Of a stretch of 64,000 nt of DNA, positions 1-64,000 are shown one piece after another. The first letter of the stretch is position 1. Each line of letters starts with the position of its first letter. Location: contig FN649734.1 in NCBI GenBank assembly GCA_000310025.1, positions 2,309,291 through 2,373,290 on the forward strand, written 5' to 3'. The DNA is from Ectocarpus siliculosus. Taxonomy: Eukaryota; Sar; Phaeophyceae; Ectocarpales; Ectocarpaceae. The translations under genes were made by a program, and so were the position numbers. The notes under the pieces are model-generated. The model made no database searches and had not been told where the DNA came from. It saw nothing but the letters and a program-made list of their open reading frames with translations.

Positions 1-3000
1 CTTCGACCCCGAGATTGCAGGACAATCGAGCAACATGATCAAAGCTGCGCTCGGACTCCACAATCAGGTGGGTGGGTGCCTCTGGCGCGTAAGGTGGAGC
101 ATCGACGGCGCTTCAAAGATAGGACGCATCTAATAACACTTTCAAAATAAGGTGCACAAATTTACCATTTTCATTTTCTCCTCCGGTGGCTCATTTTCGT
201 AACCCCAGTGACGGGACAGCTAATGTACAGCTTGAATATCGCAATGCCCTGTTGGCTGTGAGCAGGTTGCTGCAAACTTCCGGAAGACAGCGACGAACTT
301 CCACTACGAGTTCAACATCAGGCACCTGAGTAACGTGTTCCAGGGACTGCTCGTGGCACAACCAGACCAGTTTAAAACGGCGGAGAAGTTCGTGCTCCTG
401 TGGATGCATGAGAGCGAGCGGGTCTACGGGGACAGGCTGGTAGGGCTTAAAACCCAAACAAGACCGACACGTTCCGTTAGATTCCCCACGTCGATCTTTC
501 ACGCGCCGTACGGACAATAGTGAATGCCATACAAGGTGCAGTCCGGCCAACTGCCACCGTCGGTTAACCCGTGCACTCACCCATCCCTCAAAAGATGGCC
601 CAGATATGCAAAATAGGTAAGTTTCTACGAACCCTCTTTGACTTCGCCCTTCAAATTGCTGCGAGTGTCGCTGCTGTGGACGACCTTTGTTCTCGAGAAC
701 TCATTCACCCATCTGTTGCAGGTTTCAACGGAGGACCTGAGCAAGTACAACGCGTTAGCGCAGCAACAATCCAAGAAGCTTTTCCCATCGTTCAACATGT
801 CCAAGTTCTATGCGGCGGAGAACGCCGACCCTCTGGTGTTCTGCCACTTCGCAGAGAACATTCAAGACCAAATATACGACCAGGTAAGCAATATATAGGA
901 TGCAACGTCAAGGCGGTTCTCGAAAGTCATAGCCCAGCGCAACTCCGTGGTACTTTCCCACAACAACCGGCAACGTGCAAAGGGCACTCTTCGCATGCTT
1001 GTGTATCGATCACACAGGTTTTGAGAACGTTCCGCTAGGTAACACGGGCACCGCCATTGTCCGACTTCTTCCCTATCTTGAAGCGGGAGCACATTCACCT
1101 GTTAAGCGTGACGGGTTGGCATATTCTGTAAGATCAGCATTTTCCCGAGCTCCTTGTTGGTGCAGGCACAATAGCACGAACGACTCTTCTATCTGGATTT
1201 CTGTAACGGCAAATAGTGGATCAAAGTCAGGGTGGTACGTAGTCGGGGTGACAAGGGATGCTTTGTTGGCAGGGCTAGTCAATACTGCTTCATCGATCGG
1301 GGCATGTCTTAACTTTACTTGTCGCGAGGAACTACACGCGTGTCTCACGGACTGCATCCTTCTCCATCATGCCATCGCGGCAATGATGTAGGTTACTTCG
1401 CTGAATTCCATGTCGGGTATCCTCGAGGATGCTCTCAGGGAGTACAACGAGACCTACGCCACCATGGACCTCGTGCTTTTCGAAGACGCCATGAAGCACG
1501 TAAGTAGGGCCTTTTTTGCTATCCTTGTCATTCTTCTACTCAAGTGGTCACTGTTGTTCTGCATCGCTGGGCTCAGCGCGTCCTACAGCCTCGGTCCTTT
1601 CCCCCCGGTGATTTTCATGTTCGAGAGATGGGACGATTTTGTGTCTTCGTCCCATTTCCGTTGGCGTTAGCACGCTGTGCTAGTTTGCCTAAGTTGCGGC
1701 ACTCCGATAAGCCGGTGTTCTCCCGACGAGTCTCAAATGGAGCAGTACTTCATCCTTGAGATCCACGCGATTGCATTTTAGTTGGAAGAAAAGTGTAGAA
1801 GGATAGAATCAGTTTACTTAAAAAACGCGCTGTTGACGTTCGCCCCTCTGTCTAGTACAAGTTAAACAATGAAGGTAAAGCTCAACTTGTCAATATGTCA
1901 TAGCTCTCGGACATGGTGGACAACGCGCAACAGCACCAGATATATCATTGAGCGATATTATTTGTCGACCGCACGCCCACCAGGTTGCACGCATCGTTCG
2001 CATCGTGCTCAACGACGGAGGCCATGCGCTGCTGGTGGGTGTCGGCGGGTCGGGCAAGCAGTCGTTGAGCCGTCTCGCGGCCTTTATCTGTGGATACTCC
2101 GTCAGCCAGATCGTCATTAGCTCGACGTACTCGATCAATGATCTTAAGGAGGATCTCAAGACGATGTACAACAAGGTATGTCCTGAGCGTTCGAAGCTCT
2201 TTTCTATTTTTTGGGATGGGCGACAAAAATCTCTTACGGTTCTAGGTCGACTCGTGGTCAACTTACACTATAAGGTTAGCACCAGCAGAAGTGGTGCTCG
2301 AACGCTTCGTCGAACCGAATCGAAGTAAACCCGCGTACCAGACAGGAGGTGGCTTTTGTTGGTACAAATGAGCAACGCCTGATGGACTGGTACTAACAAA
2401 CGGCGCCGTTCCGCTCGATCGCCTGGCAGGCTGGAAACAAGGATGAAGGCCTCATGTTCCTGCTCACTGACAGCCAGATCACCAATGAGCGGTTCCTGAT
2501 CTACATCAACGATCTGTTGGCCTCCGGCAACATCCCTGATCTGTTCGCAGTGGACGAAGTCGACTCTATTGTGAGTGATTCGGGTGGGCTGCCCTCCGGC
2601 GAGGACTGCTTTCGAGGGCCGGTGTCCGTAGATTGTATCCTGGAAGTTCTACACTCTCTCGCATCAACTCGACCCCGACACGTTTCAGTCGTGCATCCTG
2701 CTCATACATGTGCAATGCGGTACTGCTAGCGGTAATTTTCAAAGTCTTCTAGTCGAGGGGCCTTGGTAAATAAGACGCTGGTCGTTGACGACGAAGACGC
2801 GACTGACTTGTTCAATGTCGCCACTGGTTTCCAGGTAAATAACATGACGAGCAAGGTCAAGGCGGAGGGTCTCGTCCCGGACCGGAAGAACTGCTGGGAG
2901 TTCTTTATCAAGCTCATCCGGAAGAACCTGCACGTTGTGCTGGCCTTTTCTCCGGTCGGCGACGATTTCCGTAACCGTGCCAAGAAGTTCCCTGCCCTCG

Positions 3001-6000
3001 TTAACTGCACCGTTATTGGTGAGTGGCCGTTCTTTCCACCTTCCAGCTTGGCATCACGTAATGGTAGGTATTTTCCTAGCACGAGTGATTGGCATGCCAG
3101 ACATTTTTTATCCGATAGTTCGATTCCTTTCGTTGATTTGAGGCCTTTACTGAGAGGTCCACAGAAATAACCACTGCAAAGACACGTGCTCCAATATATC
3201 CGGTAGGCGGTATATCGTCGCCAAGCATCGAGCGAAGGTGCTACTATCCACGTGAAACTTCGCCCTATTTTGTGCGCGGCAGGATTTTTCTCTACGGAGC
3301 TGACCTCGTATTGCTATCAGGAGGCAAGCGCCAGAGTGCGTGTTTGCAAAACCTTGATCGACACCTGCCCACTCACTATCCTTCAGACTGGTTCCAACCC
3401 TGGCCAAGGGATGCCCTGTTCAGCGTTGGGCGAAAATTCCTCTCGGAGATGGATCTAGGCTCTGACGGGATCCGAGCAGCGATCGAACGATTCCTACCGT
3501 TGTCTTTCAAAGTTGTCAACACCGCGGCGGAGGCCTTCAAGGCCGCAGAGCGCAGGTGAGCTATCGTCACCATATATCTCGTGGCTGTGGTTATTGTGGT
3601 TTTCTTCGCACAAGAACAATTCGTCGGCGCCATGTACCTACGTGCATGGAGAAGATCGGAGGTTTCGCGATAGCGTGATTACGGCCCCGGCATGGCCCTA
3701 ATGTGTGTCATGTCGAAGCCTTAGGTGGCTCTTGATGCCAAGCACGCCACTTCTCATGGTCCGGGGACCCTAAAACGTTACTCTCGGTATTTGTCCCGCA
3801 ACGTTTCGCTGTCGTCGTTGCAGGCACGTGTACACCACCCCCAAGTCTTTCCTCGAGCTCCTTAAGCTGTACAACGTTCTCCTGTCCTCGAAACGGGAGA
3901 GTCAAGACAACGCCATCGAGCGACTGACGACCGGGCTGCACAAGCTCCGCGAAACAAAGGATGCTGTGACATCTCTCGAAGAAGACCTGAAGGTAAACTT
4001 GCCTGGCTTTGATCATTTCTTGCGTTGAAGGCATCAACCGTTTGGTGCGTCCGACATACCCCTCGAAATATTATTGTTTTTGTCTTCACATACAAATATT
4101 AGTAGAGAAGAAGTGTATTCACAGTAGCTGTGATCAGGTTCCTTGGGCTACTCTCGATGAAACGCGATAAGTAAGTCCAGGGTTAAATAACCGTGGGACC
4201 GGCCCCGTCCGCCACCTTTCAGTAGCAATTGTTGTTGTCTTCACATCAAAAAAAAGTACTCGGGGCGGGGTTCGAACCCGCGACCTTCCGCGTGTGAGGC
4301 GGACATTATAACCAACTAAACCACCTGAGCACATGGCTTCCCTTGCTACACGGTCTCCTGTACACCAGATCAAACTTGAAGATGCTGAGCAGAAGAAAAC
4401 TGTGGCCGAAGGAATTGCGGAAACAGTGAGCAGGGAAAAGGCTATCGTCGAGGTGGAAACAGCAAAGGCGCAGGTCCAGGCTGAACAAGTCGCCAAGACG
4501 CAAGCAGAAGTGAGTACGACGGCTGCTTTGTAGGGGCGCTTCCATCGAAACATGTAAAATGGTATATCTTTATGCCAATATGGATGGTAGAGCGTCCTTC
4601 GGGACCGCATGCCGATGCTGAGGTGTAGCCATACGAATTGTCGCTTCCCCCCACGTGCCTCCTCGATTCATGTGCACTCTAGAAAATATTGTGAACCACC
4701 TCTCGCACCCTGGTTCGTTACGTCAGGTGAGCATCAAGCAACGAGACACCGAAGCCGACCTCGCGAAAGCTGAGCCTGCCGTCGAGGCTGCTATGGCTGC
4801 CTTGGACACCCTTAACAAGAAGGTGAGGCATTCCGTACGACTTGTAAGCAGCCATGGCGAGAAGAACGACCCCCCAGCGCACTAGTTGTGCGCGCCGTTT
4901 GCTCGCTGTATGGACGTCAGTGATGTGCTTTCTCTTATAACTGTTCGTCCGATAACGCTTTGTTCTACGCTTCTTGGGTCTCGCCGTTTTCAGGATCTCG
5001 GAGAGTGTAAGACCATGGGAACGCCACCAAAGGGGGTTGACGACGTCTTCGCGGCCACCATGGTTCTGTTGGCCGGCACAAGCCCGTCTGTCATCACCAC
5101 CAAGGCTGGAAAAGTCAAAGACCGGTCTTGGGACGCAGCGAAGAAGCAACTGCTCGGTGAGGTTTGGTCCTCCACCGCGCATCAACTTTTTCTTCTTTTG
5201 CCTCTAAACGCATCATTGGACCATTTTCTAGAGGAAGCCTGTACGGTTCACATTCGAAGTGCGTTGGCACGTCGTTTTTCCGGTCAGACGATAAATACGA
5301 ACCCTTCCTTGTTGGGTATTTTCCATGGCCGCAACCTTCCGTAGGCGACATCGGAGGATACATCGAACTGTTGAAGGGTCTGAAGGCGGGGGTTGACGAC
5401 AACACTATCCCGGCAATCTGCTGGAAAGAAATCAGGCCATTCTTGGCTCTGGAGCACTTCACCGTGGATATCATTCAATCCAAGAACTCGGCGGCTGCGG
5501 GTGTCTGCTCCTTCGTTCTCAACATCGTCATGGTGAGAAAGGCTAGATGTCGCTTTTCACCACTAACTTCGGTTTGTCTTTCTTTTTCCGCTCGTTGGAA
5601 TTCTCAAATCTCACCTTGCTAGTTGTATCCACAAAAGAAAAACGCCAGGGTTCATTGACCATTGTCTTGCCAACACGCGCCCTAGGCTGCTTACTTTTCA
5701 GGTCGCATTCTTTTTCCATGCTGGTATTTGAGAGCACTTTCTCTGTTTGTGTCTTTCTCCTTCTCTTTCCCTTCTCTCCATCTGCTCTCTCTTCCTTTTC
5801 TTTTTCTCTTCCTTTTTTTCTTTTTCTTTTTTCTATATTTTTCCAATCTAGGGTACCTCGCATAGCGTGTAGAGGCGAGCGGAGTGGCCTAGACTATCTG
5901 TCGTTGACTTTTATTGGCTTGCTGACCCTTCGGGTCCATTTTATTTTCGTATGTCTTTTTTGGGCAAGTTAGCCTGTGACCATGGGAATCGACTCCGTCA

Positions 6001-9000
6001 AGTGTTAGACTAGACTAGTACGGACAGAAGAAGGTACTGGGCATAGAGAACGGAACGGTTTTTAGTGTGAAGACAACAACAACAACAACAACAACAACTA
6101 AGCAAGCCCCGTGCGAAGAAAGGCAACCAACTCTGTGTTCCGGTGGTAATGATCTCCCACTTCTATCAATTCCCCCGCCTACGGTCGACAGTACTACGAC
6201 ATCGTCGTCACCGTGGAACCCAAACGCTTGGCGCTGGCCGAGGCCAACGAACAGCTCAACGAAGCCAACTCCACGTGAGTCTCCTGGCAGAACGTCGTTC
6301 ACGACGCCTGCGGCCGTCAGATATACGTGTTGGGTACACCACACCGCACATACCTGACGTGTATTTCTTCGCCATTGACCGGAGCGATGATGTCACCCCG
6401 TTGGAAGCTTCCTCACGCGTTTCTAACGGGCACTTACCGCCCATGTCACACCCCGCGTCATAGGATGAATTTTTGAACCGTATCCGGACGTTCAACCGCG
6501 CTGTTGTTTGTCATCCACGTTTCAGATTAAAGCAAGTGCAAGAACAAGTGGCGGAGTTGGAGGCAAAGCTCGCGAAGCTCACAGCCGAGTTCAATGCTGC
6601 TAACAAAGACAAGCAAGAAGTAAGCATTCTTGGCGACCTCGGGAGACGATTCGAAACATTAGGGACCTTGTAGTGTAGGAAACACGGCGGGTCGTATGTA
6701 CTGAAGCCGTGAGAGCAACGAGAGGAGATTGTCCTTCTTGATTTTTTATTCTGCAATCAGGGCGGTTATCTTCTTGTGCTTAGTGGCAACGTACCATTAT
6801 GTCATTAGCACTAGTTTGGTGAAGGAGACTACGCGCTGATACTCTGCTTGCGTTTTGGACAGGCGTTGGAGTCCGTGTCAAAGGGGCAGCGCAAGCTTGA
6901 CCTTGCGCAGCGATTGACCGGGGCCTTGAGCTCGGAGAACGACCGTTGGGCAGAAAACGTCATCCAGCTCCGGGCTGACATGGAGCTTCTCACAGGCGAT
7001 GTACTCCTAGCCGCCGCGTTTATCAGGTACACGTGCTTTCTGTGAAGAGAGCAACACGTGCAGCTACTCTTTTAGGCATGTTACTCTCTCCATCAACGTC
7101 TAACACCGCTGCCTCTCTTGGCCTGGAACTCGGCGTGGCAAAACGGCATGCATGTATCAACGTTCTACCGTTTCGATTTTACCGAGGTCTCATTGCTTGT
7201 CTACATCTCGGTGGTACTTGAAAGACAGCTTGGATTTTCAGTACTCGTCGCCCCCTGCCCGCACTTCTTCAACTCTCTCCTCCTCCGGCAGCTATGTCGG
7301 GCCGTTCACCAAGACGTTCCGCGACCAGCTCATGGGACAGGAGTTTTTGCCTTTCCTGCAAAAGGAGTTCCAGGTACATGCGCGGATACCTACCTCGAAA
7401 CATTGACAACTACCATATTTTTTAGGCGTGTTTAGTGTCTAGGGGGCTTAGGGCTTCAACGATAACGAGTGTTAGCCCCTTTGCGACTGAACTCAGATCC
7501 GGTGCAATTTGACAGCTTGGAACGGAAGGCCTGACAACTGCTATAACAACAAAGGGAGGGCAACAATAAGCCAAGCATTACCTTCCATAACTGTTGGCAC
7601 GAACTGCTTGCAACCTCTCTCAGGCGGCTGTAGGAGAGGAAGGGTCGCTTCCGATGTCGGCCGATCCAGACCCCATCAAGACACTCACTACGGACGCCGA
7701 GGTTGCCGGCTGGAATAGCGATGGCCTCCCGAACGATCAGGTACGTGTTGCTCGTTCGTCCCACCAAGGCAAGACATTTTCCCTGGCATCGTATAGGGCA
7801 ACGATGGAGGGACGGGGCGTACGTTGCTTGTTAGGGGTCCATTACCACGGACTATGCATTCCTTTCAACGCGGAGCACTGTTGCTACTCCAAAAAGTAAA
7901 AGGGAAAGCGAAGTGTTCTCCCTTGCAGATATTGTAGAGCATACATACATGACGCTGCAGGTGGAGCACCGTAGTGTCCGCACAGATGCAAGCACCAGTA
8001 AGTTTAATAAACCCGTTCGTTTTGACGTATCACGTCGCACAACAGGTTTCTACGGAGAATGGAGCTATCGTTACCAACTCGGCCAGGTGGCCTCTCATCA
8101 TTGACCCACAACTTCAGGTGAGTTTGCCACGCTCTGCCCCTTGCGGGGAGTTGAGGAGAAGGATGAGCGGCGAGGATGTTGGGAAACGTAATACAAAGCA
8201 TGGAAAATATACCTAAGGCCACTGCTCCATGGCGATTGCAGCGTACCAGCCAGTCGCAGGGCAGAACTCTTCCGAACCTCACGATTTGCTGTGCTTCCAC
8301 TGCTGTTTTCGTGCGCCAAAACTATGTTCTAGGCTCGACAAGCGCGGCACAGCCAATTGTGAAACAACATGTGGACCATGTGGTGAAAATAGTTGAGAGG
8401 TTTGATAGTTTGTGTCCGAATTCGTCCGGACACGACAACCTTAATCACGGTGTCCGTACAAATGCTCGCGGCCCGTCTTGTTCGCTCCGACAAATCATTC
8501 CCAGGGCATCAAATGGATCCGCACCAAGGAGGCTTCGCCAGAACGAAACTTGGAGGTTGTTCGCCTCGGTCAGCCGGATATGCTACGCAAGCTCGAAAAG
8601 GCCCTCGAGAACGGGTATGTCTACGTTAGATTACTGCCCAAGCTTGTCTGTACAGGACAAAATAGCCCATGTGTAATCCTCGTATCAGTCACCTTCGGAG
8701 ACGGTCTGGTTTCCTGCCGATGGCAGCCTCCATTTCGGTTGAGGACCCTCGCGCGTGCGTGCCCGCCGTTGCTTGCAATTTTTCCGTGCTCTCCGTTGTG
8801 TCTCGCGCCACGGGTGGAGATGATGTACCCTCGAGCAGCTCGTGGCCGTCGAGACCCTCATATCGGTCACTCGTTGTTGCTCTCGCTGCCTTTCTCCGCG
8901 TCAGACACTCCATCCTGATTGAGAACTTAGGCGAGACACTAGAGGCCGTTCTCACGCCGGTGATCCAGCGTGCAGTCATCTATCGCGGCCGAAAGATGTA

Positions 9001-12000
9001 CATCAAGCTGGGAGACTCGGAAGTCGAATTCCATCCCGACTTCAGGTGGGTAAACGAGCTTGCGCGGCCTTGTTGTCCTCTCCCTGTATCAATCTTGGTA
9101 CGGAAATACGGCAAAGTCTGTCACAATCCACCACTTGCATGCCGCCACAATCTTTGCAACCTTTGGCCATGAAGCACCGATGCATCGTTTGGTCTCTCAG
9201 GATGTGCTTCAGCCACGCTCGCGGCAGGTTTCTTTCTGCAGCTAATTCGCCCTTTATGCATTGCTGGCTCGTTCCCTATCGCTTTTGACAGGTTGTTCTT
9301 GCACACAAAGCTGTCCAACCCGCATTTCCCACCAGAAATTCAGGCTGAAACCACTCTCATTAACTTCACCGTCACCATGCGGGGACTGGAAGACCAGGTG
9401 CGTCCGAATATTTGGACGATTCAAACCTCCGTCACTCAAATGCATCAAGTGAAGACGTCGTTGATTTTTGCAACACCACACGGCAAACTTGGTGCCGTGT
9501 CACTAGTCCAAAGGTGTGGCACTGACAATTTAGCTATTGTGAATCCACCCGCTTGAAGTCGACAAGGAATGCCCAAACTCGCAGAATGGGGCGTTGTTCT
9601 ATAACGAGTCGGCGGACCTTGTGGCACATGTACGCGCTGGCAGTTGCTCAACCTCGTCGTCCGAAAAGAGAGGCCAGACTTGGCGGACCTCGGCGAACAG
9701 CTGGTCGAGCAGCAAAACGGGTTCAAGATCAAGATGAAAGAGCTCGAGGATAACATCCTCTACAAGCTAGCCACAGCGGAAGGTGGGGTTACTCCCGAAC
9801 AGCCTTGAGCGGGCGGACCTTTCATAGCGGATAGACTCTGCACCTTTCACCCCTGTGCGCTGTATAGTACGCGTGTGGTGCAGACAGACCGGGTATTCAC
9901 ACAAGGCAGGCCTTAACGAAGTGCTAGGGTACTGCATAAACGGCTTGGTGCGATACTCGCCGAATGTTATGCGTGGTGTACGGGCGAAATGAAGCGTCAG
10001 CAACCGCGTGGCCTTGAAATGCATGCAGGTGACATCACGGAGGACGTCGAGCTCATAGAAGGACTGGAGGAGACGAAACGAATAGCAACTGACATCGAGG
10101 CACGGTCAGCCTTGGCGAAAGAGACGCAGGTAAGACCGCGGGTTTGCGTCTTTCCCTCGCGAAGTATTAGCACCAATCACCGACAACGTTGTTGGCGCCC
10201 GAATGAGTTGTGCGCATCGTGTTCCCGGAAGTATATGGCATCAACGCTGCAGCTTTTCACGGAACAATTGATCGCGGGTATCGTTGCTAGAGCATGCTCG
10301 TTCTCCAGCTTCAAATACGGCAAACCCACGTCGAGGTTGTTTGCGTCGAGCCGCTTTCTGACCCATCCCTTGCATATCTTGCCGGCGGGCGCAAACACCG
10401 GGGCTTAGGTCAGCATTCGGGTCACGAGCGAGAAGTACAGGCCGGTGGCGAACAGGTCGTCGCTGTTGTTCTTCCTCATGAACGACCTCGTCAAGATCCA
10501 CTCCTACTATATCTATTCGCTCGCGGCTTTCACAAAGGTATGTTCACGATCGAGCGCATCCTAGACAAGATGTCGGTGAAAAAGCGGGAGCGAAGAGGAA
10601 GACAGGAAAGCAAAAACGAATTCTTGGAGGGAAGTTCTCCTTGTCCTCGCAGGGGAGTTGAAACATTGCAACCTTCCAGGGGCGCGAAGGAATATATACC
10701 AAACCCGAAATCAACAGCAAGAACATGTTACATCGCTGCCGAAAGGGATTGGTTGCCAAAAAACGCATAATTTTCGCTGGGTTAAAGCTAGACTGCCTTT
10801 CGAGGATTTGACAATAAAGAAGTACAACGCTAGCGACAAGTGATCTCGTTGCATAGCACTCACTTTTAAGTTTACGGCTCTCGGACAACCCACCACCCTC
10901 CCGCGTTGCGTCAAACTCCACAACAACATCTCTAAGCCCAGGTTTACGTGCGCTTCATACCCTCAATGGTTCTTTGTGAAATACTATGTTGCGAGAAGGT
11001 GTTTTACCAGGGCATTGATAAGGTCAGCAAGGCGGTCGATGAGCCGCCTCCACCCGACGACGACCCCTCCGTCGATGGAGAGCCAAAGGCCGAGGGCGCG
11101 GAGGGCGAAGCTGGCGGGGAGGGCGGGGGTGACGGGGCGGCCGATGCAGCCGAGGACTCGCCGACAAAGGAAGACGACGATGCGGAAGAAGAAGAAGTAG
11201 AAAAAGTGGAGATGACCGACGAGGAACTAGCAGCAAGGTGGGCCGAATCTTCTTGTGCCTGTTTCACCCCGAGGCTCTGTTGTGATTGGATCCTGCGCGT
11301 ATGGAGGAATGCTCAGTCTGCCGCAAAGAACGACCAGGGTTCGGTTTTTGCTGCGCAATTTGTTTATCAAGAATCAGAGCGAGACAAGCATTTCTGTAAG
11401 GGTCTACATCTCACCCGTTCTACGGTGATAAACGCGCTTATTCGACGACGAAATATATGCACTGTTCGGGGCCCTAAGGCACAAATCCACCCTCGCGTCA
11501 CGCGTTGTTTTTGTGTGTTGTTCGTCTTGTTTTTATGAATCACAGGTGTGTCATATTGGTTGACGCGGTCACGACGACAGTGTTCAACTACGTTCGGCGA
11601 GGGCTCTTTGAGCGCGACAAGCTCACCGTGGCTACCATGCTGACTCTCAAAATCTTGGTGAACGACGGTATCCTCGGCCAGGAAGAGGTCGACTACCTCG
11701 TCATGTCAAAGGTGTGAACATAAGAATGGGCGAGAGCCTTTGTCCATTATGCCCGCGTCCGAGTGCTCTCTTCAGTCCGGGCGTTTGAGTTCTTGCAAAC
11801 CGAATCACCAAGAGGAATAATTGCTCTCGCAGTTCTCTATAAGGCACTTCTCTTTCGTCGAAAGTACTGAGTATGCATCATGCACGAAAGGTTGACACGT
11901 CGAATATCTGAAACACATGTGGTCCTCTCGTTGCCCGTTTGAAGTACATGTCTATGCGCTCGCTTGATTTCACGTGGGAAACACTGTCTGACTTACGCAA

Positions 12001-15000
12001 CCTCTGGTAACACTATTTATTCGCCTCCAATCTGGGTAGGCGTCCATGGATCCAGGAAACATGGGCCCTCTAGGAGAATGGCTTCCGGAAACCATCTGGC
12101 CTAAGCTCAAGTCCTTGGAGAGGATCAAGCGCTTCCAAAATATCGGAGATGCCATGCAGTCCGACTCTGATGACTGGCAGGTGAGAGAGGACGACAGCTA
12201 CATTTCCATCCTTCGAGCCGCACCAGGGTGGTTTCCTCGTGCGGAGGGATAGATTTCTTTTAGTCGCCGTCGGTGTGGTAGTGAATCGAGGCAATGAGCA
12301 ATAAGTCACGCAAAAAATGGGTCTGCCCACGCAAAACATGTGTCTGCCCCTTACGGTGTGCTATGGGCCAGGCCAGTAGATGTACGTTCTTCCTCTTTTG
12401 GGGTTGACATGGCCGTTTCGCCTGTAGCATGCGATGCCAACCACTTCATCCCGAGAAAATGTGCACCCTCGCTGGTTGGTGTCGTCGCGGTGACTGTCTC
12501 TACCGTAGGCGTGGTTCGACGATGAGAAAGCCGATCAGGCCAAACTGCCCGGAGAGTTCGAAAAGTCGTTGAATGCATTCGACAGACTGATCCTGCTGAG
12601 AGCGATGCGTCCGGACCGCGTGTCCACTGCTTTGGCCAAGTGGATTGGGCAGGTAAGGATTGTCAAGGGTATCCATACAACAGCTCGTTCTAGTAGGAGG
12701 AAAGAGTGGCCAGTTGCACGGAAAGTTAAACTCACAGAGAGGGGCTTGAGTTGGAGGGGAGCTGTAGTTGTTTTGTAGCACGTGTCTGGCAATATCAGAT
12801 TCGAGGCTTGAATACGGGCCAACATCTCCATTGCTCGTGTTCTCACAACGTTTCCCTGCGATATCTCTCGCTGATCTGCAGACAATGGGAACGAACTATG
12901 TCCTGCAACAGCCTTACAACATGGCGGAGACGTATATAGAGACTTCTCCTGCGACCCCCATGTTCTTCGTGCTCTTCCCCGGCGTTGACCCGACTCCATG
13001 GGTGGAAAGCCTCGCCAGAACTCTGGACATCACAACTGAGAATGGTAAGCGCGTTGCTCGGTCACACAAAACAAAGAGCAAAAAATCACGGTACGAAGCA
13101 TTGGTTGGTGTGTAATAGTACCCTGCGTCGATCCATTGTTGCCGCCTGTGACTCGTCTGTGCGTCGCTGGGCTGTGGAGATGAGGGCTCTTTCTCGCCAC
13201 GTTCTCGGCGCGTGATGTCGTTGTTGCACCCCAAATCCGGAGTTGCCGTCAACAACTTGCCTTTACTATTTAGAGAAACACTCACGTTCCTGCGGCAAGT
13301 GCACCAATCGGATACGGTCCTTGAGCGACGGTCGCGTATGTCTCGCAATTCCTACTCTCGTCGCCAGGAAAATTCATCAACATATCGATGGGACAAGGAC
13401 AGGAGAAACCGGCGGAGGGTGTTGTTGAGAGGTACGTTTAGGGAGAGAGAAACCGCACATGAGATCTCCTCACGCATAACAACATCAAACCCTGTGCCAC
13501 ACGCTTGTCGTAGCTCTAGGTGGTGTGATGGACACCCAACCTACCCCCCGCTTTTTGCTACGTGCGCAGCTGTCAATTTGGCGACATAGACGTGGCTTCC
13601 ATACTTTGCTGAAGACGTACGCGAGCATCTTCCCTGACGTAGTGGTTTGCAGACTTTGCCTTGACCTAGGTTGTTTTCACGAGCTGGACCCATGCAACGA
13701 CGATATAACCTCGGGGCGCGTTTCGAATACTGAATATTTGCTTGCCTGCGGCCAGGTTCGCGAGGGACGGTGGGTGGGTCTTGCTTCAAAACTGTCACTT
13801 GATGCAGAGCTGGGTCCCCAGCCTAGAGCGTTTGCTTGAGATTGTGCAGCAGGGAGCACACGACACCTTCCGGTGAGCGCCGATGCCTCATCAATGTTCC
13901 ACAACTGTTTCACGCCGCAACTCGTGCACGTCCCTCGGACTGATTTATTCGCGACGGCTTGGGTTCTCCTGCATAACCATGTGTACGGGATTGTGCACGA
14001 GCTAGCGAAGTCTCGGCCATCGGGAATGATTCTAAAGGTGTATTTTCTAGATATTTATGTGCTTGCTTTGGTAGGACACGCTTCGCTTGGGAAGAGTGTT
14101 AGTGTTCCTTGACCCAGTTCCTTGTCGTTCTCGCCTGTCCACTCGTCTCCCCGTGCGCCAGGTGCTTCATCTCCGCGGAGCCCCCCCCGATGGCCAGCAT
14201 GAAAAACATGCCTGAGAGCCTTATGCAATCATGCATCAAGGTGAAAATGCCACTGCGCATGGCAGCCTTTCTTTAATGTGCTGATGCTCGCAACTCTCGC
14301 CTCGTACTCACATGCTGCCTGTGCGCTCCTGCTACGGAGGGGCGTCACTGCTGAGTCGTCCTCGATGTTTTACCAAACACGTGCGAAAAAAGCTGCCTTT
14401 GTGTGCATTTCATCGAGCGCACCAATGATATTCTCTCGTTCTGAGAGCGAACACCCGGATTCACCCACATGCGCCACTGCAATAACGTGTTGTTCACTCT
14501 GCCGGCTGGTACGCAAAGGTTGCGAACGAGGCTCCTGCGGACATCAAATCGAATTTGACCCGAGCGTGGGCTAACTTCAACCAGGAGAAGATCGATGGCT
14601 GCAACAAGCCGACCGAATACAAGGCGTGTCTGTTCAGCTTATGCTGGTTCCACTCCATCGTGCTAGGTAAGAGAGAATCTGCACTGCATGCAGGCCTCGA
14701 CCGCCCCTCGTCGAAACTACGTCATGAACTGTAGAGAAGTAATCTGCGCCGGCCTGCGCCCGGCTTGGGACAAAACATTCGTGGACGAACGAGCAAACAT
14801 GCTCCATGGTGAAGAGCTCCGATCGCACCGTATTTTGACGTGCTTCCTGGCGTGCTGCAACATTTGTCCTGCCCTTTGCAGGCCGACGAAGATTCGGGCC
14901 GCAGGGTTGGTCTCGGCCGTACTCGTTTAACACTGGCGACCTCACCATATGCGCCAATGTCCTGGGTAAGCGAAATCGCGCTCACAGCATTGTAACCCTC

Positions 15001-18000
15001 GAAACAAGCACGTCTTGGCCCCATCCCCACTGAAAGCTGTGTCCCCTTTCTGACAAACGAGTGTCGCCAAACCCGTCTGCCAGAGTGAGCTACTCCTCAG
15101 ATGATCGTTCTCTTGCAAAATTTTCGCCGCGCTGTGTGTCACCGCCAAGCGAACACGTTCTTGACGGGGAAATCTACCCTCTAATCTACACGCAAGTTAG
15201 CTGATTGTTCTTGTAATTTTCGGTGTTAGACACCCCCGTCGAGCGCTATATTTTGCCAAAGTGGACACCAAGTGTTGTGCACGACGGCAACGTTTAAGTA
15301 TCCATAGAAGCACCTCAAGTTCAGCCCGAACACCCAGCTTATATATCTACAGTAAGGATCAAATGCTATCGTATGGCATCCGTTTATACGCACGTTATGA
15401 TAGCTCTTTCCGTTCTTTCTCAGGTTCATACCTGAATGACAACCCTCAAGTACCTTGGGACGATCTGCGCTACATTTTCGGAGAGATCATGTACGGTGGG
15501 CACATCACCGACCCTTGGGATCGTCGAACAAACAACGTCTACTTGGAGGTGAATTCATCGGGCGTAGTAGAGGATTATGCTATAATCGTACAGCAGTACA
15601 GCTCAACGACCAGTTTTGACAGTGGCGAGTGCACGCTGCGCGTATTTGCGAGTGTACTGGCCTTTTCGGTTTCAAACCGTGTGTGTTTGGGTAACCCTTG
15701 CCTGTGAAATGAACACACAGGTGCTCTTCACCGAGGGTCTGTTCTCCGCCATGGAGTTGGGTCCAGGCTTCAAGGCACCAGACCCGAACGTCTACGATTT
15801 CCAGGCGAGGCTTTTGCAATCTGGCGTCATTCGCGAACGGTGGCCGATAGAAAAGCAATGGCGAGATCTAGAAATACATGTATTCATTGGTTTGAAAAAC
15901 GGCAAGGAGACAACGGTTGAGTCCCACCTCTCAATTGGCTCCGAAAGTAGCGGCTATGAGCAATATAGCACAGCATCCCGCAAAACTACTCTTGTTGAAG
16001 CTTTTTTTGTCGCTGACGCATCACACAACGTGCACCGCTCTGGGGATATCAACAGGGGTTCCTCGACTACACAGACAAGGAGCTACCCGCCGAAAGTCCC
16101 CCCCAGTTCGGGCTCCACCCCAACGCCGAGATCGGATACTTGACCAACAGCTGCGAAAGCCTATTCAAAGCTATTCTCAACATCGCAGGTCGGGACTCAA
16201 GTAGCCAGTGAGACTATTCTTGCCGATATGATGTATCACATCCGCTGTTTTCGTCTGCGTATACCGGGAGTTCACATCCAAACGTGTATTCTGAAGCCAT
16301 GATGTATAAGTCTAGACCCAAGGTTTCGCAATGTCAAAGGTCCTAGTCGAGTACCCTCTTGACACACCACCAGCTGACTCGAGTGCAATCAACCCAAGGG
16401 GGTCCAGTAGCACTTGTGCACGTAAATGAGGGGATATGGATCACCGAAGCCACTCGGGGGCGCCTGTAGCCAGAACTTGAATACTATGTCATCGCCCACC
16501 CGGGAATGACGTATATGCATAGAGAGAGACGCTTTGGGTTGTTCGACGTATTTTTGTCGAAGTGTTTTTCTCGCAGCTTCGTGCCGGTGATGTTATCGTT
16601 GCATGAATACACAACATCATCGACGTCAGCAAACGCTTTGCTCTTCACGAACACCAGGCGCCAGCGGTGGAGGTGGTGGCAGTAGCGATTCGATCATCAA
16701 AGATACTATGGCTGATCTCCTGGAGCGGCTTCCTGACAACTTTGAGATGATCACCATGCAGCTCCGCGCCAAACCTCTGCTCGAAGGGGAGTCGGGACCG
16801 TTCGTCGTCGTGGCGTTGCAGGTACGTTTCTGGGACTCGCGATAACGTCGTCGAATTGCGTTTCGTAAGCTCGAAAAAACACCACCTGTTTGTATGGTTG
16901 CAGCGGCACTTCCGTGTGGTGTTGAACTTCTGAGCTTGTTACCAAAACCGTTCCTGTCGATACCTGAAGTGCTTCACTTCCGTGCTTCTAACTGAACCTT
17001 CCGCAGGAGTGTTCGCGCATGAACGCGCTCTTGACGGAGATCCGAAGATCGTTAGTGGAGTTAGACAAGGGCTTGAAGGGACAGCTTAACATGTCGCAGA
17101 GTATGGAGGACCTTGCAACAGCGTTTGGCCTCAACGAATGGCCAGGCCGGAACCCGTTTGCACAGGTACATGGAACCTCGGACAAAGAGAACTGAGGTCG
17201 GGTACTTAGACGATTTTCTCGCACTCGCGTTTTAATGTTGAGGACTCCTGTATAGATGCCCTCCGTCGTGACCCCTGTACGCCTGTCTATTGGCACGCTT
17301 ATCTGTTGTCGATCTGCTACAAAACTTGACCGGGTGATTGAGATGTGCCTCTGACCGTTTCTTCTCCCGTGAACAAATGCTGTTTGTTTCCGCAATGGTG
17401 TGTCTCCCGTTTGCTTCCAGTGCGCGTGGGAGAAACTGGCCTGGCCTTCCAAGAAGAATTTGCTGAGCGAGTTCATAGACATGCTCAGGCGCATCGCGCA
17501 GCTTGTCGCGTGGTCGGAAGATCTAGTGACGCCGCAGTGCGTCTGGCTCCCGGGATTGTTCAACCCCACGGCCTACCTCACAGCCGTCATGCAGGTGAGC
17601 CTCCTGTCGCCCGTCTCAATTTTCCGCGCTATATCCTGACGGGGTGTTTGTCGACACACGACCAAACTGCGGCCGTTTTCGTTGTTTTGAGAGAGAGGGG
17701 CCTGTGTGAAAGAAAGCGAGAGCCCAACCCAACAGCCGAGAGCAACAAATTGAATATTTGAAATTCCACAATCTTCATCGTTTTCTCCATATAATAGGAT
17801 GGGTTGTTTCGTGTTATGATCGTGACGTTCGGTTTCCGTCGTTGCTTGGACTTCCTCCTCTAGGTCACCGCTCGCAGCACCGGGTCTCCACTGGACAAGA
17901 TGACGACGGAAACACACATCAGCACATTCATGGAGCCGCAAGAGGTAGACTACTATCCCCAGGACGGAGCATTTGTCAGCGGGCTCTACATTGAGGGAGC

Positions 18001-18777
18001 TAGGTGAGAGGTTCTTCGGAACTGCTGAAGACGCTCAAAGCAAGCGAATATAATGCAGCAAGGGACCGTCAGCATTAATTCATACGCAGGTAGAACATCC
18101 CTTTTTGTTGCGTGCGTTTCGTTCGTCCCGCAGTTGCGTCATCGACTCTAATATTGTTGTTTTCGCTCGCGTTTGTTTGCAACATGCTTTTGTGGCCTCG
18201 GGTGAAACTAAGGTGGGCAACTGGGGAGGAGGCAGGAGACCCGGAGGTGATTACCGGTACGCCGTGTGCAGGCAACCTGGTTGACAGCCGCTTGAAGGAG
18301 CTCTTGCCGGCTCTACCTGTCGTTTACGTCAAGGCAGTTCCAGTTCAGGTACGGCCGGCGTTCTTGCCCAAAGCATGTAAATCCTCATGGAATATATTTT
18401 CCACGCCTGACTGAAACGAGAGATAACTTTTGAAATGTTCCTGTGGCAAGGCGAACGTCATACCACGGTTGGTACAGCAAACGTATTGATTGGTCTACCA
18501 TTCGGGTATCAGTATATATATGCTCGGCCTGGTTGTAGGTTCGTGAATGTATACGATTCGTGCCCCCTCCCTCCCACGTGCCTCCTATTCGCAGTCTTCG
18601 TGGGAGCCATCAGCCGTGGGATACATTCGCCACGATCCCAAGATTTACGAGGCACCCGTATACATCACAAGCTTCAGAGGACCCACGTATGTCTTCCTTG
18701 CAACCCTCAAGACAGAAGACCCCGTCAGCAAATGGACTCTGACGGGCACTGCGGTTCTACTGCAAACGGATGATTGA
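1..18777 (+). CDS. Axonemal outer-arm (beta-type) dynein heavy chain, C-terminal 44 exons; 5' end outside window
   Basis: ATP-driven motor subunit of the flagellar outer dynein arm. Exons in one frame: 1-67, 266-439, 722-883, 1392-1499, 1984-2175, 2430-2570, 2835-3018, 3387-3555, 3824-3992, 4369-4509, 4727-4822, 4994-5156, 5345-5532, 6192-6274, 6526-6619, 6863-7026, 7292-7373, 7624-7740, 8046-8117, 8505-8614, 8905-9045, 9292-9397, 9644-9782, 10029-10129, 10409-10537, 10999-11237, 11546-11711, 12040-12180, 12509-12652, 12882-13044, 13368-13431, 13756-13872, 14162-14240, 14519-14666, 14882-14965, 15424-15548, 15721-15804, 16056-16188, 16658-16821, 17007-17165, 17421-17594, 17864-18003, 18213-18348, 18595-18777. 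They encode about 1,977 residues of a protein usually near 4,500. Landmarks are NVFQG, an AAA4 P-loop [17 protein letters not shown] before the stalk, [12 protein letters not shown], and the C-terminal RGPTYVF. The C-terminal third reads most like the beta class (human DNAH9/11/17), but that subtype is inference. Exon phases agree at every junction; the exon 26 acceptor is the least certain. Confidence 0.95.
1984..2175 (+). other. Dynein AAA4 nucleotide-binding exon
   Basis: This 64-codon exon carries the Walker A motif [14 protein letters not shown] of AAA4, followed by the hydrophobic strand and the segment ending [12 protein letters not shown]. All P-loop residues (GxxGxGKQ) are present, so the site should bind nucleotide. 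The next exon (2430-2570) supplies the Walker-B region strand [10 protein letters not shown] and the conserved [10 protein letters not shown] segment. The acceptor AG at 1982-1983 and donor GTATGT at 2176 fit consensus. Confidence 0.9.
4257..4330 (-). tRNA. tRNA-Val (anticodon CAC), possibly a tRNA-derived SINE head
   Basis: The reverse strand folds as a 74-nt tRNA. The anticodon stem TCCGC/GCGGA is perfect around loop CTCACAC, giving anticodon CAC. The T arm GCGGG-TTCGAAC-CCCGC is perfect and contains a good B box. The D loop has AGTTGG. The acceptor stem has one G-T wobble and one A-C mismatch, and the D stem has only about three pairs. A run of eight T follows the 3' end directly, as expected for RNA polymerase III termination. 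It lies antisense in the dynein intron between 3992 and 4369. A TGTGAAGACAACAACAA tail shared with the dispersed repeat at 5852-6098 follows, so a SINE-like or degenerate copy is possible. Confidence 0.6.
5736..6098 (+). repeat. SINE-like dispersed repeat, copy 1, with pyrimidine leader and (CAA)n tail
   Basis: This lies in the dynein intron 5533-6191. A long CT-rich tract (5736-5850) precedes a unit that starts ggTACCTCGCATAGCGTG at 5852. The unit continues through a conserved core (TTAGCCTGTGACCATGGGAA, 5969-5988) and the motif GAGAACGGAACGGTTTT, and ends in a run of CAA triplets at 6074-6098. Related copies are at 60288-60478 (+) and 51742-51972 (-). The short length, simple-sequence 3' tail, lack of coding capacity and weak tRNA-like core suggest a SINE. 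No target-site duplication was resolved. Confidence 0.6.
10999..11237 (+). other. Acidic, Pro/Gly-rich insertion in dynein AAA5-AAA6 region
   Basis: After [15 protein letters not shown] this exon encodes about 55 residues of low complexity: a PPPPDDDP segment, a Gly/Ala/Glu stretch, then [18 protein letters not shown]. It sits where the heavy chain leaves AAA5 and re-enters the conserved EEL-R helix. GC-rich repetitive codons suggest recent expansion. The acceptor could alternatively lie a few codons upstream, but the acidic part is open in one frame only and joins in phase 2 to the following exon. It is probably a surface loop; its role is unknown. Confidence 0.8.
15805..16055 (+). other. 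Non-canonical GC-AG intron in the dynein gene
   Basis: The exon ending ...VYDFQ joins in frame to the exon starting [11 protein letters not shown] only if the donor is CAG|GCGAGG at 15804/15805. No GT donor close by keeps the frame. The acceptor AACAG|GGG at 16055/16056 is ordinary. GC-AG introns are a known minor class of U2 introns. Confidence 0.7.
16658..18777 (+). other. Dynein heavy chain C-terminal domain (last six exons)
   Basis: These exons encode the C-terminal domain that packs on the AAA ring. The order is a Gly/Ser linker, [40 protein letters not shown], then [32 protein letters not shown] and the terminal segment from YEAPVYIT through RGPTYVF to [12 protein letters not shown] and a TGA stop at 18775-18777. 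The order matches the beta-class heavy chains. The segment at 18213-18348 ([11 protein letters not shown]) is more divergent than its neighbours. Confidence 0.9.
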
Positions 18778-19454
18778 GAGCGACGTGGGAAGTTGCTTTT
18801 GGTGTGTAGACCCAAAAAATGCCTGGTGTATTTCGGGACACTGGGGGAGGTTTGGCGAGGTCGAAGTGAAGATTCGTTCGAATTTACGGGGTGCGGTGGA
18901 TATCAAGGTTTGTCAGGGGTGTAAAGTATAGATGGACGTCTCGTTTTCTGAGGGCATTTGCGAGGGCGGAGATTGCGTTTTCATGCAGCTAGCAGGTCAA
19001 GATGGGCAATCCGCATTGATTTTAACACGCTACGTAATGTTGGGGCGATCGGCATGTATTCCAACATGCTTCTGATTTGTCTCCAAGTAGTATAATATGG
19101 CGATAATATCTCCAGTGGATTATTATTGGTACAGCAGTAGTATTTGGTAAGCGGAGAGCAACGTGCACGAGTTGATGGACAACGCTTATTTGCATGCAGA
19201 TGTTGATTGCAAAGCTGCCGTGGTTGCGGATAGTAATAGTTATGTGTTTCTGCACTGATCGATTTTACAACAATGCTCCATGCACCACTACTCTGTGCGG
19301 TCGGTTGTGAAGCCATCGGAGCGTTCAGCTCTATCTAGACTACAGTCGTATCCTTCGTACCTGCTGTATGTACGCGAGCGACGATAATTTTATTACAAGG
19401 GCGACCAACGGCGAAGATCGACGGCAGCGCGATCGACGAAGGAGGCCCAAGGCC

Positions 19455-20245
19455 GCCCTACCGACCGCCCGACCGACCGACCGACCGACCCAACCCTACC
19501 CTACCCTACCTAAACCTACCCAGCCCTACCCAACGGCGACGAACGACGAAGCGACGGCGGCGCGATCGACGGCGGCGACCCAACCCCAACCCAATTCAAC
19601 CCAACAGGAGATGGTCGGGTGAAGTTTCGTTTGCAGAAGGCGAGGATGATGGACGTTAAACACGACTCCGCCACGAACATGATGATTGATGTAGTATATA
19701 GAAGTGACACACAGGACCCAAGCGACCACGAAGAAGTGCGAACGAACCAGGTCGCCCGATCGACCGACCAACCCGACCGACCGACCGACCGATCGACCGA
19801 CCGACCGACCGATCGACCGACCGACCCAACCCACACCATACCCCCAACCCAACCCAACCCGACCCCAAATCACAACGAAAGAACCGACCGACCACACCCA
19901 CCCCACCCTACCCCGCCATAGCCCACCCAACCCAACNNNNNNNNNNNNNNNNNNNNNNNNNNNNNNNNNNNNNNNNNNNNNNNNNNNNNNNNNNNNNNNN
20001 NNNNNNNNNNNNNNNNNNNNNNNNNNNNNNNNNNNNNNNNNNNNNNNNNNNNNNNNNNNNNNNNNNNNNNNNNNNNNNNNNNNNNNNNNNNNNNNNNNNA
20101 CGACCCAGCCCATCCCGACCCACCCCGGCCAGTGGACCGACTGACCAACCGACCGACCCAACCAACCGACCTAACCCACACCCTACCCCTAACCCGACCC
20201 AATCCGACCCCAAAACACAACCCGACCGACCGACCGACCGGCCCC
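19455..20245. repeat. GACC/CCAACC-type low-complexity satellite interrupted by an assembly gap
   Basis: Arrays of GACC tetramers (for example 19465-19490, 19778-19830, 20221-20240) alternate with CCCTA, CCAAC and CCCA runs, broken by short unique pieces. One strand is almost free of G runs and the other almost free of C runs. All long open frames here are artefacts of the repeat (poly Asp-Arg-Pro-Thr or Gly-Arg-Ser-Val). The unresolved gap inside it fits repeat collapse during assembly. Confidence 0.85.
19937..20099. other. Assembly gap (163 N)
   Basis: A run of 163 N lies inside the GACC/CCAACC satellite. The true repeat length is therefore unknown and may be longer than shown. Confidence 1.
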
Positions 20246-20614
20246 GAAAATTTAAAAGCTTGTTTGCTTCAATCTACCTCGACCAAATCAATCGGGAGCC
20301 CGTTCCGAACTGACTAATGTCCGTGGTAGCCCTCGACATACGGGAATCTGAAACACGATCAAACGCATTTGCCTGCTGTCGACCAACGTGTCTCTCGACT
20401 CGCCAAGTCGACGCGAATTCATTTTGTGATTGTCGACGGTTTCGGTAAAAGGGGACAGGCATACCGGTTCTGATCGCATCTGTTGTGCCCCCTTCCTTGG
20501 ACCGGTTCTGGCAATCTGATCTGCCCATCATCCAGCAGAGAGGGAGAGAAGAATAAAGCCATCGCATCGCAGTGCCAAAGGGAGAGACACCCGTGGGCGG
20601 CACGGTAGGCAAGG

Positions 20615-23600
20615 ATGCCTCTCACCATGAGGCCGATTCCGCATGCCCTGAATCTCGGAGACCCCGAGATCTATGGGCAAGGCCCGTCTGGGCAAGGGAC
20701 ACCTGGCACGCAGGTCCTGGAGGATGTCAACATGGCGAGCATGGTCGGCACACTGGCCCAGCTGGGGGTGCTTGCTACGGTAAGGGCGAGTGGATGCTCA
20801 ACTACATAGTGGAGTCATAACACTACTGTCGTCTTCGCGTTTGGCGGTGGAAACCTGCAGCTGTGGAAACAGAAGGAGCTCCATCTCTGTCCGTGGTGTC
20901 CCCGTCCGTTCTGGATGATTCCGCCGTTCACTCGAATGCTCTCCCTTGTTCGTTCGCTGCATGGTGCAGGCGGTGCACGGCGATGATGCCACGCTGCAGT
21001 TGCCATCTTTCGATGCTTGTCGGAGTGATTGTAGGTGTCATCCACACGGCACCATTCTATCGTTTCGCTTTGTGGAGACTTCGCTCTTTTGCTTATGTTT
21101 ATCCTGAAGGCCGAAGAAAAGAACGGGGGGAACCAGCAGTGTAGCCAATACCCCGAGATTGCGTCCTCGGAGATGCACTGCTGTACATGCTTCCTTATAC
21201 CGCAGCAGCACCGTGCGAGTTGCCGCAATACAGCACAATAACGCCTGCCTCTTTTCATGCGTACCGCTAGATCGCACCTTAAACATACCACCAGAGCGTG
21301 GGAGGTCTACGTGTTTCAACCCAGCTTGACTTGCTATGCATATTAGTGTTGCTGTGTGACTGCTGTGCGCAGACGATGGATCCGGGTACAGGTCCACGTA
21401 TCCTTATTATTAGGTCGAGAGCTACAGCAGTCTGCATCAGCAGTTGCGCTCCTCAGCAGACACTGGCTTTACTTGCCAGCTATGGTTTCATGCTTGGGTA
21501 TCACATCCCAGCGAGACATGGAAGAGACGAGGAAGCTTTTTACAATATCTCACGTTCCACGTCCTCTTTGTTCTGTGCGCGCAACAGCTCTGCTGGTGTC
21601 GCCAACTTCAACATTCCTGCAACAGCCACCGGGCTTGATTCTGTGTGAGAACGGTGGCGGACGAAGGATGTTCCTTGGCGTGACTCTGTTCTGTCCCACT
21701 AAAATACTACTGAGAAGCGCCTTCCGAAGTTGGGAGCGTTCCGCACGCCATTATTAACACGTATATGCATGCCATCGTTTTTGCCGTGTTGCCCGTGACA
21801 TGTCCCTGGTGACTCTTGTTCTTGCAGTACGCGCAGGACATGTTCGACGGGCTGTTTCAGACGGCGGACGACCTTTCGAAGAAGATCTCGGCCGCCTCCA
21901 CGCGGTGCTCTAACCTGCTGCAGGTGCGTTCAGTACTTTCTGTGTTGTTTTTCGGCTTGGCATGTACATGTGAACTGCTGCTGTATTGCCCCTGGCGTCT
22001 TTCCTCCGCTGAGACTGCGTTTTTGTGAAGGTTTCGACAAGGCGATGTTCGTTGAGCCCCTCTACAACACTGCGCCATCTGGGGCCAATTAGGAACGCAG
22101 CTCAGAACTGTGTCTGCACAACTAGTTTTTGGGTGTAGAGACAGGAGGAGCAGGTTCCCCATGGTGATCGCAGCTCTTTTTGCGTCGGGGCCGGTATGTC
22201 AACAGGCTCTGCCGGAAGCGGAGAAACGGACAGCGGAGGCAATCGGAAGCGGAACTGGAATCGACGACAACGCGGCTGTCGAGGCAATCAAGGCGGAGCG
22301 ACAGCATGCCAAACAGGTGAGATCGACCCCTCTCGTTTCTTGCTGTAGATTTCTGCCGTGCGCATTGATTAACCAACGCATGCGTGCTTTGCCCTGTGAT
22401 CGTCTCGCTTGTATTCTTCACGTCTTTTGACGACTAGTTCGTACAATTAGCGGGGGGGGGCGTCGTGGTGCACGTCGTGTGATATCACACCACGCCCGAC
22501 AGCTTTCGCACCACATAGCCCTTCTGACTGGGTTCCACTTCCCCTCCATGTGCATGAACCTGTATGCTGCGCGATGCCATGAACATGTTGGGACGTTAGG
22601 CCGAGAGTGAGGCAGCCTCGAAGGTTTTTCACCCTGAGGCAATGCCACGGTGGCTGGTCGAAAGATACCACAGCCCGGAGGTGAGTTTTTTTGTTTTTTT
22701 TGGAAGACAAGGTCAAACGAGCTTCTTCCAATGCAGCCAGTGGTGGTAGTCAACGAGAGATCACACAGCAGCCGCCGACATTGTTTAGTATGGCCAATGA
22801 TCTGGAGCTACAGCAGTTGCACCCGCGAGCAGTGTCGCCTGACAAGCCGGTACCCGACCATCTTGAAACTCTCCCGCAGGTGGCGCGGGTGCCTGACCTC
22901 CACCTCATCGACGCAGTCTTGTCGCACGAAGAAAAGAGTCTCTTGACGAAGGACGGACTGGATAGCTGTGCGTTGAGGTGAGGGTTGGTGGACGTCTGGA
23001 CCCGCAGGAATTTGGGCCGTGACCTATTTAGTTTTGCGAACATCCAGCACACGGCATCAGGATGGGCGGACGGCCGTAGCCACGTGTGCGGGGGGAAACA
23101 TCGCGCTAGTCAGCCGACGACAAAGACAACCAACCACCTGGAACCTCTGGCTGTGCGGCGGGGCTGGCTGAGGGCGAGGGTCTCTGAACGCGGAAGAATA
23201 TCTGTAGGGAGGGTGCAGGACGAAGAGGACGAGTTCCAATTGATGCAGCCGAGTTATTTTCCGCTCTCGCCGAAAAAATTGGTTGAGCAGCTCGTTCGGC
23301 GGTTGAGATCATCAGGCCGCATCAGCGATCTAGGGAGGTTTGCAAGCTGTCGTCATTGTTTGCGTTCGTTCCTTGGTTTACAAACCGACAAAATTCAAAC
23401 ACGCAGAAATATAGCTCCATCTCTTGCCCTATCCTATGACCCTCTCGCTGCCCGCATCCTTTCGGTACGGGCCGTTGACGGGCGTGTAATTGTGGACCCG
23501 GCGGGAGATGTAGCGTGCCCCTCAGGCCAAGCAGTCCGCTCCATCGGTCCCCGCCATCCGGGCGGATAAGTATTAAGCCGCCCATCGGCCCGAAACTCCC

Positions 23601-26600
23601 GCCCGTGCTTCCTCGTGTACACTGATCGTCGACAGATATTCCAACCCTCAGTTCTTTTACCAGGAGTGGTATCGGTTGGAGCTCGAGCGCCAGGTGAGCT
23701 AGCTACCCTTGTGTTCCTCTGTCCAACACTCGCCTCCTTGCCATGTAGATGTTCGGCATTCGTTTGTCTTCGCAGCACCGTGGTTCTGCATGAACGACAG
23801 TTTGTCATTCTCCGGATCTTGGTTTTATTTTATATTGGGATTGAGAGCGTCGATATTGCTTGAGGTAAAGCACCAATGCACACGCGTTTTTTTTGTCGCC
23901 GCAATGCGTCTCTTGTGCTGCTGCTGCTGCTCCTACGCACCCGCGCGTAGGAGAAATCTGTACGCGAGAAGAAGCAGAAGAAGGAGGAGCGGAAACGGCG
24001 CAAGGCGGCGGCAAAGGCGGCCGGGGCCAGCGCCGGAGTGGAGAAAGACGAAGAGAGGGCGCGCGCCCCGCGCCCCGCTCGGAAGTCTCTGGGGGACTGG
24101 AGGGGCAAGCTTGCCGTCGGCGCGGCCGGGCTGGGCATCGGCTCCGGGGGGGGCGGTGTTTCCAGGGGGGCGAGCACGAGAGGCGCCGGAGACGTGTCTT
24201 CGTTGGTGGGGCAAGATAAGGTGGTGGTGCAAAAGCGCGAGGCGTACAGCGACAAGTTCTACAGAAAGGTGCGCGCAGCCCGTGGTGTTGGTTAGCTAGA
24301 TGCCAGTGTGACGTACAGGAATACCGTATACGACACAAGATAACACACACACCCCGGACCGGTTTTCAAAGCTTGGTTTCTCAACAGCAGAAAGACTCAC
24401 AGCGCCGAAAACGGCGGCGTTGAAGCCGTCTTGTCGAGAGCTTTCCGAAAACGTATCGTTTCGTTTGTGCGGCCTCTGTGTCGTGGAGTAACTGGGCTTT
24501 GAAAATCAGTCCGCGGGGTGTGTTATCTTGTGTCGAATACGGTAGTGGGTGCATGGCGGCGCGCTGGCTCGATCCAGTCTGGGGGATTGTCCGCCGGTTA
24601 GAACCACCGCCCTGCTTACCCGCAGCGTCCCGGGAAACTTGCAGGCTTTTTTGTTCTTGAGGTCGAAAGACCGGTCTGTTGGCAAGCATCGGCCTGCAAG
24701 CTTTCCTCTGTCTTGTCTGAACACAGCAACGTGCATGCTGAAAAATTTGGCAGCCCTGTTAGCTCCTTGCTTGTGCTGATCTATCGAATCGGTGGGCGGT
24801 TGTCCCTCAACACAGGAAGAAGAAGAAGCGGACACCAGCTACCAAATCGCCCCATCGGATGCAGGCGCCGCTGTACCAAGCGGAGGGCAGCAGCTTCAGC
24901 AGCTCGGGGCTTTGACGCCCGAAGATTTCAACCGAAAGTTGGGATCTGCATCCGAGGGCGGCAGGTGGGGAGTGCCTTCGTCGTTGACGAATTGACGTAA
25001 GGGTCTCCGGATTGCACATCGGAGAAACCTTGATCGGGCAGATAGTGTGGTCGACGAGAGAGGGGGGGGGGGGGGGGGCTCCTGTGTCCCCCCTCATACC
25101 TGGGTTTCCACAGAGGTTCAACTTTTTAACTGGCGTCGCGGGAGGGGACCCTTGAGAAGCCTGCAGTGTGGCCCAGTTTCGGGCATTGTCTGCCGTTAAA
25201 CGAAAACTTTGTGGAGAGGAGAGGGTATAGTTCTGCACAAGGCAGTCACGTTCCTGAGTTCCTGCGAGTCATATCTGCCATCAGAGCCTATATATACACG
25301 CGCTTGAACGTCACGTACCGCACAAAGTTGATGTACGATCGTATTACACCAATTCTTGAATGAACGGAGGTAGACTTTGCAACGAGTCCGTCATCAGCAA
25401 CTCTGCTCCCTGCATGCTGTTACGAGAAACGGGATCGTGTTCCGCGACGAAGGGCCGTGGTGAGCGGCGCATTCTGTAACGCGCCCAACAATTCTGAGCT
25501 TCCGGGGGGTGGGGGAGGTAGGGCGATGTTTCCATCGGAAGGACGTGTCGATGCACACAGCAATAGCGTGGCTATGCCCAAACCCTAGTCATAATCGTGT
25601 GTTTGCCGTCATCCAACTTTGCGTGTGTAGAGTTCGCGACTGCCTGCCACGGGCAAGCGTAGTTTCAAGCGCGCCCCCCACCCCCCCACCCCCCCCATGT
25701 TTTCCCGCTGACATGTGATGACGCAGGCTGCTGTTCAAGCCGCCATCAGCGCGAGGAGGCGAATCGGGCGGCGCTGGACTGTCCACGAGCCCCCCGCCAC
25801 CTCCGCCGCAGCAAAGACCTCCGCCACCTCAGGCTCCAGCCGCGCGACCGGGATCATCGGCGAGCGCCCCGCTGCCACCCCCGCCCCCTACTTCTGCTCG
25901 GCCGCCAGCCCTACCCCAACCGCCCCAAGGGGGACAATCCACGGCCACGGTTGCTGGTGGTCCTAGTGCGTACGGGGCCCCGCCGGTGCGTCCACCACCG
26001 CCGACTGCAAGGCCCCCGCCTCCCCGGCCGGCCCCGCCCCCGCCGCCGCCGCCGCCAACTCAACCGTATGCACCTCGCCCTTCGTATCAGGAGCCGATCG
26101 TGACGCCCACGCTCGAATCAGAGGCTATGATGGAGGAAACACACGCTCGTCGTCCGAGCTACGAAAGCTGGGGGATACCCCCAGAGCCGGCACAAAATTT
26201 CGAGCACGGCGGTGCCCCTGCCGTGGCGCCTCCAGCACCACCGGCTCCTCCCCCGCCAGCCCAGGTATAGTGCTGCGGGTCACCTCGGGTTGTTCGTTCT
26301 CGCCTCCCACGGCAGTGCAGCAGTTTGGCGAAAGCGTGGAGATTCATGTGCTGAACGAGGCCTACCTGGTCGTGCGACGTGAACTGTAGAGAGAGCTGCC
26401 GGTGCCTTGTTTGCAGGCGACGCAAAGAACAGCACCGTGGTCTTGATGCAGGCTGATACAACAGCCCTTCCTCGTGTGTTGTGCACAGATTATGTCTACG
26501 CCCTCCGAGCCGCCGCCGCCCCCGCCGCCCCCGCCCGTGGCGCCGCCGTCACGTCCACCTGTCGCTCCTCCGGTGAGTGCGACGGGCTTAATAAGCCTGG

Positions 26601-27751
26601 GGTCCAGGTTTGTTGCTCGGCATCCGTGCCATTACTGAAAAGAGGAAATGCTCAAGACACCCAAGCGAACGCGTCACCGCGGGTAACTTTTCCAGTGTAG
26701 GCTTCGAATTCCCATGGAATTGCAACAGATTTTGTTATCTCTCTCTCCGTTCCGCTTGCTTCTGACCAGGAACATTTTCCGTTTGCAAATGGCATATGCC
26801 CTTCTGCCCGCGTATCCGCACCCAGCTCCCTCCGGTACAGGAGGCTTCGCAGTTTGGCCAGCCGCCGCTCCCGCCGCCGATGCCTCCGGCGATGCCGTCG
26901 ATGGGGCACGCTCCCCCGCCCCCCCCGCTTCCGGCGGCACCACCTGGTAGTGGCGGTGCTTCGATGCGCGGGGACCTGTTGGCCAGCATCACGAACGGGA
27001 AGAAGTTGAAGAAGGTCGAGAGGCCTGCGCCTGTTGCTGGCGGCGGGGGAGGCGGCGGGGGTAACGAGCTACTGGCCGCCATCAGGTATCTACGTGTGGC
27101 GAGGGAAACCACACGTGTGCGAGCTCTCGTTGTTCTTGTCCACATTTTTTTTTTCATTATGCGAACCGGGAGCCGGAGCGAGCGTTCTGTTGAAAATCCT
27201 CACACCCTGCTGAAGGTTTTTTAATTGTTTACAAATGTATCCTCAATATTATTTAAGTAGTTGTGGCCTCCATCGGCGATGCGCTTTGCAGGGATGGCGC
27301 TAAGCTCAAGAAGGTGGAACAACCGGCAGCCCCTGCTGTCGAGACAAGCAACCCTCTCTTCGGCGGCAACCCAGGCATCAACGAAATCCTCGCAAGGTAA
27401 CTACGACTTCTCCGTAGAAATCCACGTGCCTCTCGTGCTGGCTGTTTCGGGCTCATCCGTTGCACTCCCCCCCCCCCCCCCCCCGGCAAACTCTGGGTTG
27501 TGTAGCGTTGTGTGAATGCAAGTCAATTGTCTGTCTGCGGGACGTCTGATGCGCAGCGTTGGTGTGTTGTCGTCTTTTGGCAGAGGGCCGACAGCAGTGA
27601 TTTCGCCCTGTTTGTTGACTGCCAGTGTTCACCACCAACGTGTCTCTCGGTCTTGTGCGTTTTGATCCCGGTGTGCGACAGGCGGAAGTACTTGGAAGCA
27701 GAGAGTGAAGACTCGGACAGCGATGACGACTCCGACTGGGACGATGGTTAA
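20615..27751 (+). CDS. SCAR/WAVE-family Arp2/3 activator
   Basis: Nucleation-promoting factor that links Rac/WAVE-complex signalling to Arp2/3-driven actin branching. Exons: 20615-20779, 21828-21923, 22206-22316, 22712-22977, 23636-23693, 23951-24268, 24816-24964, 25727-26264, 26489-26572, 26826-27085, 27292-27396, 27682-27751; phases agree and give 739 aa. The N-terminal SCAR homology domain opens MPLTMRPIPHALNL and continues YAQDMFDGLF; YSNPQFFYQEWYRLEL corresponds to the family's YTNPSYFFDLW region. A basic segment (KKQKKEERKRRK) follows, then a long proline-rich region, two WH2 motifs (DLLASITNGKKLKKVE and ELLAAIRDGAKLKKVE), a connector ILARRKYLE and an acidic tail DDDSDWDDG with the key Trp. 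The ATG at 20615 gives the conserved MPL start. Acceptors at 22712 and 26826 are the least certain. Confidence 0.9.
25062..25078 (+). repeat. Poly-G tract (17 bases) in a SCAR/WAVE intron
   Basis: An uninterrupted run of 17 G lies in the intron between 24964 and 25727. A matching run of 18 C is at 27467-27484 in the last intron of the same gene. Both are length-unstable tracts that sequencing often miscounts. Confidence 0.9.
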
Positions 27752-28600
27752 GGGCATGCACCCCGAGATTGGTTGCGAATGAATCTTGAACTGAGTCCAC
27801 ACGCCCCGACTTAGGTCCCTTTCGCGAGAATCGTGCGTGATGGCCGGCAATGTGCTGACACTATTATTGTGTCGAGGTTAGCTAGGTTGCGAAGAGGCGA
27901 GTAGAAACAGGTGTTCTCTGTGTTAAATTGGGAGGTTCCTTGACTGGCTAGCTTAAGTCTAAACGCAGTACAAGAACTCTCGGTTGGTAGGGGAGAAGAA
28001 ACGTGGAGATGTAAGGCACAAACGTTAGGGTGGGGCCGTATCGATCGCCTCATTTAACCCCCCACGTTTTTTTCAAGTGTGGAGACGGCAAATCAAGCAA
28101 GAGGTTAATGTTGACAATGTTGACAATATTGCTCAAGAGTCACTTCTTCTCGCCTCTGTTTTTCGAAATTGCAAAAGTGTCATTGGAGATATAGGTTGAA
28201 ATAACCACCGTTGAAAGCGCTTGTCGCAACTCGGCTCGTCTCTTGTGAACCTGGCGAGCTTGGCTTCTCGATGCCATCGCCGAGTGCGCCTCTTTTCCAT
28301 GTTCTCGATCATCTAGGGATGGTGCTGTTTGGAAACCGAAGCTTGTTCCAATCTGAAAAGGATCGTTTTCTGCTCCGGAAACCAAAGAATGTTTTTTGAC
28401 CGCGATATGCTGTCCGTGATATTCTGTCCGCGATATTTTGACCGCGCTCGATTTCTCTGAGCTCGCGAAGCTACGCGCGACCTAGACCTCTAGCCTACTT
28501 GTGTCGAAAGTGATTTCTAATCGAACGAGACCGCTGCAAAACGAAAGCTTTGTCTCTTGCTTCTGCCCACATCAGCATCCTGCTGACGTCTTTGTAGTAA
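27752..28600. other. Intergenic spacer downstream of SCAR/WAVE
   Basis: This contains the presumed SCAR/WAVE 3' UTR and no supported gene. A short imperfect tandem repeat of about 14 bp (GTCCGYGATATTYT-like, three and a half units) occupies about 28399-28446. Confidence 0.5.
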
Positions 28601-28621
28601 TTTGTTTTCCTCTTCTTCGCC

Positions 28622-31600
28622 GAAGCTGAATTCTCTGAGCTCAACAAAGCTACAGACGCGGCCCCGCCTCCGCACACAAGAGCCCCCGCCAACGCACCGA
28701 GCGTTTCACCTCGCATCGCAGGGAAAGCGGCGGAAAAGTACCAGAAACCACCTCCGAGGGTAAAAGTCCTTGCATTTTTTTGTCACGACGTGCTCCACAA
28801 CCGAGCAAGATACAGCCCCGTGCTAGCCGCGGCTCGATGCGCTAGGACAGACAAGACGTGCTCTGCAAGCTTCGGGAACGCTGTTGGCGGGCAAAGTGAG
28901 CACCCCACCAAACGGCGATTCGACCAAAACCGGGTGTTATTCCGCCGCCCGGAAGACGAAACCATTTTTTCCCGCGAGACAACTAGCCTGCCCAACAACG
29001 TCCACCAAACTTTTGAGAACCAACGACGACCCAGTCGACAAAACTGCGTGCCCAAGTTGCAAAGCCGTCCGACCGGCACGCCGCGTGCAACAGCATTTCG
29101 CCACCCAGCGGCCGACCTCGCCTGCCAGGAACAAGCAGACCGCAATTTCTCAACATGTACTGAACCCCTCGACACAAATCTTACATCGATGTGGAGGTAG
29201 AACTACACTGTGCTCGATGCCGATGTCACATCAGATCACGACGCACAAGCAAGGTTTGTCTGGGGGGAGACGCAAACTGCAAGGTATGGCCCATGGGGGT
29301 GTATATTTCCGGTCACCCTCTCCCTCAAGCCGCTGCTGCCTGTGTGGTTTCTTGCAGCACCCGCATAGGTCCTTCGGAAAACGCTCCAACGGGCCTTTCG
29401 ACATCATTTCGCTGCCAATTGGCAAAGTACCGCGGAAACGTTGAAAGCATGGTACCGTCATGATTTGACGTCTGCTACGAGCAGGGCAGATAACCCACCC
29501 GCTTTTGCGCCTGTCTCTGCTCCTCCGAAGTCGGACATCGCGAGTTAAATTTTCCTCCTGAGAAGTTATGGAGACAATAACAGAAACCCAAGCCTCCGTT
29601 TCCAGAAAAAAAAAGCGCTCTTGTCCCAGCCTACTCGCCGGGTCTTGGCACTCTCTTGATCTCGAAGTCCTCGTTGAAATCTTTCATGATATTTCGATGT
29701 TCCTGGAAAGGATAAAAAAATGCGGAAACAGCGCAAACGGGGTAAGCAACTCATGTCTTTTCCCTCTGATTCGTGAAAAGCATTGCTAGTGGTCAGTATA
29801 GAAATTTGTTTCTAGTTGGTGCGATTGCGGCCAAACCGGTTTATACGACACAACGTCATTGTTCTGTTCTGGCGCACACCCGGTATAGCCGAGGCATGCC
29901 GTGCGAAGCTTCGTTTCGAGCCCACGGTACGCTGTGTGTGTGTGGATGAACCATACGACTGCTGAAGCTCACGCGGGTGCTGCACCCATGTGTGCTATGT
30001 ACGGAACTATGTATACCCAAAACCAAAGAAGAGAGATGGAGGATATCGAGAGGACGATACTTGCCGGGCATGACGGCACTGTCTACTGCAATTGGCACTT
30101 TGCCCCGCACATACTGCTGCGGACAACTCTCTACGAACATGGTATCACGTGTCCTACTACGCAGAAACTCCTTGAGCCGAAAGTTGAGTGCGTCACAATC
30201 GAACCACCATCAGATCGTGGCGTGATATTCAAGGTAACACCGTGCGTGGTGCGGGATTTGGTTTAACCCTGAGTTTTCGAAAAACAATGGCACCAAGTAG
30301 GTATGTTGCGTTTGTCGGAACAAGTCGGAACAACAACAGTAGACTCTAATTTATCTACACAACCATCAACCATGCATCAGAACATACTACCGGATCAATC
30401 TCTCCAAACACTGATGTACACAGCGTCCCCAGCCGCCGAAACGGATTCTACGACAACACACGGCGTAGTTCAAATACTTGTGGAGCTCTGGGCTACGACA
30501 GACGGCAAAACTTACCTAGGTCTTAGTGAATACCGCTTATGTTAAAAAGAAGGGCTCGAACGCGCTCGCTGCTACCAGACGGCTACCACTCTGAAGGATG
30601 GCCGCGTTGGCGACAGCCGCAGTTCTACACCAGCTATATGTGACGGCTACAATCTGAAGGGGGCGTACGGGCAAAAGGATCCACGGCCGTACGCATAGCG
30701 TTTTGAGACATTTTATTCGGAGAATCGCCTCAACCTTGTGGTTTGGACTGAATAAGGTGAAATCTGCAGATCACTGGAGATGTCCCGTTGGGGAGCTACC
30801 AACCGTTTGCGCCTCACGGAAAAAACGGGAGAGCCACGAGCAACAGACAGGTAGTAGGACCGTGCTATGCTAGAAAGTACACTCATTCGACCAGTCAACA
30901 TCCCACCTCTTCGATGTCAAACTCCCTCAAGCTTTTGCTCCGTTTGCGTACGTCCTTCACGTGCACTTGCCCCGAAACAAACTGCAGATCGAAGGCACGC
31001 AGGCAGACGGGTGTTTCGACTCACTACGATAGTGAACATTGTCACCAGAAGCAAGACAATGCACATTGTCACCAGAAGCAAGATAATGCGAGGAAGAGGA
31101 CATCATCTACCTTCTACACGCACAGCAGTGGCAGCAGGAGCTGTTCCTCAATGGCAGCTCCACGGAATACCTTCCAGATCAGCTACGGTACAGGTCGTCC
31201 GTGTAGCTGGAACCTAGGCACTCTAGGAAGAAGGGGGTGCGATTGACTGCTGTTGCTTTGGGTTGTCCACTCGTGATGGTGAATTGCGAAGGTGATTCGA
31301 ACGTACCACTGCCAAGTGGCTTAATATCTACACACGAAGAGCCAGCTGTGCAGCCTTGACCCTGGGGGGGGCAGCTCTGCGCACCTGTGACCCACCTCTG
31401 AAAGCATGTATGAACCCCCAACGATGAACGTCACGAACGGTAGGCCGGCCGTCAAGAACGACTTTACTCCCCGATTTGAGGCCATCAAATCCACAGCGAA
31501 CCTTCACTCTCTCTTGCGCGCGTGGTGCTTTGGACGTAGCGGTGTGCTGTGAAACCAGCAATCGCACTATGTTGACCGCGGATGGCTCGCGATAGGCTGA

Positions 31601-31709
31601 AATTTGACAGTCCTTTTTGCGGAGGAATTTGTAACCGCCCGCCCGCCCGCGTAATATTCTGGATCCTGATACATTGTATGCTGATCCTGGTAATCTATCG
31701 GAAGGGAGA

Positions 31710-31797
<88 letters not shown>

Positions 31798-33537
31798 CTA
31801 AGACAGTTCTGTCTTGGGAAGACCGCTCCGTCTTGGGAGAGAGAGTTATCTTGTGCCTTGACGAGTGCCAGGGCTGACGCTCAACACCAGCGCTGTGTAC
31901 CCTATCTGGCATCATATGCAGCATCAGCCCACACTTGATACCGCAGCTGTCACAGGCTTTACTGCAGTGGAATATCTGACTTCCGACGTTTGCACATGCA
32001 GGGATGGACAATGTCCGGTGTTACTACTGTAGCGCTCGTGCCCTTGTTTATCATCGTTGAGGTCGGTGGGATATCCAGCGAGTTATTTGGCGGAGGGACG
32101 GCCAAAGTATCTATGTGCAAGGACTTTTGTAATCAGCAAGCACCCAGCGCTGAAGGGGCATGCAAAAGTTTCATTCGGGCCATACCTCGGCCGAAAATGG
32201 GGCGGACATGCACGAGGAAGTTTCGAGAGGCCTTCGAAGTCTACTGTCCTTTGCTATGGTGAGGCCGCCTCGTGTATTTTTTCTCGAACTACTGTGATGC
32301 TGATGACGCTATTGTCACACCTACCGTTCGTTGGTCATTATCCCACAAGTACATTACGTCTAAAGTTCTAACATTTTCGCCTGAATTACGCTTGCGCCCA
32401 AAATTTCAGGTACGTCCATCACACGCTGCAACAGATTTGCAACCTCAAGTATTATCACCCGCCGGTTTAGTTTTTTCAGATGGCGGTCGGTCCTCCAAAA
32501 TGGCTACCAGTATAAGTCTAAATAGTTACCATTTTGCCGGCCGCCACCTTCTCGAGGTACAACAACAGCATATGTTCCGTGCTGTGTTCGCAACGGGTAC
32601 CGAACTTTAATACCCCCCCCACTGCCTTTCGACCGTTTATCCTACAATAGTCTTGCCGGAGGCGAGGAGGGTCACCTGTCTCCTAGGATTGAACGTCTGA
32701 CACAGAGCTCGTGTCAGGATATGTCGAGCCACATACCTTACCCTGCGGTCTTCAACTCGTGCAAGACGGGGTACAGGTAAGCAGGGAGCGGACGTGCAAA
32801 GAATGGATGCGAGTTTCTCGTCGTTGTTTCTACATGCACTACATCGTGGTTTCGCAAGCAGGCATAACTAACAACATGAAGAGAATTATATCCTTCATCT
32901 CACACAACGTTTCAAGCGTGGTGACTGTTCTCAGTCCTGATCCTTGATAATCTTGCAAGCTTCAGAGTTCCTCCGACGCCCACGAAGCATGTTCACTGGT
33001 CCATGTCACCTGTAACAAGAACTACGCTTATGACCATTCAAGATAGGGTGTTCCACCTTCGCTTGTGCTATGGGCGCCCTCTTGGCAAGTTGGTGGCATG
33101 TCTCCCCGAGCATGGCAACATCCCAAACTACCCACAATCATCTCAGGAACGGTTTCAATGCCGCAAGAACAGCAGTTTCGAAGCTATTCGGGGAACGGGG
33201 AAGACTGGGCACCATCGACGGAAATGTCCGTGCGCCCTCGGAACAGCCAAATAACCCAGAGAGTGGCGCGGAATATCCGGGATATCACGAGGTGGAAATG
33301 GCCGAGCTGAGCGTTGACACCACCTCATCAAGGACTGCAGAACTGGACGCACAGTCTCGTTCCACAGAAAGCGCGTGGACCCCTGAAGAAGACTTCGAGA
33401 ATTGGATAGAATCGTTCGACACCAGTCCGGAATATGTTGACTATGCGACCGTTGCGCAAGAACGTGTCAGCGCCGCACGTCGAACACGAGCTTCTGATTT
33501 GAAACGAGGCCCTGCGTGCCCAGTTTGTAGCGGCTAG
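28622..33537 (+). CDS. Unrecognised multi-exon gene (tentative)
   Basis: No family was recognised and no complete model could be built. Plausible exons, judged by frame, composition and splice sites, are: about 28622-28758 (AEFSELNKATD...KYQKPPPR), about 28850-29156 with a C2H2/C2HC-like motif CPSCKAVRPARRVQQH, about 29566-29732, about 29975-30234 (REMEDIERTILAGHDG, LEPKVECVTIEPPSDRG), about 30390-30520 (ILVELWATTDGKTYLGLSEY), about 31091-31193 (YLLHAQQWQQELFLNG), about 32656-32771, and a last exon ending at the TAG at 33535-33537 (WTPEEDFENWIESF). Several junction phases do not agree, so some pieces may belong to different genes or be chance. The end faces the end of the Sfi1-like gene at 33773 in convergent arrangement. 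Confidence 0.35.
31036..31089 (+). repeat. Tandem duplication, 27-bp period
   Basis: Two copies of ACATTGTCACCAGAAGCAAG with flanking bases follow each other at a 27-bp period, just before the putative exon at 31091. Because 27 is divisible by three, such a duplication would keep frame if it were coding. Confidence 0.8.
31708..31799 (+). repeat. (AG)n microsatellite
   Basis: About 90 bp of almost pure AG dinucleotides with two interruptions (ACAG, AAAG). Open frames of Arg-Glu or Leu-Ser through it are artefacts. Confidence 0.95.
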
Positions 33538-33772
33538 GCCATTTTCTAGAGTCACAGGGCAGGTATTGTTGGTTTGAATCGTGCATCTGGCAAACGCTCT
33601 GTTGTTGGCAAATAATTCTGGACGGGACACAACGTTGTTGTGTTGCCCTTCGGCCGACAAATCTAACAACCAGGGTCCGGCATGAATCTAACCACCTGCA
33701 GTAATTTTCGAAGCAACGAAAGCGCACGACCAAGCTCGAGAACCATGCCTCGTTCAACGAATCGGCAAGGCC

Positions 33773-36700
33773 TTATTCTCGGAAGTGTTCAGCATGTGCA
33801 GTTGGAGATAGCCCTTTGGCTTTGGATTCCCCATCAGGAGCCCAATCTCCCGCTCTTGGCTGACTCTTGGCGGTCGGGGAACCTATGGGGACGACGTACG
33901 ATGAAAATCGGAGATTAAGTCGACCTTTCCCATTTATCTCGATGGCATTCGAATGTTGCTGCATCGCTACATCCAACACCAACGCACCTTCCGCTTCGGC
34001 AAGGCGTCCCGTATATACCGAAATCGAATCTCCTTCTTTGCCCGCTTCCTCCAGACGTATAGCACGCGCCGCACACGCTGCCCAATCATGGGCAGCCGCA
34101 GCAAAAGAAGTGAGGAGCACCCTGCCACGCTCTCCCAGTCTCGTGCCGTTGCTGCCTCAGTCGTTCGAAGGCATAGCATTTCTCGTGATCCTACGGCGAG
34201 CTCCTCCTTTTGTTGAGTCGCCTTGCTGTTCGTGGCTCCTTCGTTGTACGTACATGGACGTATCCCACCCCAATGCGCCCGTAGTCCCAGTGGGTATACT
34301 CTGTTTCTCCAGGTACTGAACATTGCCTCCACCACCCGATGGTTTCTGTGAGTCTTGGCTTGTAAACGACGCTGTCGCCAAGTTTCGGATGACTTGACCC
34401 AAGAACGGAGACCTCGCAGTCCAGATCGGAGGCGAAATGCCCTAACCTGCAGCATTCCACATATTGGGGGTGGTCTCGGGGTGGTGTGGCCTTGTACAAA
34501 CGTGTATGGTAGAAAAAATCAAACCCTAAATTCACCTGGGTGTCGTCGCCCTTACCGGTACCCACCAGCTTTTTGCGTACATGTAGAGTAGTTTATGTAC
34601 ACATGCACTAAATTTCGCAGTTATCGTGGGTGCGCACATTCTGACATCCTTCGTGACCTTATCAGCATCATTACACCCCGGTCCAATACATACGGACGGC
34701 TTCGGGGCTCTCGTTGCTTCGCCCGCGTTTGCCTAGGCATTGACTTCAACGAAGAGACCCAGCTTCATGCACCCCCCTATAACGCTATTTCTACTCGTCG
34801 ACACTCACACCTGCTTGCTTGCCCGAGCTGTGCTTTCCGTGCGAGAAAACCAAGCTCTCAACACTCGTCTTTCGAGGTTTCTAGCCCGGGCGTGGGTTCT
34901 CAGGACCTGGAAAACGTACCCATCGAGGGTCGAGCAGCGGCTCTGTGCAGCTTGTCTCGTCTGTTTGCGGTAGCGCACGATTCGGACAGAGGTTTGGATG
35001 CCTGCAAAGGCCCGAGCATGGCTTCGCCATGTTTTTAACGTGTTTCTGGCACGGTGCGCTTCTGCCCAGACTCCAGCTCGCCACATCGAGAGGCGGGCAA
35101 GCCTTCGGTTTTCCATCCAACGTCGAAACTTCAGAAAGCCAACACGCTGTCCCCGTTGCCCCTACACACATGAGTTCGTTCATCCGGAAACAGCAAGCGG
35201 AACAGGTGGAAGAGGCACCGGGTAGGGGGTCAATGAATCCGTAATGAGGACCATCGACGAGGCGCTCGCTCGTCGCCTCTATGACCTTTGGGGTGCTAGA
35301 ACTGTAGCACACCCCAACTGCATTTACAACGGCAAGACAAAACCATGCGGGAAAAAAGGCAGCGATCGACTTGATCAGGAAATGCCGTTGAAAAGTGGCA
35401 CCTGAAAACGTGTGATGGTATTGCTGACACGAGTGACATGGGCCACGCGTCTTCGCCAAAACGATAGCCCTGCTGAAAGAGTCTGGCCGCGGAAATGACG
35501 GCAACCGGATTGTCGCAGGTCGTGCTGGTCTCCGAATCGGGTGGTCGTCCTTCGCCAGCAGGAAATGGTGGCGGATATGCATCTATCCCGACGAAACATC
35601 TTTGCCCTGTAGGCGGCACGGGATTCCTGTGTAGCCCAACATGCGACGAATAGACCCCGGCAGGGTTTGGGTGTTTAACGCTTGAACGCCGACCAAGCTC
35701 TTTTGAAAACAGGCCACTTAAACGTAAGATTGAGTTGGTTGACCGATAAATCTAGAGGCCTACCCCGTCTGATCAGAACTTCTACGTCAGATCTTCCCGA
35801 TTGTGCAATTCAGCCCACCGACCCACATATCGCTCTATTGGCTACATTTCCCGCACACTCGCGCACGACGTTGATCGAGAAGAACGACGACGGGAGATAC
35901 AATCTCGGGTTTGGTGTCTACTTTATATGGACGCCACCCCTTGAAAGATTGTGCCCCAAAAACGGACAACAAAGTCCTTAATAGTATTTCTAAAGTAGCT
36001 CGTTGTGCATGTGCGAGTGTGTGCTCTATACAAACAGGGTTCTGAGGCGTCATGTGTGCTGGATTTGAACGACTGCGCGTAGCATCGATGCACAGGTCCA
36101 GGTCCAGCTTGTGGGTTTACCTGTTTCAAAGCGCTGAAATTTGCTAGGCCTTGCCGCAAGAACCGCGCACGACGCATCTTGTAGGCAGCGTCGTTGCTTC
36201 GCTGCTGCCGCTGGATGGAAGCCGATCGAGCATCCCATCGTCTAAGGACCCCCCAAAGGCGAGCACGTCTGTTCGGATAGGCATGCAATGTCAGAGTTAC
36301 CAACTATACCATGGCCAGACAACCACAGCTGTTTGGGTCTTCACAAAACATTTTGCGGAACATGCCGCTTGGAAATACGGATGTTGTCCCACGGTCTGCG
36401 ACATCCAGTACCAGAATGTGACACGCATCGTGTTAGATCAAATAAGATCTCAACTCTGCACGTTTCCTCACCTAAACTTTACGGCCTCTGACGCCAATGC
36501 CCTCGTGTTCCTTCTGCGAACAACATGTTGCTTCAGCCTTTTCACGCTTAAACTTAGCGCGCGTTGCCTTGTCCTCTCGGACACAGCTGCGGAGCAAGGC
36601 GAAGTGCCATACATTGTGGCGTAAACAGCGTGCATGTTGACATGACAATTCAGTGACGTTGGCAGTCTCAAGGTCAAAAACTCTACCGTGGCTCGGCCAG

Positions 36701-39421
36701 ATCTTGGGCACCATTTCCCATTTGAGAAGGATCGCTATTAGTGCAACACCCCAGAGGCTTGGACAGTGCACACGTTCTTAAACAATCTGTTACTGCCCAA
36801 GAAAGAAATTCGATTCCAACATGTATGGTGGATAAACTCGGTCATTGGTCCCCCATTCGGTTGAAAATGGTATTTTGGTATAATGAAGGGCTGTAATGTC
36901 TGGGGATGTGCAGCAGGCTGTAGAGCGTTCGCGTTGAACGGGCAGCAGGCTGTAGAGCGTTCGCGTTGAACGGGCAACGGATCCCAGCATGTGTACTTCA
37001 CATTTCGCTGAGAGCTGTATGTAGCCAACCCGTCGCGCGTCCAACCGCATGTTCTCCGAACATCTTCATTCTACGATCTTTCTCGTCAAGATGTTTCTTT
37101 GTAACGGTCTGTTTTCACCACATTAGCATGTAAGTGTTGTGCGAACCTCACTCACTTGTTTCGCTGACCCATATCTTCATGCTTGTTCGCTGTTTCGCTT
37201 TTAGCACGCTGTGCTGCCATAGTTCGATGGCCACCTTCTGGCTGTGTCCAACCACCCACCTGCAAGGTGTTCGCGCCAACGAGCCGACAACAAAAGCAAA
37301 AAAAAGGTGCTTTTTACAGCACAACGACGGGCGATTGGGCGGCTTGCCCGAAATATCGTACAACCATCTGGAACGCGTGTGCCTGCAGTGATTGAACACC
37401 ACCACGAGACCTCTCAGGCTACCTCAACACGCGTCTGTTTTATTTGCTTTTAGGAACCAGCTGCCTGCACACCAAAGGGCTTCAAGGAGAGGAACCCTTC
37501 TTTGTGACCACGGATTAGAGTTCTTACTCGAAAAATAAGAAGAAAAAGAAGAAAAAAGTCTCAGTGTTTACCCCCCTCCTGTGTGACCCTGGATGGTAGT
37601 AGTTGTACGACAAAATACACTGAAAAGTGTAGTGCACGTCTCGCCACGAAAAATGGGGGGACTGTCGCCATGGAGGACGAAAACACACACAAACACGCCA
37701 GGAATGCTGGGAGCGCTGACTCGGAGGAAGGACAGAAATATAAAATACACTGCTGCTGTTACCGGTGTATGCTCCTGCGCAATTTTCGTGTACGATCATG
37801 GTCTTTCGCGCGTGCCGCAGCAGATTGGGCGCATCTCCGGTTGTCGAGGAAAGTCATGAATCCTTGTCTCAGACCCACCCTGCAGGTTGTTCAAATCAAA
37901 TGCGGCGTGGGTATGCCAAACGTGAGGTAGGCGGTCAAGCTGGCCTAGTTTTTTTTCGTGTCCTAACCCAATCCGTGGTTGTATATTATGGCACGCAATG
38001 GTCGTCCGTCTCCATGGTGCGCGGCCAGCTTCTCCAGCCGATATCTTCGTGATGCCGAAAACACACGAAGGGTGATCGAATTCTGAAGACCAAACAGATC
38101 ACTAAGGACGAGTAGGTAAATAGCGCACCTCAGCAATCGATACCGTAGTCTTTCTGCGGCCCTTGCTTCGTGGGCTAAGCTTCGCATGACCCCTACTGCT
38201 TTTCGCACAGGTCCGATCACTGCCCACGCGTGCAATAGTCTTGCCAATGCTGATGCACGTGCCCTGCTCCGCCATCGCTTCAGGACACTAGCAATTGCTT
38301 TCGCCTCTTGGCTCGCGGAAACCTCTCGTTTTGCTTCTTCCAGCAACAACGATTGCTTGGTGGCTGCTGCCCATGAGTGGAACACGGCTTTGGCCTGAAT
38401 GTCGAAAGCAAGCTTTCGCCAACGGCACCATGCACACCGGAGCCGTCGTTTGGAAAGACGACGAAAAGCCCTGAAGACTCTTTTCAGATGCCGTTTGCGA
38501 CGCCTCCTCACACACATTTCTCTGAAGCGGTGTAATTCCCGGGAAAGTCTACGACAGTACGGGCATGGGAAAGGAGTACAGACAGGTTGTTTTCCACGAC
38601 CAGAGGATAACCATATTGGACTATAATACTATCGAGAGGAAGGCACATGTGTATGTTTTCCACACGGGGCAGGACCTGGTACCTACATCGAGGACGAATA
38701 TCATACGCGAGGGTTGCCCGTACAAGAGGTTTCTTGTTGATAATGGGCTTGTACAGCAAGTATGTGTACAGCAGTCAGTGTACTCTAGCGGTCGTGTCTA
38801 GACTCTAGACTACAAGTACGGCATCGATGATATGTCAAAATACACGACACCAAACACACATCGAAGTACCACTTGTTGCGGGAAACCAGGCGACACTGCA
38901 AACCACCCGCCAAGAGAACCCACGGGCTTCATGCGATGTATGTCCATGTCCCACAAGGATTGAAGACAATTGCTACAAGTAGACCATTGCATCTACGAGG
39001 GGCCTCGCCGATCCTTTCACCTTTTGGCCTCCGCCAACGCCTCTCGTGCTGCCCGTTCCGCATCCATGCCGCGGTTCCTTTGAAGCCAGGCACTCCACAC
39101 GACCAACGCCTTTGTGAGGGTACAACGATTTCGTGCTGCCCGCCAGGCCCGATCTCGAGCCTTCGCCTCAAGCTCGTGCCTCCAGCACGCAAAGATCTTC
39201 GACAAAATCTTGGTGTGGTTGTTGCTTTTTTTATGGCAGTCACCAGTTTCGAGGCCTCGTGAAGGGCCCTGCCCGCCGTGTTCCAAACAATTGCGCACGG
39301 CTGCGATTTTCGCCAGCTGGCTGTCGATCATTGCGCTTTCCACCAGCATGGCTGGCATGGCTGGCACACGTATGCACGCGAGCACACATGTATTGTCCGA
39401 GAGGCAAACCCGGAAGGACAA
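33773..39421 (-). CDS. Sfi1-like centrin-binding repeat protein (multi-exon, boundaries approximate)
   Basis: Sfi1-family proteins bind centrin through repeated Trp-containing helices at basal bodies and centrosomes. Reverse-strand exons rich in Arg, Ala and spaced Trp fit that pattern: about 39421-39021 (IFACWRHELEAKARDRAW, ALVVWSAWLQRNRG), about 38530-38129 (VFHSWAAATKQ, VLKRWRSRARASALARLL), 37879-37763, 37241-37156 (AIELWQHSVLKAKQRTSM), about 36600-36474, 36268-36121 (LWGVLRRWDARSAS), about 35599-35404 (LSFWRRRVAHVTR), 35161-34811 (LSMWRAGVWAEAHRARNTL, VLRAWFSRTE), 34446-34300 (MFSTWRNR) and 34121-33773, ending at a TAA. Most have usable donors (38129, 37763, 36121, 34811). The ATG and several joins are unresolved; at least one phase mismatch (34300 to 34121) shows a missing or misplaced exon. 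It is divergent from the dehydrogenase gene at 39618. Confidence 0.6.
36910..36973 (+). repeat. Perfect 32-bp tandem duplication
   Basis: Two identical units beginning GCAGCAGGCTGTAGAGCG lie in tandem with a 32-bp period, in an intron of the Sfi1-like gene. Confidence 0.9.
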
Positions 39422-39617
39422 ACTCCGTCGTGCTTGTCGTGTCCCCGTCGCGCCTGAAATCTTCGGAGATGGGCCGTAAAAAAATAGAAAGAGGCATTTT
39501 TATGTTGAGCTGACAGCAGGACTGTAAAAGAGCATCTTGCTTGCTCGCCTCCCCCTTTGTGTATTGTCGTGCTGTCGCATTGTCCCGTGACCTTACACAC
39601 CCACGCACACGCACACC
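39422..39617. promoter_or_regulatory. Putative bidirectional promoter region
   Basis: About 200 bp separate the dehydrogenase ATG (+) from the most upstream Sfi1-like coding sequence (-). If both starts are near these positions, the genes must share promoter sequence. A CACACCCACGCACACGCACACC tract lies directly upstream of the dehydrogenase ATG. No TATA box is evident. The Sfi1-like start is not fixed, so the interval could change. Confidence 0.35.
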
Positions 39618-42600
39618 ATGTCCTCGCGCTTGGCCCTGCTGGAGAGGTTCGTAGAAGATGAGTGCATTCCGGCTGAGCCCGTATTCACGCAGGAGATGGC
39701 AGAAATCGAGGCGAGGACGGGAACTCGGTGGGAGGAAGTCCCGGCGGTGTTGTCGAGACTCAAGGCAAAGGCTCGATCTCTCGGCTTGTGGAACCTCTTC
39801 ATGCCCAAGGTATGCTTGGTGTGAACAACCATCTGGTGGGCCATCCATTGACAAAGCTGCTTCCCTGGCAGGGATCGCCGTGCGAGATTTGCCCCGATTA
39901 TCCCGCTACAGGTGGCAGCATGAAGCTGCAGAGGCAGTCAGACGGCTTTTACTGACCTCTTCATCATGCAGTCACAGACTTGGCAGGCATTGATAGCATA
40001 CCTCGTTGGCTGCAGCAGTAAATATTGAATACAGTAGGGGGACCTGTTTAGTGCCGGTACATGTCCAGAGATTTCACCGGCACTAAACCGGGCACCCGGC
40101 ACTATTGCGAATAGTGCCAAAACGGCACTATTGAGGGCTGGCCAATCCCTCATTAGTGCCGGTCTGGCACTAATGAGGTTTTGTTCGACTTATATGGTGT
40201 AGCGCCCACGCTTGCAGGGTCAACAGAGTACGAAATGGATCGACACGACTGTTGAGTGAAGTCCCAGCGTCGGCGTGGGCAGACATTTCTTTCCTGCGAC
40301 ACGTGTGGTTCGAACCTGTGGAGCCCACAAGAGTTTGTTGTAAAATAAGATACAGTAGTTTCGGTCTAGAGCCTAACCAGGACTAGTCGACGGCGAAAGA
40401 AGACACGTCATGTACTCGAGTAAGCTGTGACGGCACAAACTGCTTGTATAGCTCTCGTTCGTACAAAATATCACTGCTCGCTGCCTACTTCGATGTTGCA
40501 GAATGAGAATGAAGAACTATAAAAAAAAAGCGTGCCAAAGACAACAAAAAAAAAACTGCAACTACAGCTGTAACCCCCGCCCTCACTACGTCAGGACAAA
40601 TTATCTCCTGTCTGCCTGGCGCACCCGCTTCGATGTTGCAAGAAAAAGCAAAAAAAAACAATAAAAACGAGAAGCACGACAGGCAGCGCACCGCAACAAA
40701 TCAAACAACCATCACTACCACAGCTGTACCCCCCGCCCTTACTCCGTAGCAACAACAAACTCTCTCATGTCTGCCTGGCGCACCCGCTAGGCGGAATGCG
40801 CTACAATCATCGCCATCTTCGCTTTCGCTAGGTAGAGCGCCGCGTCTCCGTTGCCACTCTCCTCTGCTGCCGCTTCCAGGACGCCGAAGTGAGACGACAG
40901 TTCACCATAAGCCGGTGGGGCACGGCGCGCGAGCCCCGTGTTCTCATCGCCACTGTCCTCCTCCTGTTCGTCCTCCTCCTTGCGGCCGGTAGACACGCGA
41001 GTCCCAGCCAGCTGTGCCGTCATGTCGTCCACCGCATACTGTCTGAGAACCTCAACCACTTCATCGTCGTCCTCGATGGTAGCCCACCCCTGAATCGCGC
41101 TCACCGCTTCCTCCACGAGCGGCTTTCCGGGTTCGATGTCGAGTTCTGCCATCAGTTCGGCGATGTCCTCGTCCTCGATTCGAAATCCCTTCTGCTGCGC
41201 CTCGCGCACGCTCGTGCTCAAGGTGTTGAGAGTCTCCGTGAGAGCGTTCAAGTCAGGCTGGGTGACCTGGAACCGGGTCTTTCCGTGTTTCTTGGTGAGC
41301 TCGGCCGCCATCTCCTCCGGAAGAGTCTTGGCTTTAATTTAACCCCCTTACCACGCACAGAAAATTCGGCGGTCTTGCGAATTTCTGAAATGTAAGAAAA
41401 AGAGCGAACGACGCCTGCTGATTCGATGGTGCAGACAGTTCCATCCCTGGGTGCAAGTGCAAACCTGCCTTCCCACTTGAGCCGTCTCTTGTCTATAATC
41501 CTTATCAATTGTCCCCTTGATACTAGGGGACACGAGGGGACAATTGATAGGGATTATAGACAGCAACTGGCGGGAGCGTGGTAAACGGGGCACGAAAAGG
41601 AGGTTTTCAAGATATTTCTCTAGAGGGAAAGCGAGACCTTCTAACTCAAGCCCTAGGTTGCTCGGTGCGTCCTATCAACGGTGGGCTAGGTACTTCTTCC
41701 GCGCTTGCCCCTAATAGCGCTTTCCACCCAAGGGTACACAGACGCGGCGCAACTTCGCTGTTGAACCGGCGGCGTAATCGCCCCGCGATTCGACCTGTTC
41801 ATTACCCTCATACTCCTCCACTCTACAAAGCATCCATACTAGACTAGAGTCGTCCCTGTGTACCCTGGCACCCCCCTGGTCGAGTAGTGCAAAGGAGGAG
41901 ACAATCATGCCAATCTTCGCGAGGTAAAGCAGGTGAAGAAGATGGGGACAAAAAGTGTCCCCAAAAGGCGATCCAGCCCTAAAGGGGTTAACAAAGCACC
42001 TTGTCCCAGGTAGCGCAGAAAATGTCGTGCATACGTTTTTGGGTGGACAAGCGGATGTTAAACGAACCCAGTGACGATCAATGACTCATCGGCATGCGAG
42101 CGAGGACCTCTTTTTAGCGAAGAAACAATGGAGATGCCCGGATGTTGGAATAATCTGTCGAAAACAATATACTGTAATCTATCCGTACAACCTTACCCAC
42201 GTTACCAAACCAAAGCTATGTGCACCAATGCGCGAGTTGGACGTTTTACATTATAAACAGCGATAGCACATGTTCAAACCTCACCTGGCGATGTCCTGGG
42301 CGGTGACGCTGGCCCATGCTTTCTGGAGAAGTTCAGCGGCATCCCGCACGTGAGGTTGGTGCCCTTGCACCAGCCCCATTGTCCAGGCCTTCATTTTGCG
42401 AGCTTTGGCCTGGGCACGAAGGGTGTCAGCCACCAACATGGTTGATGCCTTCACATCGAGCAGCTCCTTCCTGTAGTTGCACTTCTTCTTGGCGATGATC
42501 CCCATATCCATGGGCTGGTGTACGGAGGTGCACAGCGGAGGGTAGAACTTGATGGTTCTTGCCCCCGATCATCCACTAGATCACCGTGAGAAGAACAGTC

Positions 42601-45600
42601 GTCCATCAGAAGCAGCACAGGTTCGGTAGTGAAGCGCCGAACGAACGGGAGGAAGACTTCACACCACCACTTGCGGAACGTCGCGGTGTCGGACCACGCG
42701 TTGGCCTGCGAGAAGTACTTGAGAGGTGAAGCCGTGTTCTTGAAGCAGCGGGGTTCCTTTGCCTTCCCTATGATGGCCATGTCAACCTTTGCAGTGCCGT
42801 CGGCATTGGCGCACATGAAGGCAAACAGTCGATCCTTGAAGAACCATGACCCTCCTTGTTTTCGCTATCATCATTCTGATCCTCATTTTGACAAGAATCT
42901 CTGGGCAGTTCTTCCCTAGCCCTACGTTTTTTGTTTTGGGGAAGGTCATCCGGCTCAAACCCTTTGCTCTCTTCCACTCCTCCATGTTTTCCTCCTCCAT
43001 CGTCGTCTTCGCCCTCCTTTCTTCCCTTTCCCTTTCCTTCGTCTCCGTCACTCCTAAAATAAGTACCCTCATTACTACCGTTGTCGCAGAGATCCCAACC
43101 GATTGGCCCTGGTGGAAATTGGTCGATCAGTAGCCCATGACGTTTGAACACATCGCGAGTTCGCATGGACAGAAAACGAGCTAGCTCGAAGGTAAACCGT
43201 CTCCGAATCCTGTTAGTATGAAAAGCTTTCAGGCGAACTAAGGCTCTTTCGTCGTCAAAATTCCCCCGGCAAAAAGCTTCGTGCGCCAAGTGGTTGGCGA
43301 TGGCAACGATGAGTCGATTTGTGCCTTTGCCAAGACCACCATTCGTTGAAAAAGCAGAGTAAGGAGGGTAGATCTAGACGGGTTGAAAGTTCCCGCATAG
43401 TGATTTGCCTTACTTGCAGCTCGATCTTCGAGGGCGGATCCTGGCTTTTGGACCGACTTGTGGATGCTTCGACCTGCGGATGGGTTGACGATTGTTACGT
43501 CTATAAGAATGGACTTGGTGCAGAGTTCCTCTTCCTTCTCTCCTGCGTGTAGTCCTGGGGGGATTACCAAATCCATCTTGTATAGGCCCTTTCCCTTACC
43601 CGTGCCTGTGGTAAAAGGGGAAGAATCGTCAACGGCGATGGGCATATGGCACTCGCGCAGTGTCTTGAGGACTACTCGAACCATCATGTTATGGAGGAAG
43701 GTTGAGGCGCCGGTCTTGGTGCAGACGAGGGAGTGGGCTCGGCTCAAGCGGTCCTTGCATGGTAACAATGCACCTGCACCACAAAGTTTGCCTGTGTCGC
43801 AGTCTGCTCGATCGTGACTCCCCAGTACACGACCGATTGACTCCCGATATAGATCAGGCATCATTCTTTCATCTGCTGACAAAACTCCCTTGCCTTTCGC
43901 TTCCTCCAAGCGGATCAATGCTCTCTTCTTTGACGTTTCCTCGCCTGCTACCTTCTGCAAGTCTGTCTCCACCATATGACGCACTGCTGCATGAAAAGGT
44001 TTCGAAAGGAGAGCTTGGGCTCCAAAGACTTGGTAGTGTTGACCAAATTCATTTCGGCTGTAGGTATACGGTGGTTGATGTTCCACGTCAGGGTTTCCAT
44101 CTTCACTGGGTTTTCCCGCCTTCCCTGCTTCCAACAGGTAAACTCCTTTGAGGGCGGGGGTTAAATCATCACTTGTGGCAAGTTTAGCCCATGACTGCCC
44201 AAAAGTGTTTTCAAGCTTGGCTTTGGTGATGATCTCCTCTAGCTTCTTGAGCGAGTCAATCAGAGCCAATCCTGTCGGTAGCTGGGCAAGCCGGGGCAGA
44301 CATTGCTCAACTGTGTATCCTGTCGATGCTTGCACTGACTTGGAGAACACCAGTGCTTGCCCTGCCACAAAAGCCGATTCTCGAATGAGAACATTGCTCG
44401 TGATCCCTAGTCCTCCTTCACGCATGGGTAGGTGCACCTGTGCCCGAGCTGTCCCTTTGAAGAAATCTACCTCCTCGCTCTTCGTCGGGTCTGCCCGTAC
44501 TTCTTTGTCCGTTGGTATTCTCATGCTGTCGGCCATCTTGCCGAGGACGATCTTACTCATTGCCCACATCATCATGTTGTCATGTTTTCTTGCGGCAGAG
44601 ATAGTGATAGACGGTGCAATCGTCCTCAGCAGATGGAACAAACGTGGCACACCAGATAAACGCAGCAGTTGATAGCTGGCTTGAGGGTCGTCAAGCGTTA
44701 CTCCGCCGGGTCACCACGGGTGAATTCGGAAACGAAATTCCTCTGCGGAGTATCAATTCCGCCGGGTCACCACGGGTGAATTCGGAAACGAAATTCCTCT
44801 GGAACTCTTCTGTCCCTATAATAGTGGGATTCCGACTACTGGCATGCCACCTTCAGTAACTGACAGACCAATTTTCGTCAATTGTTGCTGTTCATCGTTT
44901 GTCAAAGAGGGCATGCAAAGACCTTCCGGGAAAAGCACTTTGGATTTCGGGAGACTGAGCTCAATCCCTTTTTGGGAGACACGTTCCTGAATCCAATTCG
45001 TTACAGTGGATATGGCCTGCATGTTCCTAGCCAAACCTGATGGAAGATGCGCTTGGAGGTCGTCGACGTATCCGATGAGTTTGACTCCTGGCACTGGTGG
45101 CTTGTTGTTGAACTCTTTCATGATATCAAGGAGTCCTACACAGAAGCCGAACCCTCCCAAATTACAGCCTTGTTGAACTCCGCGCTGTGAAAGAACAACC
45201 TCGATCGAACCATCTTCCATTTTGAACAGAAGTTTCGCCTTGGTTCGAGCGTAGATGTTCCCGAAGTACTTCACCAAGTGTGGCGTATGAGTGGCCACTG
45301 CTGGCAAGATTGAAGATCTGCGCATGCTGTTGTAAGCATTTTTCCCATCAAAGGAGAGAATGGTGCTGCCTTGGTGGGGGCTGAGGGCTGCTGTGGAAGC
45401 CACTATCTCAACTCCTCCTGGAACACCACCTCAGAACTGGTTTGCTGCCTCGAAGTGTGTGTGTGTGTTCGCGCGCGCGGGGTAACCGGGACTATTGGGG
45501 GTGGCAGCGGCGCCGAACCGGCACTATACATGGCAAGCTCTCAATGGTGCCAGACCGGCACTTTTGAGAGCACCACCTGTGTCCAGAGATTTTACCGGCG

Positions 45601-48600
45601 CTATATCGGGCACCTGGCACTAATCAACCGGCACTAAGCAGGTCCCCCTACTGTATTGACGTACAGCAGTAGAGAGGAACGTAGGTTGTTTGGATAAATA
45701 ATAAAGAAGCTCCGTGTGACCCCGGCTGGTATGTCAAAACACATACACCGAAAGGTGTGTAGCGCCAGAAAGATGGGACGAACAACACGCCCGACTGCAG
45801 TCAACACTTGACGTCATCGTCTTGTATGCAGCGGCTCACATCTCACACCAACGTATAGGTCATAAGCGCCCTCGTGACTACCAAGGCTATGTCCCAGCGC
45901 TGCAAGTAGCTTGGTTGCCTCTTGGGGGCGAAATGTGCGCGTTTACTGTAGTGGCACACATTCTGTGATCCAATGCCGAAAACTACCGGTTTTGTGCGAT
46001 CGTTCGATACATGGCAATTTGAAGTACAGTAGTCCTGCGACGAAACTCATGCATATCCACCTACATCCGATGCGAAGCGTTTTGCGTGCACGTTGTTGTC
46101 CTTCAGGGGCACGAAGGGAGCGCGAATGTGCCGATGCAGGAATACGCACAAATGAGCGAGGTGAGGTTTGGCGGCGGCTTCAATCAGCTGCGATGGGCCG
46201 ACCTGTTCGTCGACCTGCCCCGCTTGATACCTGTAGGCCAATCTGGCACCTCCAGAAGTACGTTGACGAACAGTAGCTCGCGACCAACCAGGCTGATGTG
46301 CAACTCTCCTGTACACTACAATATGCACAGAGGACCGTGCAGTGTTGTAAAATGCGATAGTGACACAAGCTGTTCTAGTCACAGAGAGCAAATGCAGCAC
46401 CTGCGCTCTTGCCGTTATTTCAGTACAGGAGACAGACGTGTCTTGCTGATAGTTCCGTGGTATGTCGAGTTTATCCTGACCTTCCCCCGACTACGTTGGC
46501 CGACTTGCCCCTGCCTCTAATCCAGCTGATGGGACGCTCGTCTATCGCTCCTGAGGCGTGCAACTGCTCCGCACCCGACACCGGCAACATGGAGGTATAT
46601 ATGCCGCGGAGAATGTTGACAGCGACGCTGAGCATGCTATCGAAACTGGAGACTTATACCCCTATTGATGCTTCCGCGCGCTTCCGCAATGAGCGTTAGG
46701 CCCCACCAACTGGTGTCCTCCGAGGAACCACGATCCCGATCCGCGGCCGCCGGCGGGGGGGTTTCGGCCATGATTGCACGACCTAACACACGCAACGGTT
46801 ACGCACCGCTCTTCTCCCCGCCCGACCTGAAGGTGTTCGCCAACTATGGCAGTCCCGAGCACAAGGCGACCTGGCTGACACCACTGCTTGAAGGTGCGTG
46901 CACAGCCCATGGCCCGCGTGGTGATGGGTACTCGTGGATATTTATTGCCCGTGCGACACGCTGCAGACGTATCCTTTGTTATCTAAAAAAGTGTGACCTC
47001 TCGCCTGCCCCTGACCTTCCCACTCTCCAGGCAAGATTCGAAGCGCGTTCCTGATGACCGAGCCTGCGGTTGCAAGCTCAGACGCCACCAACATTGCCTG
47101 CGATGTGCACAGAGAGGGTGACATGTACGTGATCAACGGCCGCAAGTGGTGGAGCTCTGGAGCGATGGACCCACGATGCAAGGTGTGTAGCGGTGGAGTG
47201 ATTTCCGTACGGTGTCCAGATGTCACACGCCGGTCATGCTGCTGCAGGGTGGTAGGCACAACCGCTTAGCGAATCCATCGTCTACAACACACCATGCTAC
47301 CGTCGCGGTTATCTTGGGGCACACCTTAAGCACAAGAAACGCGACGAGTTAGCATCGTATTTTCTGCGGACAGACGTTGGGTAGCATCGAGAGGGAACCG
47401 CGCCACACGTATTGAAGTCTTTGGTGGGGGCCTTGGCTCCGTACGCAATATCCTACGTTAGCAGCACCGTGCATCCGGACTTGCCATATTGCCTGATAGT
47501 GTTAATTGTTCTGGTTGCGCAACGGAGTACCGCCAACAGTATGGTACCACATTAAGGGGCATAGGCGGCTGCCTTCGAGGAAGGTGTTTCCCTCCATGTG
47601 CCCTCCCGTTTCCCAAGCCGTTAAAGAAGCTTGCAAAAGCTTACCAAAATAGTACTACAGTAGACTGCATTTGTTGTTTGTGCATACAACGAATGTTCAT
47701 GCATTTCGTGTACCGTTTTCACCACAAGGTTGCTATCGTCATGTGCCGCCACGGGGGCGCTGAGTGGGATGCGAAGGGGTCCCATGGCCGGCACAGCATG
47801 GTGGTGGTTCCGATCGATGCGCCTGGCGTGACGATGGTCCGAGCTCTCAAGGTCTTCGGGTACGACGATGCTCCGCACGGTCATGCCGAAGTCGAGCTCA
47901 GGTGCGGCAGTTGTAGATCCCGAGAGTTTTGCAATCTCTTTTGCGACACCGTATGCATGGTAAGGCCTCACCCGGTGCTCACACCTGCAAGATTTCCAGC
48001 ATTCAGTAAATCCGATTTTGTAAGAACAATTCCAGTGCAGTCTGTGCGCAACAGCACAGCAGGTGCTCCCCGATGGCTATCCCTGCACGTGGCGTTCCGC
48101 CCAACACCTGACTTTGCTGTGCACTTTGTGCCGGTTCACTGTTGGGTGCGCTGGTCTCCAGGCACCCGTACAAAGTTCGACTAGAACCGCAGAGAATATC
48201 ACGAGCGCAGCTTTCGTCCAAGAGTCTGAAATGTGGAGAGAAGGCCTCTCGGCGGTCATACCCAGGAACGCTTTCAATGCATTTGAGCATCTCGTGACAT
48301 TGCGGGCTTGCCGCCCCCCGCGATAGGAATGTTCGTGTCCCACTATCCAGCATCCTGCTGGGCGAAGGGAGGGGCTTCGAGATTGCTCAGGGAAGGCTCG
48401 GGCCCGGAAGGGTGCACCACTGCATGCGTGCGGTGGGGATGGCGGAACGCGCCTTGGCAGCCCATGTTCAGCGCTCTCGGTGAGCTCCAATCGTTTGTAT
48501 CTTGCGCGCAGTGAGGTGGCGTTTTGGTCTTTTGCCAGATGCTTTAGCAGCATGTAGCCAACCGTCGTTCAAGTTTGCCCAGTGTGTGCGTGCTCTCATC

Positions 48601-49954
48601 CGTTTTCTAGTCGAAACCGCCGCTGTTGCCCCGCTTTCATCGTGTGCTGTACGTACTGCCAAGTGCTCGGCTGCTCTTTGCGCTTTCTCCCTCCCAAACG
48701 TTGCTTTTTGGGTTACAATACGCTGATGCCCTCGTCCCCTGCCCTGTGCACCTTGGCTAGGGACCGTGTCGCGTTCGGCAAGGCGCTTAGCGAAGACAGC
48801 CTCGTGAGACATCATGTGGCACAGAGCCGGATGGAGATCGACCAGGTGAGATCGTTGAATGTTATGAGGCTTGTTGACAAGTGTGATGTTTTTGCTTTTT
48901 TCGACATGCGGTTGCGGATATTTCTACGGTATCCAAGGTATTTTATTATAATAGGGTGTCTCGATCTTCTTTCTCTGCGTAACAAGCTTGGTCCTGGGGT
49001 TCCGTCCTCATTTACGATGCTGTCGATCGAAAGGTTCGAGGATCTCTGCGAAGTGATCGACAATATCTTTGGGGGCGTTCAGAAAGACTTTCATTTTGTT
49101 GCCTTTTTTTACATACCCACAGAAGTGGTGCGGCGGTCACTTCCTAGGCATGAACAGGGCGTCAGTATAGTTCACAAGTGTCACGCTAAACGTTACCCAC
49201 GTGTTTTGCCGTTGGTCTCATAGTCAAGGTGTGATCCAGCAGCAACGATTATTTGCCTTTGCACGTGGAGTACGTATTTTCCAATAGATCCGCCCTTTGC
49301 AAGCAGGATGTGCAACTTCGCGGGGTTCCTGACTGACATGTTGCTCATATCGCTGTCGGATACCGCCTGCGTTTTTGTGCCGTAGTCTCGACTTCTCGTC
49401 CAGGACTGCGCTGCGAAACTCGAGGCGTTTGGTCTACAAGGAGCCATCCAGGAAGTTTCGATGATCAAGGCAAGGTGGAGATTTTAGATTTTCGCCCCCA
49501 CGTCCCACGCCGTAATTTGATCTTGCATTGCCGCTGGACTTCATGTGTCCGACAACAATTCATCCTTCCATCTAGGCATACCGAATGCTGTCGGTGCCAC
49601 TGCGTACAGCTATGAAGATATGCCACAAATTAGGAGACATTTCACTACGGCTCAGCACATCCTTACTGCAACACCCGTACCGAAATCACAACAATACTGC
49701 TGGCAACGAGTCTATTCCCTCGCCTTGACAACCTGCGGCAGGTGGTGGTGCCGAACATGGCATGCCGAGTTATTGATCGCGCAATCCAGATGCAAGGCGG
49801 CTTGGGGGTGTGCCAAGACACGTTCTTGTCGGAAGCTTATGCCCACATGCGTACTTTGCGGATCGCCGATGGGCCCGACGAAGTGCACACACGCAGCGTT
49901 GCCAAGTACGAATATCGGCGAGCCGCAGGGATGGCACTGTCATCTCGCCTTTGA
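39618..49954 (+). CDS. Acyl-CoA dehydrogenase, ACAD10/11 type, with peroxisomal SRL signal
   Basis: FAD-dependent oxidation of acyl-CoA at the alpha-beta bond, the first step of beta-oxidation. Exons: 39618-39809, 46107-46160, 46526-46594, 46833-46893, 47031-47182, 47729-47901, 48327-48479, 48761-48845, 49386-49469, 49742-49954; all phases agree (411 aa), matching the dehydrogenase domain of ACAD10/11 without the kinase part. Visible motifs are [34 protein letters not shown] (flavin/substrate region), [35 protein letters not shown] and [10 protein letters not shown]. The protein ends SSRL, a canonical PTS1, so a peroxisomal location is inferred. The ATG at 39618 opens the conserved N-terminal helix. 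Intron 1 (39810-46106) holds a 5.6-kb transposon. Intron 9 is GC-AG. It may share a promoter with the divergent Sfi1-like gene. Confidence 0.93.
40032..40058 (+). repeat. Left terminal inverted repeat of the composite transposon
   Basis: The 27-bp repeat starts CAGTAGGGGGACCTGTTTAG and is preceded by TA at 40030-40031. It pairs with 45627-45653 with a single mismatch. Confidence 0.9.
40489..40788 (+). repeat. Imperfect tandem duplication inside the transposon
   Basis: Two units of roughly 140-155 bp share CTTCGATGTTGCA, an A-rich part, ACAGCTGTAMCCCCCGCCC and GTCTGCCTGGCGCACCCGC. They lie just beyond the transposase stop codon, towards the left TIR. Confidence 0.65.
41343..41987. mobile_element. 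Nested non-autonomous element with TTAA sites (piggyBac-like, tentative)
   Basis: A 645-bp segment is bounded by TTAA on both sides (41339-41342 and 41988-41991). Its ends are inverted CCCC-TTA (left) and TAAAGGGG (right), as expected for piggyBac-type ends, which start CCC next to TTAA. It interrupts the transposase coding region within a probable intron and has no coding capacity. Inside is a strong palindrome (41492-41560), and GGGGACA-AAAAG-TGTCCCC lies near the right end. The terminal repeats are short, so chance cannot be excluded. Confidence 0.4.
41492..41560. repeat. Hairpin-forming inverted repeat, 26-bp arms
   Basis: The arm at 41492-41517 is the reverse complement of 41535-41560 with one mismatch, around a 17-base loop that itself contains AGGGGACA again. 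It lies inside the putative TTAA-bounded element. Confidence 0.9.
43238..45435 (-). pseudogene. Non-LTR-type reverse transcriptase, 5'-truncated and frameshifted
   Basis: Reverse-strand reading from about 45435 shows [17 protein letters not shown], then [14 protein letters not shown] (palm motif A), [14 protein letters not shown] (motif B) and [14 protein letters not shown] (motif C with the YVDD catalytic box), continuing to VVGIPLL at 44816. Two 44-bp repeats disrupt the frame at 44702-44801. Reading resumes with [27 protein letters not shown] and [10 protein letters not shown] and runs to a stop at 43238; a neighbouring frame continues in a related style to about 43120. A TGA lies just upstream of 45435 and the finger region is absent, so it is an inactive fragment. 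No RNase H or endonuclease domain was seen. Confidence 0.75.
44702..44801 (-). repeat. 44-bp sequence repeated at 56-bp period within the reverse transcriptase
   Basis: Identical 44-bp copies starting TCCGCCGGGTCACCACGGG at 44702 and 44758 are separated by 12 bases. Because 56 is not a multiple of three, the duplication shifts the frame and explains why the reverse-transcriptase reading breaks here. Confidence 0.85.
45627..45653 (-). repeat. Right terminal inverted repeat of the composite transposon
   Basis: Reverse complement of the left repeat, with one A-to-G difference. It is followed by TA at 45654-45655, giving the expected TA duplication. Confidence 0.9.
49470..49741 (+). other. Non-canonical GC-AG intron in the dehydrogenase gene
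   Basis: The donor is AAG|GCAAGG after ...EVSMIK and the acceptor is GCGGCAG|GTG before [10 protein letters not shown]. The nearby GT at 49475 would leave the wrong phase for the following conserved exon, so GC-AG is preferred. Confidence 0.7.
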
Positions 49955-50898
49955 ATGGATGGGCGACCCTTTTCTCCCAAAAAATAAGACATGGGCATGG
50001 TCGAGGTACCAGAATAGGAAGGCCCGCGAGCCTTCGGCTGGTGGCATCTTTCGTTGTAAACTTGCACTTGTATGTAGGAAATACATTTTCATGACTGCTG
50101 TATCTTACAGTACGCCTCATAACCTGGCAAACGTCAAGGCGTAACGAAAGAAGAGCGAATGTCTGTCGACAACATGATGAGTGTTTCTATTCACCATTCA
50201 CCACGAACGTACGTGCGTGGTGCGCGTGGTATAGAAGTAAGTATCTCAGATCGTATGCGTACAAGATCGTAAAGTAAAACAATTTGCTCCACAGACACGG
50301 CTGAGTTTTGGGTGCTACATGCACGGATGACTACGTCATTTCGTTTGTGTGCGTTAATGCCTGCATCGGTAGGAGGCCTCAGGGAGAGGAACCCTTCTTA
50401 TGTGGGACGACGGGTTGGAGTAAACAGCGCTCGCTGCTGTGAACACTGATTTGCAGTGAAGACAAAAAAAAAATGTTTCGCTAAATGTGTGAGGCAACCC
50501 CCCCCCCCCCTCCCTCCCTCCCCAACCCGGCTCGCTAAACACGCGGCAAACCACTTCGTGTTATATGCCAGTCGGTTCTTCAGTGAAAACCACAACGAAC
50601 TGTTTAGTCTAGTCTGTCCTCCGGCTTCTTTGGATGCAGTGTAAAACGATGCACATACTACATGATTTTGAGGTCAACCCCCCGCCCGGTGCCTCTGCCT
50701 GCCTCACAACTGCTGTAGTAGTGTTCTGACAAGCGAGCCGAGATTCCACGCATTCATCATGCAAGCAGCCTGACAGGTTAAAACGCAGGACGACAACAAC
50801 ACCCGGTTGGCGGCTTGTAAGTTGTTTTGTTTTTAGGAAAGTTACATAATAACCTCACAGAAAGACCACCCGTTCGAGATAATACCACACGAAGCAGT

Positions 50899-50976
50899 TT
50901 TTTTTTTTTTTTCTTAATATGACACAACGAATCCATCTCTATATTCGTTGTGTCATATTAAGAAAAAAAAAAAAAA
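50899..50976. repeat. Perfect 34-bp inverted repeat (hairpin / MITE-like)
   Basis: Arms 50899-50932 and 50943-50976 match perfectly around a 10-base loop. Each arm is a T (or A) run plus CTTAATATGACACAACGAAT. The motif TTGTGTCATATYAAG followed by an A run recurs at about 52160-52176, and a shorter TTGTGTCATA form at 52100, suggesting a small repeat family. Confidence 0.95.
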
Positions 50977-51396
50977 GAGTCTGAGACAGATTAGCAATGA
51001 ATTCATAGCGTCAGAAAGTACCTGTATGTCTACGATTTGTTATTATTTTGGCGACTGACGTCCCCCATTTTTGTCAGCTAATCAAGTACAATTTCAATTT
51101 CGTTACACGTGTACTCCGCATTGTTGTATCTATCTTGGATCTTGCACGCATGCATCCAAAAGATGTGCGCGCCAATAAAAGAGCAGGAAATTTCAACAAA
51201 TTAAGGAATAATAAATACACACACAGAAAGACTACCCATTCGAGATATGCCCACAGTCGAACGGGATGTGGTGGAGTCTTTTCAGTGAGTGGAGGAAAAC
51301 CGGCTGGGTACTGGACTCATTTCGAGTCACTGATGATTTATGTCAGTGATGCCAGCTGGTGCTAAGTACAAAAACATCTGGATAATAATAGGTAAC

Positions 51397-51492
51397 TTAC
51401 ATTTTACAATACATCCCCGATAGTTCTCGACTCGGTCAACGACAAAATATCGGGGAGAATCCCTCCGTTGTGTCGTGTATTGTAAAATGTAA
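51397..51492. repeat. Nested inverted repeat, MITE-like
   Basis: An outer 16-bp pair, TTACATTTTACAATAC at 51397-51412 and its complement at 51477-51492, encloses an inner 8-bp pair, CCCCGATA and TATCGGGG. The unit of about 96 bp has no coding capacity and resembles a miniature element. Confidence 0.8.
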
Positions 51493-51741
51493 CCTTCACA
51501 GGGGACACGGCGCAGTGTCTATTGACGGCTTGTTGGTTTGTTATATCAAATTGTAGTTGTTCAGATTCTCCGTGGACGGTACAAGGATGTAGCCGTTAGC
51601 CGCTTGCGACCTAAAGATCGAAAGATCGAAAGATCGAAAGTCGCCCTTCTGCACAAAGATCAAGATGTTACTTGCTTGCGAACGCACGTACGTTCACGGA
51701 ACGAGCTTTGATGCAATCCGAACATCCACCAAGTTTGGCTC

Positions 51742-51972
51742 TTGTTGTTGTTGTTGTTGTTGTCTTCACATTAGAAACCGTTCCGATCTCTCTCTACCCA
51801 GTACCTACCTTCAGATCCAACACTTGACGCGGTCGATTCCCGTGGTCACAGGCTGACTTACCCTAAAAAGGTAAGCTCAAACAAACTGGCCACGAGGGGT
51901 CCGCAAGTCAATAGAAATCAACGACAGATATTCTGGAGTCCTCCGCTCCCTCTGCGCGCTATGCGAGGTAAC
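51742..51972 (-). repeat. SINE-like dispersed repeat, copy 3 (inverted)
   Basis: The reverse complement of the family unit: the TTG run at 51742-51762 corresponds to the (CAA)n tail. TGTCTTCACAT, the core GTGACCACGGGAATCGACCG and the start GTTACCTCGCATAGCG (51961-51972 region) follow in order. Divergence from copies 1 and 2 is visible, so it is not a recent insertion. Confidence 0.65.
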
Positions 51973-53341
51973 AACTGAGACTAGGAGTCAGCATCACGGG
52001 CTAGAGAGAAAGAGGTACACCCCCTTGGTTCAATCTTGGTGCTTCACACGCAAGCAGAGACAAGGCCATCTGACACAGAAAGAGAGAAAAAGATGGATTT
52101 ATTGTGTCATAACAAAAAACACTTCTTTCTGTACATGTAGATAGAGATTTAATTGATTTATTGTGTCATATCAAGAAAAAAAACAAAAAAGAGCGACAAA
52201 GAGAAAAATATGTACCACGGAACAATTTCACATGTGTGTGGTGTTTGGAGCGTTCCGCGGTACGTCTACATCTTAAGGTCCGCAACAACGAAGGTATCTG
52301 TATTCGGGGGCACAGGTGTGCCGTTCACGTCCTGACGGCGGCACTGGGGAGTGCGTGTCAGCGTGTGAGCCATTGGCTAGGCATACCAGCGGGCGGGTCG
52401 GTACGCCGGTACCTGGTACCGCTCAACCGAGACACCAATCAGTATTGCTCAAGCAAACGAAGCACGGTCGGTGCAATACCCCAGCTCGGAAAAGATACCT
52501 CCAATCAATTTAATATTGTTGGCCTTTATATCCACATATACTTGTAGCCTGGCTTTGTTTCTCGTATGCACATGGATATGGATATACCAGTATATATCGC
52601 CAAGCAATAATGTTGAGGCTTGACGCTGGCACTCTCTCGGTTGTTGTTTTGCGACACTCTCACATCGACTTCCCTATGAGAGGGCCGGCACTGCTGTCCA
52701 GTGCTGTCGCAGATCGAACACAGCCTGCTGCTGCACCACACATGGCACAAAGGGTCGACCGAGACCAAGTTCAAGTTGGCCCCTCAGAAAGAGCGAATAT
52801 CGCCATTACTTGCTGGCCGATTACACACCACCCCGCAGCATACATCAAAGGCAAACACGAGACCTCTTGCCACTCAACCAACCACCTGGATCCGGCGAGG
52901 TGTGCAGCACAGGCAGCACCCACGCGCGGTGCCTTTGGTGTGTGCTTGTGTGACTGACCCTTTCGCCCCTTCACCGCATTAGATATTATTCGACCGTGTT
53001 TTTTTGGCTCTAAGAGGAAATATGGCTCTTCCACAATGGCAAGAGAAAAAAACTGCTGCCCCTGAGAATTTGGCCTCTAATCTGTCTTCCCTCGACCACG
53101 TTTTCATTCGCAACCGCCGTCGCCGCTGCCGCCGTCAGAACCGCAGGCCAGGACAAGGACAAACCAGGGAGGCTGGCAGATCCAACCAAGCACGACTATC
53201 GTAGAGCCCGAGCGTGCGCTGCGTGTGCTAGACCGACCTCCCTAGTCTTCCAGAGGCCTCGAACGAACGACGACCGACCTGGCAGCTAGGCGCGCGAAAA
53301 TTCAAGGCCCCAAGACCTTCAACCTCGACACGAGCAACCAG

Positions 53342-56251
53342 ATGACGACGGTGCGGGCTGTGGGAGCCAAGCGACCTCGGGGCTACGTTGCTGCAGCTGA
53401 AGAACCAACGCTGCCATGGGCTGGAAGGGTGCCGAAGCCTGCCATGGACGCAGATAGTTTTGTGGACTACGGGAGCGGATTCTTGAGGAAGTCGTGTGAC
53501 AGGTGGGTGGCGTGGTAGGAGGGGACGTTGGAGAGATCGACGCGGAAAAAGCGAGAGGAGAAATAAGAGTGCGAGGATTCACGGCGGATGAAGCCAACGG
53601 ATGTGCGCCTTATGTGCGCCAGCTTGTTCGCGCCAGCCTGGGCGTGTGCAGCTGCGACGACCTTGGCAAGGCTTTGTTTCAGTCAGCAGCTGCACCACGC
53701 GCGTGATTTTGGGGAAGGGGTTGAAGGAGAGCGGAGTTTTTGTGTTTGGGCGCGGAGAGAAATCGCGTCTGTACGTAATCGTTTGTCCGTGTGTGGGCCC
53801 CATTATGGCCGCTGCCGTTGCACGGGATGGTGCCAGCTAGCCTTTCGATGATGCCACGTCCGTTGCTGGCGGTTTCTGCCTGGAGAGAGAAAGAGAGCAA
53901 GAGAGAGAGACCGAAGCAACATCAGCTTTAGAAGGATTATTTCGAGGCAAAATTCAAACGTCCACGCACACACACAGCAGCCTGCCTTACCGCCCAGTTC
54001 GTGGTCTCAAAACGGCAGATGCACACATGCGCGTGGATGCAGCTGTGGATGCGCCCACACATCACACCTGGCGCATCCCGCACCTTGGCTCTATGTCCCC
54101 ACCGCTACGCTGTTTCCCCACCAAGCATTGCGCATTGCACAAAGCGAAGCTATCCACTCTATCCGCACTCATCCGCCAACCTTTTTTTTTCACGTGTGGC
54201 CTTTCCCCCTCTTCAACCTCCCGGTAGCTGTGTCAGCAGCAAGCGGCGGTGCGATGGTCAAGACCCCTGCACGCGTTGCTTGCGAAGGAAGAAGCCATGG
54301 TAAGCGAAGCACCTCTAGTCTGGTCGAAGTCATGATTGCCACGGCCATCTCTGACCACGCAGGACCACAGAGTAAGGTCACCACATTCCGCGGGCGGCGT
54401 GCGTGGCGAATTACGCAAGTCTTCACATGTTGATTGATTTCAATGCAACACCAAATGTGAGGCTCACAACTCTCCGCACCTTTTTGGCGCCTAACAAAGC
54501 AACAAGCAGCCATCATATTACGTATGCATATGCATCTACTGTGTGTAGTCACGGGAGCGACTTCCTTTCTTAGTCTCGTTGCCAGTATGTGCGGGATTAG
54601 CGCGTGAATCTGTGTTTCTGGCCACTCTTCATTTGTAATTCCAGTCGAGTTTTTCCGCTCACCACCCCAATAGCTAACTACAGCAGTAGTGGCACATTTG
54701 AGAGTCGTGTAGGGTTTGACAAGGGTTATGGCAAAGCCCACAGCAGTATGCATACAACTGCTTTATTCGCTGGCAAGGTCGAGGAGGAAAAAGATGAACG
54801 AGGTTTGAAAATATAGAGGAACGTGGCGCTTCTATGCATGAAACAAAACGGACCACACGCGTCCGGATTGTGTTCTGTCGCAGACACCCGATCTTATTTT
54901 CCGCGTAAAAATGGGAATCGAACAGACACGATACGATATATTTCTTCCTTGGTTTTGAAGCCTCTGCATGTCTCATCACACACCGATGACGAAATAACGA
55001 TTTTGACTGCTTGGTGTGGTTTTCCATTAAGTATTCTAGTGACTTTCCAGCGCACCTGTTGTGTACGATGCCGTCCTACATGTAAACGCCGAACTTGCAA
55101 TGCAGCCGACCTCGACATGCCCTGGGCAGAAACTCACAAGAGGTCGTGTGATGCCAGTGGCAAGAATGGTACGCCCTGTCTTTGACGTTCGATGCAACGT
55201 GTTGGTCCAACCTCTGTAGGCTGCTTGAGACTTGACGACACAGCGATATCCCCGAGTGCATCCGATATTTGGCGTCATCGCAATTGCTATCCGCTTGGAG
55301 GGGCTCAGAAGTTTACAAGTCGCCCCCGCTGTGGTTCTTTTTCCGCCGACATCTTGAAACAGCCACTACACCGAGAGGAAGAAATGCGGCCCACGCAGCG
55401 GCCAGAAAACAGGGAATGGCACGAGACGGCAGCCTGCGAGCAGCTCTCCCCCTGATTGCGCGGGTTCATCGGGCGCAGACGCTCGCAAGCAGAGGCGACA
55501 GTTCATGGAGTATCAACAACGCGCCCTCCGGACACAACAGCAGCAGCACGCGGCCGTTGGTGGATTGGCTCGAGCGCCTGCTTCAGCTGCCAGCAGCCGC
55601 TACCCTGCGATGGCCCATAGTCGCCCCCTGCCGCCGCACGCCCCGATTCTCTCTACCGGCGAGCTGAGCGGAGAGACGACGTGCGTAGACCAAACGGATT
55701 GCTCTGACAATGGGCTGCCCCCCCACCGAGTGCTGTCGCGAGACGAATCAGGCAGCAGCTGGTGGTCCCTCGATGACCAAGGCGGAGCGGGGGCGGCCGT
55801 GTCGGCGCGCTTGAGTGGCGGCGTCCCTGCCCCTATCCCCAGCTCGTCGTGGCCTCAGCGCGAGCACCACCGGCCACACCAGCAGCACCACCAAGGCGGC
55901 AACAACGACTTGTCGAATGATGGTGCCGGCGTTGAGCACTACGGGCAGAGGACGGGGCTCTGGGGCGGGCTGCGCCCTGGCAGCGCTGCCGGCACCGGGT
56001 CCGGTAGCGGAGGCAGTACCGGCGAATCTTGGGACGACGAGTCCGAGGAGGGCCAGGGCCAGGATGAAGAAGAGGTAGCGGCACTGTTGCTCGGCCTCGG
56101 CAAGACAACAAACGAGGATTTCGAAGGGTTCTCGGACGACGACGAGGAACCGGCGCCCGAAAGACCGGTTCGCCCCGGTGGCGTGGGCATGTTTCGCGAG
56201 CCTCCCCGCCACTTGCCGGTGTCCAACGCCTCTCAAGAACTGAGCGTCTGA
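53342..56251 (+). CDS. Zn(II)2Cys6 binuclear-cluster transcription factor
   Basis: Probable sequence-specific DNA-binding regulator acting in the nucleus. Exons 53342-53502, 54228-54299 and 55363-56251 join in phase to 373 aa. The cluster is complete only after splicing: CDSC across the first junction, VSSKRRCDGQDPC-TRC in exon 2, and the sixth Cys built across the second junction (TG|C). The spacing is C-x2-C-x6-C-x5-C-x2-C-x6-C (about residues 52-78), the canonical fungal-type pattern. A basic linker (ERKKCGPRSGQK) follows, then a Gln/His-rich and Pro/Ser-rich middle and a strongly acidic C-terminus (DDESEEGQGQDEEE) that could activate transcription. No fungal middle homology region was recognised. 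The ATG at 53342 is the first in the open frame. Confidence 0.85.
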
Positions 56252-58371
56252 AAGGGCGGTCTGTAGCTATGGCGTTAATACCCTCTATCTGTTAACCAAC
56301 CTCTCTGTTGAGGGAAGTTAGGCAGCGGTGGGCACAGACTGATTGTGGCGTTCGGTTGCACCGCTTTCACCTAGCAGCAACAAGGTGTGGTTGAGTAGAG
56401 GCCATTGATATACTTCATACATTTGCCGGTTGGATCACATAAGAATGCCTCTTCTGTCAGCGTGTAGCGTTCGCAATGATTCCCTCGCTGAATTTCGTTT
56501 TACACGTACTGTTCAGAGGAATTTTTGCGCTCGAGCATAGATTTGCGCGCTCGTGGCAGTTCTTTACAAGCTCAACATAGATTACGCAAGAGGTGGAAGG
56601 GACACGAGTAGCTGTATACAAGTAGTCGTATGCATAGATCGATCTGGGCTGTTGAGTGGACTACTTTCGTACCACTCAGTAGACGGCGACGACGCGCGTG
56701 CCCTACCTGCAAGTAGTATACACCCCAATAGCCAGGGGCGACAAATCGAAGCCGTAAGGTGTCTGTTTAGGAGTACCTCCGTGTGCTGTTGAGCGGTATT
56801 GCGTTTGTCGATGTTTTGGTTGTTCGATGTTACGCGCGGTTTCCAGCGTACGTCTATTTGTTGGCCTGGTAGAACTGGTCGCCGGAGTCTCGAGAAGTCC
56901 CGACGACGAGTACCTCACAGCAACGTATGGCTGTTTGAAAGATGTTTTTCGTGCTTGCGAAGATGGTGAAATACAGCCCATTTGTTGGTAAGCTTGTTAT
57001 CTTCTTGGTCGTACTTTTGTGCTTTCGCGGGGGTCCTCTTTGGGTTTACTCTTAAGTTACTCTGTCGTGATTGTCTGCATTATTGTAGTGCATACAGCCA
57101 GTAGGCACGGTATTTTGTCGCGCGAGGAGCCTTTATTGACCCCCCCCTGTTTCTTGTTTTCTCCACGCATGCGGCGGAACGCCGGTTTGATGTTCTCGGG
57201 GCCGGTCCCGGATGCCCCGCAAGTATTGGGAGTAGCAGATGAAGCTGTTGCCAGATGATTTTATGGTGCGAGGTTGAGATAAAGTTGTATGGGAAAAAAT
57301 TGACACGTTTCGCGACTTGTTTGACTGTGCGGCAAGTAGGCTCAGGATTTCACACGTGTGCTTGTGGGACAGGTTGTTGGTATGAGTCTCACGCAACCCC
57401 ACATCAAGAGTGCAGCCTCTACCAATCCATGCCATTGTCAACCCAACCGCTGAGTAAGCAAACAAATCGATGTCACTATAGGCTTAGGGTGTTGTTGGGG
57501 CATCAGACCATTGGATATCATCACCACCGAATGTCAATTTTGGGCGCTACCATCCCATGCCCCGATGCCCGGACAGCAGTGGAGGAAGTAAGCCCATTGT
57601 CGTCCCCTTGTGCGGGTTTAAAATGCAGTAGCCCCCGAGTGTTGCGCCCCCAGGAAAGAAAGCGTGTCGCTATTTTACCCCAGACCACGGACGCTGTTCC
57701 CTTTTTTACCGAAACACAAGGCACATATGGTACAAGTATGTCGACATGGGTCTACTCGGACAAAAAAAATTCCCTCGACACCAACAATTCTCATGTTTGC
57801 GTCGTGATGGAAAGGCACCAGCCACACTTTTTGCACAAGACGGGCCCGCAGGTAGGAAAAAAGTATATCAAGAAACAGGGTCATTTTTTCACGAAGGATA
57901 TGAAAACAGGGCTAGGACATACACCTCAGGGGTTGATCCTACAACCTGTGCTCGACAGTGGCGATAAATAATAAGAAACTGAGCCTCGATCCGATATTGA
58001 CGTTTCTGTATCACCAGGCCCGCTGTACATGTCCAGCAGTGTCGCTTTTCTCAAGCTGGTGTCCGCGATTTTTCCATCCTTGTCGGAACGTGAGACAGGC
58101 TCCGTCCTCAAGCTTTCACAGACACGTTGGTGAATTCACCCTTGAGGTACCTGAAGTCGGAAGAAGGCAACGCCGGATCATTTTTTTTCTCGTGATGAGC
58201 GAATCCCCAGTAACAACACAACGCTTTAACATGATGCCGATGCTTCGGTACTGCCACAAGAGGCCAACAAGCTCGAGATAAACAAACGCAGAAAATATGC
58301 CGTTGGCTGGTTGTCGTTTGTACGTGTAGAAAAATTGCGCGCACCACCACACAAGGTCTCTGCAATCCCAG
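56252..58371. other. Spacer downstream of the Zn2Cys6 gene
   Basis: No gene was supported. The 239-codon open frame at 57255-57971 has no recognisable motif, lacks coding-like composition and is probably chance. A segment at 57965-58025 (around GATATTGACGTTTCTGTAT) resembles the reverse complement of 60985-61045, so a short dispersed repeat is present. Confidence 0.45.
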
Positions 58372-58511
58372 GTCCCTCACGATGGTCCCTTACCTGAGGG
58401 CCACCTTGATAGCATCGATCTCAATACGCGGAACACCGCTATCTTCGAAGACTTCCTCCAGTTCGCTGGCATCGAGGCTGCCGAACGGGCTTTCCTCTTC
58501 GGGGTTTTCCG
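58372..58511 (+). CDS. Possible internal exon, unknown gene
   Basis: After CCCAG at 58371 an open stretch of 46 codons reads PHDGPLPEGHLDSIDLNTR and then AIFEDFLQFAGIEAAERAFL, ending at a good donor CG|GTAAAA. Residue composition looks coding, but no partner exon was fixed. A second candidate at about 58915-59050 (RYLGIKPNGERYLFSY, FGPLAEDAIGAG) lies downstream in the same orientation. The family was not recognised. Confidence 0.3.
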
Positions 58512-58899
58512 GTAAAAATTCCTAGGTTATTTGCACGGCAGCCGGCGGACGAAGTGGTGACAATCGCGTTTCGATGGGGGTAGGATGGGGTTTGACGTAG
58601 ACAGGAGAAACGGGAGCGCATCCTGTTTCTCCGCATAAGCAGTCCTACATACCAGAATAGTATAACGCCAGTCTCACATTCGTTTCTCAGGCAGTGCCGT
58701 GAGTGGGTAATCGTGAGCGGGGTGGCGAGCGTTTGACGGTGGGGGGGCGTTGTACGGGGGGTTGGGGAGGGTGGACGTGTGCGACGCCCACAATCCGTTC
58801 AAATGTCAGCGGTTTGGAGCCGCATTCATTGCACCGTGTGATCGAGTTTGAGCTGCCCCCGCTAAATCATTGGGCCTGTCGTCCAACTTGATCTTTTGA

Positions 58900-61800
58900 G
58901 CAAAAACTTGATTTTGGAGCACGCTCGGCCAGCTCCAACCAAAATACGGTATCTTGGCATAAAACCAAACGGCGAACGATACCTGTTCTCTTACGCCGCT
59001 CATGATGTCATGATATTTGGACCCTTGGCCGAAGATGCCATCGGGGCCGGTACCGTTAAGTGCTTTTTCTTAGCTATCCTAATCACAATTGCGTCCTGTA
59101 TCTCTCAATTGAAGAGCACCGACCCATGTGCACACACGAAAACTCCTCTGCGGAGAGTATCTTCAGTTTCGACGCGAGAGAAGTCAGTTGATCGATAGGC
59201 CACCACATGATCGGCACACGTGGTACAAAATACTGGGGAAAACCGTCATATCTCGTTGTGATTCGAGTTCCCGACCTTGAGCGTTAAGAAGCTTTCGTGG
59301 ATACATATAGAGCCGACACGTCTGTCTGTCTTTCCTTGGCACAAAGCAAGTTGCAGATTGGTTGTGTTGATATCACGCATCCTTAGTTGGCTACTTTATT
59401 AGTAGAAAGACGATGACTGAAGTAACGTTGCGTGTGAGTGAGCAATGTGGTTTATTTCCGAGACGGGAAATCAGACTATATCCCTGGCATGATACACGGC
59501 AACACCCAGGGGCGGGAGGGGTTCAGTAGACGGGCGAGACGGCGAGGGAAGACAGAAACCGAGAAGAGGCGGACCGAGTGGCGCGAAATGCTGTGCCGGA
59601 TTGAACCCCTTCATTGACTGTAATCCCCCCCCCCCCTGTCACCGTTTTTTATTGCGGTAACCATAGTGGTGGTCGAGTATATCATGTTGTGCGGGGTCGA
59701 GAACCCTCACTCCGCGCAAAGGGGATGATCGCACCACGTTGGCTCAAATTGGGTCAAGCGCCGTCGAGGCAGTTACACAGGGTTTACAACTGTCTCTGGA
59801 AGTGCAACACCAGAAAATAAATTAAGTCATTCGCAGCTGTCATCCGCATGCAAGGAAGTAAGCACAAGATGCCGAACACCCTTAGCAGGATGCAACGCAC
59901 CCTTCATGCGACTCGCCGAATACCTCACGATGCTTCACGCTTGGTGATGTGAGAGCCTGGTCCGATGAGAACCCGGCGTGCTCCGTCTCGGCTTTGTACG
60001 GATGCGAGGTCAATGGTCTAAACGACTACGGCATGCACGACTATGAGTACACCCCCCCCCCCCTCACTGCACCATTGCACCAGCCCCCCACGAGCGATGA
60101 CGTGCCTTTGTATTCTCGGGTGGCAAGCTTGTGTTGTCTTGTGTTTTGTTTGTTTGTCGCTACGGTAGTGGTTCTGGGGTGTGTCTTTCTCTTTGTCTTT
60201 CTTTTTTTCTCCCTCTGCTTTCTTCTTCTTCTTCTTTTTCTTTTTCTTCTTCTTTTATCTTTTCTTTTTCTTTCTCTTTTCCAGACAATGGTTACCTCGC
60301 ATAGCGTGTGGAGGCGAGCGGGGGGTCCTAGACGTTGGTTTCTATTGACTTGCCGACCCTGGCGGTCCATTCGATTTTCGTATAACTTTTTTGGGTAAGT
60401 TAGCCTGTGGCCATGGGAATCGACCGCGTCAAGTGTCAAGACTAGTACGGACAGAGAGAACGGAACGGTTTTTGTCGTGGGTACTGACCAGGAGGCAGCA
60501 CGGCGACCGGTACCACCCCTTCCTAGAGAAATATCAGCAACTTTTATACGCTAGAAAATAGGGATGATGCCGGCTGTCCAGGAGATGACGAGTACAAGCC
60601 AAGCCCATGATCAGGCGACCCCGAAATGCTCGAGGCTCAAGGCAAAAGGAACGCACCTGTTCTCTCAATGCTGGTTCCAATCCTGATAGACCTAAGATGC
60701 CGATCATCTTCATAAGTTCCGATCCGGTCCACTGGTGGCAATGCACGTAGTTGAAGGGCGTTGGAGAAGGAGTCAATGTCTTTGACGTTTCGGTACAAAA
60801 TAGTCCAGAGGCTTGTCTACCTAACAGTAGGCCCAGTGACTCAGTTGGGAACCCAGCAAAGTCATCATCTGTCCTACAACCGATGGACGATGACAACAAA
60901 CGTCATAATACCTTGTGTATCCATCCGAAAAGAAGCATAGCTACTTGTAGGCCCTCCCGGCCGCGGAGTTTTCCAATACAGCACGGGTCCGGAGATAAGA
61001 AACGTCAAAATCGGGTCGAGCCTCAATTTTTTATTTTCGCCCGAAGGACCAGCCGGAGTCGGCCAATTTCTTGAAACGGATCCTTTGGGCTGTCGCATCT
61101 TCCTGCTGCTCTTATTTTCGTATTTCTTTTTTCTGGCGAAGAAAACACCAAGCCTTCATGCAGCACTCTATCGACAGGTCGGTGTGGCGATCATTGATTG
61201 GGGTTGCCACCCTCCTGAACTTGCTGACTCCCGCGATTTGTGGCAGTACAGCGGTACAGCAGCAGTGGGTGGCGCATCCCGCAGCGGCGCTGGGGCGCGG
61301 GTGGCACCGCGAAGATAACCACTTCCCCCCCCCCCTACCAAAAATCACGTGAGTTAAGTAGTGGTGGGAGCGTGGCAGCAGCGGTGGGACGTTTCTTGTT
61401 GGACACGCTTCCCCAGCTACCCGTTGTTTCTTGTGTCTCGGTTTATCGCACGATTATGTTACTTGTTGGGACGTTTCTTATGTTCGTTGTGGCCGAGATT
61501 GAGTTGAACTTCTTCGCTCTTTTTTCGTATTATTTTCGTAGACACTTTAGCTTTTTTTTCTCAACAGAGTTTTTGTTAATTGCGGGCCCGTTCTGTAGTC
61601 GCGTCAATGATATCACGCACAACCAAATGTGTGTTGGGGCTTCCCCACGAGGTGGCCGTGGTTGAGTGAGAGCAGGAGATACCTACAGATTGTTGTTGAA
61701 CGACACGCTGCGTCAAGAGGCTAAATATTATATTCCGCCAATAATAAATGTGTATTCGTCCTGGTGGTGCTTCAACTGCTGGAAGACTTCAAAGCTGTGT

Positions 61801-62833
61801 TGCGAGCACATTACACAGATGGCTTTTCAACTGCACTGGTGGTGTATGTACGTACATAGATATTGGCGGGGCTCACTAGTGAGCAGGAATTTTGGATCCC
61901 TGCCATCAGACAGAGCGCTTCGTTTTCAAGAGAAGCTGCGGGCCGTGTACATCAATCGTGGCCACGTGATTCGTGAAGTGCGCTCGCCGGCGTTGATCCG
62001 TAAGTGCTCACCTTGGACACATCCGAGGAAGACGGTGGGTATTGGCGCGAAAGCTCCTCGAATTTTTCAGCATAGCCGCTCTTCACAAGCGCTGGATGGC
62101 CTGCGTAAAACCAAGCTATTCCCATCTCTCAAAACTGCACTGCGCCGCTGCTGCTGTCAACCTTCGTAAAGGGGGGATGTAAGGTTCACCTAGGTCAAGG
62201 AGTACCAGTTTATCATCTCGAGATCTCGCTTGAGGTAGACAGAGGGTGACGGTTTCGGTAGCGTGTCATGTTGTCGACAAAGGGAAAGATGAACTGGTTC
62301 GATCTGTCTGGTGATCTGGTCCGTATCTTTGGTATCTGGAGATGATCTGGAGCGGTCGAGAGCAGCAGCTACAGCTAGTGCTGCATGCTTGCGTCACTAG
62401 AGTGAGAAATAAGAAAACGAGCAACAGAACGCGGAGTTGCTGTTGTACTTGTACATTTCGCGCACCCTTTCCTGCACTTGTACCACCGTCACACGCACAG
62501 ACAAGCGGCAGGGGAAGAGAGAAGAGGATAACCGGACAGCTACATCACCTATGTTCCGTTTCGCAAGCGGTCCAATTAACGGGCTACCGACGGCAAGTTG
62601 ACGTTCCCAATGATTCGTCTTGTCAGACGCTTTTTTGGCCCTTTTTTTTTTTTGAGAGCGTCACGACAACGCCTGCATTGAAACCCTTCTCTCACCGCCT
62701 CGTGCCCTCGTGTGCCCACCTACCGGACATCCACAGCTGCTCGTTGCCAGCACTTCGTGTCGAGTGCCGCGACCGCTTTCTCTCACTCTAGCACTTCCCG
62801 CCCGCTATCCCTTACTCCACAACCTCGTCGAAT
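58900..62833. other. Spacer, mostly non-coding
   Basis: Apart from the SINE-like copy 2 and the weak exon candidate near 58.9-59.05 kb, no gene was recognised. Open frames at 59949-60398 follow CT-rich repeats, and that at 61666-62169 has no ATG start and no recognisable motif. The last 150 bp are pyrimidine-rich and precede the ATG at 62834. Confidence 0.5.
60180..60478 (+). repeat. SINE-like dispersed repeat, copy 2, with CT-rich leader
   Basis: A CT-rich tract (about 60180-60282) is followed by GGTTACCTCGCATAGCGTG, TTAGCCTGTGGCCATGGGAA, a GACTAGTACGGACAG segment and GAGAACGGAACGGTTTTTGT. The order is the same as copy 1 at 5736-6098, but the (CAA)n tail is missing. Confidence 0.7.
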
Positions 62834-62975
62834 ATGGCGCCCCGGAGAAATGCGGCAACGGCTGCGGCCGTCCTGGCAGGGTGTGCAGGATGTTCGGCAT
62901 GGGTAGCGCCTGCGGCGCGAGGGTTCACAGGGCAGCGCGTGGCGCCGGCAGCGGCGACATCTTCGTCCCCATCAG
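62834..62975 (+). CDS. First exon of a probable plastid-targeted protein (partial)
   Basis: The ATG at 62834 opens a 47-codon exon with a short basic start (MAPRRN), an Ala/Val/Leu-rich hydrophobic core, and CSAW-VAP. This resembles the signal-peptide cleavage motif of heterokont plastid preproteins, in which an aromatic residue (Phe, Trp or Tyr) or Leu follows ASA. A hydroxylated, Ala-rich transit-like stretch (RVAPAAATSSSPS) follows. The donor is CATCAG|GTTCGT at 62976 in phase 1. The mature protein should be encoded by later exons, none of which was recognised before the window ends. Two-step import through the ER is inferred; an ER-secreted protein is the alternative. Confidence 0.5.
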
Positions 62976-64000
62976 GTTCGTTGAGTGCGCCTTGCAGTGA
63001 TCCACGGCACGTTGATGCTGGTGTGTCGAGCGTCCAGGTTGCTGGTGCATGTTGTACGCTGCTTTCATGCGCGCGGCGGGAGAAAGCATGACCACAGAGA
63101 TTCAAGAACCTCTAAACTGCGGCGGTGCTGCCATCTTCGTTGCCCTCCCTGGGCTTACCAGCTTGCCTGGATCGGTAGAGGCATGATAAGAACCCCAATG
63201 CAGTGCTTAGCGGTCTTGCCACGTAAGACCAGACGTGCAGATCCGGTAGCGGCTTCTAGCAGCCGCGGTGCGGGCTCGTGATGTGCAGGAGCAGCGTTGA
63301 TGTGGGGTTCCCGTTTGGCAGTTTGGCAGCCTGCAGGGCTGGCTGAAAGCGTTCGTTGAAGCTCACAGGAGTCACGTCTTGCGTGTTGAGATAGATGGCG
63401 CATGCTTCGCGGTTTGGTCACGCTGTTCCTGGCCTCCTCTCGGAAGGGCGTGTCCAATATTGGTGCGTTGGTTGAAAGCTCTGCACACACTCAGGCATGT
63501 CTTGGCTCCGATTAGACGAACTTTCATACAAAAAAGAAAAGAAAGCATGCGCGTTGAAGTCCTTCCTTCAACACGCCTGCTGGCTGATGCAACGATGCCT
63601 ATCGTGCCCGTCTTGCAACCTAGAGTCGCTTGCTGCTGTTGAACTCCATGAAGTCCTGTTAATGCATTTTCTCTCCTCGCACGGGGTCTGTGTAACTACT
63701 CCTTATGAAGAACCACATCAGAGGCAGTATTGATTTTTACATGAGTTGGTCAAGAGGCGACGCGTGTCGGGCAGGAAAGGCGGCGCGTTGATCTCGCTAC
63801 ACACAATTTTTCGGGTTTTAATTTTTTGGCGGTCTTGACGGCATTTTGGACCTGGGTTGTGTTGTGTTAAGGATCTGAGGTGCCATCTTTCATCGTGCTC
63901 CCAGTTTGCATGTATTCGCCCAGGTGCATGGATTGCGCCGACCAGTCCCATCTCCTGTTTTTTCTAATGGCCTTGATTACAATACATGCTGGTACGTCGA
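62976..64000. other. Probable first intron and beyond, no exon recognised
   Basis: Several AG acceptors follow pyrimidine tracts, but no downstream reading frame shows a recognisable family. Short open frames at 63379-63733 overlap in different frames and cannot be chosen between. Confidence 0.35.

Follow-up and report, generated by a model that had tools for sequence, protein, structure and literature searches.

A Tigger/pogo-like TIR transposon of the brown alga Ectocarpus siliculosus, at positions 40032-45653 of the 64,000-nt stretch of DNA analysed here (the window), is a non-autonomous element in which reverse transcriptase (RT) sequence replaces the N-terminal half of the transposase. 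We consider it likely (a probability of roughly 84%) that this arrangement arose by insertion of an (AC)n-targeting RT element into an (AC)n tract of the Tigger element followed by deletion or rearrangement, and that the same nesting occurred in many other Tigger elements, some of which moved as units. A search for light-harvesting genes gave 87 matches, with FCP17 of PDB entry 9ygv as the best PDB match (409 bits), as expected for a fucoxanthin-bearing alga; a RuBisCO search gave no match.

RT sequence in place of the transposase N-terminal half

The 27-bp TIRs with TA on both sides that a preliminary description had reported were borne out (Table 1), and a genome search with the TIR pattern, which that description had called for, listed 89 places at ≤3 mismatches (47 forward, 42 reverse) compared with none for a reversed control. 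The transposase and the RT lie on one strand, as proposed, with Pfam matches to DDE_1 in minus-strand frames 42451-42864 (E 2.1e-17) and 42281-42568 (E 1.5e-7) and to RVT_1 in minus-strand frame 44816-45430 (E 6.5e-10; 39.5 bits, cut-off 29.6). The DDE_1 transposase, the TIRs and the TA target-site duplication are features of Tigger/pogo (Tc1/mariner-like) elements, and we take the second and third catalytic-Asp regions to lie in the transposase part that is present.

Longer RT-free Tigger copies (L016, L040 and L041) carry ~1.5 kb of the transposase N-terminal side at the position of the RT in the window, confirming that this half is missing where the RT lies. DDE_1 was matched in two of these relatives (L016, E 7.9e-29; L040, E 6.9e-30), and N-terminal DNA-binding domains were seen in relatives only, with HTH_23 above the cut-off in L016 and CENP-B_N (L016) and HTH_Tnp_Tc5 (L040) below it; the window copy lacks the part of the transposase that would hold them. 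The site of the nested TTAA repeat is crossed uninterrupted by L016, L026, L027, L028, L040, L041 and L042. This repeat, the (GT)7 tract, the microsatellite targeting and the second junction described below had gone unremarked in the preliminary description.

Table 1. Features of the TIR element in the window (positions are those of the window)
Feature	Position	Strand	Remarks
TA target-site duplication, both halves	40030-40031 and 45654-45655		Flanks of the TIR element
Left TIR, 27 bp	40032-40058	+	26 of 27 bases identical to right TIR
Tigger-like left end and 3'-side part	40032-41336	-	86% to L016; 92% to L030 and 90% to L032 across the first ~950 bp
Nested MITE-like repeat, ~650 bp, TTAA on flanks	about 41339-41991 (approximate ends)		96-97% to 16 other places among the matches listed (best 40 of 779 candidates scored)
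Transposase C-terminal part, DDE_1	41988-42844	-	Domain matches and comparison with other Tigger copies
RT/transposase junction	42842-42843		Single occurrence in genome
RT element, RVT_1	42843-45454	-	Both ends truncated relative to other copies; reading frame broken
44-bp direct duplication in RT	44702-44801 (44702-44745 and 44758-44801)		Site of RT frame break
(GT)7 on + strand, (AC)n in RT sense	45455-45468		RT 5' junction and Tigger target tract
Tigger right end, 5' side of transposase gene	45456-45653	-	76-94% to 39 other scored places (within the best 40 of 201 candidates)
Right TIR	45627-45653	-	26 of 27 bases match left TIR

The window junction occurs once in the genome

The RT/transposase junction, previously placed at about 42860-43240, lies further to the left (Table 1), and the RT 3' UTR, its (AC)n flank and the ~1.5 kb of the transposase N-terminal side are all absent there. 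The junction pattern was found once in the 189-Mb genome at ≤3 mismatches. For the query 42760-42930, one of 40 scored places (the best 40 of 131 candidates) covered both sides, and this was the window itself; the other 39 matched one side only. The search for several copies with this junction, suggested in the preliminary description, thus returned only the window's own, and the junction does not define a mobile family; as a family mark it was ruled out by its single occurrence together with the one-sided matches elsewhere. With the RT 3' UTR and end absent, there was a loss of sequence either during insertion or afterwards. The same observation led us to reject a normal mode of insertion in which the RT enters together with an exact 1.5-kb deletion of its target. 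A signature of target-primed reverse transcription is likewise not visible in this copy, since it lacks the RT 3' end.

Empty and occupied (AC)n tracts in Tigger elements

Between the right end and the transposase gene, Tigger elements have an (AC)n tract, of which both empty and occupied versions were found. Among 36 right ends read, 13 were empty, with the transposase side within 9-15 bp and the (AC)n read directly in 12 of them, 22 were followed by RT-family sequence and one by neither; the loci were chosen matches rather than a random sample, and L066-L070 were picked for an occupied junction, so that 13 versus 22 is no estimate of occupancy. This tally counts pieces on the right-end strand and counts L026 and L041, which are the same place, once as L041; the right ends of L028 and L069 fall outside the stretch read. 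RT orientation was identical in all 22 occupied right ends, and the transposase side was present beyond the RT in 18 and absent in four. The RT 5' ends in these elements fall at eight different RT positions, with others within the 3' UTR. In L066, ~700 bp of other sequence separates the right end from an RT stub, and a second RT-end stub lies in the tract in L046 and L070, with one also visible in the L047 sequence.

At the other edge, the junction of transposase side, (AC)n and RT 3' end was spanned by 30 of 40 scored places (the best 40 of 1359 candidates), 19 of them read as loci and 11 known from match rows; by our own rule, a spanning match ran from ≤100 to ≥160, with the junction near 132. 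The pattern of RT end, (AC)n and Tigger sequence occurred at 10 places at ≤3 mismatches and at none for the reversed control. With the 40 best candidates scored per DNA query, copy numbers throughout are lower bounds.

(AC)n microsatellites as insertion sites of the RT family

The target of the RT family is the (AC)n microsatellite, and copies flanked by (AC)n also lie outside TIR elements; insertion is therefore not confined to one DNA transposon sequence. For 22 of 24 such free copies (the exceptions being L012 and L024), (AC)3 lay within 20 nt of the RT 3' end, compared with 2.1% of random 40-mers from the window and 4.2% from the loci. At its 3' end the RT has AATAATAAAA, or a closely similar sequence, followed by (AC)n. 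RT 5' ends follow (AC)n in 12 of the 15 listed, so that the repeat is found at both ends of the RT; two others are alignment starts within a longer RT, and L014 lies outside (AC)n. The free copies were taken from the matches listed (the best 40 of 779, 131 and 1743 candidates) and from chance finds in the loci read; L011, L053 (which coincides with L043) and the L029 and L045 fragments are outside the count. The RT probe was taken from L015, which is among the 24, together with its (AC)n end, which gives a slight bias towards (AC)n, and one of the 24 (L013's second RT piece) is close to a Tigger-borne RT whose end is lost. The family combines an RT domain and a constant 3' end, which the window copy lacks, with variable 5' truncation, all of them features of non-LTR retrotransposons. 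It probably moved by target-primed reverse transcription.

A related chimera amplified as a TIR transposon

One RT/Tigger chimera of ~2.1 kb was present in seven whole copies that differ from one another by 1.0-2.6% and have TA on both sides and differing flanks, and its RT/right-end junction was spanned by nine of 40 scored places (the best 40 of 141 candidates). This chimera amplified as a TIR transposon. A recurrent chimera therefore exists, with a junction other than that of the window, and the idea of a chimeric family moving as a unit, raised in the preliminary description, holds for such relatives and fails for the window junction.

Alternative histories and RT phylogeny

That the window element itself belongs to a chimeric family moving as a unit with its own junction is highly improbable. 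Its TIRs are intact with TA on both sides, and related chimeras did amplify, but the single, otherwise one-sided junction contradicts such a family in this assembly. Tigger copies without the RT, RT copies elsewhere and a unique junction are also the combination that had been named beforehand as speaking against it, and they fit the other option put forward at the time, RT insertion followed by deletion. Whether the loss occurred within one element is less clear-cut: the junction may instead reflect recombination or template switching between two elements, a less probable but credible origin given that the junction shows no more than a few bases of possible homology and that many related copies could have served as partners. 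Both ends of the window element nevertheless look like one subfamily, with the same TIR type in the closest right ends, which is not decisive.

We also consider it unlikely that a single old RT insertion in one Tigger element, with internal deletions in its descendants and no repeated targeting, accounts for all Tigger-borne RTs. The RTs of L025, L047 and the main group fall into a single clade (bootstrap 97); they sit on a common host backbone but have different 5' ends, a pattern that one insertion with later changes at the 5' edge could also produce. A single clade of all young Tigger-borne RTs was not rejected by the KH (p = 0.127) or SH (p = 0.183) tests, but on the same trees it was rejected by the AU test (p = 0.0049). 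The AU test did not reject the main group joined with the window (0.66), L030 (0.52) or L013 (0.34), all copies but the window (0.21), or L030 with L032 (0.43). Against a single insertion, moreover, every deletion would need to end at one and the same (AC)n edge, the RTs of L046 and L048 are a separate, much diverged pair, second RT-end stubs occur in the tract, and empty tracts exist. The first tree comprised 32 RT copies, leaving out L011, L014, L029, L043, L045, L051, L053, L055, L061, L064, L065 and the second piece of L013, mostly as too short; the tests used 31 copies, with L011 added and L046 and L048 removed, and L066-L070 are in neither set.

Under the favored history of targeted insertion and later loss, a 5'-truncated, microsatellite-targeting retrotransposon of non-LTR type would have inserted into the Tigger (AC)n just 5' of the transposase gene, in the transposase sense. 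A later deletion or rearrangement would have brought the RT up against the middle of the transposase gene, with loss of the transposase N-terminal half, the RT 3' UTR and the (AC)n downstream of it. Members of this RT family, and older relatives of the family, would have occupied that tract in many other Tigger-type elements, and some RT-carrying TIR elements would then have moved as units, presumably mobilised in trans by Tigger transposase. We infer how the events in the window followed one another and how many insertions were independent.

Discussion

The RLE-encoding groups (R2, R4, NeSL, HERO and Togen) have a restriction-like endonuclease (RLE) domain at the C-terminus. A C-terminal stretch of the RT family (DLVIPPG...ILIDVTIV) resembles an RLE core by eye. 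No RLE domain was matched there in Pfam, and PDB sequence searches with the RT gave no relevant match (none in one search, two weak unrelated matches at E 2 in another); a structure model was not usable (mean pLDDT 31, pTM 0.19). The host transposon shares DDE_1, TIRs and the TA duplication with Tigger/pogo DNA transposons; it differs in its (AC)n tract and in the RT inserts that many copies hold.

Tx1L of Xenopus is a non-LTR element residing in the DNA transposon Tx1D. Like Tx1L, the alga's RT occupies a constant position inside a TIR transposon, whereas what it targets is a microsatellite within the DNA transposon, and it is also found in (AC)n elsewhere. Other transposable elements are stated as targets in a passage of PMC8869645. 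As described in PMC4640811, the Togen families are (TG)n-microsatellite-specific non-LTR elements of fish, which share the AC/TG dinucleotide target with the alga's family but differ in host group. Microsatellite insertion is likewise common to the alga's family and to RLE-encoding, R2-group elements, namely some HERO families (PMC4640811) and DongAg and DongBg (PMC3636483). Among the entries listed in searches of an open-licence library, neither an (AC)n-targeting RT nor such a chimera in algae appeared, which does not prove that none has been described. Non-LTR elements that target microsatellites or transposons are already known, and the nesting in this alga is a new variant.

The window chimera is one damaged case of a nesting that is found more widely in Tigger tracts, and a sister chimera spread as a unit. 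More speculatively, and with considerable doubt, Tigger and the RT may form a lasting partnership or parasitism, in which a portable (AC)n landing pad is refilled by the RT in the transposase sense, the RT could use the Tigger promoter and ride along, and chimeras arise repeatedly, some becoming successful non-autonomous families. A microsatellite-targeting retroelement, a microsatellite-carrying DNA transposon and re-mobilisation of the nested product together make a simple route by which class I and class II elements become one mobile unit, and as one algal genome holds the tract in empty and in occupied form together with an amplified product, its steps can be ordered and dated.

The RT/transposase junction of the window element

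The 189-Mb assembly (492 contigs), in which the window corresponds to C9:2309291-2373290, was searched with parts of the window element, whose features are listed in the table. The preliminary description of TIRs with TA on both sides, enclosing a transposase and an RT on the same strand, was borne out. It had also placed the RT exactly where the N-terminal half of the transposase is missing, and this is correct, since Tigger copies without RT carry that side there: between the points matching 42844 and 45456, L016, L040 and L041 have ~1.5 kb of transposase N-terminal side, and L038, L039 and L042 have a shorter one. An (AC)n tract starts this side, adjoining the right end (the TIR end 5´ of the transposase gene), as read directly in 12 loci. 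In L040, a 325-codon open frame spans almost the whole DDE_1 profile; in L016 a frame with HTH_23 adjoins the right end.

Features of the window element (window coordinates) and start points of the RT alignments (numbered from window 45455)
Feature	Position	Strand	Remark
TIR pair	40032-45653 (ends)		26/27 bases agree; TA at both flanks
Nested repeat, TTAA-flanked, ~650 bp	~41339-41991		inside Tigger-like left part
DDE_1 pieces	42281-42864	minus	domain search of window
RT sequence	42843-45454		
RVT_1 domain	in 44816-45430	minus	domain search of window
Tigger right end	from 45456 on		
RT start, window	1		
RT start, L013	937		
RT start, main group	1619		
RT start, L035	1624		near main group
RT start, L025	1726		
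RT start, L047	1754		
RT start, L032	2178		
RT start, L046, L048, L067	2201		
RT start, L030	2268		
RT start, L066, L068, L070			inside 3´ UTR

Two options had been left for this element: an RT insertion followed by a deletion, or a chimeric family moving as a unit. Several copies sharing the junction (42842/42843) were sought, and only the window was found. A 29-base pattern across it, with up to three mismatches, had the window as its one genome match (reversed control, 0), and query 42760-42930 was covered on both sides in the window only, among the best 40 of 131 candidates scored. At this point other RT copies run on into a ~250-bp 3´ UTR, which ends with AATAATAAAA or close to it and is followed by (AC)n; the window RT is without this UTR, its end and the following (AC)n. 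The first option, with recombination as an alternative to deletion, is thus retained for the window, and a mobile family with this genome-unique junction is not. As a nested insertion that was damaged afterwards, the window copy is ordinary.

The left part of the element is Tigger-like. Its nested repeat, 96-97% identical to 16 other places among the matches listed and found in none of L016, L026, L027, L028, L040, L041 and L042, looks like a young piggyBac-type MITE; a short inner stretch matches also in inverted orientation. The RT holds a 44-bp duplication.

Elsewhere in the window, an open frame at 47462-48184, perhaps a host gene exon, matches Acyl-CoA_dh_M (E 5.1e-5, below the curated cut-off). 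The genome has 87 PF00504 matches, many in light-harvesting-type gene clusters on C92, C232, C488 and C16; its light-harvesting genes are fucoxanthin-type, which suggests that the host is an alga with fucoxanthin.

The (AC)n target of the RT family

Among RT copies outside TIR elements, 22 of 24 (all but L012 and L024) carry three AC units no more than 20 nt from their 3´ end; in random 40-mers, the window gave three AC units in 421 of 20,000 and the fetched loci in 517 of 12,400. (AC)n also precedes 12 of the 15 listed RT 5´ ends; L019 and L046 are alignment starts within a longer RT, and L014 is not in (AC)n. The RT position of these 5´ ends varies between copies, so their (AC)n is part of the target, and the sequences at both ends indicate that the family inserts in (AC)n. 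The window RT is 5´-truncated, since L010, L011 and L012 extend nearly 300 bp further 5´, a stretch that holds 11 of the 14 matches of one sequence comparison. RT frames reach at most 490 codons in the window and 446 among eight loci checked, with no complete frame seen in either. A Pfam search, a PDB sequence search and a low-confidence structure model gave no support for an RLE domain. In L009:4399-5514, L056 and L058, RT 3´ ends are arranged in tandem, with a further copy or stub after the (AC)n of the preceding one, as though a fresh target were created by every insertion.

Probable repeated insertion into the Tigger tract

Among 36 right ends surveyed in the fetched loci, 13 were empty (L016, L027, L029, L031, L033, L034, L038-L044), the transposase side being reached 9-15 bp from the right end. 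RT-family sequence lay between the two in 18 (L017-L020, L022, L023, L025, L030, L032, L036, L037, L046-L048, L066-L068, L070), and was present with no recognised transposase side beyond it in four (the window, L013, L035 and the second element of L029); L045 had neither. The RT was in transposase sense in 22/22 occupied right ends, and an opposite insert could hide only in L045, as the survey listed one strand. A second RT stub was seen in L046 and L070, and in L047 by its sequence; in L066, ~700 bp separates right end and stub. L066-L070 are diverged Tigger-type elements with RT ends located in the same (AC)n tract. Among the best 40 of 1359 candidates, 30 spanned the transposase-side/(AC)n/RT-UTR junction, 3 matched the Tigger side only and 7 the RT side only; a pattern over this junction matched 10 genome places (reversed control, 0).

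The RT tree is star-like. When every young Tigger-borne RT is placed in a single clade, the AU test rejects this grouping (p = 0.0049) but the KH (0.127) and SH (0.183) tests do not. AU gave p = 0.043 for the main group (Tigger-borne RTs starting at ~1619) with L032, and no rejection for the main group with the window (0.66), L030 (0.52) or L013 (0.34), for all but the window (0.21) or for L030 with L032 (0.43). L046 and L048 form a separate, much diverged pair, nearest to the free copy L024 (support 97). Together, the clade tests and this pair make two or more insertions into the tract likely, and the differing RT 5´ ends suggest further ones.

An amplified sister chimera

Seven whole chimeric elements of 2025-2138 bp (L017-L020, L023, L036, L037) differ from one another by 1.0-2.6%, not counting gaps; all are bordered by TA at both ends, and their flanks differ. 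Their RT/right-end junction was spanned at 9 of the best 40 of 141 candidates. The proposed movement as a unit therefore holds for this sister chimera, with its other junction, as judged from these copies. It would have to be driven in trans, because it holds only ~1 kb of RT and ~0.2 kb of transposase N-terminal side.

We propose that target-primed reverse transcription occurs at nicked (AC)n tracts, that incomplete reverse transcription would leave 5´ truncations, and that the inserted RT is then carried passively with the TIR element. In the window, the RT would have entered a CAGTAGGGGG-type Tigger at its (AC)n tract and later been joined to the transposase middle by deletion or recombination, the nested TTAA repeat and 44-bp duplication being additional changes.

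Among known systems, Tx1L sits in Tx1D. Microsatellites and transposons are described among non-LTR element targets (PMC4640811; PMC8869645), with Togen (TG)n-specific (PMC4640811) and Dong elements inserting in microsatellites (PMC3636483). Here both kinds of target are combined, in a microsatellite targeter whose microsatellite is carried in a DNA transposon. Worth keeping are the amplification of a sister chimera and, beyond the window copy, the nesting of RTs in a single Tigger tract.
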